Assembly (NCBI GenBank): GCA_905480195.1
Contig: CAJQPN010000048.1
Coordinates: 1-64,000, forward strand
Origin: an uncultured Acidimicrobiales bacterium
Lineage (GTDB): Bacteria; Actinomycetota; Acidimicrobiia; Acidimicrobiales; Aldehydirespiratoraceae
Reading direction: 5' to 3'
Length of the DNA stretch: 64,000 nucleotides
Shown: positions 1 to 64,000 of the stretch, in pieces
How positions within the stretch are numbered: position 1 is the stretch's first letter
Layout of the letters: every line of letters begins with the position of its first letter
The notes under the pieces: model-generated
The model's database searches: none
What the model saw: the letters and a program-made list of their open reading frames with translations, nothing else
Told to the model about the DNA's origin: nothing
Position numbers and translations under genes: made by a program

Positions 1-155
1 TTCCTCGATAATCGCTGATGCCTCTTGTTATCCTCGTCGAACTCGCGCTCGGCGAAGAGGGTGGGGATACGCAGGATCGAGCGAGTGTGGGCTTGACCCA
101 TCCAACCGAAGCCGACGACACCGACTCGGATCTTCTTGCGTGCGGTCACGGACAC
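1..155 (-). CDS. Gfo/Idh/MocA family oxidoreductase, N-terminal part (truncated by window edge)
   Basis: Manual reverse-strand translation from GTG at 155: VSVTARKKIRVGVVGFGWMGQAHTRSILRIPTLF..., Rossmann GxGxxG start typical of the family; runs off window. Confidence 0.7.
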   Translation of the reverse strand, partial: MSVTARKKIRVGVVGFGWMGQAHTRSILRIPTLFAEREFDEDNKRHQRLSR

Positions 156-213
156 AGACTCCTTGGTCGTATGGGTGTTCTTTGCCTACTGTCGAGTCGG
201 GGCACTGCGCCGC

Positions 214-1152
214 TCATGACTGCTCCAGAACGTCGTAGACGTGTGGGTTGACGACATCGATCGGACGATGGCCGTCGAGAACGCTGCGGGCGTTTGCGAT
301 GGCTCCCGAATACATGCGGATGCGGCCTTTATCTGTGGCCGACGCAATGTGGGGGGTGACCACGACGTTGTCGCGATGCAGCAGCGTATGGTCGGGGTCG
401 AGCGGCTCTGGGTCGGTGACGTCGAGACCTGCTGCGTAGATCTTTCCGGCATCGAGGGCGTCGATCAGCGCCTGGGTATCGATCGAGCCGCCGCGGGCGG
501 CGTTGATGATCACGACGCCGTCCTGCATCCGCGCGATCGTGTCGGCGTTGACGAGGTTGCGGGTCTCGTCGCTGAGTGGTGTGTGCAGGGTAATGATCCG
601 GCTCTCGGCGAGGATCGCTTCGAAGTCCACCTGTTCGTGGTCGGTGACCTCGACGTAGGGGTCGCAGACGAGCACCCGCATGTCCATCGCAGCGCACATG
701 CGCGCGACGCGACTACCGATGCGGCCGTGGCCGACGACGCCGACGGTGGCGCCGCTGAGTTCGATGCCCTCGTGGGCGGCGTAGAAGTCTTGGCGCCCCT
801 GCCGAAGCCGAGCGACGTTGTTGGCGGTGAACTTCGTGGCCGCCAACAGCAGGCTCATCGTGTGCTCGGCAGTCGAGATCGTTGGGGCGTCGGGCGTGTT
901 GCACACGACGATGCCACGAGCTGCTGCGGCATCGAGATCGACCGTGTCGAAGCCAATACCCGAACGGGAAATGACCTTCAGCTCCGGCGCCTGATCCATC
1001 CGTTCGGCGTCCCAGCGCGACGACCCGGCGATCGCCGCCCGACACGTCGGCAACCCGGCCATGTCGGGGCCGACGACGTCCCACGACTCGTCGAAGAGTT
1101 CAGCCAGGTACGGCGGAAGTTCGCGATCGATGTAGATGTGATCAGACACCAT
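214..1152 (-). CDS. D-isomer specific 2-hydroxyacid dehydrogenase (NAD-binding)
   Basis: ORF 214..1230 with likely start at internal Met (MVSDHIYIDREL); GATVGVVGHGRIGSRVARMCAAMDMRVLVCDP and INAARGGSIDTQALIDALDAG motifs. Confidence 0.88.
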   Translation of the reverse strand: MVSDHIYIDRELPPYLAELFDESWDVVGPDMAGLPTCRAAIAGSSRWDAERMDQAPELKVISRSGIGFDTVDLDAAAARGIVVCNTPDAPTISTAEHTMSLLLAATKFTANNVARLRQGRQDFYAAHEGIELSGATVGVVGHGRIGSRVARMCAAMDMRVLVCDPYVEVTDHEQVDFEAILAESRIITLHTPLSDETRNLVNADTIARMQDGVVIINAARGGSIDTQALIDALDAGKIYAAGLDVTDPEPLDPDHTLLHRDNVVVTPHIASATDKGRIRMYSGAIANARSVLDGHRPIDVVNPHVYDVLEQS

Positions 1153-2053
1153 GTCCTCCGGGGTCGGTCTTTCCGTGTGGCGTGACCATCGGGCAGCGCG
1201 GATCGAGCGGCATGTCGCTCCAGTCGTCACGGACCCAGTGATGGGCAGGATCGTCGCAATACGCCATCGAGCGCTTCCCGCCTGGGCCTGCGAGGACGTT
1301 CAGGTAGTACATGTCGTAGCCCGGCGCTGCAATGCACGGGCCGTGGTAACCGCGGGGAACGAGGAAGACGTCCCCGTCGCCGACCGCGACGTTCTCGTCG
1401 ATCGAACGGTCGTCGGTGTAGGTCCGGTGCATGCCGAAGCCGTCGGCGCTGTACTCAGCCGTCCCAGCTCTGCCGATGCGGAAGTAGTAGATCTCCTCGT
1501 TGGCGACCTCGCACTCCGGGCTGTCATCGTGCTTGTGGGGCGGATAGGACGACCAGTTTCCGTCTGGCGTGTACACCTCGACACACATGATCTTGTCGGC
1601 GTGGCCCCAGCGCTCGGGCGAACCGAAATTAGAGATCTGACGAGTGGCCTGTCCCCCACCTCGCACCTCAATCCCGATCCCACCGGTGGCTCCGTACGCA
1701 GGAGAAAGCTTGCGGTCACAATGCGAACTTGCGATGGCAACCTCGCCACCGGCGCCGCTGATCTCGAACCGGGTGTCGCGTCCGACATAGAGAAAGTCAC
1801 TTACCCGAGCGAAGACCGACTCGCGGCCTTCGAGCAAGAATGACTCGCCGACATCATCGATCTGCACGGTCACGTCGGCAGCCGACAGCGGGAGGATCAT
1901 CACCTCCCGGTCACCGGTCTCGAACGATCGCTGTCGCGCGGGCCCGAGATCGATCACGTCGAGTCCGGTGTACGTCCAGCCGGCCTGCTCGGCGGTGAGC
2001 GACACCGGGTCGGGGCCGGCCGCGAGTGAGCCCAACGGGTAATGCAACGTCAT
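1142..2053 (-). CDS. iolB: 5-deoxy-glucuronate isomerase
   Basis: YPPHKHDDSPECEVANEEIYYFRI...VPRGYHGPCIAAPGYDMYYLNVLAGP is the IolB signature; overlaps neighbours by 4-11 nt. Confidence 0.93.
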   Translation of the reverse strand: MTLHYPLGSLAAGPDPVSLTAEQAGWTYTGLDVIDLGPARQRSFETGDREVMILPLSAADVTVQIDDVGESFLLEGRESVFARVSDFLYVGRDTRFEISGAGGEVAIASSHCDRKLSPAYGATGGIGIEVRGGGQATRQISNFGSPERWGHADKIMCVEVYTPDGNWSSYPPHKHDDSPECEVANEEIYYFRIGRAGTAEYSADGFGMHRTYTDDRSIDENVAVGDGDVFLVPRGYHGPCIAAPGYDMYYLNVLAGPGGKRSMAYCDDPAHHWVRDDWSDMPLDPRCPMVTPHGKTDPGGHGV

Positions 2054-3003
2054 CGAGATTCACGCTCCTCGAGGAACGCATCGACCTCTGCGGCCGTTGG
2101 CATGTCATCGGCACACATCATGCGGGAGGCGACGATCGCTCCTGCTGCGTTTCCGTAACGAATGGTTTTCGGCAACGACCAGCCTTCGAGCAACCCGTGG
2201 CAGAAGGCCCCACCGAAGGCATCGCCTGAGCCGAGCCCACACACGACCTCGACCGGGAAGGGGGCGAGTCGCTCTCGGTGGTCGGTGGTGGCGACCATCA
2301 CGCCGTCACCGCCGAGCTTCACGATGGCGGCGTCGAGACCACGTTCAAGCAGGCGGTCGGCGGCCTCGTCGGGATCGCCGGTCCCAACCGCTACCTCACA
2401 CTCCTTGCGATTGCCGATCGCAATCGTGACGTGGTCGAGCATCGGCGAGATGATCTCATGGGCCTCGCCCTCTGACTCCCAGAACATGGGCCGCCAATCG
2501 AGGTCGAGGACCGTGTGGGTTCGGCGGGCCCGGTACCGGAGTAACTCGGTGACCGTGATCCGGCTCTGATCAAAGGCAAAGCGGCTCGCCGGTACCCAGA
2601 AAATGCGGGCCTCCGAGACTGCATCGACCAACTCATCGGTGGCCTCGATCTCCATGTCAGGAGCCGCCGGTTCGCGATAGAAGAAGATCGTGGGGTCGTC
2701 GGGCGGATCGAGTTCTGCGAACGCCAGCGGCGTCTTGAGTGTCGGATGCGTGGCCACGAAGCGAGGGTCGACGTTGAACGTGTGCTCGAGGGCGTGCGCG
2801 ACGTAGCGGCCGAACTGGTCGTTACCGACGCGCGTAGCGACTGCGACGTGATGGCCGTAGCGAGCGGCCGCAACGGCGACGTTGGTGGCGGTACCGCCGA
2901 TCGACTTGCGAAACGATGTGACCTCAGACATCGACACGCCGACTTGTTCGGCGTAGAGGTCGACGCTCACCCGTCCGATCGAGAGGAGATCGAGCGTCGA
3001 CAC
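2050..3003 (-). CDS. iolC: 5-dehydro-2-deoxygluconokinase, PfkB family
   Basis: LSIGRVSVDLYAEQVGVSMSEVTSFRKSIGGTATNVAVAAARYG and GLGSGDAFGGAFCHGLLEG; adjacent to iolB. Confidence 0.9.
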   Translation of the reverse strand: MSTLDLLSIGRVSVDLYAEQVGVSMSEVTSFRKSIGGTATNVAVAAARYGHHVAVATRVGNDQFGRYVAHALEHTFNVDPRFVATHPTLKTPLAFAELDPPDDPTIFFYREPAAPDMEIEATDELVDAVSEARIFWVPASRFAFDQSRITVTELLRYRARRTHTVLDLDWRPMFWESEGEAHEIISPMLDHVTIAIGNRKECEVAVGTGDPDEAADRLLERGLDAAIVKLGGDGVMVATTDHRERLAPFPVEVVCGLGSGDAFGGAFCHGLLEGWSLPKTIRYGNAAGAIVASRMMCADDMPTAAEVDAFLEERESR

Positions 3004-3039
3004 GGCGCTCAGCCCCCTCGCCCCGCGGGCTCGGGTCGG

Positions 3040-3094
3040 CGGTTCAGGGGATATGGCTCACGACGGCGGGCCCCCCGACCGGTCTCCTGAACCG
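3040..3094. other. Intercistronic hairpin between ABC ATPase and iolC
   Basis: CGGTTCAGGGGA (3040-3051) pairs with TCTCCTGAACCG (3083-3094), 12-bp with one G-U. Confidence 0.55.
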
Positions 3095-3129
3095 TTCGGC
3101 GAGCGGGAGCAATACGGTTCATACCGGGC

Positions 3130-3906
3130 TCATTCGTTCTCGAGTTCGTGGGTGAGCTGATCAAGTTCGGCGCCACCGGCCATCATCCGCACCAACTCGT
3201 CGCGAGACAGTCCTTCCTTCGGGAAATTACCCATGGAACGTCCGCGGTTGAGGATCACAAACCGGTCACCGACCGGGTACGCGTGGTGGGGGTTGTGCGT
3301 GATGAAGATCACGCCGAGGCCACGATCACGTGCGGCCTTGATGTACTTCAGCACCACACCGGACTGCTTGACGCCGAGCGCAGACGTGGGTTCGTCGAGG
3401 ATCAACACCTTGGCGCCGAAGTACGCAGCGCGGGCGATGGCAACCGACTGCCGCTCGCCGCCAGAGAGCGTGCCGACGGGCTGCTCAGTGTCGCGGATGT
3501 CGATCCCCATCTTGGAGAGCTCTTCCTTTGCGATGGCCTTCGCCTTCTTGGTGTCGATCCACTGGATCGGCCATCGGCCTTTCGTGGGTTCGGCACCCAT
3601 CCAGAAATTCCGCCACACCGACATGAGCGGCACCATGGCGAGGTCCTGGTAGACGGTGGCAATACCGGCATCAAGCGACTGGCGTGGATGCGTGAAGGTG
3701 ACCTCGTTGCCGTTCATTCGGACCGTGCCGTCGGTGGGTTGATGCACACCGGAGAGGATCTTGATGAAGGTCGACTTGCCTGCACCGTTGTCGCCGAGCA
3801 CACAGGTGACTTCGCCTGCATTGACCGACGTCGAGACGTCGGTCAGGGCGATGATGTTGCCGTAGTACTTGGAGATGTCTTCGAGTTCGAGAAGTGGTGC
3901 ACTCAT
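3130..3906 (-). CDS. Sugar ABC transporter ATP-binding protein
   Basis: Walker [17 protein letters not shown], signature [14 protein letters not shown], Walker [13 protein letters not shown]; start at [16 protein letters not shown]. Confidence 0.93.
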
Positions 3907-5822
3907 CGTCGTAACGCCTCCGCCTTCAGTCGTAGGTACCGATTCGAGACCACCGCCACGAGCAGGATCACTCCGAGAAAGAGGAATCGCCAGTCGGTGT
4001 TCCAACGGGCCGCCGAGATGCCGATGAGCGGCATGGCCATGATCATCGCCCCAATGGCACCACCGGCCGCCGAGCCGTAGCCACCCGTTAGCAGGCACCC
4101 TCCGACGACGGCAGCGATGATGTACTCGAACTCCTTGCCGTCACCGGTGTTGGCCTGGATCGAGTTGATTCGGAAGGCAACGAGCACACCGACCAGCCAC
4201 GCTGCGAACGACACGATCATGAAGAGCTGGGTCTTGGTTCGCCCAGCAGGGACGCCGACCTGACGAGCAGCTTCCTTGTTGCCGCCTACTGCGAACGTCC
4301 AGCCACCGAACTTGGTGCGGGCGAGCATCCAAACCATCACGCTCGTAAAGGCGAGGAACCACAAGACGCGAACCGAGGTCTTGGTGGGCGGAATGTCGGC
4401 GAGCAGTTCGGCCTCGGTGACGAAGAGGAGGCGGAAGGCAATCCCGGCCAAGATCGACAGCACGCCGACGATCATCATGATGTAGCCGGACCGGTCTGCG
4501 CCTCGATCGACGAAGCGACGCTCCTCGAAGCGAGAGACAACAAGGCCCCAGGCAAAAACGATCAGCGCACCGGCGAGCAGGATCGTGAACAGTGATGCCC
4601 GGAACTTGGCTGATTCAGAATCGAGGAAGACGACTGCAGCTACGAGGAGGACACCGCTCGCCAGCGCCGTAGTGACAACAAACTTCGTGGCCGCATTGAT
4701 CGAAAGCGCCGCCTGGGAAACCATCGCAAGCAGCCCGAGACCGGTGACCATGAGACCAACCGAGACGATCGCCCGGATCCCTTGCACCGTGAACGGGAAC
4801 ACGAACTGCGCTTCAGACGAGGAATCGATCACCATCGCGACCGCGCCACCGATCACGACGAGCACAATGCCCAAAGCCAGACGATTGCGAAGTGTGGCGT
4901 CGAACTGAATGGTGCCCCGGTCGACCAACGGCTCAAAGCGCCACTGGCAGTAACCATGGAGGCCAATGAGGACACCGACTGTGATCACCGCGGCCGAGAG
5001 CACGTTCCCACCGGTGCCGTCGGTGCCGTGCATGAGACCTACACCGGCCACGCCGAATGCAAGACCGACGAGGAACTGGATCATGCCTGCCGTGTTGGGC
5101 GTCGAGCGCCGGGCGAACCAGAGCTCGGCGACAGCCAGCACGAGGATCGTGAAGCCGAGGAGCGGCAGCGAGGTATAGAAGAAGTCGCGCGCTTCGAGCT
5201 GGTGGGTGTTGCGCTCCCACTCCCCCGCGAAGATCGGGCGCCAGAAGTCATAGTCGGACGCTTCCTCGGTACTAGCGACCTGGATCTGGCCGACGAAACG
5301 GTTCGCCAATCCGAGCTTGAGACCCTTGAGAGAAAAGAATGTGGCCAGTGTGATGATGAAACTCGGTTGCCCCGTTCGCTCCACCATCGTGCCGTTGAGC
5401 CAACCGATACCAAGCGCCACGGCAAGGCCGAGCAACAGCGAGACCGACATTGGAAGGCCGAGACCCCCAAGCTCGCCCGTCTCTTTGACAATGAACACCG
5501 TGAGCATCGCCGTAGCACCTGTCATCGCTCCCGACGACAGATCGAACTCACCACCGATCATCAAGACCGAGACGGCAACGGCCATGATGCCAAGGCTGCT
5601 GGCGACGATGTCGATCCAACCCCAGCTCCCACCGGCGGTGCCGAAGGTCCCCGACACGGCCCAAAAGAACGTCCACACCCCGATAGCGCCGATGACGGCA
5701 CCAACCTCGGGGCGGATGAAGAGCCGCTGGAAGATGGAGCGATACGCGAGGCGCTCATCATCTCCGTTGGCAGCAGAACCGGCCATACCATCGGCCGGAA
5801 GAGACGCAGCTGCGTCGGTCAC
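3903..5822 (-). CDS. Sugar ABC transporter permease (BPD_transp_2/RbsC-like), unusually long
   Basis: [21 protein letters not shown] and [28 protein letters not shown] blocks of the ribose/xylose-type permease, separated by about 320 aa with extra hydrophobic segments; GTG start at 5822. Confidence 0.85.
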
Positions 5823-5902
5823 GAGACTCCCCCCTCGTACGTGGGGCCGACGTCTGGAGACACCGGCCGAACCGGCATCGAAACTGCCGGGATTGCCGAC
5901 GG

Positions 5903-5934
5903 GTGGGGGTCGGTCCTGATGGACCGGCCCCCAC
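5903..5934. other. Intercistronic hairpin between substrate-binding protein and permease genes
   Basis: GTGGGGGTCGGTCC-TGAT-GGACCGGCCCCCAC: 14-nt arms with a single non-Watson-Crick position, 4-nt loop. Confidence 0.7.
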
Positions 5935-5970
5935 ACTCGTCAGGAACGATTCAGCTGAGAATCAGCTGGC

Positions 5971-6972
5971 TCAGCGGGTGCCCTGCTCGGAGAGAGCAAC
6001 AACAGCCGCAGCGTTGTCCGGCGTAACGAAGCCCGGACCGGTGAGAACCGGCAGACCGCCGCCAACCGTGTTCTGGTTGGTGACGTTGAGGTACAAGAAG
6101 AGCACGGTGAGGTAGCCCTGCAGGTACTGCTGCTGGTCGACGGTGAAGGCCACATCGCCGGCCTCGATGGCGGCAAGGAGGTCCGGGGTCATGTCGAAGC
6201 CACCGATGGTGACGTCACGACCGAGATCCTCAGCGGCACGAAGGGCGGACATGGTGATGACCGGGCCGACGCCGAGGATGCCGTCGATGTCAGGATCAGC
6301 GGCCAGCGTGGCGTTAATGGTGTTCTGCTGCTCAGCGGTATCGGCGTCGAGGCCCATGAAGGCGGTGACGACTTCCCCGTCGAAGGACTCGGCAAGACCA
6401 TCACAACGCTCGGTCAGGCCGACGTTGCCCTGCTCCTGCTGGGCGCAGAGAACCTTGGTGGCACCAGCGGCGTTGAACCGGAGACCAGCGCCGTTACCGG
6501 CGACGACCTCGGTCTGACCAACGTGGGTCAAGGCGCCGATGTCCTGGTAGTCGTTCGAGCCAGAGTTGAGCGTAATAACAGGGATACCGTTCGCTACAGC
6601 GTCCTGGAGCGGACCGACGAGGGCCGCGGGGTCGGGCAGCGATGCACCGATGCCGTTGGTGCCCTCCGAGACTGCAGCCTCGATGTCTTGGACCATCACG
6701 TTGGCGTCGTTGACACCCGGCTTCCAGACCACGGTGACACCGAGATCGGCAGCAGCGGCTTCAGCGCCGCGCTTGACGACCGACCAGAACGGGCCGTCGT
6801 CGGAGTGCGTGATGATGTGGAACGTGAGATCGCCACCCTGGGTTTGATCAACAGCCTCGTCGCCAGCGTCATCGCCGGCATCATCGGTGGTGTCATCGCT
6901 GTCGTCGCCACAGGAAGCGGCAAAGAGCACGATAGCCAGCAGTGCTGCCAGCCAGCGGAACTTCTTAGTCAT
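5971..6972 (-). CDS. Sugar ABC transporter substrate-binding lipoprotein
   Basis: Start MTKKFRWLAALLAIVLFAASCGDD (lipobox LFAASC) followed by periplasmic-binding-protein fold sequence. Confidence 0.9.
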   Translation of the reverse strand: MTKKFRWLAALLAIVLFAASCGDDSDDTTDDAGDDAGDEAVDQTQGGDLTFHIITHSDDGPFWSVVKRGAEAAAADLGVTVVWKPGVNDANVMVQDIEAAVSEGTNGIGASLPDPAALVGPLQDAVANGIPVITLNSGSNDYQDIGALTHVGQTEVVAGNGAGLRFNAAGATKVLCAQQEQGNVGLTERCDGLAESFDGEVVTAFMGLDADTAEQQNTINATLAADPDIDGILGVGPVITMSALRAAEDLGRDVTIGGFDMTPDLLAAIEAGDVAFTVDQQQYLQGYLTVLFLYLNVTNQNTVGGGLPVLTGPGFVTPDNAAAVVALSEQGTR

Positions 6973-7019
6973 AGGGATTCCCCTCCTCAAGGGATTGCGT
7001 GGACCGTGTCCAATGCGAT

Positions 7020-7931
7020 TCACGATGCCGCTCGGGCTTCGGTGAACCGGGCATTGATAGCACGGAGATACTCGATGCTCCGAAGAACATCGATCTTGGG
7101 CCCCTCACCCGGCGCAGGCTCGCCGTCGGTGATGGCCGCGTCCTGTTCGATGACGTACCAGCGGTCGTAGCCGGTCATCTCGAGTTCGGTGACGATTTCA
7201 GCGATGGGCACGTCACCATCGCCCATAGTGCAGAACATGCCATTCTGAACGCCTTGCATGATCGACTGCTCGCCGGCGAAGACCGGAGCAGCCTTGTCCA
7301 GGTGCACGTCTTTGAGGTGCACGTGAACGATGCGTTCGCGAGCGTCACGAAGGAACTCGAGCGGGTCATAGCCGCCGATCAGTAGGTGCCCTGTGTCGAA
7401 GGTCCAGCCGACCTCACTGCGGTCGAGGACGTTTTTGACGTCCTCGGGACGTTCGATCATGGTGCCGATGTGCGGATGGATCGCTTGGTGCATGCCGTAC
7501 TCGGCGACGACGGCTTCGACCTCAGCGAGCATCACAGCCGTGTGATCCCACCCGGCGGCGTCGAGTTCGAAACGCGGACCCCAGTCGAGGCTTGCGACCA
7601 TGGAGGTGATGAACTCCGTGCCCCCGGCATTGCCCATCAGCTGCGCAGCACGGCGAGTATCGGCGAGCGTCTGCCGGCGCTGGGCTGGGTCGTGAAGAAC
7701 GAGAGGCACGAACCCGCCGATCATGGCGAGTCCGTAATGTGAGCAAAGGGCGCGAAGTTCGTTCGGGTCGCTGGGAAGATAGCCAGCGGAGCCGAGTTCG
7801 GTCGCAACGAGCCCGAGCTCTTGCATCTCGGAAAGCACGCGCTCGGGAGAAAGCTCAAGGCCCCATCCCGGCACTTCACACACTCCCCAGCTGATGGGTG
7901 CACCAGCTACACGACCAACAAAGCTCAACAC
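7020..7931 (-). CDS. Sugar phosphate isomerase/epimerase, inosose dehydratase (IolE)-like TIM barrel
   Basis: VAGAPISWGVCEVPGWG...VGWTFDTGHLLIGGYDPLEFLRDARERIVHVHLKDV; location in the iol/ABC operon. Confidence 0.8.
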   Translation of the reverse strand: MLSFVGRVAGAPISWGVCEVPGWGLELSPERVLSEMQELGLVATELGSAGYLPSDPNELRALCSHYGLAMIGGFVPLVLHDPAQRRQTLADTRRAAQLMGNAGGTEFITSMVASLDWGPRFELDAAGWDHTAVMLAEVEAVVAEYGMHQAIHPHIGTMIERPEDVKNVLDRSEVGWTFDTGHLLIGGYDPLEFLRDARERIVHVHLKDVHLDKAAPVFAGEQSIMQGVQNGMFCTMGDGDVPIAEIVTELEMTGYDRWYVIEQDAAITDGEPAPGEGPKIDVLRSIEYLRAINARFTEARAAS

Positions 7932-7968
7932 GTTCTCCCCGGGCCTGTCGGCCCATTCATCCCCATTG

Positions 7969-7986
7969 CATTAGAGCGCTCTAATG
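7969..7986. promoter_or_regulatory. Candidate LacI-family operator
   Basis: 18-bp perfect palindrome CATTAGAGCGCTCTAATG with central CG, in the divergent intergenic region next to a LacI-family gene. Confidence 0.7.
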
Positions 7987-8055
7987 AATACGGTTATGAT
8001 ACCGGCTGTCAATCGAAACCGGACCTCACGGCTACTGGCTTAGGGGCTAACCACA

Positions 8056-9075
8056 GTGAGCCACATGAGTCGACCAACAATGGAGACCGTCGCCGAGCGG
8101 GCCGGGGTCTCTCGTGCGTTGGTGAGCCTCGTGATGAACAACTCACCGAAGGTGTCCGATTCCAAGCGCACCGCAGTCCTCGAGGCGGCCGCCGCGTTGG
8201 GTTATTTGCCCAACCTTCATGCCCGCAGCCTGGCCCAACAGCGCACCAAGACGTTCGGCATCATCATCAACGACATCCACAACCCGTTCTTCGCCGAGGT
8301 CGTGTCCGGTATCGAGTCGGCAGCGGATGGCCACGGCTTCTCGGTGCTAATCCTCAACGGCGGGCGCGATCCCGACCGCGAACGGCGAGCCGTTGAGACC
8401 CACCTCCAGTTCCAGGTCGAGGCACTCATCCTCGTCGGCACTCGACTCGACGACGGTGCGCTCGTGCGGGCTTCCCAGGTCACTCCCACCGTGATCGTCG
8501 CCTCAGGATCTGACCACCCCGGGGTCGACACGATCACCGCCAACGACAGGATCGGCGCCGCGCTGGCCGTCGACCACCTGGTGGCATTGGGACACACCGA
8601 CATCGTTCACCTCGATGGCGGGGACAACATCTCGTCGCGCCACAGGGCGGGTGGATTCGAGCTGGCGATGCGAGCGGCCGGCCTCGAACCCCGCGTCCTG
8701 CGGGCAGGCGATGGCGAAGCCGATGCCGAGGCGGCGATGGCGCAACTCGTGGAAGACGAGACGGTCCCAACGGCGATCTTCGCCTTCAATGACCTCCTCG
8801 CTGCTGGAGTGCTCGACATCCTCAAGTCGGCCGAACTCAGCGTGCCCAACGACGTCTCGGTGGTCGGCTACGACAACACGTTCATCGCCGAGCTCAATCA
8901 CATGTCGCTCACCGCAGTCGATCAGCCCCGCCGGATGATGGGCGAACTCGCAGTGCGGACGGTTCTCGAACGCATCGAAGACAACCGCACCGAGCCGACG
9001 AACCTCGACCTCTCGCCGACGCTCGCGGTGCGGGGAAGCACCGGTCCACCAAAACGCGACCGCATCACCCGATGA
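8056..9075 (+). CDS. LacI family transcriptional regulator
   Basis: N-terminal HTH PTMETVAERAGVSRALVSLVMNNSPKVSDSKRTAVLEAAAALGYLPN. Confidence 0.95.
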   Translation: MSHMSRPTMETVAERAGVSRALVSLVMNNSPKVSDSKRTAVLEAAAALGYLPNLHARSLAQQRTKTFGIIINDIHNPFFAEVVSGIESAADGHGFSVLILNGGRDPDRERRAVETHLQFQVEALILVGTRLDDGALVRASQVTPTVIVASGSDHPGVDTITANDRIGAALAVDHLVALGHTDIVHLDGGDNISSRHRAGGFELAMRAAGLEPRVLRAGDGEADAEAAMAQLVEDETVPTAIFAFNDLLAAGVLDILKSAELSVPNDVSVVGYDNTFIAELNHMSLTAVDQPRRMMGELAVRTVLERIEDNRTEPTNLDLSPTLAVRGSTGPPKRDRITR

Positions 9076-10025
9076 CCGAACCGGCCGACTGGACACCCAC
9101 CCCACCGGCGTATGCGCCGGTGTTTGTGTGGCCACCCCGACTCCGAGCGCTTCTGCACTGGCTGCCGCATTTCGTCTTTCCCACCAACGCAATCGTCTTC
9201 ATCGTCGCAGTGGCCCTCTGGCAGTGGGCAACCCCCTCAACTGAGACCATGGCCACACTCGAACCTGGATGGATCGCGTACCTGCTCGTTCGCAACCTCG
9301 TCGTCGTGGCTGCGTTCTACGGCGCCGCCCATTGGTGGGTCGTCTCGCGACGAGGCCAAGGTGAGCACTACAAGTTCAACCCCGTCTGGGCGCGCCCGCG
9401 CAGCCGTAACCGGACGTGGGGGAGCCAGACGAGCGAAAACGTGTTCTGGACACTCGTCAGTGCGGTCCCGGTCGGCACCGCCTGGGAGGCCACCACCCTT
9501 TGGTTGTTCGCAAGCGGTCGCATCGACTGGCTCGACTGGTCTGCAAACCCGTTGTGGTTCGCTTTGCTGTTCCCCGCCACCGTCTTGCTCCGCGAGCTGC
9601 ACTTCTTCGCGATTCATCGCCTCATTCACATACGGGCGCTCTACCGAACGGTCCACAGCCTTCACCACCGCAACACCAACCCCGGACCGTGGTCCGGCAT
9701 GTCGATGCACCCCCTCGAACACCTCGTGTACTTCTCGTCGATCGCCCTGCACTGGGTCGTGCTGTCACACCCGGTGCACGCCGTCTTCAACATGGTCCAC
9801 CTCAACCTGGCACCGATCCCGGGCCACGTCGGCTTCGAGCACGTCGAGATCGGCCACTACCGCTACCCCACCAACGGCTATGCCCACTATCTGCACCACA
9901 AGTTGTTCGAGGTGAACTACGCCGACGGAGTCTTTCCGCTCGATCGTTGGTTCGGCTCGTTCCACGACGGAAGCCCCGAGGCCGACGCCCGGCTGGCAGC
10001 CCGACGCCGAAGCAGAACAGGATGA
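9072..10025 (+). CDS. Sterol desaturase/fatty acid hydroxylase superfamily membrane protein
   Basis: Histidine boxes FFAIHRLIH, HSLHHRNTNP, HYLHHKLFEVNY with transmembrane segments. Confidence 0.88.
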   Translation: MTEPADWTPTPPAYAPVFVWPPRLRALLHWLPHFVFPTNAIVFIVAVALWQWATPSTETMATLEPGWIAYLLVRNLVVVAAFYGAAHWWVVSRRGQGEHYKFNPVWARPRSRNRTWGSQTSENVFWTLVSAVPVGTAWEATTLWLFASGRIDWLDWSANPLWFALLFPATVLLRELHFFAIHRLIHIRALYRTVHSLHHRNTNPGPWSGMSMHPLEHLVYFSSIALHWVVLSHPVHAVFNMVHLNLAPIPGHVGFEHVEIGHYRYPTNGYAHYLHHKLFEVNYADGVFPLDRWFGSFHDGSPEADARLAARRRSRTG

Positions 10026-10029
10026 CCCC

Positions 10030-10920
10030 ATGACCGACCTCCTCGAAGTCGACGTCCACGATCTCGACACCCAAATGCCCGAGCTGCTCAACGAGTTGCT
10101 CACCGGTACGGGCGCGATCGTGATCCGGCAGGCGTTCTCGGCTGCCGAGATCGCCGAGGCTCGTCGCCTGATCCACCACTATTCCGACACCGAAGGTGAC
10201 AAGGAAACCCACTTCCAGGGCGCAAACGCCGACACCATCCACCTCCAACGACGAGTGTGGAACCTGCTCAACAAGGGCGAGGTCTTCGAGCAAATGGTGC
10301 AGCACCCGGCCGTGATGGAGATCGTCGGTCGGTTTCTGGGATCCGCCTTCATCATGGGCTCAGTGGCGGCGAACCGACTGCTCCCCGGCGGACCGGGTCA
10401 GGAGCCTCACGTCGACTACCCGTACTGGGACATGTACAAGCGCAACGAGTTTCCCATGAACTTCAACTCTTCGTTCCCGTTGAACGCACAGGCGACGATC
10501 CTTCTCGATCCGTTCACACCGGAATCGGGCGCCACCGCGTTTCTGCCCAACAGCCAGGGCGACCTCCGCTACCCCGATGAACACGATCGCAAGCACTTTT
10601 TCGAGTACGCAGCGCGGATGACCGGCGAGCCGGGCGACTGCGTCATCTTCAACGGCATGTGCTGGCATTGCGCCATGCCCAACGTCAGTCACGACGTCGA
10701 CCGCACCGGGGTACTGATCGAATATCTCCCGAAATTCATCGCACCGCTCGAGGACCTACGGCGCGGCGTTCGCGCCGACGTCGTCGAGCGAGCGACACCG
10801 ATGCTTCGCCAGCTGATGGCACTCGAGTACCCATACCCCGAGATCCTCGACGACAACACCGGAGAAGCGACCATCGGCCGTGACGTCGATGCCGAGAGTC
10901 ATTCCGCGATCGAGGCATGA
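10030..10920 (+). CDS. Phytanoyl-CoA dioxygenase (PhyH) family protein
   Basis: HVDYPYWDM (HxD), late His in CWHCAMPNVSHDVDRTGVLIEYLP. Confidence 0.82.
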   Translation: MTDLLEVDVHDLDTQMPELLNELLTGTGAIVIRQAFSAAEIAEARRLIHHYSDTEGDKETHFQGANADTIHLQRRVWNLLNKGEVFEQMVQHPAVMEIVGRFLGSAFIMGSVAANRLLPGGPGQEPHVDYPYWDMYKRNEFPMNFNSSFPLNAQATILLDPFTPESGATAFLPNSQGDLRYPDEHDRKHFFEYAARMTGEPGDCVIFNGMCWHCAMPNVSHDVDRTGVLIEYLPKFIAPLEDLRRGVRADVVERATPMLRQLMALEYPYPEILDDNTGEATIGRDVDAESHSAIEA

Positions 10921-10921
10921 G

Positions 10922-12010
10922 ATGACCAGGGTGGGGATCATCGGCACGTCCTGGTGGGCCGACGCAATGTACCTCCCTGCACTGCGCAGCATCGCCGAAG
11001 TGGACGTCGTCGCCACCCTCGGCCGCGATGCGGGACGGACTGCGGCCTTCGCCGACCGCTGGGAGATCGGGGAATGGTTCACCGACACCGATGCCTTCTT
11101 CGACACGCCGATGGACGCCGTCATCGTCGCGTCGGCCAACGATTCGCACCACCCACTCACCATGCGGGCGCTCGCCCTCGGGCTCGATGTGCTCTGCGAG
11201 AAACCGCTCGGTCTCACCGTCGACGAAGCCCACGAAATGCAGACCGCCGCAGCCAGCGCCAATGCCGTGACACTCGTACCGTTCACCTACCGCTACATGC
11301 CAGTCAACCAGTGGCTGAAACGGCTCATCGAACACGGCTATCTCGGCGACCCGTTTCATCTCGGTCTTCGCTACTTCACCGGCTTCGCCCGCGACGGCGA
11401 GTACGCCTGGCGATTCGATCGATCCGAGGCCGGGAGCGGTGTGATCGGCGACATCGGAAGTCACTTCGTCTACCTCGCCCGCTGGTTCTTCGGCGAGGTC
11501 GAGTCGGTCTCGTGCACCTCGCGCTCGTTCATCCCTCGCGATGAACGTCCCGACGGTCGCCCTTACGCTCGCGGCGAAGACTCAGCAACCATGACGCTCG
11601 GATTCGTCTCGGGCGCCTATGCAACCGTCCAGGTGAGCGCTGTGTGCTGGGAAGGCACGTCATTCGGCCAGACCCACCAGTTCGACGCGCACGGCAGCGA
11701 CGGCTCGCTCTACGCGACATGTGATTGGGAAGCGTCCCAGGAAGTCCGCGGGGTGAAAGCCGGCGAGCCGGGACCAGCGGCCACACTCACGATCCCCGAC
11801 GATCTCTGGGCGGGCGCTCGACGCGACACCGTCCACAACACGTACCGCGACGTCTTCCGGGGCGGAGGGGCGATGATCGGCGACTTCATCCACAGCGTCA
11901 GGACACGCAAACCATGTGAGCCGTCCTTCGTTGAAGGACTCCGCATCCAAGAGCTATGCGACGCCGCCGTTGAGAGCGCTGCGGTCGGCGGCTCTGCCAT
12001 CAACGTCTAG
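10922..12010 (+). CDS. Gfo/Idh/MocA family oxidoreductase
   Basis: MTRVGIIGTSWWADAMYLPALRSI...DVLCEKPLGLTVDEAHEM. Confidence 0.9.
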   Translation: MTRVGIIGTSWWADAMYLPALRSIAEVDVVATLGRDAGRTAAFADRWEIGEWFTDTDAFFDTPMDAVIVASANDSHHPLTMRALALGLDVLCEKPLGLTVDEAHEMQTAAASANAVTLVPFTYRYMPVNQWLKRLIEHGYLGDPFHLGLRYFTGFARDGEYAWRFDRSEAGSGVIGDIGSHFVYLARWFFGEVESVSCTSRSFIPRDERPDGRPYARGEDSATMTLGFVSGAYATVQVSAVCWEGTSFGQTHQFDAHGSDGSLYATCDWEASQEVRGVKAGEPGPAATLTIPDDLWAGARRDTVHNTYRDVFRGGGAMIGDFIHSVRTRKPCEPSFVEGLRIQELCDAAVESAAVGGSAINV

Positions 12011-12021
12011 CCTCGGCAACC

Positions 12022-12963
12022 ATGATCCTCGGATTCGATGTCGGCGGCACGAACGCCCGGGCGTTGCTCATCGACCCGGCAACCGGCGCCATCAGCGATC
12101 GCGATCGCGAGTCGAGTGCCGGGCCCGGGCCCGTGCTGCTCGAGACACTCCTGCGGATGATCGACAGGATGCAAAAGCACAACAACATCAAACTTGAGGC
12201 TGTCGGCCTCGGTGTCGCCGGCCTGGCCCACCGATCCGGCGTCATCCACTACTCCCCTAACCTCCCCGAACTGATCGAGTACCCCCTCGGCACCGAGCTC
12301 GCCGAACGCACAGGACTCGACGTCGTCGTCATGAACGACGCCACCGCCGCCACCTGGGCCGAAGGCCGTCTCGGCGCAGGTCGCGGAAGCGACGACTTCA
12401 TGCTCGTCACGCTTGGCACTGGCATCGGAAGCGGCTTCGTGTGTGGTGGACGACTACTTCACGGTCACAACGGTTTCGCCGGCGAGAGTGGCCACATGGT
12501 TGTCGATGCCAACGGCCCCACACATCACACCGGGCAACAAGGTCCCTGGGAGTACTACGCATCGGGCACTGCGCTCGGCCAAATCGGCCGGTCGCAGGCC
12601 CAGATCGGCCTCTTTCCATCGGCGCTGACCCTCGCCGGCTCGGTCGCTGCGATCACCGGCTTCACCGTCGCCGAGGCTCTGAGCCGCGGCGACAAGGAGG
12701 CCGAGCGCATCTTCGACGGCTTCTGTCGTCAGGTAGCAGTCGGGCTCGCCAACCTCGTCATGATCTTCGACCCTGAGCGAGTCGTGCTCGGCGGCGGGTT
12801 GACCGATATCGCAGAGCCGCTCCGGGCTGGAACCGCACAGTGGCTCGACAAGCTCACCCTTGGCGGCGAATACCGCCCTCCGGTCGACATCGTGATGGCC
12901 GAACTCGGTGACGACGCCGGCGCGCTCGGCGCGGCACTGTGGGCCCATCAGGGTGGCGCCTGA
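12022..12963 (+). CDS. ROK family sugar kinase (glucokinase-like)
   Basis: MILGFDVGGTNARALLIDPATG...LGTGIGSGFVCGGRLLHGHNGFAGESGHMVVD. Confidence 0.9.
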   Translation: MILGFDVGGTNARALLIDPATGAISDRDRESSAGPGPVLLETLLRMIDRMQKHNNIKLEAVGLGVAGLAHRSGVIHYSPNLPELIEYPLGTELAERTGLDVVVMNDATAATWAEGRLGAGRGSDDFMLVTLGTGIGSGFVCGGRLLHGHNGFAGESGHMVVDANGPTHHTGQQGPWEYYASGTALGQIGRSQAQIGLFPSALTLAGSVAAITGFTVAEALSRGDKEAERIFDGFCRQVAVGLANLVMIFDPERVVLGGGLTDIAEPLRAGTAQWLDKLTLGGEYRPPVDIVMAELGDDAGALGAALWAHQGGA

Positions 12964-12987
12964 GCGAGCACCGAACAGAGAGACCCG

Positions 12988-14328
12988 ATGACCGACTTTT
13001 TCACCACCGTTCCCGAGCCCATCCAATTCGAGGGGCCGGACTCCGATAATCCGCTGGCATTTCGCTGGTACGACGCCAATCGCGTGGTTGGCGACAAGAC
13101 GATGGCCGAACACCTCCGGATGGCGGTCTGCTACTGGCACTCGTTCAACTGGCCAGGCAACGACGTGTTCGGTGACGGCACCTTCGACCGCCCGTGGCTG
13201 GGTTCCGATCTCGACCCGATGGCAGCTGCCCGCACCAAGATGGCGGCTGCATTCGAGTTCTTCGAGAAACTCGGCATCCCGTACTTCTGTTTTCACGATC
13301 ACGATGTCTCACCCACCGGAGACTCGTTCGCTGAGGAGACAGCAAACTTCACCGAGCTCGCCGAAGTCATGGCCGCGCACATGCAACGCTCGGGAGTCGG
13401 CCTCTTGTGGGGCACGGCTCGCCTCTTCGGCCACCCCCGCTACATGGCCGGGGCCGCCACCAATCCCGATCCGGAGATCTATGCCCGCGCCGCAGCGCAG
13501 GTGAAGAACTGCATGGATGTCACCCACCGGCTCGGCGGTCAAAACTATGTGCTCTGGGGTGGCCGTGAGGGGTACGAGACCCTGCTCAACACCGATCTGG
13601 CGAAGGAACTCGATCAGCTCGGACGCTTTCTCTCTCAGGTCGTCGAGTACAAACATGACATCGGCTTCGAGGGCACGATCCTGCTCGAACCGAAACCGCA
13701 GGAGCCCACCAAACACCAATACGACTACGACTCGCAGTCGTGCTTCGCGTTCCTGCAGCGGTACGGGCTCCAAGACGAGGTCAAGGTCAACATTGAGGTC
13801 AACCACGCAACGCTTTCAGGCCACGACTTCCAGCACGAGATCGCCATGGCGGCCGCCTGCGGAATCCTCGGATCGGTTGACGCCAACCGAGGCGACGACC
13901 GCCTGGGATGGGACACCGACCAGTTCCCAAACTCAGTCGAGGAGATGTCGCTCGGCGTCTACGAGATCCTGCGTGCCGGAGGCTTCACCACCGGAGGCTT
14001 CAACTTCGACACCAAGCTTCGCCGGATGTCGATCGCCCGCGACGACCTCTTCCACGCCCACATCGGCGGAATGGATACTCTGGCTCGTTCGCTGCTCGTC
14101 GCCCACGCCATGCTCGAAGACGGCGTGCTTGAGCAACGTCGCACCCGGCGCTACGAGGGCTGGGACGGGCCGCTCGGAAGCGACATTCACTCCGGCACCG
14201 GCCGAGGGGCGTCGCTCGGTTCACTGCACGATTTCGTGAGCGGATCCGACCTCGACCCCGCGCCGACGAGCGGCCGCCAGGAAGAACTCGAGAACCTGGT
14301 GAACCGCTACATCGAACAAACCCGCTGA
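12988..14328 (+). CDS. xylA: Xylose isomerase
   Basis: [83 protein letters not shown]. Confidence 0.97.
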
Positions 14329-15710
14329 TGCCGCTCGTTGCCGGCATCGACTCCTCCACCCAGTCGTGCAAGGTCGAGGTCCGCGACCTTGACTCTGGAG
14401 AAACGGTCGCAATCGCTCGTGCGTCGCACCCGCCGACCAGCCCCCCGCGCAGCGAACAAGATCCGACTTCATGGTGGCAGGCGTTGACCGAAGCGTTCTC
14501 GCAGATCGGTTCAGCTGCCCGTGACATCGCTGCGATCAGCGTGGGCGGCCAACAACACGGCCTGGTCGTTCTCGACCACGAAGACGAGCCCCTCCGCCCG
14601 GCCAAGCTGTGGAACGACACCGAGTCGGCACCGCAGTCGGAGGCGCTCGTCGAGGCGATCGGAGCTGGAGCCTGGGCCCAACGGGTCGGGTCGGTACCGG
14701 TCGCCTCGTTCACGATCACCAAGCTCGCCTGGCTGGCCGAACACGAACCCGAGATCGTGGGACGGATCACCAAGGTGATGCTGCCCCACGACTATCTCAA
14801 CCTTCGCCTCACCGGCGTCCACGCCACCGATCGCGGCGATGCGTCGGGGAGCGGGTGGTTCGACCCTGTCACCGGGGAGTGCGCAGACGAACTGCTCGCA
14901 CTCGTTGGTGGACGCGACGATTGGGCGAACCTCGTGCCGACCGTTGTCGGTCCAACCGACACCTTGGGCCTCCTCACTGAGGTAGCAGCGGCGGCAATCG
15001 GAGTGCCGGTCGGTACCCCTGTCGGTCCTGGAAGCGGCGACAACATGGCTGCCGCACTCGGGCTCGGACTCGTGCCGGGTGATGCCAGCCTCTCGCTCGG
15101 CACCTCCGGGGTCGTGTATGCCACATCGGCGGAACCGACCGCCGATGCCTCCGGCAACGTGGCGGGCTTCGCCGACGCAACCGGCGCGTTCCTGCCCCTC
15201 GTGTGCACGCTCAATGCGACCAAGGTCACCGACACTGTCGCCGGGTGGCTCGGCATGGATCACACCGCCTTCGCAGCAGCAGCCCTTCGCGCTCCGGTGG
15301 GAGCGAACGGCGCTCGGCTCATCCCCTACTTCGACGGTGAGCGCACGCCGAGCCTGCCCGACGCTACCGGCACCTTTGAAGGCCTTCGCAACGACACGAC
15401 GCCCGATGACCTCGCTCGTGCCGCGCATGAGGGTGTCCTACGCGGCCTGCTCTACGGCCTCGACGCGCTCGAGCAGGCGGGCGCTGCGGTCGGGGGCCGA
15501 CTTCACCTGATCGGCGGCGGGGCCAAGAGCCCTGCCTACCGGCAGATCCTCGCCGATCTACACGGCGCCCCGATCCGTATCCCTGACACTGATGAGACGG
15601 TTGCAACCGGCGCCGCCGTTCAGGCTGCGGCGATCCTCGGATGCCCGTTCACCGAGACCGCTCGAGCATGGGCCCTTGGAGCAGGGGTCGATATCGAGCC
15701 GAGCCCCTGA
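14328..15710 (+). CDS. xylB: Xylulokinase
   Basis: [46 protein letters not shown]; overlaps the xylA stop. Confidence 0.95.
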   Translation: MPLVAGIDSSTQSCKVEVRDLDSGETVAIARASHPPTSPPRSEQDPTSWWQALTEAFSQIGSAARDIAAISVGGQQHGLVVLDHEDEPLRPAKLWNDTESAPQSEALVEAIGAGAWAQRVGSVPVASFTITKLAWLAEHEPEIVGRITKVMLPHDYLNLRLTGVHATDRGDASGSGWFDPVTGECADELLALVGGRDDWANLVPTVVGPTDTLGLLTEVAAAAIGVPVGTPVGPGSGDNMAAALGLGLVPGDASLSLGTSGVVYATSAEPTADASGNVAGFADATGAFLPLVCTLNATKVTDTVAGWLGMDHTAFAAAALRAPVGANGARLIPYFDGERTPSLPDATGTFEGLRNDTTPDDLARAAHEGVLRGLLYGLDALEQAGAAVGGRLHLIGGGAKSPAYRQILADLHGAPIRIPDTDETVATGAAVQAAAILGCPFTETARAWALGAGVDIEPSP

Positions 15711-15738
15711 GGCTCAGGAGTTCTCCCGGGCTCGGCTC
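15696..15738 (+). terminator. Terminator-like hairpin spanning the xylB stop codon
   Basis: GAGCCGAGCCC ... GGGCTCGGCTC, 11-bp perfect inverted repeat, 21-nt loop; no T tract follows. Confidence 0.45.
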
Positions 15739-15943
15739 AGGCTGACTCGGGGAAGCTTGTTTGCCGTCTTGGGATACTGCGGCGAAGCCGTCGACACCCG
15801 CACCTCGAAACCGTCGATCTCGAGAGCGACCGGCACTTCCTTGGGCCCGGCCCCCTCCAACGGTCGCTGGCCGGGTCAAGGGCGATCCGCTGGCCTTTGG
15901 GGAATTGTGAGAGTTAGCCGCGCGACCAACTAGCCTTCCGCTT

Positions 15944-17800
15944 ATGCCTGCGTACCGTTCTCACACAACCACTCAGGGCCGAAACATGGCCGGGGCCCGC
16001 GCACTGTGGCGTGCCACGGGCATGGGTGACGAAGACTTCGAGAAGCCGATCATCGCCGTGTCGAACTCGTTCACACAGTTCGTACCCGGCCACGTCCACC
16101 TGAAGGATCTCGGCCAACTCGTGTGCCGCGAGATCGAAGCCGCTGGCGGTGTCGCCAAGGAGTTCAACACGATTGCCGTCGACGATGGCATCGCCATGGG
16201 CCACGACGGCATGCTTTACAGCCTCCCAAGTCGCGATCTCATCGCCGACTCGGTCGAGTACATGGTCAACGCGCACTGCGCCGACGCGCTGGTTTGCATC
16301 TCCAACTGCGACAAGATCACCCCTGGAATGTTGATGGCGACGATGCGCCTCAACATCCCGACGATTTTCGTCACCGGCGGGCCCATGGAAGCCGGTAAGA
16401 CCAAGCTCGCCGGGGTCGAGGTCAAGCTCGACCTGATCGACCCGATGATCAAGGCGGGCGACAAGGCCGTCAGCGACGAAGACGTCTTGCAGATGGAACG
16501 TTCAGCGTGTCCGACCTGTGGTTCCTGTTCGGGCATGTTCACCGCCAACTCGATGAACTGTTTGGCCGAAGCCCTTGGCCTCGCACTCCCGGGCAACGGC
16601 ACAGTGTTGGCGACCCACGCCGACCGCGAGCAGTTGTTCCTGCAGGCCGGACGCCAGATCGTCGACCTTGCGAAGAAGTACTACGACAAGGATGACGAGT
16701 CGGTCCTGCCCCGATCAATCTGTACGAAGGCAGCATTCGAGAACGCGATGACGCTCGATATTGCGATGGGCGGCTCGACCAACACGGTGCTGCACATTCT
16801 CGCAGCCGCCCGAGAGGCTGAGGTCGACTTCATGATGAGCGATATCGACCGGCTCAGCCGCACCTCACCGGCGATCTGCAAGGTTGCTCCGGCCACCAGC
16901 GAGTACCACATCGAAGATGTCCACCGAGCGGGTGGCATCATGGGCATCCTCGGCGAACTCGACCGCGGCGGCCTCCTCGACACGTCCCTCCCCACGGTGC
17001 ACAGCAACTCAATGGCTGACGCCCTCGATCAGTGGGACATCATGCGCGACCCCACGCCTGATGTTGTCGAGTTCTACCGAGCCGGGCCTGCCGGTATCCC
17101 GACGCAGACTGCGTTCTCACAGAGCACCCGCTGGGACAGCCTCGACACCGATCGCCAGGGTGGCTGCATCCGCAGTGTCGAGAACGCCTACTTTCAAGAC
17201 GGCGGCCTCGCCGTGCTGTTCGGCAACATCGCCGAGAAAGGCTGCATCGTGAAGACGGCCGGTGTCGACGAGGAGATCTTCACGTTTTCCGGCCCCGCCA
17301 GGGTGTTCGAATCCCAGGACAGCGCGTGCGAGGGGATTCTCGACGAAACGCGGATCAACGCCGGTGACGTCGTGATCATTCGCTACGAGGGGCCAAAGGG
17401 AGGCCCCGGAATGCAAGAGATGCTTTATCCGACCTCGTACATCAAGAGTCGGGGGCTCGGCAAAGAGTGCGCACTCCTCACCGACGGCCGCTTCTCGGGC
17501 GGGACGTCGGGGCTCTCGATCGGTCACGCATCTCCCGAAGCAGCCGAAGGTGGCGCGATCGGCCTCATTGAGGACGGTGACATCATCGACATCGACATCC
17601 CGAATCGGTCCATCTCGTTGCGGATCTCCGACGATGAGCTGGCTGCCCGACGCACTGCGATGGAAGCGAAGGGCGACGGTGCCTGGCAGCCCACAGAGGA
17701 GCGCCAGCGGAATGTATCGGCCGCTTTGTGGGCCTACGCCGCCATGACCACCAGCGCCGACACCGGTGCCGTACGCGACGTCTCGCAGATTCGAAAATGA
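15944..17800 (+). CDS. ilvD: Dihydroxy-acid dehydratase
   Basis: [78 protein letters not shown]-type block. Confidence 0.97.
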
Positions 17801-17804
17801 GCCA

Positions 17805-18356
17805 GTGACCAACTCCGCACGGTCCGCTCCGGTCCGCGGCCCCGAGGCCGTTCGTCGTTCCCTCATTGACGCGGCAGTCCAACTGATGGGCATGCGGTCA
17901 CCACGTCAGATCTCGGGACGCGAGCTCGCCAAGCATGCAGGGGTCAACTACGGCCTCATTCATCACTACTTCGGCAGCAAGGACGCCGTATTCGCCGAAG
18001 CCGTTGCAGCCGCCACCGACGAGATGGGGCAGCGCTGGGATAGCGATGGAATCTTGCCGGTCAACACCAACGACGAGGCGTCGAGCTACCGCACCTTCGC
18101 GAAGCTCGAAGTCGACGAGGCCCTCTCCCCAATGAAAGGCCTCATGCACCGGATTGCGCAGGGCCAGGCAGCCGCCACTGGGAAGAGCATCGACGACCCA
18201 GACCTGCTCGCCCAAGTTGCGCTGTGCGCCGCACTCCAGTTCGGATGGGGCGCGTTCGAAGAAGAGATCGTCTCCGGGCTCGCCGAGTTCGGCATCGACC
18301 GAGACGAACTTCGCGCGCGCGTGTCCGCACTCTCGCTGCGACTCATCGACGAGTGA
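17805..18356 (+). CDS. TetR family transcriptional regulator
   Basis: RRSLIDAAVQLMGMRSPRQISGRELAKHAGVNYGLIHHYFGSKDAVFAEAV. Confidence 0.88.
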   Translation: MTNSARSAPVRGPEAVRRSLIDAAVQLMGMRSPRQISGRELAKHAGVNYGLIHHYFGSKDAVFAEAVAAATDEMGQRWDSDGILPVNTNDEASSYRTFAKLEVDEALSPMKGLMHRIAQGQAAATGKSIDDPDLLAQVALCAALQFGWGAFEEEIVSGLAEFGIDRDELRARVSALSLRLIDE

Positions 18357-19585
18357 CGCAGTCCGCCCCAGTGATCCCCCGCTCCGAGGCGGGAGTGGTC
18401 GCCTTCCTCGGGTTCACCGGCGCGCTTCTGGCGTTTGGGATCGACACGGCACTCCCGGCCTTCGACGAGATCCGTAACCGGTTCGATCTTGCGGACGGCA
18501 GCGGCGAAGTCAGCCTTATCGTCACGGCGTACCTCCTCGGCATGGCCGCCGGACAGCTGCCTGTCGGACCGCTCTCCGACCGCTACGGACGCATCCCAAT
18601 CCTGCAGGCGTCGCTCGCGCTCTACATCATCGGTGCGATTGGAGCGACGCTCTCGACCGACTACACCACCGTGCTTGCCTCGCGCTTTGTGTGGGGATTC
18701 GGCGCATCAGGCCCAGCCGTGATCGGCTATGCCATCGCACGGGACCTCTACGAGGGCGATCAGATGGCGCGCGTCCTGTCGATGGTGATGGCGGTGTTCA
18801 TGATCGGGCCAACCGTGGCACCCCTCATCGGCGAAGGATTGATCGCAATTCTCCCCTGGCAGTCGGTCTTTGGTGCGGCTGTACTGCTCGCAGTCAGCGG
18901 CATGGTTTGGACGGCTCGCTTCGGAGAAACGCACCCCCCGGACAAGCGACGGCCGATCGAACCGGAAGCCATCGGACGTGCGATTCGCGCGACCCTGACC
19001 CATCGGTCCTCCACCGGGTACCTAGCGGCAATGGTGTTCAGTTACGGCGCGTTCTTCGTCTTCCTTGGGAGTTCCCAGCCGATCATCGACACGATCTACG
19101 ACCGTCCCGGGTGGTTCGCCGCAACCTTCGGCCTCGTCTCGGCCGTGCAAGGAATCAGCGTCTGGGTAGTCAGTCGTCGCGTTGAACGGCTCGGTACCGC
19201 ACGCGTTGCGCTCGTCGCCTACTCGCTCAACGTTGTGGCCTACGGGGCGCTCACCGCCGCTGCCATTGCATATGACGGCGTCCCATCGTTTGCGCTGTGG
19301 GTCATACTCGTCACGATCACCTCAACGGCGAGCACGATCGTCACGTCCACGGCGGTTTCACTCAATCTCGAGCCAATGGAGCGGATCGCCGGCACCGCTT
19401 CAGCGGTCAGAGGCGTCGCCACGCTCGGCCTCGGTTCGATCCTCGCATGGGTGATCGACCGACAGATCCAAGACACCATCACCCCGATGGCACTCGGCGG
19501 ACTCCTCTACTGCAGTATTGGCCTCGGAGTCCTTCTCTGGGCCCGGGGCGGTTCGCTCGCCGTCATCGATCCCGACGCACACTGA
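18353..19585 (+). CDS. MFS transporter, Bcr/CflA-like
   Basis: LGMAAGQLPVGPLSDRYGRIPILQASLALYIIGAIGATLSTDYTTVLASRFVWGFGAS; 12-TM pattern; GTG start overlaps the TetR stop. Confidence 0.87.
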   Translation: MTQSAPVIPRSEAGVVAFLGFTGALLAFGIDTALPAFDEIRNRFDLADGSGEVSLIVTAYLLGMAAGQLPVGPLSDRYGRIPILQASLALYIIGAIGATLSTDYTTVLASRFVWGFGASGPAVIGYAIARDLYEGDQMARVLSMVMAVFMIGPTVAPLIGEGLIAILPWQSVFGAAVLLAVSGMVWTARFGETHPPDKRRPIEPEAIGRAIRATLTHRSSTGYLAAMVFSYGAFFVFLGSSQPIIDTIYDRPGWFAATFGLVSAVQGISVWVVSRRVERLGTARVALVAYSLNVVAYGALTAAAIAYDGVPSFALWVILVTITSTASTIVTSTAVSLNLEPMERIAGTASAVRGVATLGLGSILAWVIDRQIQDTITPMALGGLLYCSIGLGVLLWARGGSLAVIDPDAH

Positions 19586-19635
19586 TCCGCTGCCGCACAA
19601 CCTGGGGTGTCCGACCTCGGAAGACGTCGAAGCGC

Positions 19636-20454
19636 TTAACGCCTGATCCCGAACCATTCGGCCAACACTGCGTCCCAGTCAGCCGCTGCGACTGGGACCT
19701 CGCGAATTTCGGCGCCGCTTCGTAGCGTCAGCCGATCACGAAACAAGGTGACCCGGTCGGCACCGTTACCGAGGAGTCGAGTTGCGAGCGGATTGGTGCG
19801 AAACGTTCCCTCGGCATCGGCCTGCAGCTTCAGGGAGGCAGCCTCGAAGTCAGCCATGTGGTGTTCGACCCGCTTGAAGCGGTACTGCGCAACCGGGATG
19901 CCATCGATGACCTCCGCCAACGTCGTGCCCTGCGGACTCGACAACAGTTCCCATTCGCCACGATCGTCTCGCTGGGGGCCGGCGGTGTCGAGGCGAAGTG
20001 GCCGCAGGAACGAATCGCCGAAACCGACATCGACGAGATAGGGCCGGTCGAGTTGCACCTCGAGGGCAAGGTGATCGATCTCGATCGCTGGCCCGCTTCG
20101 CAGTACCGCTGCGCCGAGCCGCCGAACCCGAAAGCCGAGTTGCTCCAGCAACCAGGCGCACGCACCATTGTTCTCGAAACACCACCCTCCTCGACCACCG
20201 AGCACTTTTGCGACCACCGTGTCGGTATCGGTCGAGACCGGCACCTGCGCAACCACATCGAGGTTCTCGAACGGGACAGCAACGAGGTGGGCGAGTTGGA
20301 TTGCAGCCAGCACCTCGAACGTCGGCTCGGTCGGACCGGCGTATCCGATGCGGTCGAGGTAGGCGTGCAACACTTCGGCCGTATGCAGTTCTCGCCTCGC
20401 GTCTCCGAGCTCATCCACTCGCCGATCGGTGCGGCTCACGCCCTCCTCGCTCAT
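19636..20454 (-). CDS. Arylamine N-acetyltransferase
   Basis: YLDRIGYAGPTEPTFEVLAAIQLAHLVAVPFENLDV...GGRGGWCFENNGACAWLLEQLGFRVRRLGAAV (catalytic Cys in RGGxCFE/N); start choice uncertain. Confidence 0.9.
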   Translation of the reverse strand: MSEEGVSRTDRRVDELGDARRELHTAEVLHAYLDRIGYAGPTEPTFEVLAAIQLAHLVAVPFENLDVVAQVPVSTDTDTVVAKVLGGRGGWCFENNGACAWLLEQLGFRVRRLGAAVLRSGPAIEIDHLALEVQLDRPYLVDVGFGDSFLRPLRLDTAGPQRDDRGEWELLSSPQGTTLAEVIDGIPVAQYRFKRVEHHMADFEAASLKLQADAEGTFRTNPLATRLLGNGADRVTLFRDRLTLRSGAEIREVPVAAADWDAVLAEWFGIRR

Positions 20455-21537
20455 CGGGTAAATGATCGGCCGCTCCTCGATCTCTCGCAAGCCGCGCCCT
20501 CCTACGCCCCCGCTCCAGTCGTCGTCGATCGCATCGCCCAGGCGGCAGCAGAGGCCGACACGTCGAAGTATGCACCGCAGCCGGGTATCCCCCAGCTTCG
20601 CGCCGCATTCGCCGCCGACGTGGCTGCCGCGTACGACGCCGACGTCGACCCCGACGACACCCTCATCACCGCGGGCTGCAATCAGGCGTTCTGCACGGTG
20701 ATGAGCGCACTGGCAGGACCGGGCGACAACGTCGTGCTCGCCCTCCCCTTCTACTTCAATCACGACATGTGGTTGCGGGTTGAGGGCATCGAGCCCCGAT
20801 ACCTGGAGCCGGATAATCAACTCCACCCGTCGGTGACCGAGGCACACCAACGAATCGACGCAAGAACCCGAGCAATCGTATTGGTCACACCGGGCAACCC
20901 GAGTGGCGTGACGTACCCACCAGAACTCATCGATGCGTTCGCTGACATGGCAGCAGACCGTGGCGTTGCCCTCGTCATCGATGAGACCTACCGGTCGTTT
21001 CGTCCGACAACCGATCCGGCCCATCGGCTGTACGACCGTCCACGCTGGCGCGATCAGGTCATCACGCTTCATTCATTCTCGAAGGATCTCGCGATCCCCG
21101 GATACCGCGTGGGGGGGCTCATCGCCGGTGAAGCTGCCCGAGTCGAGGCGTTGAAGATCCTCGACTGCATCGCGATATCAGCACCGGTGATCGGCCAGAT
21201 GGCGTCGGCTACTGGCTTGACCAAGGCGACCGAGTGGCGACGAGAACAAGCCGAACGCACCCGCGACCTTCAGGGGCAGTTCGAGCGCGTGATGGCCGAG
21301 CGCCCGGGCGGCTTTGAGCTGGTCACCGCTGGAGCGTACTTCGGCTGGGTTCGTTCTCCGGGCGACGAGCCGACCCCCGATGTGGTCCGGCGACTCGTGG
21401 TCGAACATGACGTGCTCACGATTCCTGGCACCGCCTTCACCCCGACCGACGAACAGATGATTCGCTTCAGCTTTGCGAACCTCGTGCCCAATGAGATCGC
21501 CGAGCTCGGTCTGCGCTTGACACAATGGTGCCGATGA
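20383..21537 (+). CDS. Class I/II pyridoxal-phosphate aminotransferase
   Basis: MQFSPRVSELIHSPIG...LDLSQAAPSYAPAP, TAGCNQAF, LVTPGNPSGVTYPPEL, HSFSKDLAIPGYRVG. Confidence 0.92.
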   Translation: MQFSPRVSELIHSPIGAAHALLAHRVNDRPLLDLSQAAPSYAPAPVVVDRIAQAAAEADTSKYAPQPGIPQLRAAFAADVAAAYDADVDPDDTLITAGCNQAFCTVMSALAGPGDNVVLALPFYFNHDMWLRVEGIEPRYLEPDNQLHPSVTEAHQRIDARTRAIVLVTPGNPSGVTYPPELIDAFADMAADRGVALVIDETYRSFRPTTDPAHRLYDRPRWRDQVITLHSFSKDLAIPGYRVGGLIAGEAARVEALKILDCIAISAPVIGQMASATGLTKATEWRREQAERTRDLQGQFERVMAERPGGFELVTAGAYFGWVRSPGDEPTPDVVRRLVVEHDVLTIPGTAFTPTDEQMIRFSFANLVPNEIAELGLRLTQWCR

Positions 21538-22355
21538 ACAACCTCTGCACCGTCCGAATCGGATCCATCACCCGCGCCGGACGGGTTGAAGGCGACGACA
21601 TCGTCGTTCTCGATGCAGCCGACGTCGGAGCGGTGCTTCGGACCGGCAAGCAGGAAGAGACCGGTAACGCCATCCCCCGCGTCACAGCCGACCTGGCGCC
21701 CCTCATCACCGCACCCGACAAGGTCATCTGCGTCGGTCAAAACTACCTCGACCACATTCGCGAGATGGGCAACGAACCGCCAGCCGCTCCGACCTACTTC
21801 GCGAAGTTCTCGAACTCGCTCATCGGTGCCCGTGACGACATGATTCTTCCGCCGGTCGACGTGTCGACCCACGTCGACTGGGAAGCCGAGCTTGCGATCG
21901 TCATCGGGAGTCCGGTTCGGCACGCATCGTCTGCCGAAGCCTTGGCCGCGGTGGCGGGCTACACCGTGTTGAACGACGGTTCGGTGCGTGACTACCAACG
22001 CCGAACGAAGCAGTTCCTCGCCGGCAAGATGTTTGAGGGTCTCACGCCGGTCGGACCGGTGCTGGTCCCGGCGACCGAGCTCGGAGATGGCAGTGGCCTG
22101 ACGATCCGGTCGAGCGTCGACGGAGTAGTCAAACAGGACAGCAACACCGACCAGCTGTGTTTCACCGTCGTCGACATCGTGAAAGACCTCTCTGCGATCA
22201 CCACGCTCATGCCGGGCGACATCATCGCAACCGGGACGCCGGGAGGTGTCGGTGCGGCGCGAACCCCGCCTGAATGGCTCGGCGATGGTTCGATCGTTCG
22301 CTGCGAAATCGAAGGTATCGGCGCAGTCGAGAACCGCTGCGTGCTCCCGGGTTGA
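21525..22355 (+). CDS. Fumarylacetoacetate hydrolase family protein
   Basis: KVICVGQNYLDHIREMGNEPPAAPTYFAKFSNSLIG, WEAELAIVIG, PGDIIATGTPGGVG. Confidence 0.93.
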   Translation: MVPMNNLCTVRIGSITRAGRVEGDDIVVLDAADVGAVLRTGKQEETGNAIPRVTADLAPLITAPDKVICVGQNYLDHIREMGNEPPAAPTYFAKFSNSLIGARDDMILPPVDVSTHVDWEAELAIVIGSPVRHASSAEALAAVAGYTVLNDGSVRDYQRRTKQFLAGKMFEGLTPVGPVLVPATELGDGSGLTIRSSVDGVVKQDSNTDQLCFTVVDIVKDLSAITTLMPGDIIATGTPGGVGAARTPPEWLGDGSIVRCEIEGIGAVENRCVLPG

Positions 22356-22356
22356 G

Positions 22357-22908
22357 TCAGACGGCGAGCCGAGCGGTGATGTCGGTGACGATCTCGTCGA
22401 CAGTTCGATCGTCGGTCGGTACCGGTTCGAACTGGCCGTAGACCTCGGCTCGATCAGCCAAGAGTTCAGCGATCCGACCCTCGGGGTTGGCACCAGCCAG
22501 GAGTGGCCGCTCGTCGACCCCGTCGACGAGCACCCGATCCATGATCGTGTGCGGCTCGGCAGTGAGGCAGAAAATACGACCGGTCGCTGCGAGCACGACT
22601 CGAGTTTCGGCCCGGGTGAGCATTCCGCCACCCGTTGCGATCACGAGGTCGGTGCGGACAGCAAGTTCCGCGGCCACGGTTTGCTCAAGATTGCGGAATC
22701 CGTCCTCGCCGGCGATGGCGAAGATCTCCGGGATCGGCCCGTGGACAGCGATGATGGCCTCGTCGGTATCGACGAATTCACGCCCGAGCGCGGCGGCAAG
22801 CGCTCGCCCGACTGCGGTCTTTCCAGTGCCCATGAAACCCGTGAGCACGAGGTTCGGCGCACCGTCGGCGCCGCGCGCCCCCTTTGTCTCTGCGCGTCGA
22901 CGGCCCAT
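22357..22908 (-). CDS. aroK: Shikimate kinase family protein
   Basis: NLVLTGFMGTGKTAVGRALAAALGREFVDTDEAI...FRNLEQTV...LVIATGGGML. Confidence 0.85.
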   Translation of the reverse strand: MGRRRAETKGARGADGAPNLVLTGFMGTGKTAVGRALAAALGREFVDTDEAIIAVHGPIPEIFAIAGEDGFRNLEQTVAAELAVRTDLVIATGGGMLTRAETRVVLAATGRIFCLTAEPHTIMDRVLVDGVDERPLLAGANPEGRIAELLADRAEVYGQFEPVPTDDRTVDEIVTDITARLAV

Positions 22909-22949
22909 GGCTTCCGACGGTACACCGCCACAGGAGCGTCACGAGCGGG

Positions 22950-23600
22950 GTTCGGGTACAGCAAATAGCGCCGTCGGGCCACGTCGAATACTGCGAGCTC
23001 GTCCTGCCAACCCGCAATGATGTCGGCTGAGGCGACCCCGGCTGCCAGTTCGTCGACGAGACGGGTCGTACCGGCGAGCAGTGTCATCATCGACGTTCGG
23101 GGGACGTACTCGTCGTCACTGCTTTGTTGTCGGCGAGCCTCATGCCAGAACGCATCGAGAATGTGGACACCCACCTCGGCCGGATCGAAGCTCGCACGGT
23201 CGGTGACGACCGTGTCGGCGTCGGCCCACGGGGCCCCGACCTGTTCGAATGTCGATCGGGTTCCACCCCCGAACGAAATGGAGGTGGCTTCGAGGATCAC
23301 CGTGCCCAGATAGAGGACGGCTGCCGTGAGGGTCTGGAGTCCCGGAGGAGGTGGGATCCACTCGAGCCCGGTTTCATCCCAGGTCATACCTCGTTCCCAG
23401 CCCCCGAGGGGGATGACATCGAGCCGAAGATCATCGACCCCATCGCTCCAATCCTCACCGACGATTGCCTTCGCCAGTTCACCAGGCGTCATCGCCTAGG
23501 CCGCCGCGATCGGGAACTGGCCGACGAACGACACGCGCTCGGGAGCAAATGCGGCGACCAACTCGACGTCGGGGGCCTCGGGTCATGACCGAGTTGTAGG
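22950..23600 (-). pseudogene. Degraded DUF1343 (exo-N-acetylmuramidase NamZ-like) remnant
   Basis: SFVGQFPIAAA*AMTPGELAKAIV..RLDVIPLGGWERGMTWDETGLEWIPPPPGLQTLTAAVLYLGTVILEATSISFGGGTRSTFEQVGAPW...YLLYP matches the DUF1343 C-terminal pattern, with an in-frame TAG (23496-23498), apparent internal deletions, missing N-terminal domain and lost stop. Confidence 0.75.
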
Positions 23601-23656
23601 ACTGCTCGGTCGGCGACGATCTGCGCCATCATGGAGTCGATGCCACGGAGGACGAG

Positions 23657-24634
23657 ATGACCGCACATGCCATTCGCATGACCACTACCGGAGGACCAGA
23701 GGTCCTTGCGTACGAAGAGATCGACGTTCCCGACCCGGGACCTGGACAGGCGACCGTGGCGGTGCATGCGAGTGGCGTGAACTTCATCGATACGTATCAC
23801 CGCTCAGGCCTCTACGACGTGCCGCTTCCGTTCACACCGGGGTCGGAGGGGGCCGGAGTCGTCACTGCGGTCGGCGCCGATGTCGAAGCGGTGGCAGCCG
23901 GCGACCGGGTCGCCTGGGTTGGGGTGCCGGCTAGCTATGCGTCGCACGTCGTCGCCGACGCAAGCGTGTTGATGCGGGTTCCCGACGACATCACGCTCGA
24001 GACTGCGGCGGCGATTCCGCTGCAGGCGATGACTGCTCACTACCTCATCACCGACACCTACTCCCTTGCCCCCGGCGACACCTGCCTCGTCCACGCCGCC
24101 GCCGGTGGCACGGGCCGGCTGATCGTCCAGATGGCACGGTTACGCGGCGCCCGAGTCGTCGCAACCGCCGGTTCCGACGAGAAGCTCGCGATCGCACGTT
24201 CGGGCGGCGCCGACCACGCGATCAACTACCGAACGACCGACATTGTCGAAGGTGTTGAAGCCGCAGTGGGCAAGGACGCCATCGATGTCGTCTACGACGG
24301 TGTCGGGGCGGCGACGTTCGAAGCCGGACTCGCGGTCCTGCGGCCTCGTGGTGTCATGGCCACGTTCGGCAACGCGTCCGGAGCCGTTCCACCGGTCAGT
24401 CCACTCTCGCTCATGCCGAAGTCGCTGTTCCTCACCCGACCTAGCCTGTTCAGTCACATGCTCACCGCCGCCGAGCGACTTGGTCGCTGGAACGAGATCA
24501 TCAGCTGGGTGCAGACCGGAGAACTCGAGATCCGTATCGGCCACACATGGCGGCTCGCCGAGGCCGCTGCGGCGCACACTGCGCTCGAATCGCGTGCGAC
24601 AACCGGCAAACTGCTGCTCACTGCGGGAAACTGA
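23657..24634 (+). CDS. Quinone oxidoreductase (zinc-independent MDR/ADH family)
   Basis: PDPGPGQATVAVHASGVNFIDTYHRSGLYDVPLPFTPGSEGAGVV...HAAAGGTGRLIVQMARLRGARVVATAGSDEK. Confidence 0.93.
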   Translation: MTAHAIRMTTTGGPEVLAYEEIDVPDPGPGQATVAVHASGVNFIDTYHRSGLYDVPLPFTPGSEGAGVVTAVGADVEAVAAGDRVAWVGVPASYASHVVADASVLMRVPDDITLETAAAIPLQAMTAHYLITDTYSLAPGDTCLVHAAAGGTGRLIVQMARLRGARVVATAGSDEKLAIARSGGADHAINYRTTDIVEGVEAAVGKDAIDVVYDGVGAATFEAGLAVLRPRGVMATFGNASGAVPPVSPLSLMPKSLFLTRPSLFSHMLTAAERLGRWNEIISWVQTGELEIRIGHTWRLAEAAAAHTALESRATTGKLLLTAGN

Positions 24635-24638
24635 GAAC

Positions 24639-25598
24639 GTGACGGCTCTTCTTGATGCATTCGAAGCTCTCGTAACTCGACAAGTAGCTGCGCTGGCTGC
24701 GCCGGGAGTCTGGTTCACCGGAGAGGAACAGGTCGCAATCGCCCGTGAGGCCCGCGGCGCCCGGGCCGGCCAGCCTCCTGCCGGTGAGCTACCGGCGGCT
24801 GTCGCCGACGCAAGCCGCCGTATCGCAACCGAAGCCTGGACGATTCGGCCCGCCGACATCGCAGCATGGGTCAACGCCGGTCTCCGTGCAGAGGCCTACG
24901 TCGAGATCCTGTCGATCGTCGCTCGCTTGGCTGCGCTCGACACGGCGGCATTCGGGCTCGGACTCGACGATCCCGTCCTGCCGGAACCGATCGCAGGTCT
25001 GCCCAGCCAGGTGGTGATCACCGACGCGGCGATCAACCAGGGATGGGTACCCACCGTGGGCGTTGCCCACCCGGTCACCGCTCTCACCGCGATCCCAGGC
25101 GGCCTTGAGCTGCAGTTCGACGTCCACGAAACGCTCTACCTGTCGATCGATGAAATGAGCGACCCGGTCGCTACACGCAACGGCGCCACTCGCGCCCAGA
25201 TCGAGTTGGCTGCCGCCCGAACGTCGTATCTCAACGAGTGTTTCTTTTGACTGCTGTCTCATGCGGGGATGCTCCGTGCGAGCCTCCATGAGACAGGCCA
25301 AGAACTCCACCCGCGCGTGATCGCAGAAGGGTGCGGTACCTGCGGGGTACCCGCCGGGAACGACATCCGCGCCCTCGTCGATGCCTGCGTAATGCGGGAC
25401 TTTGACGAGTACCCCGATGCGCGGGTTCGCGCCGAGCTCCGGCTCGGCCGCGATACAGCCGATCGCATTGTCATGGTGGCCGCCAACTTCGAGATGATGA
25501 ACCGATTACTCGATGCCGTCGGCGTGCCGGTAAGTGCAACCACGACCGGACTCGCCACCGAAATGGGGCTCGTCATCCCTGATCATCTGCAGCCGTGA
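24639..25598 (+). CDS. Candidate AhpD/CMD-like selenoprotein with UGA (Sec) at 25248-25250
   Basis: ORFs 24639..25250 and 25269..25598 share a frame and are separated by one TGA. Context ..AQIELAAARTSYLNECFF(U)LLSHAGMLR.. reproduces AhpD catalytic spacing E-x11-C-x2-C/U-x3-H. Hairpin follows TGA. Confidence 0.75.
25254..25296 (+). promoter_or_regulatory. Candidate bacterial SECIS hairpin
   Basis: CTGTCTCATG (25254-25263) pairs perfectly with CATGAGACAG (25287-25296); inner GGGG/CCTC and CTC/GAG helices with AUG bulge; apical loop CGUGC starting 25 nt after UGA. Confidence 0.7.
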
Positions 25599-26020
25599 CC
25601 GTGACCCTGCAGTATCTCCTCGACCGACTCGCCATCTCCGACTTCCTCACGACCTATGCCAACGCCGTCGACACCAGGGACTGGGCGCTCTACCGAACCC
25701 TCTTCACCGCAGACGCGCACATCGACTACACCGCAGCTGGCGGGATCGAGGGCACGGTCGACGAGGTCGTCTCGTGGCTCGAAACCACGATGGAGATGTT
25801 TTCGGCCACCCAGCACCTCGTGAGCAACGAAATGGTCACGATCGACGGCGACACGGCAACCGTGCGGGCGATGTTCTTCAACCCGATGCACTTCGCTGGC
25901 AAAGACGCTCCCTTCTTCGAGTGCGGGGGTTGGTACAACCACGAGCTCGTTCGCCACGGCGACGGCTGGCGGAGCGTTCGTCTCTGGGAGGACTTCTCCT
26001 GGACCACGATGGGGAAGTGA
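25595..26020 (+). CDS. SnoaL-like/nuclear transport factor 2 family protein
   Basis: LLDRLAISDFLTTYANAVDTRDWALYRTLFTADAHIDYTAAGG...; 140 aa. Confidence 0.85.
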   Translation: MTVTLQYLLDRLAISDFLTTYANAVDTRDWALYRTLFTADAHIDYTAAGGIEGTVDEVVSWLETTMEMFSATQHLVSNEMVTIDGDTATVRAMFFNPMHFAGKDAPFFECGGWYNHELVRHGDGWRSVRLWEDFSWTTMGK

Positions 26021-26021
26021 C

Positions 26022-27599
26022 ATGGCGCCACCCTGGACCACGATCCCAGACCTGATCGACGATGCGGCCGACCGCTTCGCATCGAACGAGGCCATGGTCG
26101 ACGGCGACATCCGTTGGGACTTCGTCGAGTTTCGCACCGAGATCCGACGAGCGGCCGCCGCACTGATGGCGAGCGGCGTCGAACGCGGCGACCGCATCGC
26201 GGTGTGGGCGCCGAACTGCTGGGAGTGGGCGGTCGCCGCCCTCGGCGTCCATGTCGCAGGCGCGATCGTCGTCCCCATCAACACGCGTTTCAAAGGCCGC
26301 GAGGCGGCCTACGTGATCGAGTCGAGCAAGGCTCGCATCCTCTTCACCGTCACGGACTTCCTCGACACCGACTACGTCGCACTCCTGAGCGAGGCTGGCG
26401 TGCCTGCTTCACTCGACGAGATCGTGGTCCTGCGGGGCACCGTTCCCGACGCTGCGGTCGCGTTCGCCGACATGATCGACCGAGGCAGAGGCATCTCCGA
26501 CGACACGATCGCCGAGCGCGCTGCGATGATCGCACCCCACGATTTGTGCAACATCATGTTCACCTCGGGCACCACCGGTTCTCCCAAGGGAGCGATGCTC
26601 ACCCACGGGGCCACCTGTCGGGCGTTCAAGTCGTGGTCTGACGTGATCGGTCTCGACCAGGACCGATACCTGATCGTCAACCCGTTTTTTCATTCGTTCG
26701 GCCTGAACGCCGGCATCCTCGCCTGCCTCATGACCGGATCGACGATCGTCCCACACCCGGTGTTCGACGTCGCTCAGGTGATGCAACGGGTTCCCGAGGA
26801 ACGGATCTCGATGCTGCCTGGCCCGCCCGCGATCTACCAGACGATCCTCAACGACCCTGACCTCGAATCATTCGACATGTCATCACTTCGACTCGCAGTC
26901 ACGGGCGCAGCCGCGATTCCGGTCGAGATGATTCTGCAGATGCGCGAACGACTCGGTTTCGAGAAGATCGTGACCGGCTACGGGCTCACCGAATCGACCG
27001 GCATCGCCACCATGTGTCGACACGACGATGACCCCGAAATCATCGCTAACACCTCAGGTCGGGCGATCCCCGACGTCGAGGTGCGGGTGATCGATGCCAA
27101 CGGCAAGGAGGTACCCCGGGGCGAGCCGGGCGAGATCGTGGTACGGGGCTACAACATCATGCTCGGCTACCTCGATGACCCCGAGAAAACCGCCGAGACA
27201 GTCGATGCCGAGGGCTGGCTTCACACCGGTGACATTGGCGTGATGGACGATGGCGGCAACATCGACATCACCGACCGGGTGAAGGACATGTTCATCAACG
27301 GTGGATTCAATGCGTACCCCGCGGAGATCGAGAACGTGATGACGAAGCACCCCGATATCGCCTCGGTCGCCGTGGTAGGCGTGCCCGACGAACGCCTCGG
27401 CGAGGTCGGCTACGCCTTCGTGATCCCGGTCAGGGGTTCGGCTCCCAGTGGCGACGAGATCATGACGTGGTGTCGCACCGAAATGGCCAACTACAAGTGC
27501 CCCCGCCACGTCGCCTTCGTCGACGCGTTGCCGCTCAACGCCAGTGGCAAGGTCCTCAAATACGAACTGCGCGACCAAGCGATTGCATCACTCGGCTGA
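26022..27599 (+). CDS. Acyl-CoA synthetase, AMP-dependent ligase (FadD3-like)
   Basis: MFTSGTTGSPKGAMLTH, GYGLTESTG, GWLHTGDIGVMDDGGNIDITDRVKDMFINGGFNAYPAEIE, NASGKVLKYELR. Confidence 0.93.
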   Translation: MAPPWTTIPDLIDDAADRFASNEAMVDGDIRWDFVEFRTEIRRAAAALMASGVERGDRIAVWAPNCWEWAVAALGVHVAGAIVVPINTRFKGREAAYVIESSKARILFTVTDFLDTDYVALLSEAGVPASLDEIVVLRGTVPDAAVAFADMIDRGRGISDDTIAERAAMIAPHDLCNIMFTSGTTGSPKGAMLTHGATCRAFKSWSDVIGLDQDRYLIVNPFFHSFGLNAGILACLMTGSTIVPHPVFDVAQVMQRVPEERISMLPGPPAIYQTILNDPDLESFDMSSLRLAVTGAAAIPVEMILQMRERLGFEKIVTGYGLTESTGIATMCRHDDDPEIIANTSGRAIPDVEVRVIDANGKEVPRGEPGEIVVRGYNIMLGYLDDPEKTAETVDAEGWLHTGDIGVMDDGGNIDITDRVKDMFINGGFNAYPAEIENVMTKHPDIASVAVVGVPDERLGEVGYAFVIPVRGSAPSGDEIMTWCRTEMANYKCPRHVAFVDALPLNASGKVLKYELRDQAIASLG

Positions 27600-27706
27600 A
27601 ATCCGCAGGTTCTTTACAAAGGAGCAATCCGGTCGCGGGTCTCCAGCGGCGGTAGTTTGGAAGCCGTTCTGATCAAGACGCCAACGGCGCGGACGACGAG
27701 AGAGCC

Positions 27707-29140
27707 ATGACCGATTCCGGCACTGACCACTTCGAACGCTGGCAGGAGGACGAAGCGACCGCCGAGGCGATGATCCCGATCCTGGGGCGCCTCTACCGCG
27801 AGAAAGACGTCATCTTCTACATCTACGGGCGCAAGCTCGAGCGCACGCCGATCGGGATCATCAAGGCGCACCGGTACGCCCGGAACTTCACCGGGTCAGA
27901 ACTTTCGGTCCAACAGACCCTTCCCGTGCTCGAAGCGTTAGCCGATATGGACCTCGACTCGGCGAAGATCAACCTCGGCAAACTCACCAACGGCTGGCTC
28001 GACGCCGGCGAGGTCGACCTCCGGGCTTACCTCGACCGCGAACTTGCGTCGATCACCACCGGACACGGGCAACTGCTCGAAGAACCCACCGACGTTGTGC
28101 TTTACGGCTTCGGCCGCATCGGCCGCCTGCTGGCCCGCATCCTGATCGAGCGAGCCGGGTCGGGCGCCAAACTGCGACTCCGGGCGATCGTGCTGCGACC
28201 ACAGAAGGCGAACGACATCGAAAAGCGGGCCAGCCTGCTGCGCCGCGACTCGATCCACGGACCGTTCGCTGGCAGCGTCATCGCCGACCCCGACAACGAC
28301 CAGATCATCGCCAACGGCAACCCGATCAGGTTCATCTACGCCGCACAGCCTGAAGACATCGACTACGAGTCCTATGGCATCAAGAACGCAATTGTCATTG
28401 ACAACACGGGGGCCTGGCGCGACGCGGAGGGCCTCAACCGTCACCTAAAGGCCAACGGTGCAGCACGTGCCGTGCTCACTGCGCCGGGGAAGGGCGCGGT
28501 CAAGAACATCATCTACGGCGTCAACCACGACGTGCTCACCGACGACGACGTGGTCCTCTCGGCAGCGTCGTGCACCACGAACGCGATCGTGCCGCCACTC
28601 AAGGTGATGAACGACACGTTCGGCATCGTCGGTGGCCACGTCGAGACAATCCACGCCTACACGAACGACCAGAACCTCACCGACAACTTCCACAGCAAGG
28701 AACGCCGGGGCCGGTCGGCGCCGCTCAACATGGTGATCACCGAAACCGGTGCCGCGTCGGCGGTCGTGAAGGCACTTCCCGAACTAGCCGGCAAACTCAC
28801 CGGTAACGCGATCCGGGTTCCGGTCCCGAACGTCTCGCTCGCAATCCTCAATCTGACACTCGAGCGTGAAGCGAGTCGTGAAGAGATCAATGCCGAACTG
28901 CGCGACGCGTCGATGAGCGTCGATCTGGGCGAGCAGATCGACTACACCACCTCGACCGAAGTTGTGTCGTCGGATCTTGTCGGCGCCGAACGCACCAGCA
29001 TCGTCGACGCCCAGGCAACGATTGCCGACTCGAACCGCTGCGTGCTCTACATCTGGTACGACAACGAGGCCGGGTACAGCTACCAGGTCGTCCGCCTTGT
29101 CCAGGAGATTGCCGGACTGGCGTATCCACGCGTCCCATAG
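27707..29140 (+). CDS. gap: Glyceraldehyde-3-phosphate dehydrogenase, long form
   Basis: VVLYGFGRIGRLLARILIERAG, VLSAASCTTNAIVPPLKVMNDTFGIVGGHVETIHAYTNDQNLTDN; about 125-aa N-terminal extension. Confidence 0.93.
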   Translation: MTDSGTDHFERWQEDEATAEAMIPILGRLYREKDVIFYIYGRKLERTPIGIIKAHRYARNFTGSELSVQQTLPVLEALADMDLDSAKINLGKLTNGWLDAGEVDLRAYLDRELASITTGHGQLLEEPTDVVLYGFGRIGRLLARILIERAGSGAKLRLRAIVLRPQKANDIEKRASLLRRDSIHGPFAGSVIADPDNDQIIANGNPIRFIYAAQPEDIDYESYGIKNAIVIDNTGAWRDAEGLNRHLKANGAARAVLTAPGKGAVKNIIYGVNHDVLTDDDVVLSAASCTTNAIVPPLKVMNDTFGIVGGHVETIHAYTNDQNLTDNFHSKERRGRSAPLNMVITETGAASAVVKALPELAGKLTGNAIRVPVPNVSLAILNLTLEREASREEINAELRDASMSVDLGEQIDYTTSTEVVSSDLVGAERTSIVDAQATIADSNRCVLYIWYDNEAGYSYQVVRLVQEIAGLAYPRVP

Positions 29141-29179
29141 TGCTTCGCCTCGAGTCGGGGCGGCCGCTACGGTCGTCAT

Positions 29180-29650
29180 ATGGGACAGGAACAAACCGGA
29201 TCCGTCACCCGAGACATCGGAGCCGACCCGATGACCGTGTGGGCTGCGATCTCCGACGTCACGCGCATGGGCGAATGGTCACCGGAATGTCACACCTGCG
29301 AATGGCAGGAGGGTCACGACGGACCAGCCGTCGGCGCCCGCTTCGACGGTCACAATCGCAACGGCGACAAGGAGTGGAGTACCCACGCCGAGATCGACAG
29401 GTGCGAGCCCGGCGTCGCGTTCCACTTCAAGGCGATGATCGGCCGTAGCGACTTCCATTTCGCCAACTGGCGTTATGACCTTGAGGCGATCGACGGTGGC
29501 ACCCGCGTCACCGAGAGTTGGGACGACCTGCGGCCCGAAGAATCCCTCGAGCGATCCAAGGAAATCTCCGGTGTCGGCGACCGCAGCGTTCACAACAAGG
29601 AGACCGCCTCCACCACCCTTGAGCGCCTTGCCGCAGCGCTCGAGCGCTGA
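29180..29650 (+). CDS. SRPBCC family protein
   Basis: TRDIGADPMTVWAAISDVTRMGEWSPECHTCEW...; polyketide-cyclase/START-like pattern. Confidence 0.85.
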   Translation: MGQEQTGSVTRDIGADPMTVWAAISDVTRMGEWSPECHTCEWQEGHDGPAVGARFDGHNRNGDKEWSTHAEIDRCEPGVAFHFKAMIGRSDFHFANWRYDLEAIDGGTRVTESWDDLRPEESLERSKEISGVGDRSVHNKETASTTLERLAAALER

Positions 29651-29657
29651 GCGCCGC

Positions 29658-29681
29658 GAGCGCTGGCTACCGCAAGCGCTC
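29658..29681. terminator. Possible bidirectional terminator hairpin between convergent genes
   Basis: GAGCGCT-ggctaccgca-AGCGCTC, 7-bp stem between SRPBCC stop and SDR stop. Confidence 0.35.
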
Positions 29682-30416
29682 CTACAACGCCAAGGTCGTT
29701 CCGCCGTCGACCTTGAGGATCGTGCCGTTCATGTAGGTGTTGGTGATGCACGTCATCACCGCCTGGGCGCAATCCTCAGGCGTAGCTGATCGGCCGCACG
29801 GCACCATCGCCGCGATCCCGGCGTGCAGGTCGTCCCAGTCAGACGTCCACGGCGTGGCCACCAGACCCGGTGCCACCGCGTTGACCCGCACGGGCTTCTG
29901 GAACTTCGCCATGTCTTCGGTGAGCGAATTGAGTGCGGCCTTCGCCATTCCGTAGGCGAGCGACGAGCCGAGCGGCCGAAGCCCAGCGATCGACGTGACG
30001 TTCACAATCGTGCCCGCGGTCTCCTTGAGGTGAGGCATTGCGGCCTTGCTCATCCACCAGGTGCCGTAGACGTTGACTTCGATCGTCTTGAACAGGACGT
30101 CGTTGGTCATGAGCGACAAGTCGGCATGGTCAAGCCGGGTCGTCCAGCCTGCGTTGTTGACCAGGATGTCGAGCTGTCCGAACCGCTCGACGGTGCCGGC
30201 AACAAGCGCTTCGCACTGCGCCTGGTCGGAGATATCACCTTGCAGGTAGTCAGATTCGGTCGCAAGTTGCGCGGCGATCGTTGTGCCGGCTTCGACAGAC
30301 GACGACGAGTTCACCATCACGTTCGCCCCGGCTGCAGCGAGCATCCGGGCGGACGCCTCACCGATGCCGCTCGACGAACCCGTCACCAACGCGACCTTGC
30401 CATCCAATTCCCCCAT
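29682..30416 (-). CDS. SDR family oxidoreductase
   Basis: GKVALVTGSSSGIGEASARMLAAAGANVM...DILVNNAGWT, YGMAKAAL. Confidence 0.93.
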   Translation of the reverse strand: MGELDGKVALVTGSSSGIGEASARMLAAAGANVMVNSSSSVEAGTTIAAQLATESDYLQGDISDQAQCEALVAGTVERFGQLDILVNNAGWTTRLDHADLSLMTNDVLFKTIEVNVYGTWWMSKAAMPHLKETAGTIVNVTSIAGLRPLGSSLAYGMAKAALNSLTEDMAKFQKPVRVNAVAPGLVATPWTSDWDDLHAGIAAMVPCGRSATPEDCAQAVMTCITNTYMNGTILKVDGGTTLAL

Positions 30417-30482
30417 GTCACCCTCCGACTCGTATTCGACGTGGCTGCACCGTAGTCGCCGCCGAAAAACGTTTGCTCCCGA

Positions 30483-31805
30483 TCACTTGGCTTCAGTGCC
30501 GCACCAGTCGAACCATTCGGCGTCCGCTCCTGGGATCAGTCCTAGGCCCCCCTTGAGGTGCAGAACCCGCGCTGCGGATTCCTCGAGACGGGCCGCAAAA
30601 CTCGGGTCGGCCTGCGCCTCGGCAATAACCGCATCGACGATCTCTGCGCCGTTGTCGACCCCGACGAACAGGGCGAGATCAGCTCCGGCCCAAAGCGCTG
30701 CGACAGCACGCTCGCCCGGGGTGAGGTCAGCCCCAACCCCTTGCATGACATGCATGTCGTCGGTGACGATCACGCCGCCGTACCCGAGATCGTTGCGAAG
30801 CCACGACGTGATCTCGGCCGACAACGTCGCCGGGCGCCCACCGTCGACACCCTCGAAGCGAATGTGCCCCGTCATCACGAGGGGCGCCACGGTGTTCACG
30901 TAGGGAAGCGCTCCAAAATCAGCCCAGGCCAAAGGAGTATTGGCCGAGAACGAGTCAAGCTCGTGCGGATCCTCGACGGTCGACCCCTGATTGGGGAAAT
31001 GCTTGAGGGTTGCGGCAACACCTGCCCGGCAGTGGCCCTCCACCAACGCCTTGGTGATGGCGGTGACGATCGCCGGATCGTCGCCAAACGATCGCCGCTG
31101 TCGGTCCATGTAGTACCCCACGCCGACATCGACGTCGGCGACCACCCCAAAGTTCACATGCACACCTGCCTCGGCGAGCTCGCGGGCAAACGCTGCGGCC
31201 GCCGGGGCCAGGCCCTCGCTCGTCGTCGCTGGATCGATCCGGTGATTTGACTGCAAGGTCGCAGGGTCGGGTAAGGGCGTCACTGGCACCTTCAGAACCC
31301 GAGCACCGGCTTCGGCATCGGTAGCGACAAGTGGGTACGTCGAACAGCCGGACGAAGCAACCATGATTTGCTCGATCGCAGCGCTCGCTGCTTCGAGTGA
31401 ATCTTGTGGCTCCCAGTTGCCGGCATTGCCCGCCACGAAGATCCCCCCGACGCAGGTGTCGCCCAGTTCGGCGATCAGGCCTTCGGCGACATCGCCACGC
31501 GCGCCGAGCATTACAACCTGTCGGGCCTGTCCCTCGATCCCGAGGATCGCGAGTTCCTCGGCAAGTCGGACTACACCCGGCGCCAACGTAGAGGTCGTCG
31601 TCGTGGTTGTCGTCGACGAGGTGGTCGAACTCGTCAACGAGGTCGACGAACTCGTCGTCGAGGTGGTCGAACTCGTTGTAGTCGTGGGCTCACCAGCACG
31701 CTGCTCACCGATCGAATCGGTCACGAGGAACGTGATGATGCCCGATACGGCGATCACCGCACAGACCACGTAGACCCTCGCCTTTGACACCGGACCATCC
31801 TGCAC
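30483..31805 (-). CDS. Secreted glycoside hydrolase family 3 protein (beta-N-acetylhexosaminidase-like) with Thr/Ser-rich linker
   Basis: N-terminal TM, TTTTSSTTSTTSSSTSLTSSTTSSTTTTTTTST linker, TLKHFPNQGSTVEDPHELDS (KHFPG-like), VIVTDDMHVMQGV; start may be GTG at about 31790. Confidence 0.85.
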   Translation of the reverse strand: MQDGPVSKARVYVVCAVIAVSGIITFLVTDSIGEQRAGEPTTTTSSTTSTTSSSTSLTSSTTSSTTTTTTTSTLAPGVVRLAEELAILGIEGQARQVVMLGARGDVAEGLIAELGDTCVGGIFVAGNAGNWEPQDSLEAASAAIEQIMVASSGCSTYPLVATDAEAGARVLKVPVTPLPDPATLQSNHRIDPATTSEGLAPAAAAFARELAEAGVHVNFGVVADVDVGVGYYMDRQRRSFGDDPAIVTAITKALVEGHCRAGVAATLKHFPNQGSTVEDPHELDSFSANTPLAWADFGALPYVNTVAPLVMTGHIRFEGVDGGRPATLSAEITSWLRNDLGYGGVIVTDDMHVMQGVGADLTPGERAVAALWAGADLALFVGVDNGAEIVDAVIAEAQADPSFAARLEESAARVLHLKGGLGLIPGADAEWFDWCGTEAK

Positions 31806-31911
31806 TGTGTCGGGTACCGACTGGTAACACCCGGTATCGATGGCCTCGGCACTCGCCCCCGCAACAGTCCGGTTTCACGCCGAAGGCAGCAAGGCGCCGT
31901 CGCCTCCGTGC

Positions 31912-32673
31912 CTAGAAGATCGTGTAGCCGCCGTCGACGACGATGGAATCGCCGGTGTGGTACGTCGCCGCTGGATCTGCAAGGAACACGCCGGCAGCCC
32001 CCATCTCGGCGGGGTCGGCCCATCGACGAACCGGCGTGCGCTTGAGCGTGGCGTCGCGGAACTTGTCGTCGGCATAGCCGAACGATGCAAGTTCGGTGAT
32101 CGTCCAACCGGGAAGGAGCGCGTTGACGCGAATCTGGTGCCGGGCGAGGTTCACCGCCAAAGCGCGACAGAAGCCGAGCAGGGCCGTCTTCGAGGTTCCG
32201 TACGCCTCGTTGCCGGCGGCTCCATGGATGGCCGATGTCGACGACGTTGCGACGAGCGCACCGCCCTGGCCATGCTCGATCATGTGTCGGGCCGCAGCCC
32301 GGAAGAGCAGGAACACCCCGTCGAGGTTGGTCGTCATGACCCGTCGCCATTCCTCAAGGCTGACGTCGGGGAACCGGGCACCATTCCCACCAGTCCCTGC
32401 GTTGGCGAAGACCGAGTCGATACGCCCACCTGCGAGATCGACCGATTCGGCAAATCCCCTCTCAATCGCATTCTCATCGGAGGCGTCAACCTCGAGCACG
32501 TGGGCCTCGACGCCGCGCGATCGCAGCTTCGCCTCCGCTGCTTCGTTCTTCTCGGTGTTGCGCCCCCAGGCCACGATGTTCGCCCCTGCCTCAGCGCATG
32601 CCTTTCCGATCGCGAGCCCAATTCCGCCGTTGCCGCCGGTGATGAGCACTGTTCGTCCGCTCAGATCCGTCAT
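31912..32673 (-). CDS. SDR family oxidoreductase
   Basis: MTDLSGRTVLITGGNGGIGLAIGKACAEAGANIVAWGR, YGTSKTALLGFCRALA, start trimmed from ORF 31912..32802. Confidence 0.92.
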   Translation of the reverse strand: MTDLSGRTVLITGGNGGIGLAIGKACAEAGANIVAWGRNTEKNEAAEAKLRSRGVEAHVLEVDASDENAIERGFAESVDLAGGRIDSVFANAGTGGNGARFPDVSLEEWRRVMTTNLDGVFLLFRAAARHMIEHGQGGALVATSSTSAIHGAAGNEAYGTSKTALLGFCRALAVNLARHQIRVNALLPGWTITELASFGYADDKFRDATLKRTPVRRWADPAEMGAAGVFLADPAATYHTGDSIVVDGGYTIF

Positions 32674-32739
32674 AGCGGGATCGTAGGGCGGGTACGCATC
32701 AGGCACATCGCCGGCTCTGCAAGCCGGTACCGTCGCCGT

Positions 32740-33336
32740 GTGGCCGGGCCTCTCGATCTTCACTTCGTTCGTTCTTACGTCGACATCGACGACCTTCCCC
32801 ACGTCAACGCCGAGGTCGCGCTCGTCGGCCGGAGCAATGTCGGCAAGTCATCGCTACTCAATGCGCTTGCGCAGCGAAAGAGCCTCGCGAAGACCTCGAA
32901 GACGCCTGGGGCGACGCGGCTGATGAATGCGTTCGAGCTGGCGCCGGCGCATTCTCTCCGATGGGTAATGGACCTCCCCGGCTATGGCTTCGCCCGGGTG
33001 TCCAAGGCCGAGCAGGCCAAGTGGGCGACGATGCTCAGTACCTACATCGAAGAGCGCGAGAACCTCGTGTCGGTCGTGTTGTTGATCGACGGCGCCGTTG
33101 GCCCGACCTCACTCGACCTTCAGACCGTCGAGTGGCTCGAATCGCTCGGCCGGCCGATCGCATACGTCGCTACGAAGGCGGACAAGGTTAAGCCGTCGAT
33201 GTCGAAGAAGCGCCGAACCGAACTGACTGGCAAGCTGGATGTGCAGCGATCGGAGGTCACCTGGGTGAGCGCCGAGAAGGGAACCGGGGTCCCCGAACTG
33301 CGATCACGAATTCGCGACCTCCTTGGAGCATCATGA
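32740..33336 (+). CDS. engB: Ribosome biogenesis GTPase YihA/YsxC/EngB
   Basis: EVALVGRSNVGKSSLLNALAQRKSLAKTSKTPGATRLMN, WVMDLPGYGFARVSK, ATKADKVK; GTG start at 32740. Confidence 0.93.
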   Translation: MAGPLDLHFVRSYVDIDDLPHVNAEVALVGRSNVGKSSLLNALAQRKSLAKTSKTPGATRLMNAFELAPAHSLRWVMDLPGYGFARVSKAEQAKWATMLSTYIEERENLVSVVLLIDGAVGPTSLDLQTVEWLESLGRPIAYVATKADKVKPSMSKKRRTELTGKLDVQRSEVTWVSAEKGTGVPELRSRIRDLLGAS

Positions 33337-34223
33337 CACTGCCGCATGCACCCTTCGGCTCGACCGGGCACGAAAGCAGCCGCATCATCTTCGGTGCTGC
33401 GGCACTCGGGGGGATGAGCCCGGCGCGGGCCGATGCCACTATCGAGCAGGTCTGCGCCGCCGGGGTGAACCACTTCGACACGGCAGCGAGTTACGGAGCC
33501 AGCGAAGATCGCCTCCACGACTACTTGCAAGACCACCGCAGCGACGTCTTTCTTGCAACCAAGACCGGTGAACGCAGTGGTTCGGCTGCTCGGGAGTCGC
33601 TGGAACGGAGCCTTGAGCGAATGGGCGTCGACTCGGTCGACATGATCCAACTCCACAATCTGGTCGAGGAGGAGGAGTGGCGCGAGGCCCACGGTCCCGG
33701 CGGCGCCGTCGAGGCACTGTTCGGCGCCTGTGACGAGGGTTTGTGCCGCTTCGTCGGGGTCACCGGCCACGGCCTGCGCATCCCGCGCATGCACGTCCGA
33801 AGCCTCGCCGAAGCGCCGTTCGCCGCAGTGTTGTACCCCTGGAACCACAACCTCGCGACAATCGACACCTACACCTCCGACGTGGCCGACCTCCAAGCGC
33901 GCTGTCGCTCCGGCGGGATCGCGATGCAGACGATCAAGTCGATCGCCCGGCGACGGTGGGCCGACCCCGAGAAGCCGCACTTCTCTTGGTACCAGCCGAT
34001 CGAGGACCCCGAGCCCCTCCGGCGAGCTGTCGACTTCGTGCTGGCAACGCCCGACGTGTTCCTCAACACCACGAGTGACGCCCGCCTTCTCGACGAGGTG
34101 TTCCGGGCAGCATCCGCATTCAACGGCTCTGCGCCCGATCCAGACCAGCTTGAGCGCGACCGTCGCGACCTGGAGATCGAACCACTCTTTGACGGCGACC
34201 GATTCGAAGCGGTCAGGCCCTGA
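33333..34223 (+). CDS. Aldo/keto reductase family protein
   Basis: FGSTGHESSRIIFGAAALGGMS...AAGVNHFDTAASYGASEDRL..FLATKTG. Confidence 0.9.
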   Translation: MTLPHAPFGSTGHESSRIIFGAAALGGMSPARADATIEQVCAAGVNHFDTAASYGASEDRLHDYLQDHRSDVFLATKTGERSGSAARESLERSLERMGVDSVDMIQLHNLVEEEEWREAHGPGGAVEALFGACDEGLCRFVGVTGHGLRIPRMHVRSLAEAPFAAVLYPWNHNLATIDTYTSDVADLQARCRSGGIAMQTIKSIARRRWADPEKPHFSWYQPIEDPEPLRRAVDFVLATPDVFLNTTSDARLLDEVFRAASAFNGSAPDPDQLERDRRDLEIEPLFDGDRFEAVRP

Positions 34224-34244
34224 TCTGTCGATCAGAGGTGGAAA

Positions 34245-34520
34245 TCAGTCGATCACCATCTGGCCCATCAGGTCGGCCCTGAGCTCGTCAAAGGTGTCGA
34301 GATCCATCTGGCCGTCGTCATAGCGGCGGTGCAGCTCGGCGACGCGCTCCATGATCTCTTCGTTGGAGGGCTTGGGCCCGGAGTCTTCCTCGAGGAGTTC
34401 ATCGTCAAGCTCGTCGAGCTCGTCGTCCTTTTCGAGCTTGCGCTCTCGCTTGGCCGCGGCCTTCGCCTTCTTGGCCATGTCACGCTGACGCTTTGCAAAG
34501 CTGGATCGACCGGTAGCCAT
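34245..34520 (-). CDS. Small highly charged hypothetical protein (91 aa)
   Basis: Lys/Arg-rich N-terminus, acidic middle, SHOCT-like C-term EIMERVAELHRRYDDGQMDLDTFDELRADLM; no recognised family. Confidence 0.55.
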   Translation of the reverse strand: MATGRSSFAKRQRDMAKKAKAAAKRERKLEKDDELDELDDELLEEDSGPKPSNEEIMERVAELHRRYDDGQMDLDTFDELRADLMGQMVID

Positions 34521-34738
34521 GGTGCCTCCTCGTGAACGGACGTCTGGTCACCCGCAGTAACCGCCGTTCGACCGTATAGGTTCCATTCGGCTTTGCCACA
34601 TCCGGTGGCGCGTGCCGGATCAAGGGCACCATTTCGGAGCAGCGCTCATCGGATGGCTCGAAGCGAGCTCTCTTCCCACCGCCACCCAGCCCCAGCCCTG
34701 GTGCCGTGCCAGTCCGACTCGCCAGCTAAGTTCCGGAG

Positions 34739-35116
34739 ATGGACATCCACACCAAGCCCGAGGTGAGCGTTCCCGATGATGGTCCGCCCACCGAACTCGT
34801 GATCGAAGACCTCGTGGTTGGCGACGGCCCGGAGGCGGCGGCGGGCATGCAGGTCAGCGTCGACTACGTGGGTGTCTCGTGGTCGACCGGCAACGAGTTC
34901 GATGCCTCGTGGAACCGGGGCGAGCCGCTTGCGTTCAGCCTTGGCGTCGGCCAAGTCATCGCCGGGTGGGACCAAGGCGTGCAAGGCATGCGAGTCGGTG
35001 GCCGCCGAAAACTCTCCATCCCACCCGACATGGCCTACGGCCAGCAAGGCGCCGGCGGCGTCATCGGCCCAAACGAAACGCTGATCTTCGTCTGCGACCT
35101 GCGCGGCGTCGGATAA
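34739..35116 (+). CDS. FKBP-type peptidyl-prolyl cis-trans isomerase
   Basis: VSVDYVGVSWSTGNEFDASWNRGEPLAFSLGVGQVIAGWDQGVQGMRVGGRRKLSIPPDMAYG. Confidence 0.95.
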   Translation: MDIHTKPEVSVPDDGPPTELVIEDLVVGDGPEAAAGMQVSVDYVGVSWSTGNEFDASWNRGEPLAFSLGVGQVIAGWDQGVQGMRVGGRRKLSIPPDMAYGQQGAGGVIGPNETLIFVCDLRGVG

Positions 35117-35124
35117 CCACCACG

Positions 35125-36318
35125 ATGGCTGGGTTCATCGCCGACCCGGACACCTACGTCGATGGGCCACCACACGAGCGATTCGACGCGCTCCGCGCAA
35201 CTGAGCCGGTTTCCTGGGTCGCCATGGACGGAGAGCCTGGCTACTGGGCGGTGCTCCGGCACGCCGATGTGGTCCACGTCTCGAAGCGCAGCGACGTGTT
35301 CAGTGCGACCGAAGGTGGGGTGGTCGTCGAGAACCTCGACCCGGTCGCCCTCGAAAACATGCGCGACATGCTGTTGGCGATGGACCCGCCGAGGCATACC
35401 GCATACCGCAAGCCGGTTGCTGCCGAGTTCAAGGCCCGCGTCATCGCTGAACTCGAGGATCGGGTGCGCGGGGTCGTCACCACGATCCTCGACCGCGCTG
35501 ACGAAAAGGGCTCTGAACTCGAGTTCGTCCACGATGTGTGCGCCCACCTGCCGAGCCAGATCCTCGGCGAGTTGATGGGGCTACCGGCCGAGGACTGGCC
35601 GTTGGTCCATGCGATGGCAGAGCGAAACAGCGGCAGCCAAGACCCCGACGTTGCCGACGGGCAAAAGCGCGGCTCGGCTGCGGTGGAGATGGCGATGTAC
35701 GCCATGCAGTTCGCGGCGTCGCGACGTGAAGAGGGGCCACAGGGCGACCTCACCGACGTGCTGCTCGGCGAGGAGTTCGACGGCCACCTCATGAGCGATG
35801 TCGACTTCGCCCGGTTCTTCGTCCAGCTCGTCACCGCCGGTAACGACACGACGCGCACGATGCTCTCATCGGGTACGTTGGCGCTGCTGCAGCACCCCGA
35901 CCAGTTGGCCGCCCTGCGGGCGAACACCTCCGGTATGCCAGCCGCCGTCGAAGAAGTCCTGCGCTGGGCTAATCCCCTCCACTACTTCCGACGTACGGCC
36001 ATCGTCGACACCCGCCTCGCCGACGTCGACATCGCCACCGGCGACAAAGTCGCGATGATCTACACCGCGGCCAATCGCGACCCCGAAGTGTTCAGCCGAC
36101 CCCACACGTTCGACACCACGCGCAATCCCAATCCGCACCTCTCGTTCGGTATCGCTACCCACTTCTGTCTCGGCGTGCACCTCGCTCGCCTCGAAGGAAG
36201 GGTTTTCTTCGAAGAAGTTCTGCAGCGATGGCCCAACCTGGAACTGGCCGGTACGCCAACCCGACAACGCAGCAACCTCAACAACAGCCTCAAGACGCTC
36301 CCGGTCCGAACGACTTGA
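35125..36318 (+). CDS. Cytochrome P450
   Basis: VTAGNDTTRTMLSSG (I-helix), EEVLRWANPLHYFRR (ExxR), HLSFGIATHFCLGVHLARLE (heme Cys). Confidence 0.95.
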   Translation: MAGFIADPDTYVDGPPHERFDALRATEPVSWVAMDGEPGYWAVLRHADVVHVSKRSDVFSATEGGVVVENLDPVALENMRDMLLAMDPPRHTAYRKPVAAEFKARVIAELEDRVRGVVTTILDRADEKGSELEFVHDVCAHLPSQILGELMGLPAEDWPLVHAMAERNSGSQDPDVADGQKRGSAAVEMAMYAMQFAASRREEGPQGDLTDVLLGEEFDGHLMSDVDFARFFVQLVTAGNDTTRTMLSSGTLALLQHPDQLAALRANTSGMPAAVEEVLRWANPLHYFRRTAIVDTRLADVDIATGDKVAMIYTAANRDPEVFSRPHTFDTTRNPNPHLSFGIATHFCLGVHLARLEGRVFFEEVLQRWPNLELAGTPTRQRSNLNNSLKTLPVRTT

Positions 36319-36402
36319 ATCGCAGAGCGCGGCTGCGGCGCGCCTCATGAGCGAGGTGGGCAGCCCTCGAGGGATGAGCGACGGAAGCTATAGTTCGCTG
36401 CA

Positions 36403-37920
36403 GTGGACGACGTGCCAGCGACCCGGATGCAGGGCAGAGACGTCCGACCCGATTGGCGGTACCTGTCGGTTCTCCTGATCGCAGCGGCCGTTCTTCGGCT
36501 CTACCGGCTCGGCGCCGACAGTCTCTGGTACGACGAGATTCTGAGCGAGCGTCGCGCCACAGTACCCCTGGGCGACGCGTACGACCTTCTGCGCGAGGGG
36601 ACCCATCCCCCTGGCTATTCTCAGGCGATCCTTCGGCCGTGGCTCACCCTCGGCGACGGCGAGTGGATGCTCCGCTTCCCGAGCGCGGTGTTGGGCGTTG
36701 CCACCGTGGCGATGACTGCGATGCTCGGAACCCGTCTCGCCGGCCGGCGGGCCGGACTCGCTGCGGCAGCGCTGCTCACCGTGATGCCGCTGCACCTCTA
36801 CTACTCGCGCGAGGGGCGAATGTACGCCCTTTTTGCACTGGTTCTGCTTGCCTGGGTCATGGCGCTCATCCGGGCTCGCGAGCGCAACACGCTGGGAAGC
36901 TGGACGATGTACACCGTGCTCGGCGCGGCTGCGCTGTACACCCACTACTACGCTGGCTTCACCGTGCTTGCGGTCGTCGGCGCAACCGCTGTGCTCGAAC
37001 TCCGCCACGAGATCACCACCCGAACCTGTCGCTGGCTGATCGCCACCATCGGAATCGGCGTGCTTTTCGCACCCTGGCTCCCAACGTTTCGCTATCAGCT
37101 CAACAACGACCCATTGGCGTGGCTGGATTCGCCCGGCTTCAGCGGCTGGGTGCGGTTACCCGTCGAGTTCTTCGCCGGCTTTGTCGAGTATTCGATGATC
37201 GACCCGAGCATGAACCAGTACGTCGAGAATCTGTTCAAGGCCAATGTCATTCTTATCCCCCTCGCCGTGCTTCTTCTGTTCGGCAGCCGGCACTTACGCA
37301 CAGTCGCCGACAGAACACCCGACGCGGCGTTCGCCGCCGCTGTCGTAGGTGCCGCCTTCTTCGGCACTCTCCTGCTGGCGTTTGTCGCCTCGCAGTTCCG
37401 AACGCTCTTCTTCGTTCGCTACTTCGTCGGGATCCTCCCCTTCTTGGCGATCCTGATCGGTGCTGCGCTGGCGAGGATGCGGCCCATGACCGTCATTGCG
37501 TTCGGCGCGCTCTTTGCGTCGGCGGCACTCCACACAGCACTCACCATCGATGAAACGTGGCGGCCCGCGTTTCGCGACGCCACCGACCAGATCGAGCAGG
37601 ACCAACCCGACGACGTGATCGTGGTCTTCGTCGACCTCAACCTCTCCGAACCCAGGCAGTGGGGACTTCGCTACTACCTCGACGAGGCGTACCACACGGT
37701 CGAGTACGACGGCTCCATTCGCAACGGGGAATTCGCAGCATTCCTGGACGATCTTGAGATCACAGCACCGCGAACGTGGGTACTTCAGGCCGGGACAGCA
37801 CCGGTCGCCTTCGATGCACCACCCGGGTTCGTCACCTCCGTCCAGGAGCAACACGACTCCCGGTTCTTTCACCGCCACTTCACGATCAAGGTCACGGCAC
37901 TGGACCGGGAGGACCGATGA
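36403..37920 (+). CDS. Membrane glycosyltransferase, family 39/ArnT-like
   Basis: LRLYRLGADSLWYDEILSERRA with many TM helices. Confidence 0.82.
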   Translation: MDDVPATRMQGRDVRPDWRYLSVLLIAAAVLRLYRLGADSLWYDEILSERRATVPLGDAYDLLREGTHPPGYSQAILRPWLTLGDGEWMLRFPSAVLGVATVAMTAMLGTRLAGRRAGLAAAALLTVMPLHLYYSREGRMYALFALVLLAWVMALIRARERNTLGSWTMYTVLGAAALYTHYYAGFTVLAVVGATAVLELRHEITTRTCRWLIATIGIGVLFAPWLPTFRYQLNNDPLAWLDSPGFSGWVRLPVEFFAGFVEYSMIDPSMNQYVENLFKANVILIPLAVLLLFGSRHLRTVADRTPDAAFAAAVVGAAFFGTLLLAFVASQFRTLFFVRYFVGILPFLAILIGAALARMRPMTVIAFGALFASAALHTALTIDETWRPAFRDATDQIEQDQPDDVIVVFVDLNLSEPRQWGLRYYLDEAYHTVEYDGSIRNGEFAAFLDDLEITAPRTWVLQAGTAPVAFDAPPGFVTSVQEQHDSRFFHRHFTIKVTALDREDR

Positions 37921-38840
37921 CCACCACCACCGACTCGATCTGCGCCGTTCTGCCCGCCTACAACGAGGCCGACAACCTGCCTGACGTTATTGCGGAGCTG
38001 ACCGAGCAGCTCGCCATTCACTTCACCGAGTGGCGAGTCCTCGTCGTCGACGACGGCAGCACCGACGGCACCGCCGACGTGTTGGCCCAACTCGAGTCCG
38101 AACAACCGCGCCTCAGCCACCTTCACATCCGCACGAACCGGGGAAAGAGCAACGCCTTGCGCCTGGCGTTTCAGAACGTCCACGAAGACCTCATCGTGCT
38201 GCTCGATGCCGACGGCCAGGACGACCCATCCGAACTCGGTGCGCTCTACGAATCACTGTGCGCCGGCCACGACCTCGTCACCGGTCGCCGCACCGACCGC
38301 CACGACCGCTTTATCAAACGCAAGACGTCTCGGCTCTACAACCGGACCACCGCCGCAATCAGCGGCGTTCACGGCACCGACTTCAACAGCGGTTTCAAAC
38401 TGATGCGGCGGACCGTGGCCGACGAGCTCAACCTCTACGGTGAGCTCCACCGCTACATCCCCGTGCTTGCAGCCTGGGCCGGTTTCCGGGTCACCGAGGT
38501 CGACGTCAACCACCGCGACCGCCTCCACGGCGACTCGAAGTTCGGCCGCAGCCGCTTCTGGCGAGGCATGCTCGATCTCTTCACCGTCAAGTTCCTGACC
38601 ACCTACGACCGTCGGCCCTTCCACCTGATCGGCGGCAGTGGCCTCACCCTCGGTTCGGTGGGGTTTGCACTGATGGTGTGGATGCTGGTCGCACGCCTCT
38701 CCGGGAGCGAGGTCGGCAACCGGCCTGCACTGCTTGCCGGCGTGACTCTGTTCGTGGTCGGTGTCCAGCTGGTCAGCGTGGGTCTGCTAGCCGAACTCCT
38801 TCTGCACCTCCATCACGAACGACGCCGTCCGCCCGACTGA
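37917..38840 (+). CDS. Glycosyltransferase family 2
   Basis: MTTTTDSICAVLPAYNEADNLPDVIAEL...VVDDGSTDGTADVL...LLDADGQDDPSELG plus C-terminal TM helices. Confidence 0.92.
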   Translation: MTTTTDSICAVLPAYNEADNLPDVIAELTEQLAIHFTEWRVLVVDDGSTDGTADVLAQLESEQPRLSHLHIRTNRGKSNALRLAFQNVHEDLIVLLDADGQDDPSELGALYESLCAGHDLVTGRRTDRHDRFIKRKTSRLYNRTTAAISGVHGTDFNSGFKLMRRTVADELNLYGELHRYIPVLAAWAGFRVTEVDVNHRDRLHGDSKFGRSRFWRGMLDLFTVKFLTTYDRRPFHLIGGSGLTLGSVGFALMVWMLVARLSGSEVGNRPALLAGVTLFVVGVQLVSVGLLAELLLHLHHERRRPPD

Positions 38841-39705
38841 GGCGCAGCCGGGCCACCACCAGGAACCCGCACTCGGTACCGACAAGCAAGAGCCGGACGA
38901 GTACGACAGGCACCAACAGCGTCGCTTCGTCGACGACGAGGACCGCAAGCAGGACTGCCTCCCGAGCGCCCAGACCACCCGGAAGCGGCGTCGCAACCGA
39001 TACGCCGAACGCGAGTGCATAGGCGGCCACAGCCCCGAGCAGCGTGACGTCGAGATCGGCGCCGCGAACCAGGATGGCGAAACCAACCGCGTGAAGGCCG
39101 ACCGCGATTGCAGCCAGGGCCGTACAGGTCACGATCGAGCGGGACGCCGGGAGCGACGCGCTGAGGTCTGCCCCGACCACCCGACCGGCCACCCGGAGCA
39201 CACGCCCAAAGATCGGAGGCGCAACCGCAAGGAGCAGGATCACCCCTAGGGCGGAGACTGCCGCCGACCAACCAAGCGCAGGCCCTGCGATGAGCCCGAC
39301 CGCCACGCCGACCAGTGCCAGCGCGAGGCTGTGGATCGCCCAGACGAGCGTGGCGATCCGGCTCGGCACCCCTCGAGCGCAGAGGCCGAGGACGACCGCA
39401 GCCGCGTTCGCGATTCCGAATGGTACGTACTTCGCCGGCTGGGCTGTGTGGAAGATCCAGCGACGCTGGGCCCCAGTCGATGGGGACGCCTCGAGCACGA
39501 CCATCGCTTCACCAACGACGAACTGACCGAGAGCAAGCGCCACGATTGCGACCAGCAACCACCCGACACCGGGAATTTGCTGGGCCGTAAGCTCGCTCCA
39601 GCTGCCCGCAACCTCGAGCCCGATGTACACCACACTGACGAAACCCAGCAGGGCAACGAGGAATCCGCGACCGGTCACCGCGCCTCGAGCAGCAACAACG
39701 TCCAC
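38773..39705 (-). CDS. Lysylphosphatidylglycerol synthase TM-region/AglD-like membrane protein
   Basis: Hydrophobic, PLPGGLGAREAVLLAVL block near the C-terminus. Confidence 0.7.
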   Translation of the reverse strand: MDVVAARGAVTGRGFLVALLGFVSVVYIGLEVAGSWSELTAQQIPGVGWLLVAIVALALGQFVVGEAMVVLEASPSTGAQRRWIFHTAQPAKYVPFGIANAAAVVLGLCARGVPSRIATLVWAIHSLALALVGVAVGLIAGPALGWSAAVSALGVILLLAVAPPIFGRVLRVAGRVVGADLSASLPASRSIVTCTALAAIAVGLHAVGFAILVRGADLDVTLLGAVAAYALAFGVSVATPLPGGLGAREAVLLAVLVVDEATLLVPVVLVRLLLVGTECGFLVVARLRLSRADGVVRDGGAEGVRLADPR

Positions 39706-40298
39706 GGGAAGGCCCGACCTCGATCGACGATCTCGAACCGCCGGCCCACGAGCCGTTCGAAGCTCCGCTTCGTCCAGTGGTTAACATGCTCGGGATCGCT
39801 GCCGAGACGCTTCAGGTTCTTGAAACGGATCATGTTGAGACCCCGAAAGAACGGTTCATGGGGGACGCTCACGATCACGTGACCGGTGGTGAGCTCTGCG
39901 AGAAGATCGAGGGTGATGTTCGGTTGATCAAGGTGCTCGAGTACCTCCAGCATCATGACAACATCGAACAAGCGGGGCAGGTCCTTGAGGCTGGTCACGT
40001 CAGCCTGGACGAGATCGATTGCGGGGCCCACGCGCTCACGCGCCGCCGCAATTGCAGCCGGCGAGCGGTCGATCCCGACGAGATCGGCATCGATGCCCGA
40101 CGCGAGAAGGTGTTCGAGGACAAAGCCCTCCCCGCATCCGAGGTCGAGAATCGCCGGATGCGGGACGGCCTCGAGCAACCGTACGACCTCATCGTGGAAC
40201 CGTCGGATGAGATGCCGTTGGACCGGGTTTCCTGATTCGTGCTTCTGCTGGTTCCCGCTGGTCCGGCCGGTCAGGTTCACGAGCCCAGGTTGCCACAT
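39675..40298 (-). CDS. Class I SAM-dependent methyltransferase
   Basis: HPAILDLGCGEGFVLEHLLASGIDADLVGIDRSPAAIAAAR...DVVMMLEVLEHL. Confidence 0.88.
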   Translation of the reverse strand: MWQPGLVNLTGRTSGNQQKHESGNPVQRHLIRRFHDEVVRLLEAVPHPAILDLGCGEGFVLEHLLASGIDADLVGIDRSPAAIAAARERVGPAIDLVQADVTSLKDLPRLFDVVMMLEVLEHLDQPNITLDLLAELTTGHVIVSVPHEPFFRGLNMIRFKNLKRLGSDPEHVNHWTKRSFERLVGRRFEIVDRGRAFPWTLLLLEAR

Positions 40299-40300
40299 AT

Positions 40301-40350
40301 CAGTCGCGAGGGGGCTTCTGCTTCTCAGTCGCGAGGGGGCTTCTGCTTCT
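40301..40350. repeat. 25-bp perfect tandem duplication at the typA 3' end
   Basis: CAGTCGCGAGGGGGCTTCTGCTTCT repeated head-to-tail twice; second copy encodes the typA C-terminus. Confidence 0.95.
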
Positions 40351-42154
40351 TGAGGATGCGAGCCCGTTCACCGGCATCGAGCACGGTCTTGCGGATGCGG
40401 ACCGACTGCGGCGTGACCTCCACGCACTCCTCATCAGCGATCAATTCGAGCGCCTGCTCAAGCGAAAACAGCTTCGGTGGAGTGAGTCGGATCGTGTCGT
40501 CGGAGGACTGCGTGCGAATGTTTGTCTTGGCCTTCTCGCGGCAGATGTTGACGTCCATGTCTTCGTTACGAGAGTTCTCGCCGACAACCATGCCCTCGAA
40601 GACCTGCGCTCCTGGGCCGACATAGAGCGACGTGCGCTCCTGAAGCGACTGGATCGCATAGCCGGTGGATTGACCGGCGCGATCGGCGACGACACTTCCC
40701 CGCTCACGAGTACGGATTTCGCCGGCCCAAGGCATCCATCCCTCGAAAATGTGGTGAAGCATCCCGGTGCCACGGGTCTCGGTGAGGAACTCGGTACGGA
40801 ACCCGATGAGCGCACGAGCAGGCACGACATAATCGAGTCGGACCCAACCGGTGCCGTGGTTCGACATGCTGTCCATGGCTGCCTTGCGGGCTCCGAGCAA
40901 CTGGGTGACTGCGCCGACGTGCTCTTCGGGCACGTCGATCGTGAGCCGCTCGGTCGGCTCGTGAAGGGTGCCGTCGATCTCTCGGGTGAGGACCTCGGGC
41001 TTGCCGACGGTGAGTTCATAGCCTTCGCGGCGCATCGTCTCAACGAGCACAGCAAGCTGGAGCTCACCACGCCCCTGGACTTCCCACGTGTCGGGCCGCT
41101 CGGTCGGGTGCACCCGGATCGAGACGTTGCCGATCAGTTCGGCATCGAGGCGACCCTTGATGAGGCGGGCGGTGAGCTTGTGACCTTCCTGCCCGGCAAG
41201 CGGTGACGTATTGACACCGATCGTCATCGACAACGTCGGTTCGTCGACGGTGATCGACGGGCACGGGCGGGGATCGTCACGGTCCGCGAGCGTGTCGCCG
41301 ATCGTGACATCGTCGATTCCCGAAACACCGATGAGTTCGCCGGGCCCTGCTTCGTCCACATCGACTTGATCGAGTGCCTCGGTGACAGTGAGCGTGCCGA
41401 TACGGGCCGATTCGATCGAACCGTCCCCTCGACACCAGGCGATCGCCTGGCCCCGACGGACCGTGCCGTGCTCGACCCGACAGATGGCGAGACGGCCAAC
41501 GTAGGGTGAGGCGTCGAGGTTGGTGACCCATGCCCGCATCGGGTGATCGGGGTCGTGCGCGGGGGCTGGTACGGTCTCGAGCAGCGTCTGGAACAGTGGT
41601 TCCATGTCGATGCCGGGCACCGCAGGATCAAGCGTGGCCCGACCCTCGCGAGCGATCGTGTACACGATCGGAAAGTCGATCTGGTGCTCCTCGGCCTCGA
41701 GGTCGAGAAAGAGTTCGTAGACCTCGTCGACCACTTCATCGATTCGCGCGTCGGGCCGGTCGATCTTGTTGATCACCAAAACGACGGGCAACTCGAGCGC
41801 CAACGCCTTTCGCAGCACGAAACGGGTCTGGGGCAGGGGGCCCTCGCTCGCATCGACGAGCAGCACGACTGCATCGACCATGGTGAGCGCCCGCTCGACC
41901 TCTCCACCGAAATCAGCGTGGCCTGGGGTGTCGACGATGTTGATCTTGACGCCCCCGAAACGCACAGCAGTGTTCTTGGCGAGGATCGTGATGCCCTTCT
42001 CGCGCTCGAGGTCCATCGAGTCCATGACTCGGTCGGTGAGCTCTGCGCCCTCGCGGAACGCGCCTGAGTGACGAAGGAGGGCGTCGACGAGCGTGGTTTT
42101 GCCATGGTCGACGTGAGCGATCATCGCCACGTTCCGAAGGTCGTCGCGACGCAT
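40325..42154 (-). CDS. typA: Translational GTPase TypA/BipA
   Basis: [71 protein letters not shown]. Confidence 0.96.
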
Positions 42155-42198
42155 CACGAGCGGAAGGGTACCGAGCTGGGCAAGAACCCCCTCGTAGG

Positions 42199-44295
42199 GT
42201 GGCTCCCGTGCCTCGTGCCCTGTGTTCGGCGTTGTTGGCGTCATCGTTACTGGTCACTGCCTGCTCCTCGCTCACCCCTGAAGACCTGGCGGTTCGATAC
42301 CGCGAACCAGATCTCGCCAACCTCGGGCTCGAGGGAACACGCGACGAAGCCAACGGTGAATCCGATCCGTCGCGCAGCAATGATGCCGGTACCTCCACCA
42401 CCGGTCAGGAATCGGCGAACGCACGCCTTCCTCGCCCCGAACCGCTCATACCCGAACCCACCGAGTGCTGGTTCGATCCGGGCGCCTACACGGTCGAGTG
42501 CGGCTGGATCGAGATCCCGAGCGAGACCCCGGGTGTCAACCCGGTCAGGATCTCGTTCGCGCGCTTCAGATCGGCGGCAACCGATCGGCGCGACGACCCG
42601 GTGGTCTATCTCCACGGCGGCCCGGGCGGATCGATCCTGGACGCAGCCGTCGCGCTCGCACCCTCGATCGTCGACCCCTTCATCGATACCCGCGATGTTG
42701 TTCTCTACGACCAGCGGGGGGCGGGTGAGTCGAGCGCTCTACCTGCGTGCCGGGAAGCGTGGAGCCTCGACCAACGATTCTTTACAAGCCGTGAACGCCA
42801 CGAAGACATCACAGGGGCCTATCTCGAGATCCTCGAAGAATGCATCGACCGCGTCGAACGCCGACGCGACATCGTGCTCGACGAATACAACAGCGCGACG
42901 AACGCCGACGATCTACTCGACCTGATCCGAGCGCTCGGCTTCGACGCCGTGAACCTTTTCGGGAACAGTTACGGGACCCGTCTCGCCCAGACCCTGCTCC
43001 GTGACCATCCGGAACGGATCCGATCAGTGATTCTGAGTGGTGTTTACCCGATCGAGGAGAATCTGGTCGGTTCCGTTCCGGAGGCGTTCCGATCGGCACT
43101 CGACGAGGTATTCGACGCCTGCGCCAGCCTTCCGAGATGCGCGGAACACCTTCCCGACCCGTGGGAGACGCTCGAGGCGGTCGTGACGAGGATCGATGCT
43201 CAGCCGATCGAGGTCATCGTGCCGGGTGGTGACGGTGATGGCTTCCCGCTCCATGTTGGAGGCGATGACTTCCTCGCTCTGCTCCATGGCCTGCTGTACA
43301 CCGCCGGTGGAGCGGCGCTGATTCCCGATCTCATCATCGACATCGAGAACGGCCACACAAATCGACTGATGCGGATCGGTGCTGATGCGATCTACGACAC
43401 CGCTGACGTTCTCGGCTACCTCGCCGTGCAATGTCGAGAGGAGGTGCCGTTCACCACCGAGGAGCAGGCGGCCGAAGCAAACCGCAGTGACACGCTGTGG
43501 CATCGGGTGAACGTGCCTCCAGCCGTGATCGGAAGTCTGGTCCTCGGTGCATGTCCGCTGTTCAACTCGATCAGCCAGGCCAGCCCTCTCGAGAACGAAC
43601 CGGTCACATGGAGCCAGCCCACCCTCATCCTCTCCGGTGGCTTCGACCCGGTGACTCCCCCGTGGTGGGCAGAGCAGTTGGCCGACCGCCTTCCCAACGC
43701 CACGATGGTCTCATTCGCCGACCGCGGCCACGACGCCGGCGAAGGCGCCTGCGCCACAAACCTGATGAGCCGCTTCGTCGGCGACCCCCAAGCCCCAATC
43801 GCTATCGACTGCTCGAAAAGCGGTACCAGGCCGGAAGTGAACGCACGACCCGAAGTCACCCACTCCCCGCTCGATGCCGAGCTGCGGGATACGACATTCG
43901 ACATCGACCCCGAGCGCGGCGGGCGACGGGTGCCGATGCGATTACCTGACTGGGCTATCGACCGGTACGCCGTCGAGGAGGCGTACTGGCGCAACCTTGA
44001 CGCCTGGGATCCGACGGTGGTGGTCGTCCGGGCCGGGTTATGGGATGAGAGCGAGATCCTCTTCTACGTCGACGCTCTGTCGAACGACGGTTTCCGCGCA
44101 ACCGAACATGTAGGGGACGTGTCGGACCGCTGGACTCGGCGCGGCTACGACACCGACAGCCTCGATGCCGTGAGCTACATCGTCGAAGAAGACGCGTTCT
44201 CTATGAACGTCACGCTGGTGGCGTTCGGCACCGAGATCGATGGGCTCGAACGCTCGGTCCTGTTACCGATCGTTGGCTCGATCGAGCTTCCATGA
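42199..44295 (+). CDS. Secreted alpha/beta hydrolase lipoprotein (tripeptidyl aminopeptidase-like)
   Basis: SSLLVTACSS lipobox, YLHGGPGGSI, VLYDQRGAGESS, NLFGNSYGTRLAQTLLRDHP, SGGFDPVTPP, DRGHDAG. Confidence 0.88.
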   Translation: MAPVPRALCSALLASSLLVTACSSLTPEDLAVRYREPDLANLGLEGTRDEANGESDPSRSNDAGTSTTGQESANARLPRPEPLIPEPTECWFDPGAYTVECGWIEIPSETPGVNPVRISFARFRSAATDRRDDPVVYLHGGPGGSILDAAVALAPSIVDPFIDTRDVVLYDQRGAGESSALPACREAWSLDQRFFTSRERHEDITGAYLEILEECIDRVERRRDIVLDEYNSATNADDLLDLIRALGFDAVNLFGNSYGTRLAQTLLRDHPERIRSVILSGVYPIEENLVGSVPEAFRSALDEVFDACASLPRCAEHLPDPWETLEAVVTRIDAQPIEVIVPGGDGDGFPLHVGGDDFLALLHGLLYTAGGAALIPDLIIDIENGHTNRLMRIGADAIYDTADVLGYLAVQCREEVPFTTEEQAAEANRSDTLWHRVNVPPAVIGSLVLGACPLFNSISQASPLENEPVTWSQPTLILSGGFDPVTPPWWAEQLADRLPNATMVSFADRGHDAGEGACATNLMSRFVGDPQAPIAIDCSKSGTRPEVNARPEVTHSPLDAELRDTTFDIDPERGGRRVPMRLPDWAIDRYAVEEAYWRNLDAWDPTVVVVRAGLWDESEILFYVDALSNDGFRATEHVGDVSDRWTRRGYDTDSLDAVSYIVEEDAFSMNVTLVAFGTEIDGLERSVLLPIVGSIELP

Positions 44296-44353
44296 GCCTG
44301 CTGGGTAGTCAGGCCCGCGTCGCAGGGCGGGTGCATCGCCGGCGGGTCCTCCC

Positions 44354-44836
44354 GTGTGGGAGCCTGAGGTCATGACCGATCAGGCCCCCGAGATTGTTCC
44401 CGAGGAAACGAATGCCGTCTCTGATCCGGCCAAGCTCATCCGCCTCGGCACCATGGTGCAAGTACTGATGGATGAGGTCCGTCGGGCCGATACCGACGAG
44501 GAAAGCCGTCAGCTGCTGGCCCGGATCCACCGCGAGACAATCGAGGAGCTTGGCACCATCCTTTCCGCCGACCTGATGGATGAGCTCACGGAGTTTGCGG
44601 CGTGTTGCGACAGCGACGGTGTACCAACCGAAGCTGAGGTTCGTGTGGCTCAGGCACAGCTCGTCGGCTGGTTGCAAGGTCTTCTGCAGGGGTTACAGGC
44701 CTCGATGGCACAGCAACAAGCAGTGGCCGCTATGCAGATGCAGCGGCTGCAGGCCGCCCGGAACCAGTCCGGGAAGACTGCACCGGACCCGGCGGGCAAC
44801 CATCAACCGCCGGAGCAGACGGGCACCTATCTCTGA
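44354..44836 (+). CDS. Bacterial proteasome activator (Bpa/PafE family)
   Basis: DPAKLIRLGTMVQVLMDEVRRA...EAEVRVAQAQLVGWLQGLLQGLQASMAQQQ and C-terminal GTYL (HbYX-like tail). Confidence 0.85.
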   Translation: MWEPEVMTDQAPEIVPEETNAVSDPAKLIRLGTMVQVLMDEVRRADTDEESRQLLARIHRETIEELGTILSADLMDELTEFAACCDSDGVPTEAEVRVAQAQLVGWLQGLLQGLQASMAQQQAVAAMQMQRLQAARNQSGKTAPDPAGNHQPPEQTGTYL

Positions 44837-44929
44837 TCACAAAACTTTAATCTCTGATCGCCGCACCTCAAGCAGCCAGTTGGCGGATGGTCGGGTTCTC
44901 GTCGGCGTGTATTCGCCCAGCCCGACGAT

Positions 44930-45724
44930 CTACTTGTGGACAGTACTGAGGCCGCCTCCCACGGGAATCGTGGCGCCGGTCACGTACGAACCAGCAGCAG
45001 ACGCAAGGTAGATCGCCACTCCGGCCATGTCGTCGGGCACGCCGACTCGGCCCATCGGAACGTCTCTGGCGATGCCGGCGCGAGCGTTCGGATCGTCGAG
45101 AACGAACGCCATCATCTGCGAGTCGAACGGCCCCGGAGCGATGGCGTTGACCGTGATGTGTTCGGTGGCCAAGGTCTTGGCGAGGTGACGCGTGAGCATG
45201 ATGCACGCTGCCTTGGACGACGAGTACGAGAAGGTGTCCATGTCGGGCGGGGTCATGCCGTTGACCGATGCCGTGTTGATGATGCGGGCAGGTGACTCGG
45301 GCGAGGCAGCGTTGCGCAGCAGCGGCAGGAGCTTCTGGGTCAGGAAGAACACGCTTCGGACGTTGACGTTCATGACCTTGTCCCAGCCCGCCGCGGAGAA
45401 CGAGTCGAGTGGTTCGCCCCACGACGCGCCGGCGTTGTTGCACAAGATGTCGACCTGGCCCCAGCGCTGCGCAACTTCTGCTGAGAGATGGTCAAGGCCC
45501 TCGTCGGTCGAAACGTCGGCCGGAATGCCCTCGATGGTTCCCTTGGCCGAGAGCCGCTCAACCGCCTCTGCGACCTGGCTCTCCTTGCGGGCCGAGATGA
45601 TGACATCGCAACCGGCGTCGAGCAGTCCCTCGGCGATCATGTAGCCGATTCCCCGGCTTCCACCGGTGACGACAGCGTTCTTTCCCTCGAGTCCGAACAG
45701 GGCTTGCAGGCGAGCGGCGTCCAT
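44930..45724 (-). CDS. SDR family oxidoreductase
   Basis: LEGKNAVVTGGSRGIGYMIAEGLLDAG...DILCNNAGASWG, YSSSKAACIMLTRHLAK. Confidence 0.93.
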   Translation of the reverse strand: MDAARLQALFGLEGKNAVVTGGSRGIGYMIAEGLLDAGCDVIISARKESQVAEAVERLSAKGTIEGIPADVSTDEGLDHLSAEVAQRWGQVDILCNNAGASWGEPLDSFSAAGWDKVMNVNVRSVFFLTQKLLPLLRNAASPESPARIINTASVNGMTPPDMDTFSYSSSKAACIMLTRHLAKTLATEHITVNAIAPGPFDSQMMAFVLDDPNARAGIARDVPMGRVGVPDDMAGVAIYLASAAGSYVTGATIPVGGGLSTVHK

Positions 45725-45882
45725 GGGTTTCTCCTTCGCTGAACGACGCCGATGATGACATCCGGAGCCAGAGGGCACCACACCGGCGATGGGATCGACC
45801 GAAGCCCCATCGGACCGAGAGCGATCCTCGAACTGCGATTCCCTTCGCTCAGGGTCTCGCGGGTCAGGGCCGGGACGTCGCT

Positions 45883-46407
45883 TCAGCCGACGTCGGCGCC
45901 GTACATCTCGCCGAGTCGATCAGCGAGCAGTTCGAGCCGTTCACCGTCGGGACCGTTGAAATAGATCGAGGTGTCGTGCTCGAAGAGGATCTTGATCCCG
46001 GCGGCTTCGAGCTTGGACCGCAAGTGAGTCTGCTTCTCGGGGGTGACGGAGATAGCCAGGTGGTGCATCGACCCGAGAACCTCGGCGTAGGGGCCGAGGT
46101 CCAGGCCCGGGAAGTCGAAGAACGCGAGCAGATTGCCGTTCCCGATGTCGAAGAAGAAATGGGTGCTGCCGCGGTAGTCGCGGTTCTCGAATAGTTCGGT
46201 GAGCGGGAACTCGAGGAGATCCTGGTAGAAGCTGATCGTTCGTTCGACGTCAGAGCACAGCAGGGCGAGATGATGGACACCTCGGGCGGAGCTTTGAGGG
46301 CGGACGTCACGCAGGTGTGACCGGCGAAGACGGTCCCATTCGCTGGTTCGGTCGACATCGTCGCCGTGCTCGGTCATTGCGTGAAATTGGGGCTTGGTGT
46401 CGGCCAT
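45883..46407 (-). CDS. VOC family (glyoxalase-like) protein
   Basis: GVHHLALLCSDVERTISFYQDLLEFPLTELFENRDYRGSTHFFFDIGNGNLLAFFDF. Confidence 0.9.
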   Translation of the reverse strand: MADTKPQFHAMTEHGDDVDRTSEWDRLRRSHLRDVRPQSSARGVHHLALLCSDVERTISFYQDLLEFPLTELFENRDYRGSTHFFFDIGNGNLLAFFDFPGLDLGPYAEVLGSMHHLAISVTPEKQTHLRSKLEAAGIKILFEHDTSIYFNGPDGERLELLADRLGEMYGADVG

Positions 46408-46430
46408 TCTCTTATTGTTTCAGATTTGAA

Positions 46431-47273
46431 CTAATTCGCCAACTGCTGCCCTTTCCGCTTGCTCGCTGTTGCGCGAATACGGCGGTGCTGGAGCTGGAGC
46501 GACCGCTCGAAGTCGCTGTCACCTCGAGCAATAAGACCCGCCACAATGCCGAACACGAAACCGGCAACATGTGCCATCCACGCAACCGAACTCTCGTTGC
46601 CGACAAGGAACTGGCTGCCGAACCAGACCAGCAAGATCGGTGCAGCCGGGAGACGCGGCCACACCGGCACCAGACCAAGCACGATCACCGTGCGAACCCG
46701 AACCCAAGGAAACCACACGAGATAGGCCCCCATCAGACCGGCGATCGCACCGCTTGCGCCAACAAGCGGAACGGTCGAGGAGGGCTGCACCATGACGTGG
46801 GCTGCGGTCGCGACCGCGCCAGAGACCAGATAGAAGAGGACGAAGGGGATGCGTCCCATCTGGTCCTCAACGTTGTTTCCGAAGATCCAGAGGAACAGCA
46901 TGTTGCCGATCAGGTGGATCCAGCCCGCATGGAGGAACATCGACACGATCGCTGCGAGCCAGACGTTTTTGTCAGGGAACGGGACGAAGCCGCTGGCGGG
47001 TGTGTGTTCGAGGCACGCCTCGGTGTTTCCACCGGCCACTGTTGCCCTGATCTCCTGCGCAGTCAGCGCTCGATCCTCGGTGAGCTCACACGGAACCGCT
47101 GCATACTCGTAACCGAACTCAATTTCTTCGAGTTGTTCCCCCTCAGTTGTCAGGTCGAAACTGCGGGTACCCGACGGCTGGACGTAGAGGAAGGTCACAA
47201 CGCACGCAAGCCCGACGAGCAAGGTCATGAAGGGCCTGCGTCTCGTCGGATTATCGTCGCTGATCGGGATCAT
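46431..47273 (-). CDS. Rhomboid family intramembrane serine protease
   Basis: GWIHLIGNMLFLWIFGNNVEDQMG, VGASGAIAGLMGAYLVWFP, MAHVAGFVFGIVAG. Confidence 0.92.
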   Translation of the reverse strand: MIPISDDNPTRRRPFMTLLVGLACVVTFLYVQPSGTRSFDLTTEGEQLEEIEFGYEYAAVPCELTEDRALTAQEIRATVAGGNTEACLEHTPASGFVPFPDKNVWLAAIVSMFLHAGWIHLIGNMLFLWIFGNNVEDQMGRIPFVLFYLVSGAVATAAHVMVQPSSTVPLVGASGAIAGLMGAYLVWFPWVRVRTVIVLGLVPVWPRLPAAPILLVWFGSQFLVGNESSVAWMAHVAGFVFGIVAGLIARGDSDFERSLQLQHRRIRATASKRKGQQLAN

Positions 47274-47388
47274 CGGCTCCTCCAGGCCCGCCACCGGTCG
47301 ATACCGAGCCCATGATGCCGCACTCAACGCCAGTCGCGACCTTCAGGATGTGGCGCACCGGTGGAGTCGAGTTCGCAGGCACCGCCGT

Positions 47389-48453
47389 CTACCGGATCGA
47401 CTCCCAGGTCCAACGGCGCGCTGCGTCGGCGCCGAAGATACGCACCTCTGCCCCTCCGGCAGTACGCATCGATTCGGCGGGTTCGCCGTCGTCATCGGCG
47501 TTGCGGATCAGGCGAACCTTCGCCGTCGCACGCTCGAGTCCGTAGTGATCTGCACCGCGATGGGACACGAATGCCTCGAGCTTGTCGAGTGCACCCATCT
47601 CGTGAAAGAGCTCGGCCACGACCTCGATCGCGTACGGCGCGTTGAAGATGCCGGCCGCAACTTTGGCGGCCTCTTTCTTGCTCAATGGGTGAGGCGCCGA
47701 GTCGGTGCCGAAAAAGAACGACGAGTCATCGGACGTGGCCGCAGCTGCGATGGCGATGCGTTCCTCGCGTGAGTTGATCACCGGCTTGCAGTACAGCTCG
47801 GGCCGCATACCGTTTGCGAGAAGATCCGAACGGTCACAGGTCAGATGGTGCGGCGTGATCGAACCGCCGACCTGCGGATGGTCCCGGACGACATCGAGCC
47901 CAGCCCGGGTCGAAATGTGCTCGACGGTCACACGAAGCTCAGGGATCTGTTCGATCACGGGAAGCATCTGCTGCTCGATGAACACGGCTTCGCGGTCGAA
48001 GATGTCGACGTCGGGATCAGTCGACTCGGCATGGACGAGCAGCGGGATACCCGCATCCGCCATGGTCTCGAGCGCCGCCCGATAATCGAGCAGTGACGTG
48101 CCCCCAGCTGCGCTGTTCGTAGTTGCGCCAGCCGGGTAGAACTTCGCGCCGAACACGACTCCGTCCTCAGCTCCGGCGAGGAGGTCGGCGGTATTCAGCT
48201 CGTCGTTGAGATACAGCGCCATCATCGGTGTGAAATCAGCGCGGGCGTCGGGTCCTGCGGCTGCGAGGATTCGATCGCGGTACGCAGCGGCCATGGCGGT
48301 GCTCGTGACCGGCGGGACGAGATTCGGCATGATGAGGGCATGTCGAAACGCGTTGGCCGTGTAGGGCGCCACCGCCTCGAGCATCTCATCGTCGCGCAGG
48401 TGCACATGCCAATCGTCCGGGGCGTCGATCTCGATACTGACGACACCGTTCAT
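47389..48453 (-). CDS. pyrC: Dihydroorotase (PyrC, class II-like)
   Basis: DDWHVHLRDDEML, IMPNLVPPVTS, GAKFYPAGATTNSAAG, HAESTDPDVDIFDREAVFIE, FFFGTDSAPHPLSKKE. Confidence 0.93.
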   Translation of the reverse strand: MNGVVSIEIDAPDDWHVHLRDDEMLEAVAPYTANAFRHALIMPNLVPPVTSTAMAAAYRDRILAAAGPDARADFTPMMALYLNDELNTADLLAGAEDGVVFGAKFYPAGATTNSAAGGTSLLDYRAALETMADAGIPLLVHAESTDPDVDIFDREAVFIEQQMLPVIEQIPELRVTVEHISTRAGLDVVRDHPQVGGSITPHHLTCDRSDLLANGMRPELYCKPVINSREERIAIAAAATSDDSSFFFGTDSAPHPLSKKEAAKVAAGIFNAPYAIEVVAELFHEMGALDKLEAFVSHRGADHYGLERATAKVRLIRNADDDGEPAESMRTAGGAEVRIFGADAARRWTWESIR

Positions 48454-49118
48454 GCGCCATACCGCTCTCGATACGCGTCGATCCGGCTGCGTGTCTGATC
48501 GTCGATATGGACCACGCCGTCGACTTCACGGCCATGGAGATGCTCAACCACCTCATCGAGAGTCACGATCGCTCGGGATGGCATGCCGAAGTCCTGCGAA
48601 ACCTGTGCGAGGGCGGAGAGTTCACCAGTGCCTCGTTCCTGACGATCGATCGAGACGACGAGGCCCACCATCACCACATCAGCTGCCGCCTTCAGGAATG
48701 GCACCGTTTCGCGAATCGACGTGCCGGCGGTCGTGACGTCTTCGACGATGAGGACCCGGGAGCCGTCTTCGGGTAGGGCGCCCACGAGAATCCCTCCTTC
48801 GCCGTGGTCCTTCGCTTCTTTGCGGTTGAAGCAATAACCGACCTCTCGCCCGTCGGCGGCGAGCGCGATCGATGCCGTTGCGACGAGCGGGATGCCCTTG
48901 TAGGCGGGGCCGAACAAGATGTCGACGTCGCCGGGCCAGCCCTGCTGGATGGCAGCTGCGTAGTACCGTCCCAGAGCAGCCAACTGGGGGCCCGTGCGGT
49001 ACTTGCCTGCATTCATGAAATACGGGGTCTGCCGACCGCTCTTGGTCATGAAGTCGCCGAACGTCAAGGCGTCCGCACGCACCATGAACTCAATGAACTC
49101 GCGCTTGTACTGCTCCAC
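48450..49118 (-). CDS. pyrE: Orotate phosphoribosyltransferase
   Basis: FGDFMTKSGRQTPYFMNAGKYRTG, DILFGPAYKGIPLVATASIALA, RVLIVEDVTTAGTSIRET. Confidence 0.93.
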   Translation of the reverse strand: MEQYKREFIEFMVRADALTFGDFMTKSGRQTPYFMNAGKYRTGPQLAALGRYYAAAIQQGWPGDVDILFGPAYKGIPLVATASIALAADGREVGYCFNRKEAKDHGEGGILVGALPEDGSRVLIVEDVTTAGTSIRETVPFLKAAADVVMVGLVVSIDRQERGTGELSALAQVSQDFGMPSRAIVTLDEVVEHLHGREVDGVVHIDDQTRSRIDAYRERYGA

Positions 49119-49170
49119 CCAGACTCCTTCCCGATCGCAACCTAGCCGGATCGACTCACAGGGTCGGACC

Positions 49171-49524
49171 GTGCGGGTTGCCAGCTGGAACATCGAATAG
49201 ATCCGGACACGGGTCGAGCAGGTCGTTGCATGGGCGTCTGCATCCGATATCGACGTGATGCTCCCGCAAGAAGCGAAGAGCGGCGGCACCGACGTTCCCT
49301 TCGACGCGTTCACGTCTGCTGGTTACGAGGTCGCCCACCATGGTGTAGACCACTGGAACGGCCTTGCGATTCCGAGTCGGATCGGGATCGATCCGACTCA
49401 ACCCGGCTTCACCGGACCACAGCGACCACCGTTCGACGAACCGCACTCCTTCGTGCCGACGCGTCAACAGGCTGGACGATCGTTGCAGGTGTTCTCGACG
49501 TTGCGCTGTGTTCCCCAGCGATAG
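49171..49524 (+). pseudogene. Exonuclease III (XthA)-like N-terminal remnant
   Basis: VRVASWNIE*IRTRVEQVVAWASASDIDVMLPQEAKSGGTDVPFDAFTSAGYEVAHHGVDHWNGLAIPSRIGIDPTQPGFTGPQRPPFDEP; TAG at 49198-49200, and the C-terminal catalytic half is absent. Confidence 0.8.
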
Positions 49525-49585
49525 CCGATGCGACCCTCGGGCCATGCACCTGTCGTTCGCGATCTGATTCTCTAGCCTTCTCGGT

Positions 49586-50659
<1,074 letters not shown>

Positions 50660-50665
50660 TCTACG

Positions 50666-51142
50666 TCACGTTGACGACTCACCGATGTCCTCGTTCCAGA
50701 GGTCGGGCTCGGCGGCGATGAACGCAGCCATCAGGTCGACGCATATCTGATCGTGAGCCCGGACAAGTTCGACCCCTCTCGATTCGAGGTAGGCCTCACC
50801 GCCCATGAAGTTCACGTTCTCGCCGATCACGATGCGAGGAATCCCGAATAGCAGCGCTGCACCACTGCACATGTCGCACGGCGACAGCGTCGTATACAGC
50901 GTGGCCCGCCGGTACGCCGACGCCGGCAGCCGGCCTGCGTTCTCGAGGCAATCAATCTCGCCGTGAAGGATCGCACTGCCGCTCTGGACGCGACGGTTGT
51001 GGCCTCGTCCGACGACTTCACCGTCGATCATGAGCGCTGAACCGATCGGGATCCCACCCTCGGACCTCCCGATCCGAGCCTCATCAATCGCAACATCAAG
51101 ACCCCGCCGGTCATCGGCGCTCAGCTCAGAAGTCATAGCCAC
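50666..51142 (-). CDS. Cytosine/nucleoside deaminase, yeast Fcy1-like
   Basis: GHNRRVQSGSAILHGEIDCLENAGR, TTLSPCDMCSGAALLFGIPRIVIGENVNF, ending FIAAEPDLWNEDIGE. Confidence 0.88.
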   Translation of the reverse strand: MAMTSELSADDRRGLDVAIDEARIGRSEGGIPIGSALMIDGEVVGRGHNRRVQSGSAILHGEIDCLENAGRLPASAYRRATLYTTLSPCDMCSGAALLFGIPRIVIGENVNFMGGEAYLESRGVELVRAHDQICVDLMAAFIAAEPDLWNEDIGESST

Positions 51143-51974
51143 CGGCGCCGTAAAACCCGCTCGATGCCGTCTTCGGAAGACTGAAGTTCTCGGCGATACG
51201 GTCAGGAGCGAACGCAGCTGGTGTGTCGCCCAGAACGCTCACCCGGCGAAGCTCCCGACGACCCTCGGTGTCGTTGACCATCACGTGCAGCGTCGTTCGC
51301 TCGTCCCACATCACGACGTCACCGGGCGACCATCGCCAGCGGGTCGAGAACTGAATCTGTTCCTGCCAGCGGAAAAGGTACGAGAGCAACATCTGCGACT
51401 CCGGGCGAGAGAGCTGCGGAATGCGTCGACTGAACTGCTTGTTGACGAACAGTGCGGCGCGGCCCGTGTCCGGGTGGGTCCGAACGACCGGGTGCTCGGC
51501 CGCCTTGTCACCCCGGGCGTCGTCGTGGATGCAGGTGAGCGACAGCAGAAAGTCCTGCAGTGCGGGCGACAACGAGTCGTACACCGCGTGACAATCGATG
51601 AACATCGTGTCTCCACCATGCGCCGGACAGTCGAGCATGTGCAGCAGCGCGATCGCCGGTGGCTGCTCGAGGAAGGTGGCATCGGTGTGCCACAGATCGG
51701 CTTTCACCTGGTAGAGACTGTCGAGGTTGACGACCTCGGGCACGTCAGGGTCGACAGGCTCGAGATATGGGACGGGGTCGACGGTCCCGAAAAGCGCTGC
51801 AATGTCGCGAAATTCGCGCAGCGACGGGTCGAGCCCAGGCAATGCCAAAACGAGGTGGTCGTTGATCGCCTTCCGAAGCTGCATCGCAACACCTTCGTCG
51901 ATCCGATCAGCGGCGAGGTCTTGAACCTCGGCACCGAGGAGCCCCGAGATGGGCCGGATATCGAGTTCCGTCAT
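51126..51974 (-). CDS. TauD/TfdA family Fe(II)/2-oxoglutarate dioxygenase
   Basis: WHTDATFLEQPPAIALLHMLDCPAHGGDTMFIDCHAVYDSLSP, WSPGDVVMWDERTTLHV. Confidence 0.93.
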   Translation of the reverse strand: MTELDIRPISGLLGAEVQDLAADRIDEGVAMQLRKAINDHLVLALPGLDPSLREFRDIAALFGTVDPVPYLEPVDPDVPEVVNLDSLYQVKADLWHTDATFLEQPPAIALLHMLDCPAHGGDTMFIDCHAVYDSLSPALQDFLLSLTCIHDDARGDKAAEHPVVRTHPDTGRAALFVNKQFSRRIPQLSRPESQMLLSYLFRWQEQIQFSTRWRWSPGDVVMWDERTTLHVMVNDTEGRRELRRVSVLGDTPAAFAPDRIAENFSLPKTASSGFYGAGGYDF

Positions 51975-52039
51975 CGATCCCCCGTTTTCTTCGTCGACTG
52001 AGTGTACGACCACGGTCCAAGTCTGTTCATGACGGCTGT

Positions 52040-53224
52040 TCAGGCCGACCTCGTCTCCCCCACCACGAGCGCAATCCAGACCACTCCAGCCATGAGGATC
52101 CCGCCGAGGGCAAAGGCGGACGCGCGGAGGCCTGACGCATCAGCGACGACTCCCACAACAAATGGGCCGACAAAGAGCCCGAGGTTCGACACGAGATTGA
52201 ACCCAGCGAGATATGGCCCCTGTTCTCCTTCCGGCGCCAGATCGGCGCCGAGGGTCATGACGGCACCCGAGGTGGCCCCATTCCCAAGGCCGATCAGCAC
52301 CGACGCGAGCGCCACGTCGACGGCGTTGTCCGCCAATCCGAGAAGAACCATACCGATCGCCATCACCGTGAACGCCGGCACGATTGAGTAGAGCCGGCCG
52401 AGGCGATCCATGAGCACACCGGAGATCGGGAAAATCATGAAGTCGACGACGGTTCCGACGGCGAGCAGACCGCCGATCTCGGTCAACGACAGACCGAGCC
52501 GATCGGCGATCAGCGGAATGACCACGTAGCGCCCCTCGCGTCCGGCTTGGATCAGCATCGGTCCCGTTCCACCGGCAACGATGCGTCGACGATGCCGTCG
52601 CAGCGACGCCAATATCGGAATACGAACCGCGTCCCCGGCGTCCACCGCTTCCCTGCCCCCCGGAACGATCCAGAAGGTCAGCCCCGCAGCTGCAACGCAT
52701 CCAGCCACGAGAAACGCTGCAGAGAAGCCCCACATGCTGGCCACCGCTCCTCCGATGACCGGCCCGGATGCAAGTGCCAAGCGGTGCGTACCCCCCATGC
52801 CAGACGTGACCCGGCCTCGGAAGTGGATCGGCACGCCTCTGGTGACGAACAGCTGACGCGATTGGCCCATTGCGCCGAATCCGAATCCGCTGATCAGACG
52901 AAGCATCACTAGGACGACAGCGAGTTCAACGAAGCCGAACGTCATCAGGCTCACAGCCGACGCAGCGACGGCGACCAACATCAGGTGGTCGTTGGTGAAA
53001 CGCTCGGCGAACGCACTCGCAGGGATGCCGACCAGCGCAGCACCGATCCCGGTGGCTCCCATGATCACACCGACCATCGACAAACTGATCCCGATGCCCT
53101 CGAGGTAGAGCGGGATTAGCGGCAGCGCAATCGTCATCCCCGACGTCATTGCGAGGATGGGGAGGTAGAGCGGCGGGACGAGTCGGCGCAGCTCGGCCCA
53201 GACGTCGTTGTGCGGTTGGGTCAC
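52040..53224 (-). CDS. MFS transporter
   Basis: 12-TM-like hydrophobic protein; GFGFGAMGQSRQLFVTRGVPIHFRGRVTSGMGG. Confidence 0.88.
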   Translation of the reverse strand: MTQPHNDVWAELRRLVPPLYLPILAMTSGMTIALPLIPLYLEGIGISLSMVGVIMGATGIGAALVGIPASAFAERFTNDHLMLVAVAASAVSLMTFGFVELAVVLVMLRLISGFGFGAMGQSRQLFVTRGVPIHFRGRVTSGMGGTHRLALASGPVIGGAVASMWGFSAAFLVAGCVAAAGLTFWIVPGGREAVDAGDAVRIPILASLRRHRRRIVAGGTGPMLIQAGREGRYVVIPLIADRLGLSLTEIGGLLAVGTVVDFMIFPISGVLMDRLGRLYSIVPAFTVMAIGMVLLGLADNAVDVALASVLIGLGNGATSGAVMTLGADLAPEGEQGPYLAGFNLVSNLGLFVGPFVVGVVADASGLRASAFALGGILMAGVVWIALVVGETRSA

Positions 53225-53466
53225 GTGGCGACCCGTACGGCGGGTGTGAGGCGTGCGCGACTTGTCGAGGGAACGGTCGGGCTCGTCGACGCCATGACGT
53301 TGGCCCCGACGGAGATACCAGCTCGTGCGCAGCCGTTGCGCTCGTGCGCCACTCCATCAACCACTCCGGCAGGGTAGTCCCGCCTTCTCGCCGACAATGG
53401 GCCTCATCGATCTCGGCGGTGTCGGACTCGCTCGGCTGCGAGCGGGCGCACCATCTCACCTCGTCG

Positions 53467-54378
53467 TCAACGAGGCGTCCTACCTTCTGAAACCGTACGT
53501 CCGAGTTCGGCGATGGCGTTCGAGATAACCGTCTGCGGCTCGTCGGGACGGCTGAGTCGGACCAACGCGACACGCGCCTCGCGGTCAGTGATCTCGACGT
53601 AGGTGACGTTGGGCAAGTGAAGACGTCGAACCCCAGCCGGTACCAGCGCTACGCCCTCTCCCGCCGCAACGAGACCTACGATGGTGGTGTACTCGGTCGC
53701 CTCGATCGCTGGGTCGTACCGCACACCGCTGCCGAGCATCAGCGCTCGAATCTCGGTGTGCAACGACGGCGACTTCTCGCGAGAGAACCCGACGAACGTG
53801 TCGTTACGCAGACGACCGAGTCGAACCGATTGCTGATCGGCGATCGCGTGATTTTCCGGTACCGCGACGAGGAGTCGATCGTGACCCAGCACGTGGGACT
53901 CGACTGTGGGGCGGACAGGCACCGTTCGAGCGACACCAACGTCGATGATCCCGTCAGCGAGCCCTCGGGCCTGCTCGTCGGACGACATCGTGTGCAGTTC
54001 CACACCGACATCAGGCCATGCAGCCCGGAATCGGTGGAGAAACGACGGCACGAACTCATACGCCGTCGAGTCGACGAAGCCGAGACGGAGCCGACCCCGC
54101 GCCCCGACACGCAGCTCTTCGGCTGCCCGAAGCACGCCCTGCGCCGACACGAGGAGTTGGCGTGCATAGGGGAGGAACGCCTCACCGTCGACGGTCAACG
54201 CCACTCGTCGGGTCGTGCGCTCAAGCAGCGTGAGTCCGAGGTCGGTTTCGAGCTGCCGGACCTGCTGACTCAGCGCCGGCTGCGCAATGTGGAGCCGCGT
54301 CGCAGCCCGGCCGAAGTGAAGTTCGTCGGCGACGGCAACAAATGCATCGAGTCGACGAAGCGACCCAAGCTCATTCAT
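53467..54378 (-). CDS. LysR family transcriptional regulator
   Basis: LGSLRRLDAFVAVADELHFGRAATRLHIAQPALSQQVRQLETDLGLTLLERTTR. Confidence 0.95.
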   Translation of the reverse strand: MNELGSLRRLDAFVAVADELHFGRAATRLHIAQPALSQQVRQLETDLGLTLLERTTRRVALTVDGEAFLPYARQLLVSAQGVLRAAEELRVGARGRLRLGFVDSTAYEFVPSFLHRFRAAWPDVGVELHTMSSDEQARGLADGIIDVGVARTVPVRPTVESHVLGHDRLLVAVPENHAIADQQSVRLGRLRNDTFVGFSREKSPSLHTEIRALMLGSGVRYDPAIEATEYTTIVGLVAAGEGVALVPAGVRRLHLPNVTYVEITDREARVALVRLSRPDEPQTVISNAIAELGRTVSEGRTPR

Positions 54379-54389
54379 TCATAAATCGT

Positions 54390-54405
54390 ATCAATAACTC
54401 TTGAT
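54390..54405. promoter_or_regulatory. Possible LysR-type binding site
   Basis: ATCAA-TAACTC-TTGAT inverted repeat in the LysR/soxB divergent intergenic region. Confidence 0.4.
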
Positions 54406-54447
54406 CTTGTCCTTCACCACTATCGATCCATCCGACACAATGGACCC

Positions 54448-55725
54448 ATGGGAAAGAACAAACCGCCGGCCAAGTACAGCGCGGCTGGCTTGCTGTGGAG
54501 GGGCCTGCGAAAGCAGAGTTGGCCACGGGTCTGGCGGGAGCCAGAGTTCAAGAACAGCTACGACGTCGTGATCATCGGCGGCGGTGTACACGGTCTCGCT
54601 ACTGCGTACTACCTCGCCGCCAATCACGGCATCACCGACATCGCCGTCGTCGATAGGGCCTACCTCGGCTCGGGTGGTTCGGGCCGCAACACCGCAATCG
54701 TCCGGTCGAACTACCTCACGCCCGAGGGTGTGGCGTTCTACGACCGCAGTCTCGACCTCTACAAATCGATGTCGAACGACCTGAACCTCAACGTGATGTT
54801 CAGCGAGCGCGGCCACCTCACTCTTGCCCACACCGATTCGGCGCTGCGCACGATGCACTGGCGAGCCGAGGTCAACAAGCTGCAGGGCATCGACTCGTCG
54901 GTCATCGACCCAGCCGAGATCAAGCGGCTCACCCCTTCGCTCGACGTGTCCACCAATACCCGTTACCCGATCATGGGTGCGCTTTACCATCCACCCGGGG
55001 GCACGATCCGCCACGACGCCGTCGTGTGGGGGTACGCCCGAGGTGCCGACGCCTACGGTGTCGACCTGTTCCAACAGACCGAGGTGCTCGACATTCTCAC
55101 GGAGGGTGACCACGGCTCGGGCAGGGTGACCGGGGTTCGCACCAACAAAGGTGACATCAGTACCCCAATCGTTGTGAACTGCACAGCCGGCTGGGCCAGC
55201 ACCATCTCAGCGATGGTCGACGTACAGCTGCCGATCACTACCCACCCTCTGCAGGCTGCGGTAACCGAACCAGTGAAGACGTTCCTGCCCACCGTTGTCG
55301 TCTCGGGGTCGCTTCACGTCTACGTGAGCCAGACCGATCGTGGTGAACTCGTGTTCGGCGCGTCGGTCGACCCGGTGGCCACCTACAACATGGGCGGCAC
55401 CCTCGAATTCACCGAAGAACTCGCCAGCCACGTGCTCGAACTCATGCCAGGTATCTCCAAGATGCGTCTGCTACGGCAATGGGCTGGGCTGTGCGACATG
55501 ACCCCCGACTATTCACCTGTCATGGGTCCCACGCCCGTCGCCGGCTTCTACGTCGACGTCGGCTGGGGCACCTACGGCTTCAAAGCCGGTCCCGTGTCCG
55601 GCGAACAAATGGCCGCGTGTGTCGCTACGGGTGAGACCCCCCATCTCATCAAGCCCTTTGAACTCAGCCGTTTCACCGAAGGAAACCTCGTCGGTGAAAA
55701 GGGCGCCGCCGCAGTCGGTCACTGA
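54448..55725 (+). CDS. soxB: Sarcosine oxidase subunit beta
   Basis: YDVVIIGGGVHGLATAYYLAANHGITDIAVVDRAYLGSGGSGRNTAIVRSNYLTPEG. Confidence 0.94.
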   Translation: MGKNKPPAKYSAAGLLWRGLRKQSWPRVWREPEFKNSYDVVIIGGGVHGLATAYYLAANHGITDIAVVDRAYLGSGGSGRNTAIVRSNYLTPEGVAFYDRSLDLYKSMSNDLNLNVMFSERGHLTLAHTDSALRTMHWRAEVNKLQGIDSSVIDPAEIKRLTPSLDVSTNTRYPIMGALYHPPGGTIRHDAVVWGYARGADAYGVDLFQQTEVLDILTEGDHGSGRVTGVRTNKGDISTPIVVNCTAGWASTISAMVDVQLPITTHPLQAAVTEPVKTFLPTVVVSGSLHVYVSQTDRGELVFGASVDPVATYNMGGTLEFTEELASHVLELMPGISKMRLLRQWAGLCDMTPDYSPVMGPTPVAGFYVDVGWGTYGFKAGPVSGEQMAACVATGETPHLIKPFELSRFTEGNLVGEKGAAAVGH

Positions 55726-55736
55726 GGAGTTATCAG

Positions 55737-56021
55737 ATGTTGCTCGTCCCTTGTCCCAACTGTGGTCCTCGCAACGCCGCGGACCTCTCCTACAACGGCG
55801 AGTCGCGCCCGCGACCCGACCCACAGACCTGTTCGCCCGAGGAGTGGCGGACATACCTCTATCTCCGCGACAACCCGTCGGGTTGGTTGGTCGAGAGTTG
55901 GTACTGCTCGTCGGGCTGCCGCAAGCATTTCACGATCGAACGTCACACCCTGACTGGTGAGCTGCGGACCCCGATTCTTCCCGGCTCCAAGCCGGGCGCC
56001 ACGAAGGGATCGACCAAGTGA
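55737..56021 (+). CDS. soxD: Sarcosine oxidase subunit delta
   Basis: MLLVPCPNCGPRNAADLSYNGE...WYCSSGCRKHFTIERHTLTGEL (zinc-binding Cys residues). Confidence 0.94.
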   Translation: MLLVPCPNCGPRNAADLSYNGESRPRPDPQTCSPEEWRTYLYLRDNPSGWLVESWYCSSGCRKHFTIERHTLTGELRTPILPGSKPGATKGSTK

Positions 56022-58864
56022 ATCATCGCCTCCCGCCGGCTGACGGTGAGGTCCTCGACCGCACCAAGGCCCTCACCTTCACCTGGAACGGCAAGAAGCT
56101 CGAAGGCTTTGAGGGCGACACGATCACGTCAGCCCTGATGGCAAACGGTCACCACATCATCGGTCGGTCGATGAAGTACCACCGACCGCGTGGTGTGCTG
56201 ACCGCCGATTTCTGGGATCCGAACACGACCGTGCAGGTCGGCGATGAGCCGAACGTGCGCGCCTCGCATCGCAAGCTCGAGGCCGGCATGCAGGTGGTGG
56301 CCCAGAACGTGTGGCCATCGCTCTCGTTCGATATCAAAGCGGCGAACGGTCTCGTCGGTCGCTTCCTCACCGCCGGCTTCTACTACAAGACGTTCATGAA
56401 ACCGGCCGCACTGTGGCCGAGATATGAACACGTCCTGGCCAAGTTCGCGCCTGGGGGCGAGGTCGATCTCGACACACCGCACGGTCGCTACGACAAGCGC
56501 TTTGCCCACCCCGACGTCGTCGTCGCCGGAGGTGGCCCGGCCGGATTGTCGGCCGCAATCGCTGCAGCAGAAGCCGGATCATCGGTCATGCTCGTCGAGC
56601 ACGAGCACCACGTTGGCGGCCATCTCCTCTGGGGCACCGAGGAGGACCGAGCCCGTGTGGCCGACCTCACCGCAGCGGCACTGGCCGCCGGTGTAGAGAT
56701 CCTCACGAACTCCACAGTCACCGGCCGCTACGAGGACAACTGGATTGCAATTTTGCAGCGAAACCACCCCGGTGTCGTTGAGCGACTGATTAAGGCTCGG
56801 GCCAAGACACTGGTCGTCGCAGCTGGAACGATCGAGCGTCCGTACGTGTTCGAAGGCAACGATCTCCCAGGGGTCATGACGTCGGGAGCGGTTCGCCGTC
56901 TCATCACGATGTACGGCGTGAAGCCGGGCAAGCAGGCCGTGGTGTTCAGTGCCAATGAGTCTGGCGAGGCCGCTATCGATGACCTTCGCCGCGCCGGCGT
57001 ATCGATCGCTCGAGTCGTCGATGCGCTCACCGGTGAGCGCATCGTCTCGACCAAGGGGTCCAAGAAACGGGTCAAGGAGGTCCTGCTCGAGGACGGCGCG
57101 AAGATCAAATGCGATCTGGTCGTCACGGCTGTGGGTTGGACCACTCCGACGTCGCTGCTCAACATGGCCGGTGACCGACCGGTGTACGACGCCGACGCAG
57201 CTCGGTTCTTTCCCTCCGGTGCGCCCGACAACGTGCTCGCTACCGGCGGCATGGTCGGGGACGGGTCACTCGACGACCTGATCGAGCACGGCCGGGTCAC
57301 TGGCGAGCTCGCGGCCGGGCGGGCCGCCGTGGTCCGCCACCGTCTCCAGGTCGCAACGGCACGCGCCGAGACGGTCGACGAAGCCGAACCCGGCTATCTC
57401 GCCGACGAGCGCACCCCGCTCGACCGCTGGCCCCACCCCGAACTCTTCCGTGCTTCGACGCACGGCATTGTCGACTACTCCGAGGACGTTTCGTCGAAGG
57501 ATCTCTACTCGGCTGCTGCAGAGGGGTTCGACTCGGTCGAACTCATCAAGCGTTTCACCACGGCGACGATGGGCCCCAGCCAAGGCAAGCTGGAGACGGT
57601 CAACACTGTCGCCGTGCTTGCGCAGGCCCGGGGCGACTCGATCGGCGACGTCGGCACCACCGTGTGGCGCCCGCCATACGCACCGATCTCACTCGGTGCC
57701 CTCGCTGGACGCATCAACGAGCCAACGCGTCTCAGCGTGATCCAGCCCTGGCACGAGGCAAACGGCGCCACACCGATTCTCGCCGGTCAGTGGGTCCGGC
57801 CCGATCACTACGGCGACCCACTGTCCGAAGTCCGCAACACACGCGAAAACGTCGGCATCATCGACGTCACCCCACTCGGCAAGCTCGATCTGCAGGGTCC
57901 CGACGTCGCCAACCTGCTCAGCCTGCTCTACACGAACAAATGGATGCAGCTGCCGATCGGAAGCGTCCGCTACGGAATCATGTGCGCCGAGGACGGCGTC
58001 GTGCTTGACGATGGTGTCACCGCTCGCCTCGACGAGGAGCACTACCTGATGACCACCACGTCGTCGGGCGCCGCTCGCATCTGGTCGTGGATCGAGATGT
58101 GGCTCCAGACGGAACGGCCCGAGTGGCAGGTCCACGTCACCCCGGTGACCACAGGTCTCACGTCGATCAACATCGCCGGACCGAAGTCGCGAGCGTTGCT
58201 TGGTCGCCTGACCGACATCGACCTCGACAACGAGGCGTTTCCGTACATGCGCGTCCGACAGGGCCTGATCGCCGGCATCGAACAATGCATCGCATGGCGA
58301 ATCGGCTTCACCGGCGAGCTGTCCTACGAGATCCACGTGCCCTCCGGACACGGTCTTGCCGTCTGGGAACGCCTCCTCGCAGAAGGAGCGGACCTCGGTG
58401 TCAAGCCGTTCGGCCTCGAAGCCCAGCGGATCATGCGTCTCGAGAAAGGCCATTTCATCGTGGGCCAAGACACCGACGGCCTGTCGAAAGCACCGGTCAC
58501 TGGTCTCGACCCACTCCTAAAATTCGACAAGGACGACTGGGCAGGTCTGCCCGAGGTCAGATGGTCGCTCGAGTCCGGCGACCACCCGGTCATTGTGGCC
58601 TGCCAGCCCGACGACCGGTCGATCGTCCCCGAAGAAGCGGCACAGATCCTGCGGTCCGGCACGACCGAGATCGTCGGCCGAATCACGTCGAGTCGCATGT
58701 CACCAACACTGGAGCGGTCAATCTGCCTTGCGCAGGTCAGTAAAGAATTCGCCGACGCCGGCACCTCGCTCGAGGTCCTGCTTGTCGACGGGCGTCGCAT
58801 CACCGCCACGGTGATCGAACACCACGCCCACTTCGATCCGGAAGGAGAGCGGCTCCGTGGCTAG
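56018..58864 (+). CDS. soxA: Sarcosine oxidase subunit alpha
   Basis: FTWNGKKLEGFEGDTITSALMANG, VVAGGGPAGLSAAIAAAEAGSSVMLVEHEHHVGGHL, C-terminal GcvT-like domain; 948 aa. Confidence 0.95.
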   Translation: MNHRLPPADGEVLDRTKALTFTWNGKKLEGFEGDTITSALMANGHHIIGRSMKYHRPRGVLTADFWDPNTTVQVGDEPNVRASHRKLEAGMQVVAQNVWPSLSFDIKAANGLVGRFLTAGFYYKTFMKPAALWPRYEHVLAKFAPGGEVDLDTPHGRYDKRFAHPDVVVAGGGPAGLSAAIAAAEAGSSVMLVEHEHHVGGHLLWGTEEDRARVADLTAAALAAGVEILTNSTVTGRYEDNWIAILQRNHPGVVERLIKARAKTLVVAAGTIERPYVFEGNDLPGVMTSGAVRRLITMYGVKPGKQAVVFSANESGEAAIDDLRRAGVSIARVVDALTGERIVSTKGSKKRVKEVLLEDGAKIKCDLVVTAVGWTTPTSLLNMAGDRPVYDADAARFFPSGAPDNVLATGGMVGDGSLDDLIEHGRVTGELAAGRAAVVRHRLQVATARAETVDEAEPGYLADERTPLDRWPHPELFRASTHGIVDYSEDVSSKDLYSAAAEGFDSVELIKRFTTATMGPSQGKLETVNTVAVLAQARGDSIGDVGTTVWRPPYAPISLGALAGRINEPTRLSVIQPWHEANGATPILAGQWVRPDHYGDPLSEVRNTRENVGIIDVTPLGKLDLQGPDVANLLSLLYTNKWMQLPIGSVRYGIMCAEDGVVLDDGVTARLDEEHYLMTTTSSGAARIWSWIEMWLQTERPEWQVHVTPVTTGLTSINIAGPKSRALLGRLTDIDLDNEAFPYMRVRQGLIAGIEQCIAWRIGFTGELSYEIHVPSGHGLAVWERLLAEGADLGVKPFGLEAQRIMRLEKGHFIVGQDTDGLSKAPVTGLDPLLKFDKDDWAGLPEVRWSLESGDHPVIVACQPDDRSIVPEEAAQILRSGTTEIVGRITSSRMSPTLERSICLAQVSKEFADAGTSLEVLLVDGRRITATVIEHHAHFDPEGERLRG

Positions 58865-59333
58865 CTCCATCACCCACATCGAACCAATGCCGAAAGCGAG
58901 CGTCCGCGCCGCTGCAGACACCAACGCTGCTGCTGCGCTCGGCCTGACCTTCGGATCGGCCGAGCGGCGCGGCGACACACTCGTCGTCCGTATTCGACCA
59001 GACGAGTGGTACCTGCTCGGCGACGGCGCTGCCCCCATGGTCCACGGACTCGACCTGACCGGGTACGCGTCAACGGTTGACATCACCCACGCGCGCCATG
59101 CAGTTCGGGTGACCGGCAGCCACGCAGCCGAGACACTCGCGAAGCTGTGCAGCGCCGACTTCGGCGATGCCATGACCCCGAACGGTGCTGCCTGGGGAAA
59201 CTCGATCGCCGGCGTCACGTGCGACCTCGTTCGAGACGATCACAACGGTGAGCGGAGCTACCTGCTGCTCTTCGATGGCTCGTTCGCCTCCTACGTTCTC
59301 CGCACTCTCGAAGACGCCGCCGCCGAGTTCTAG
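58857..59333 (+). CDS. soxG: Sarcosine oxidase subunit gamma
   Basis: RIRPDEWYLLGDGAAPMV...RDDHNGERSYLLLFDGSFASYVLRTLEDAAAEF; overlaps the soxA end. Confidence 0.9.
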   Translation: MASSITHIEPMPKASVRAAADTNAAAALGLTFGSAERRGDTLVVRIRPDEWYLLGDGAAPMVHGLDLTGYASTVDITHARHAVRVTGSHAAETLAKLCSADFGDAMTPNGAAWGNSIAGVTCDLVRDDHNGERSYLLLFDGSFASYVLRTLEDAAAEF

Positions 59334-59513
59334 TCAGACGCCGAGCCGGTTGAGCGCGGCAGCAGGAGCCGACCATCGCCGCAACGGACGGCGCCCGAGC
59401 CGACGAGCAACGTTGCAAAGCGGTCGAGGTCCCCGTCCATGCCGACGTCGCGGCGGTGACAGTTCGCTGGGCCGCAAGCACGAGCTGGGCTCGACTGCCG
59501 CAACGAGGCGCCG

Positions 59514-60764
59514 CTACGACCCGGCCAATCGACTGACCGTGGCGAGGAGTTGCTCGACCTCAGCGCGCGAGTTGTAGTGGCTCGCCGACGCTCGGATGCA
59601 GTTCTCGATTCCGAGCGGTTCGAGCACTGTCGCCGAGTAGTAGTCGCGTTTGCGAGCGTGGGTACGCACCCCGTCGGCATTGAGGGCATCGACGACATCA
59701 AGACTGTCTTGCCCTTCGATCCAGAACGAAACCATCCCCGAGCGGTGCTCGCTCGAGACGGGGCCGACCACCCGAACGTTGTCGAGTTGGCCAAGCCCGG
59801 GTAGCCCGCCGGTTCCCCACATCATCGTGTCGACGAGGTCCTGCTCCTGATCACGAATCGCAGCAGCTGCTGCTTCGATCTGGGCCCGCGGCTCGCCCGA
59901 CTCGCCGACTTCGGCCCCCAACCATTCGAGATATCGCACGACCTCGGAGAACGCTGCGTACGCCGACGCGTCACGGGTCCCGAGCTCCCACACGTTCGCT
60001 GCAGCGCCGTCGAGTTGATCGTGCGGGGCGGTGCCCAGCCGCTCTGAGACCCAGGCGACACCGAAGTTGTGCCGGCTGAAGAGTTTGTACCCGGACACGA
60101 CGTACCCGTCGATGCCGTAGTCGTCGATGTCGACCCGCCCATGGGCGGCATGCTGTATGCCATCAACGATGATGAAGCATTCGGGGGCGACCGCACGGAT
60201 CTCGGCGGCAATCGCCGCGACGTCGACGTGCATGCCGGTGACCGGGCTCGCATGGATGATGGTGGCAACGGCGAGGTCCGACGTGAGGGCCGGTCGGTAC
60301 TGCTCGACGCTGACAACGGTGGTGTCGACGTCGAAGGCGACCTGCTCGTATTCTTTGCCCGTCACCTCGGCCCAGCGCCGGCAGGCGCTGTAGGTCGCCG
60401 GGTGCTCGAGGTTGCTGCCGAGCACCCTCGAACCATCGGACACAAGCATGGCATTGCGAATCAGTCGCCCGAGCAGTTCGGTACCGGTTTCGCCGATGAA
60501 GACCTCACCGGCCGAGGCTCCCAGGAGAAGTTTCATGTCGGACCGGCCCTGCGAAATCACGTCCATCAGGTAACGGGACGCAACGTTGGTTCGGCCCTGA
60601 TTGTCGGGAAAGGCCATCAGCTCCGCCGTTCGCTCTACCGCCGCCTTCAGGGTGAGCGAGCCACCAGCGTTCTCGAAGAACGCACGGGGACCTTGAATAG
60701 GGCAGACGTCGGTGTGATGGAACCGATCGCGGATCATGGTCAGGAGCTCTGGGTCGAAGGTCAC
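59514..60764 (-). CDS. Class V aminotransferase / cysteine-desulfurase-like protein
   Basis: FFENAGGSLTLKAAVERTAELM, IIVDGIQHAAHGRVDIDDYGIDGYVVSGYKLFSRHNFGVAWVSE. Confidence 0.92.
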   Translation of the reverse strand: MTFDPELLTMIRDRFHHTDVCPIQGPRAFFENAGGSLTLKAAVERTAELMAFPDNQGRTNVASRYLMDVISQGRSDMKLLLGASAGEVFIGETGTELLGRLIRNAMLVSDGSRVLGSNLEHPATYSACRRWAEVTGKEYEQVAFDVDTTVVSVEQYRPALTSDLAVATIIHASPVTGMHVDVAAIAAEIRAVAPECFIIVDGIQHAAHGRVDIDDYGIDGYVVSGYKLFSRHNFGVAWVSERLGTAPHDQLDGAAANVWELGTRDASAYAAFSEVVRYLEWLGAEVGESGEPRAQIEAAAAAIRDQEQDLVDTMMWGTGGLPGLGQLDNVRVVGPVSSEHRSGMVSFWIEGQDSLDVVDALNADGVRTHARKRDYYSATVLEPLGIENCIRASASHYNSRAEVEQLLATVSRLAGS

Positions 60765-60813
60765 GAGGCCAAATCATTCCATGACAAGCGGGTGTCATCC
60801 CACCGAAGAGGCA

Positions 60814-61884
60814 TCAGCGCGTGCCAGGCACCCGGTAGAGGCTTGCACCCCAGTGTGCACCCGCGCCGAAGGCGGTGAAGCACACAAGGGAACCTGGGCG
60901 GATCCGCCCGGCAGCCTGCTGCTCGTGAAGCAGGATGGGCAGCGTGGCGGCGGTGGTATTGCCGTAACGGGCGATGTTGCTGGGGATCAGCTCGGCATCG
61001 ATACCCAGTTGCTTTCGCACTGCGTCGAGGATCCGGTCGTTGGCTTGGTGGGCGATCACGAGCGAAACGTCATCGATCGTGAGATCGGTCTCGGCCAACA
61101 CCTCCCGCACTGCCGCAGGCATGCAGATCACAGCCTGTCGGAACAGCTCCATCCCGTTCATCGATGGCCAGTGCGCCCGGGCCTCGAGCTGGGCGGTATC
61201 GACATACGGCTGGTGCCGGAAACCGACGCCCAGAACCTCGATCAGGTCGGCATGTGAACCGTCGGTGCGGAGCACGCTCCCGATGAACCCCGTCCCAGGA
61301 TCCTCTTCGGTGGTGAGCACAGCAGCACCGGCACCGTCACCGAACAGTACTGCCCACCCTCGAGCCTCGGTCGCCGCAGCGTGGTCGACCGGATCGACGG
61401 GGCCGGGACGTTCGCCGCGGAGGATCTCCCACGAGGCACCGTAGGGCATGTAGCCGGAGTGCACTTCGGCACCGACCACCACGACACAGCGAGCCTTGCC
61501 CGATGCGAGCAGGGCGTCGGCGAGATCGAGTCCGTAGAGGTAGCCACCACACTGCTGGCGGAGATCGAATGCGGCAATGTGACCGAGCCCGCTCCGTTCC
61601 TGGACCATTCCGGCGATCCCGGGCGCGTACTGGTCGGGAGTCATCGTCGCAGTGATGAGCACGTCGACGTCTTGGGGTGCCATCTCTGCGTTTCGGAGTG
61701 CCTCAGCCACCGCTTCAGCCGCAAGATCCGATGCGCCCACACCGGGATCGGCGATGTGGCGTTGCTGCACCCCGGTTCGACTGCGGATCCACTCGTCACT
61801 GGTGTCCATGATCGCCGAAAGATCGTCGTTCGTGACGACTCGAGAAGGGAGGGCCACGCCAGTTCCGATGATCACACTGCCCAT
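60814..61884 (-). CDS. 3-oxoacyl-ACP synthase III (FabH-like)
   Basis: MGSVIIGTGVALPSRVVTNDDLSAIMDTSDEWIRSRTGVQQRHIADPGVGASDLA, DLRQQCGGYLYGL (active-site Cys), IAHQANDRILDAV, RYGNTTAATLPILL. Confidence 0.9.
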   Translation of the reverse strand: MGSVIIGTGVALPSRVVTNDDLSAIMDTSDEWIRSRTGVQQRHIADPGVGASDLAAEAVAEALRNAEMAPQDVDVLITATMTPDQYAPGIAGMVQERSGLGHIAAFDLRQQCGGYLYGLDLADALLASGKARCVVVVGAEVHSGYMPYGASWEILRGERPGPVDPVDHAAATEARGWAVLFGDGAGAAVLTTEEDPGTGFIGSVLRTDGSHADLIEVLGVGFRHQPYVDTAQLEARAHWPSMNGMELFRQAVICMPAAVREVLAETDLTIDDVSLVIAHQANDRILDAVRKQLGIDAELIPSNIARYGNTTAATLPILLHEQQAAGRIRPGSLVCFTAFGAGAHWGASLYRVPGTR

Positions 61885-61971
61885 GACCGAATCGTAGGCC
61901 CGACGTCGCAACGGGGAGAGATCGGGCCGTCGTTTGGGCTGGCACCTTCCGGATCGCATTACGATTCCGAG

Positions 61972-63177
61972 ATGCCCGCGAGGACTATCGACATCGATGC
62001 CGAAGCCGTGATCGCCTTCACCGCCGAACTCGTGCGCATCGAGAGCGTGAACGACCCTGCCACTGGGCGATCCGAGGCGGTGGCGGCCGAAGCGGTCGCT
62101 GAACGCATGCGCTCGTTCGGTTGGAAGCCGATCATCGAGGAGGTCGCGCCTGGTCGACCGAATGTGATCTGCACGATCGACGGCGGGCTGCCCGGACCGA
62201 CGCTCCTCTTCGAGGGTCACACCGACGTCGTCACCGAGGGCGATCGCAAGGCCTGGACCTACGATCCCTTTTCGGCCACCGTTGTGGACGGCCGCATGTA
62301 CGGCCGAGGAACTGCCGACATGAAAAGCGGCCTCGCCGCCGTCATCTATGCAACACGCGCAGTCGAGCAGGCAGGCCCGTTCCCAGGCAGCATTGTCATC
62401 GCCGCGCTTTGCGACGAGGAAGAGATGATGCTCGGCGTGAAACACTTCGTCGCCGCCGGTCACTGCGCCGGAATCGACGGTGCGATTTCAGCAGAACCCG
62501 AGGGCGGAGAGATCTGTGCAGTGTCGAAGGGCGCGATCCGACTCCGAGTCGACGCCCTCGGCCGCATGGCCCACGGCGCCATGCCCTACCAAGGCCTCAA
62601 CCCGGTCGCCGCGCTCGCACAGGTGGGCAATGCGATCGCCGAGCTCGAAGCCGAGCGTCAACGGCGCCATGGCCCCTATCAGCACCTGGGAGAGATCTGG
62701 CTGACCCCCACGGTCATCCAGGCAGGCACCATCGAACAGATCAACGTGATCCCGGCGGAAGCGACGATGGCGATCGACGTTCGCACCACCCCCGACGTCG
62801 ATCATCCGCAACTGATCGCAGACGTCGAGGCCGTCCTTGCGGAGGTGGCCGCCGCAACCGGCGTGGGTCTCGAACTGTGTGTGATCGACGACCGGCCAGC
62901 GACCGACACCGCTCTCAACTCACCCGTCTGCCAGGCGCTCGCTTCCGCCCATGAGAGCATCACCGGGGAAGTACCCGTCTACGGCGGCGTTCCCGGGAGC
63001 ACCGACGGCACGATCCTGTGGCGTGACGGTGGCCTCGACAGCGTCGTCTACGGTCCTGGCGGCAAATGGATCGCCCATCAAGTCGACGAGTTCGTCGAGA
63101 TCGAAGAGATCATCCGCTACACCGAGGTGTTCGCCCAGGCGGCAGTCAACTTCCTCGGGGCCGGACTCGACCGCTAG
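61972..63177 (+). CDS. M20 family metallopeptidase (ArgE/DapE-like)
   Basis: LLFEGHTDVVTEG, YGRGTADMKSGLAAVIYA, ALCDEEEMMLGVKHF. Confidence 0.93.
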   Translation: MPARTIDIDAEAVIAFTAELVRIESVNDPATGRSEAVAAEAVAERMRSFGWKPIIEEVAPGRPNVICTIDGGLPGPTLLFEGHTDVVTEGDRKAWTYDPFSATVVDGRMYGRGTADMKSGLAAVIYATRAVEQAGPFPGSIVIAALCDEEEMMLGVKHFVAAGHCAGIDGAISAEPEGGEICAVSKGAIRLRVDALGRMAHGAMPYQGLNPVAALAQVGNAIAELEAERQRRHGPYQHLGEIWLTPTVIQAGTIEQINVIPAEATMAIDVRTTPDVDHPQLIADVEAVLAEVAAATGVGLELCVIDDRPATDTALNSPVCQALASAHESITGEVPVYGGVPGSTDGTILWRDGGLDSVVYGPGGKWIAHQVDEFVEIEEIIRYTEVFAQAAVNFLGAGLDR

Positions 63178-63962
63178 AGGGGTGGCGTGTAGCGGCCGTC
63201 GACCGCGAGCCAGCCCCCGTCGACGAACAGTGTCGAGCCGGTCACGAAGGAACTGGCGCGCGAGGCGAGATACACGACTGCGCCGGCCTGTTCCTCGGGT
63301 TGGCTCCAACGGCCCAAAGCACTGATATCGGCATAGGCCTGGTACCACTCTGGATCGGCTTTGATCTGTTCGGTGAGGGGGGTCTCGACGACCCCAGGAC
63401 AGACAGCGTTGACCCGGACGTTCTGCGAGGCGAGCTCAGCGGCCAGCGTCTTCACGAGTGCCACCGCACCGGCCTTGGTGGCGGCATAGACCCCCTGCCC
63501 CGGTTCGACGACCTGTGAGCGCACCGAACTGAACACGATGATCGATCCGCCGCCCTGTGCGGCCATCGACCGTCCCGCCGAACGCATCGCAGTGAAGGTG
63601 CCCCGAAGGTTGAGATCGACGACTCGCGAGAACTCGTCCTCGCTCATGTCGAGCAGTTGCTTCCGGACGTTGATTGAAGGCGTGATCACCGCGGCGTCGA
63701 AGCGACTGGACTCAAAGAGGGCGTCGACGGATTCAGCGTCCCTGATGTCGACGGCCATCGCATCTGCCGAACCGCTCTCGGAAACGATCGCGTCTGCGGT
63801 GCACTGAGCGGCGGTGGCGTCGAGATCGGCACACGTGACGGCTGCACCATGCGCGGCAAGGGCCAGTGCGCTCGCCTCCCCGAGGCCGGAACCGGCCCCA
63901 ATGACGGCGGCGCGTCGGCCGGTGAGGTCGAAGAGGCTGCGGTATTCAGCGAGCGTGGTCAT
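63174..63962 (-). CDS. SDR family oxidoreductase
   Basis: DLTGRRAAVIGAGSGLGEASALALAAHGAAVTCADLD, YAATKAGAVALVKTLAAELAS. Confidence 0.92.
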   Translation of the reverse strand: MTTLAEYRSLFDLTGRRAAVIGAGSGLGEASALALAAHGAAVTCADLDATAAQCTADAIVSESGSADAMAVDIRDAESVDALFESSRFDAAVITPSINVRKQLLDMSEDEFSRVVDLNLRGTFTAMRSAGRSMAAQGGGSIIVFSSVRSQVVEPGQGVYAATKAGAVALVKTLAAELASQNVRVNAVCPGVVETPLTEQIKADPEWYQAYADISALGRWSQPEEQAGAVVYLASRASSFVTGSTLFVDGGWLAVDGRYTPPL

Positions 63963-64000
63963 ACCGAACAATACCGTGAGCGGCGTAAACGGTCGTTAAC

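Follow-up and report, generated by a model that had tools for sequence, protein, structure and literature searches.

Organization of the locus

We analyzed a 64,000-nucleotide stretch of DNA from an uncultured Acidimicrobiales bacterium (referred to here as the window), in which two adjacent reading frames, 24639-25250 and 25269-25598, lie in the same frame on the plus strand. A preliminary description of this DNA had proposed that the two, with no other stop between them, should be read as one protein of about 319 residues, and we confirmed that they are one gene, very probably for a selenoprotein: when the TGA at the junction is taken as a residue, the frame is open from 24639 to 25598 and contains, over 319 codons, that single internal TGA and a terminal TGA (Table 1). 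The residues around the internal TGA, at position 204 (U204), are ...AQIELAAARTSYLNECFF-U-LLSHAGMLR. The GTG at 24639 is the likely start, in preference to the TTG at 24243 that a mechanical ORF finder gave to the upstream reading frame, because it lies 4 nt past the stop of the preceding gene and is collinear with the relatives, which over the full length of the protein are 86% (L019), 81% (L020), and 52% (G205 and G271) identical to it. The terminal TGA (25596-25598) and the GTG with which the next gene starts share a 4-nt overlap (GTGA), as expected if ribosomes pass through the UGA at 25248-25250.

Table 1 Features of the locus (positions in the window) and the two Cys-containing homologues (positions in their own sequences)
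Feature	Position	Strand	Remarks
Quinone-oxidoreductase-like (QOR-like) protein, upstream neighbor	23657..24634	+	Stop 4 nt upstream of the selenoprotein gene; location kept in the genus
AhpD-related selenoprotein gene	24639..25598	+	319 codons, GTG start, internal TGA (very probably Sec204); relatives align over full length
Active-site stretch Glu189 ... Cys201-Phe-Phe-Sec204-x3-His208 (predicted)	25203..25262	+	Motif spacing, alignment of relatives
In-frame TGA, very probable Sec codon (U204)	25248-25250	+	Second position of C-x-x-U; same codon in 46 distinct homologues
Long outer stem around the apical hairpin	25254..25296	+	CTGTCTCATG (25254-25263) with CATGAGACAG (25287-25296), 10 bp, no mismatch
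SECIS-like apical hairpin GCTC-CGTGC-GAGC	25271..25283	+	Loop G second; conserved in nearly all 46 UGA homologues
SnoaL_4 protein, downstream neighbor	25595..26020	+	Pfam PF13577, 111 bits
FadD3-family acyl-CoA ligase, next gene	26022..27599	+	NF005801, 720.7 bits (cut-off 657)
Cys form L021	443-1345	+	Motif CFYCLLSH
Cys form L054	1740-2582	-	Motif CFYCTLGH

Comparison with four other close genomes indicated that the genus and its closest relative share the gene order QOR-like, selenoprotein, SnoaL-like, FadD3-like (L019/L024, which are one and the same contig, L020, L025, and L026). Elsewhere in the class, the genomes that we examined do not keep these neighbors; the flanks available there mostly covered 1.5 kb, so that distant links would be missed.

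The in-frame UGA is conserved among homologues in the class

We searched 396 genomes of the class in all six frames and found a homologue in 80 of them, 75 of which have exactly one in-frame TGA. Together with the match of the whole protein to a known family (see below), the occurrence of such homologues in 75 of the 396 genomes is more than chance. In each of the 46 distinct UGA sequences examined, the TGA occupies the same codon within the motif E-x11-C-x-x-U-x3-H. Two homologues, L021 and L054, have TGC at this position, and thus Cys forms of the protein exist, which the preliminary description had suggested looking for and which are expected of a bacterial selenoprotein gene. Both are nested among the Sec forms in the tree (the fork of L021 is weakly supported, and the branch of L054 is long), and this placement is consistent with Sec having been replaced by Cys. 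The genome of L021 retains selB and L021 itself retains a SECIS-like stem; in L054 the hairpin is lost.

The preliminary description had named a resequenced TGC or TGT at 25248-25250 as grounds for abandoning its claim, and the TGC in the two Cys forms might be taken to suggest that the codon in the window is one of these, obscured by a sequencing error or altered by a recent mutation. However, the TGA recurs in 46 distinct sequences drawn from many different genomes and is followed by a hairpin that is upheld by codon choice (see below). Its presence at the identical codon in so many sequences practically excludes a sequencing error, and we regard error or recent mutation as an exceedingly improbable explanation.

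Another explanation is that the TGA is a true stop, in which case the upstream frame would encode a protein of 203 residues and the downstream frame would be a pseudogene remnant or a separate protein of 109 residues starting at 25269. There is an in-frame ATG at 25269, and TGA does serve as a stop elsewhere in this genome, among other places at the ends of the upstream neighbor and of the selenoprotein gene itself. A stop at this position, however, would split the active site, leaving the conserved His208 between the TGA and the ATG; the same TGA position recurs in the 46 distinct homologues; and the two halves, searched separately, have no match in Pfam, whereas the whole protein matches the NCBIfam family NF041238. 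Furthermore, dN/dS downstream of the UGA, calculated against four relatives, is 0.07, 0.12, 0.29, and 0.34, values about equal to those upstream, which indicates that the codons past the UGA are under purifying selection at the level of the protein. Homologues that end at the UGA, with nothing conserved beyond it, had been put forward as evidence that would count against a selenoprotein; instead, the downstream part is conserved. Taken together, these findings make a true stop very unlikely.

The UGA form of the gene is also associated with tRNA-Sec. A clear tRNA-Sec is present in 61 of the 75 genomes with the UGA gene as compared with 187 of the other 321 (Fisher p 0.0002 over the 396 genomes, uncorrected for kinship and completeness). 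A loosened search of the remaining 14 UGA genomes gave mostly matches below the gathering score, which are probably other tRNAs, and we therefore chose selB as the marker in these genomes; selB is above cut-off in 10 of them, and the four genomes in which both markers are missing by these measures are 56 to 77% complete.

A SECIS-like hairpin lies within the coding sequence

A bacterial SECIS element is a hairpin close downstream of the UGA that has a G among the first two positions of its loop. In the window gene, the hairpin GCUC-CGUGC-GAGC begins 20 nt after the UGA, with its loop 24 nt after the UGA and a G at the second loop position. The corresponding structure, with the consensus GCUC-NGKNN-GAGC (a 4-bp stem and a 5-nt loop, NG(U/G)NN), is possible in nearly all of the 46 UGA sequences, at least 45 of which have each of the three innermost pairs. 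The pattern GCTCNGKNNGAGC has a single match in the 64-kb window, counting both strands, and it is at this hairpin.

The hairpin is visible in the choice of synonymous codons. Leu at +8 from the UGA is encoded by CTC in all 46 sequences (CTC makes up 40% of the Leu codons in the rest of these genes), Ala at +10 by GCG in 19 of 19 (background 28%), and Ser at +11 by AGC or AGT in 45 of 45 (background 26%). At +9, Ser is AGT in 13 of 13 (background 4.8%), Gly is GGT in 4 of 4 (background 22%), and Arg is CGT in 22 of 29 (background 12%), the rest being CGG or AGG. Amino acid changes at +9 (Arg, Ser, Gly) and at +10 (Ala, Trp, Glu, Leu, Ser) leave both the loop G and the pairing G in place. A stem pair outside the core shows covariation, 12 sequences having substituted both bases of its A-U (with C-G in 9, U-G in 2, and U-A in 1), and 85% of cells are paired in the true register as compared with 28 to 48% in slid registers. 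We note that the codon counts come from sequences of shared ancestry and are not independent tests; since kinship inflates any p-values drawn from them, the case rests on codon choice across many genera. This in-coding SECIS consensus for NF041238 in the class is clear and testable.

In the window, the apical hairpin is enclosed by a long outer stem, and the folding z-score is -2.5 for 25248-25300 and -3.3 for 25251-25296. The 10-bp outer stem is imperfect in the closest relatives and is not conserved across the class, and RNAalifold, applied to 60 nt in fixed register, recovered only the 4-bp apical stem GCUC/GAGC; we therefore consider the outer stem to be a local feature and not one of the family. 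Minimum-energy folding of the window sequence alone did not choose the conserved GCUC/GAGC pairing. A search of the source genome with Rfam RF00031 (SECIS_1) gave no match, but neither did its controls, so that this result is uninformative, and the sole match in an Rfam scan of the locus was at chance level and on the opposite strand.

The source genome encodes the selenocysteine machinery

The source assembly (2.78 Mb in 66 contigs, 87% complete, 1% contaminated) contains each of selA, selB, tRNA-Sec, and selD, the genes that a bacterial selenoprotein gene requires and for which the preliminary description had proposed a search. A tRNA-Sec with anticodon TCA is on contig 47 (64 bits); selA (375.6 bits, NCBIfam cut-off 267.9) adjoins selB (300.6 bits, cut-off 242.25) on contig 60; and selD is on contig 3 (374.4 bits when read through, cut-off 125). 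This selD (L017; G000:C3:80795-81721, plus strand) has an in-frame UGA of its own (GAGUGCK), so that SelD is itself a selenoprotein in this genome. Three further members of the genus (G205, G271, and G393) also have tRNA-Sec.

It could be argued that read-through of the UGA inserts another amino acid in place of Sec (Trp or Cys, for instance, by suppression), given that the existence of Cys homologues means that Cys would probably be functional at this position. The complete Sec machinery, the SECIS-type hairpin with its loop G, the UGA within selD, and the use of TGA as a stop in the neighboring genes all speak against such a reading, which we judge to be highly unlikely. The UGA at 25248-25250 thus very probably encodes selenocysteine, which means that a UGA by which annotation of this actinobacterial assembly would be split is in all likelihood a true Sec codon. 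The preliminary description's interpretation of the gene as a selenoprotein is therefore supported; each of the three outcomes that it had said would overturn the interpretation was examined, and none refuted it.

Predicted active site and proposed function

The active-site residues of Mycobacterium tuberculosis AhpD are Glu118, Cys130, Cys133, and His137 (PMC3141380). The window protein has the motif E-x11-C-F-F-U-x3-H, in which Glu189 precedes Cys201 by 12 residues, U204 follows Cys201 by 3, and His208 follows U204 by 4, a spacing identical to that in AhpD; the earlier placement of the UGA at the second Cys of an AhpD-type site agrees with this spacing. An extra CxxC occurs past this site (25332-25343, residues 232-235), as EGCGTCG or EGCGSCG, in the window copy and in the two relatives closest to it; in G205 and G271 the first Cys of this extra motif is missing.

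We are highly confident that the gene encodes an NF041238 selenoprotein in which the UGA would be decoded as Sec by SelB and tRNA-Sec with the help of the in-coding hairpin just downstream, and in which U204 would take the place of the second Cys of an AhpD-type site. U204 would lie in a helical C-terminal half of AhpD/CMD type, at the equivalent of Cys133 in the CxxC site of M. tuberculosis AhpD, and Cys201, Glu189, and His208 would make up the rest of the relay. By analogy, U204 would be the nucleophile acting on a peroxide or disulfide, C201 would be the resolving residue, and Glu189 and His208 would relay protons. The residue set matches what is known of AhpD and so supports a thiol/selenol redox center; the proposed peroxidase step is suggested by residue spacing and analogy within the family. 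We lean toward a peroxidase or disulfide reductase, with U204 as attacking selenolate and C201 as resolving thiol; in the genus, a lipid- or sterol-like catabolic operon may be what this enzyme serves or protects.

Alternatively, the protein may be a selenoprotein but not a peroxidase, and may carry out an isomerization, a decarboxylation, or a reductive step on an intermediate of the QOR-/SnoaL-/FadD3-like pathway in the genus. In favor of such a role, none of the other four close genomes that we looked at has lost the link to the three neighboring genes, and CMD relatives include decarboxylases (Pfam PF02627). However, CxxU together with the Glu/His relay is the redox set of AhpD, members of the gamma-CMD family are without that set (PMC3141380), and the neighbors are not kept outside the genus; we consider this alternative unlikely. 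We also consider it unlikely that the CFFUL branch was recruited in this genus to a lipid or sterol catabolic operon, where the selenoenzyme would have one particular organic intermediate, or the hydroperoxide of that intermediate, as its substrate, as opposed to serving as a general antioxidant. Recruitment of this kind, if true, would be the first pathway-specific role for the NF041238 family. The literature that we searched yielded no experimentally tested function for the family, and the genus-specific operon is the first hint at a pathway for it.

Family membership and comparison with known systems

The joined protein matches NF041238 with 201.8 bits over residues 8-306 of 319 (curated equivalog cut-off 175), and it has the CxxU (or CxxC) motif, with UGA at the second position, expected of a member of the family. 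The family is listed in a 2026 review as the CxxU "AhpD-related protein (hypothetical protein 1, Sargasso Sea metagenome)" (PMC13188914), and "hypothetical protein 1" was first reported in 2005 in the Sargasso Sea selenoproteome (PMC1088965). By sequence, the window protein is therefore a further member of a known selenoprotein family and not a new family. Sec in the CxxU of AhpD-like proteins is, as the preliminary description had stated, a known pattern; its suggestion that the gene is hidden holds for a plain table 11 gene caller, which would split it in two, but not for the field, to which NF041238 was known beforehand as a family of CxxU selenoproteins.

The preliminary description's assignment to AhpD/CMD-like proteins also stands in part, in that the AhpD/CMD-like portion is the C-terminal half only and the protein belongs to NF041238 and not to AhpD proper (TIGR00777, 11 bits against a cut-off of 191.95). 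The match to Pfam CMD (PF02627) spans the UGA and is below the gathering cut-off of 23 (17.5 bits, E 0.0042). Among solved structures, profile matches to the C-terminal half are AhpD-type or "peroxidase-related" chains (6k40, 2prr, 2oyo, 3c1l, and 2pfx). The N-terminal ~120 residues carry no domain assignment of their own, and we do not claim that residues 25-130 are an internal duplicate of the AhpD-like half, a comparison to which hhalign assigned a probability of 9% (E 0.0036, profile against profile). An AlphaFold2 model built from a five-sequence alignment had a mean pLDDT of 54 and gave no Foldseek match below E = 2, and for these reasons we made no use of the predicted structure.

The source genome contains a second NF041238 selenoprotein (L053; G000:C3:105255-106190, minus strand), which has the motif CFYUT and an apical hairpin of its own, scores 235.7 bits against the family, is 28% identical to the window copy, and falls in a distant clade.

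With the family as a whole (AhpD_rel_CFYUT, "alkylhydroperoxidase-related (seleno)protein"), the window protein has in common the CxxU, the site of the UGA, and the AhpD-like C-terminal half. It differs in having CFFUL in place of the CFYUT for which the family is named, and in being one of two deep paralogues in its genome, situated within the genus in an operon with QOR-, SnoaL-, and FadD3-like genes. The TIGR01926 peroxidase-related enzymes (PDB 2prr, 2oyo, 3c1l, and 2pfx) are among the best matches to the C-terminal half in solved structures, yet the window protein scores 31.9 bits against that model, below the cut-off of 81.8, and these solved relatives have 188-197 residues, no long N-terminal part, and no Sec. 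With M. tuberculosis AhpD (PDB 1knc and 1gu9), the window protein shares the arrangement Glu-x11-Cys-x2-(Cys/Sec)-x3-His and a CMD-type domain, and is distinguished from it by what is very probably Sec in place of the second Cys and by a length of 319 as opposed to 177 residues.

Follow-up and report, generated by a model that had tools for sequence, protein, structure and literature searches.

Within a window of 64,000 nucleotides from an uncultured Acidimicrobiales bacterium, an open frame is interrupted by an in-frame UGA, and a hairpin with a perfect 10-bp stem begins three nucleotides further on. This raises the question of whether the UGA is read as selenocysteine and, if it is, which part of the hairpin serves as the SECIS. 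The feature is almost certainly a standard bacterial SECIS in the transcript of an AhpD-like selenoprotein gene, bound by SelB so that UGA is read as Sec, with the long lower stem as a local addition. The coordinates of the gene and of the parts of the hairpin are collected in Table 1.

Table 1. Features of the selenoprotein gene and its hairpin (positions in the window; + numbers count from the UGA).
Feature	Position	Strand	Remarks
NF041238 alkylhydroperoxidase-related selenoprotein gene	24639..25598 (about)	+	Predicted GTG start; TGA stop 25596-25598
In-frame UGA, predicted to be read as selenocysteine, C-x-x-U-x-x-x-H	25248..25250	+	Aligns with the invariant second Cys of CxxC
Lower stem, 5' arm, lineage-specific	25254..25263	+	10/10 pairs in the window gene, 9/10 in L052, <=6/10 elsewhere
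Lower stem, 3' arm, lineage-specific	25287..25296	+	From pairing in homologs
SECIS core, GCUC / CGUGC loop / GAGC	25271..25283	+	Conserved pairs, invariant loop G, frozen third codon positions
Loop G (+26) and U (+27)	25276..25277	+	G invariant; in all 69 homologs +27 is U or G
Possible core-helix extension	25268..25286	+	+18/+36, +19/+35; U20.C34 mismatch in the window gene

Gene family and active site

Read through the UGA at 25248-25250, the frame encodes a protein (...RTSYLNECFF-U-LLSHAGMLRAS...) that matches the NCBIfam model NF041238, "alkylhydroperoxidase-related (seleno)protein", with 201.7 bits (E 1.9e-59), above the curated cut-off of 175. E189, C201, C/U204 and H208 are among the invariant residues in an alignment of 20 members, so that in every one the CxxU/C position is occupied by Sec or Cys and the active-site E and H are present. 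The spacing of these four residues is that of the AhpD active site. A profile search retrieved AhpD/CMD and peroxidase-related PDB structures, the best being 6k40 (E 1.3e-13). The AlphaFold model of the protein is confident (mean pLDDT 90), and Foldseek returned no match below E 0.001, its best hit (E 0.011) being weak and AhpD-like. This analysis thus establishes the gene family and the location of the UGA at the catalytic position, and from its sequence the product is predicted to be a C-x-x-U enzyme of NF041238 with peroxidase-like activity.

Among 395 genomes of the class, 74 contain a match to NF041238 above the cut-off, which in almost every case has a single in-frame TGA. A phylum-wide sample at E <= 1e-35 yielded four genomes only, every one of the same class, and BLAST against E. 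coli genomes gave no match. Numerous lower-scoring matches, about 190 aa long and each carrying a single in-frame TGA at the CMD core, were also seen (genus g88, whose genomes measure about 1 Mb, is an example); they suggest that class members with small genomes possess a second family of AhpD-like selenoproteins, shorter than the first.

For comparison we used 69 UGA homologs from the same class, the window gene included, and one Cys homolog, L064. All 69 UGA sequences have the TGA at the identical position and align without gaps, with a constant distance from UGA to loop; they share ancestry, and counts of conservation or covariation among them are not counts of independent events.

The hairpin and its conserved core

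Ten Watson-Crick pairs, starting at +4, join CTGTCTCATG (25254-25263) to CATGAGACAG (25287-25296). Between the arms lie GGGG (25265-25268), CTC (25272-25274), the loop CGTGC (25275-25279) and GAG (25280-25282), with the loop G of 25276 at +26; an earlier note on this DNA had located the UGA, both stem arms, the inner segments and the loop G correctly. Folding of 25245-25300, which that note had proposed as a check, gives -24.6 kcal/mol in RNAfold (z = -3.25), and none of 200 dinucleotide shuffles is as stable. With the peptide held fixed, 23 of 5000 random synonymous recodings fold as well as the real hairpin.

The top of the minimum-energy fold consists of UGC/GCG pairing with the loop UCCGU, which lacks a G in the place expected for a bacterial SECIS. 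The CTC/GAG helix with loop CGUGC, which the earlier note had drawn as the top, is 1.5 kcal/mol less stable than this optimum and has a base-pair probability of about 0.1; it is thus not favored by the computed fold, but it is the form that emerges from the homologs. RNAalifold on the 69 sequences finds a single helix, the 4-bp GCUC/GAGC (25271-25274, +21 to +24, with 25280-25283, +30 to +33) closed by a 5-nt loop. Its pair cells are formed in 98.6% of cases across the 69 sequences, and it is present in the minimum-energy fold of 39 of the 69 homologs. An Rfam scan of the window returned no match.

Because the element lies within coding sequence, codon choice provides a test of RNA-level selection. 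Leu is encoded by CTC in 69/69 homologs (43% elsewhere in the same genes), Ser by AGC or AGT in 68/68 (27% elsewhere in the same genes), and the third base of the Arg codon is T or G only in 48/48 (background 47%), while codon +10 ends in G without exception. At codons 7-11 the third-position entropy lies between 0 and 0.6 bits, and from codon 13 onward it ranges from 1.3 to 1.9 bits. The base at +26 is G in 69/69, that at +27 is T in 59 and G in 10, and +30 is always G. No compensatory pairs were found within the core among the 69 sequences; the core hardly varies, so that covariation is almost absent and the evidence for it is conservation at the codon level. When the helix is extended by three pairs, some covariation appears at +19/+35 (C-G 16, A-U 9, others). 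Judged from these alignments, the core is conserved at the RNA level.

The Cys homologs bear on the same point. Five of the six that are informative (L064, L094, L095, L096 and L097) have Cys instead of Sec and are without the core. The sixth, L093, from an Acidimicrobiia MAG (family match 236.9 bits), has Cys encoded by TGC and keeps the exact CTC-CGGGC-GAGC (L093:1016-1051), which we interpret as a recent switch from Sec to Cys that has left a fossil SECIS behind. The other matches in the Cys-homolog search (E above about 1e-9) belong to more distant CMD proteins that do not have Leu/Ser at the core positions, and core absence there therefore says little.

The pattern UGA-N21-CTCNGKNNGAGC occurs at three sites in the 2.78-Mb genome: the study gene, a paralog and one out-of-frame site. 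The paralog (L048, G000:C3:105225-106199) is a divergent second UGA-containing NF041238 gene with the same core, GCTCCGTGCGAGC. The third site (L180) lies outside any open frame and was rejected as chance.

The 10-bp lower stem

The earlier note had treated the perfect lower stem as the key feature and as a sign of constraint beyond the protein. If so, the 10-bp stem would be the functional, selected SECIS stem and the core would be secondary, a reading that we consider unlikely. The stem is indeed rare under a synonymous-codon null, with all ten pairs in the same register in 50 of 200,000 draws (the register having been picked after the stem was seen), and the energy of the window gene with the core fixed has z = -4.5. 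Between the window gene and its nearest relative, L052, there are zero substitutions at codons 7-19 after the UGA and 2 changes at codons 1-16 (P about 0.004).

The homologs argue against this reading. All ten pairs form in the window gene and nine of ten in L052, where U9-A41 has become C.A with no compensation, whereas none of the remaining 67 UGA homologs forms more than six of ten, and the same-genus UGA orthologs L050 and L051 form only one of ten. Lower-stem cells are paired in 34% of cases across the family, no better than in shuffles or slid registers. Covariation supporting the 10-bp stem was sought across the homologs and not found, and a search of the homologs for a lower stem in other registers gave a weak mean z of -0.68 (core fixed) and no common register. 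The earlier note had itself named a lack of compensatory change in close homologs, or absence of the stem from UGA-containing orthologs, as what would speak against it, and both were observed: of the 68 UGA homologs other than the window gene, 67 lack the stem, and the closest shows no compensation. Of its claim of constraint, what survives is that the stem is unlikely to have arisen by chance synonymous choice; conservation in the family does not. Its emphasis likewise needs shifting from the long stem to the conserved element, the short inner helix with its loop, which that note also described.

Its rarity under synonymous codon choice makes it probable that the stem arose recently in this lineage, as an extension of a standard SECIS. 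That it is a selected extension, recently evolved in one branch of one genus and tuning the efficiency of Sec insertion, is a more tentative proposal, which we rate as possible and somewhat doubtful. As a local addition on its own branch the stem may stabilize the hairpin, and it is dispensable across the family.

Decoding of the UGA and comparison with known systems

The same genome encodes all the components by which a Sec-decoding organism is recognized: a tRNA-Sec with anticodon TCA, selB (281 bits), selA (375 bits, adjoining selB on contig C60) and selD (368 bits, with its own in-frame TGA). Among genomes at least 90% complete that carry the UGA gene, 44 of 45 have selA by hand count, compared with 172 of 267 in the whole set (hypergeometric P 8e-9). 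The selD gene is itself a selenoprotein gene (GAGW-TGA-GCK, L046:1531-1590), and about 27 nt past its UGA lies the hairpin GGCGCA-GGUCG-UGCGCC.

We consider it extremely improbable that the UGA is a true stop followed by a separate gene or a decayed remnant. The downstream ORF does have its own ATG (25269) and can be called as a 109-aa ORF, but the UGA occupies one catalytic position in 69 homologs, the NF041238 match spans it, and the conserved LLSH directly past U lies upstream of that ATG. Moreover, a comparison of the window gene with L052 downstream of the UGA shows 40 codons changed synonymously and 10 nonsynonymously, and third positions account for 45 of the 56 changes, a pattern indicating that this frame is under strong purifying selection. 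The frame ends at TGA 25596-25598, overlapping by 4 nt the GTG start (25595) of the next, SnoaL-like gene, and the order FAH hydrolase, quinone oxidoreductase-like, AhpD-related selenoprotein, SnoaL-like, AMP-binding ligase and GAPDH-like (window 21525-29140) is shared with three more genomes of the genus. General recoding of UGA as another residue such as Trp, for which the open frame is the sole point, has a negligible probability, given that TGA ends genes here (the neighbor at 23657-24634 and the study gene at 25596), that homologs have Cys at the UGA site, and that the Sec machinery is complete.

The SECIS reading of the earlier note is therefore upheld by a known selenoprotein family, a UGA at the catalytic Cys, the full Sec machinery and a core invariant in 69 UGA homologs. 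We infer SelB binding and Sec insertion at UGA 25248. SelB with Sec-tRNA-Sec would bind the mini-helix 21-33 nt past the UGA (GCUC/GAGC, loop NGKNN), and the complex would deliver selenocysteine at UGA 25248; translation would therefore run on for 115 more codons before terminating at 25596, the true stop. What looks like a split gene is thus a single selenoprotein gene that routine annotation would cut short at the UGA. Synonymous sites that are frozen with UGA and released with Cys tell the functional part of the SECIS apart from a striking, dispensable stem, and the 69 UGA homologs, the few Cys homologs and the one core-keeping Cys homolog form a data set for Sec/Cys exchange, the principle of which is known already.

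A 2005 Sargasso Sea study described "hypothetical protein 1" as a CxxU selenoprotein with a predicted SECIS (PMC1088965), and a 2026 review lists NF041238 AhpD_rel_CFYUT as "AhpD-related protein (hypothetical protein 1, Sargasso Sea metagenome)", CxxU (PMC13188914). The window gene resembles AhpD_rel_CFYUT in its match over the cut-off, Sec at CxxU and the SECIS-type hairpin after the UGA, and differs in nothing essential, although its lower stem is unusually long; judged from named relatives, it comes from within or close to the class Acidimicrobiia. Compared with the AhpD and peroxidase-related structures 6k40, 2pfx, 3c1l and 1gu9, which are relatives at the profile level and share the spacing of E, C, C(U) and H, the window protein is longer, with an extra N-terminal helical part, and has Sec for the second Cys.

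The hairpin also agrees with the consensus model of the bacterial SECIS, whose classical case is E. coli fdhF (PMC13188914, Fig 2A). In the model, an upper stem of 4-16 bp carries an apical loop of 3-9 nt, here the 4-bp GCUC/GAGC with 5 nt; G occupies the first or second loop position, and the base after it is usually G or U, as in CGUGC; the UGA and the apical loop are 16-37 nt apart, here 24 nt, the same in 69/69 homologs; and the energy is -7.5 kcal/mol or lower, here -24.6 kcal/mol, or -9.2 kcal/mol for the core and three flanking pairs alone. The hairpin differs from the consensus in its nearly fixed 4-bp core sequence and in the 10-bp lower stem, which lies outside the model. The window gene is a further member of a catalogued selenoprotein family, and its SECIS is of the ordinary bacterial type.
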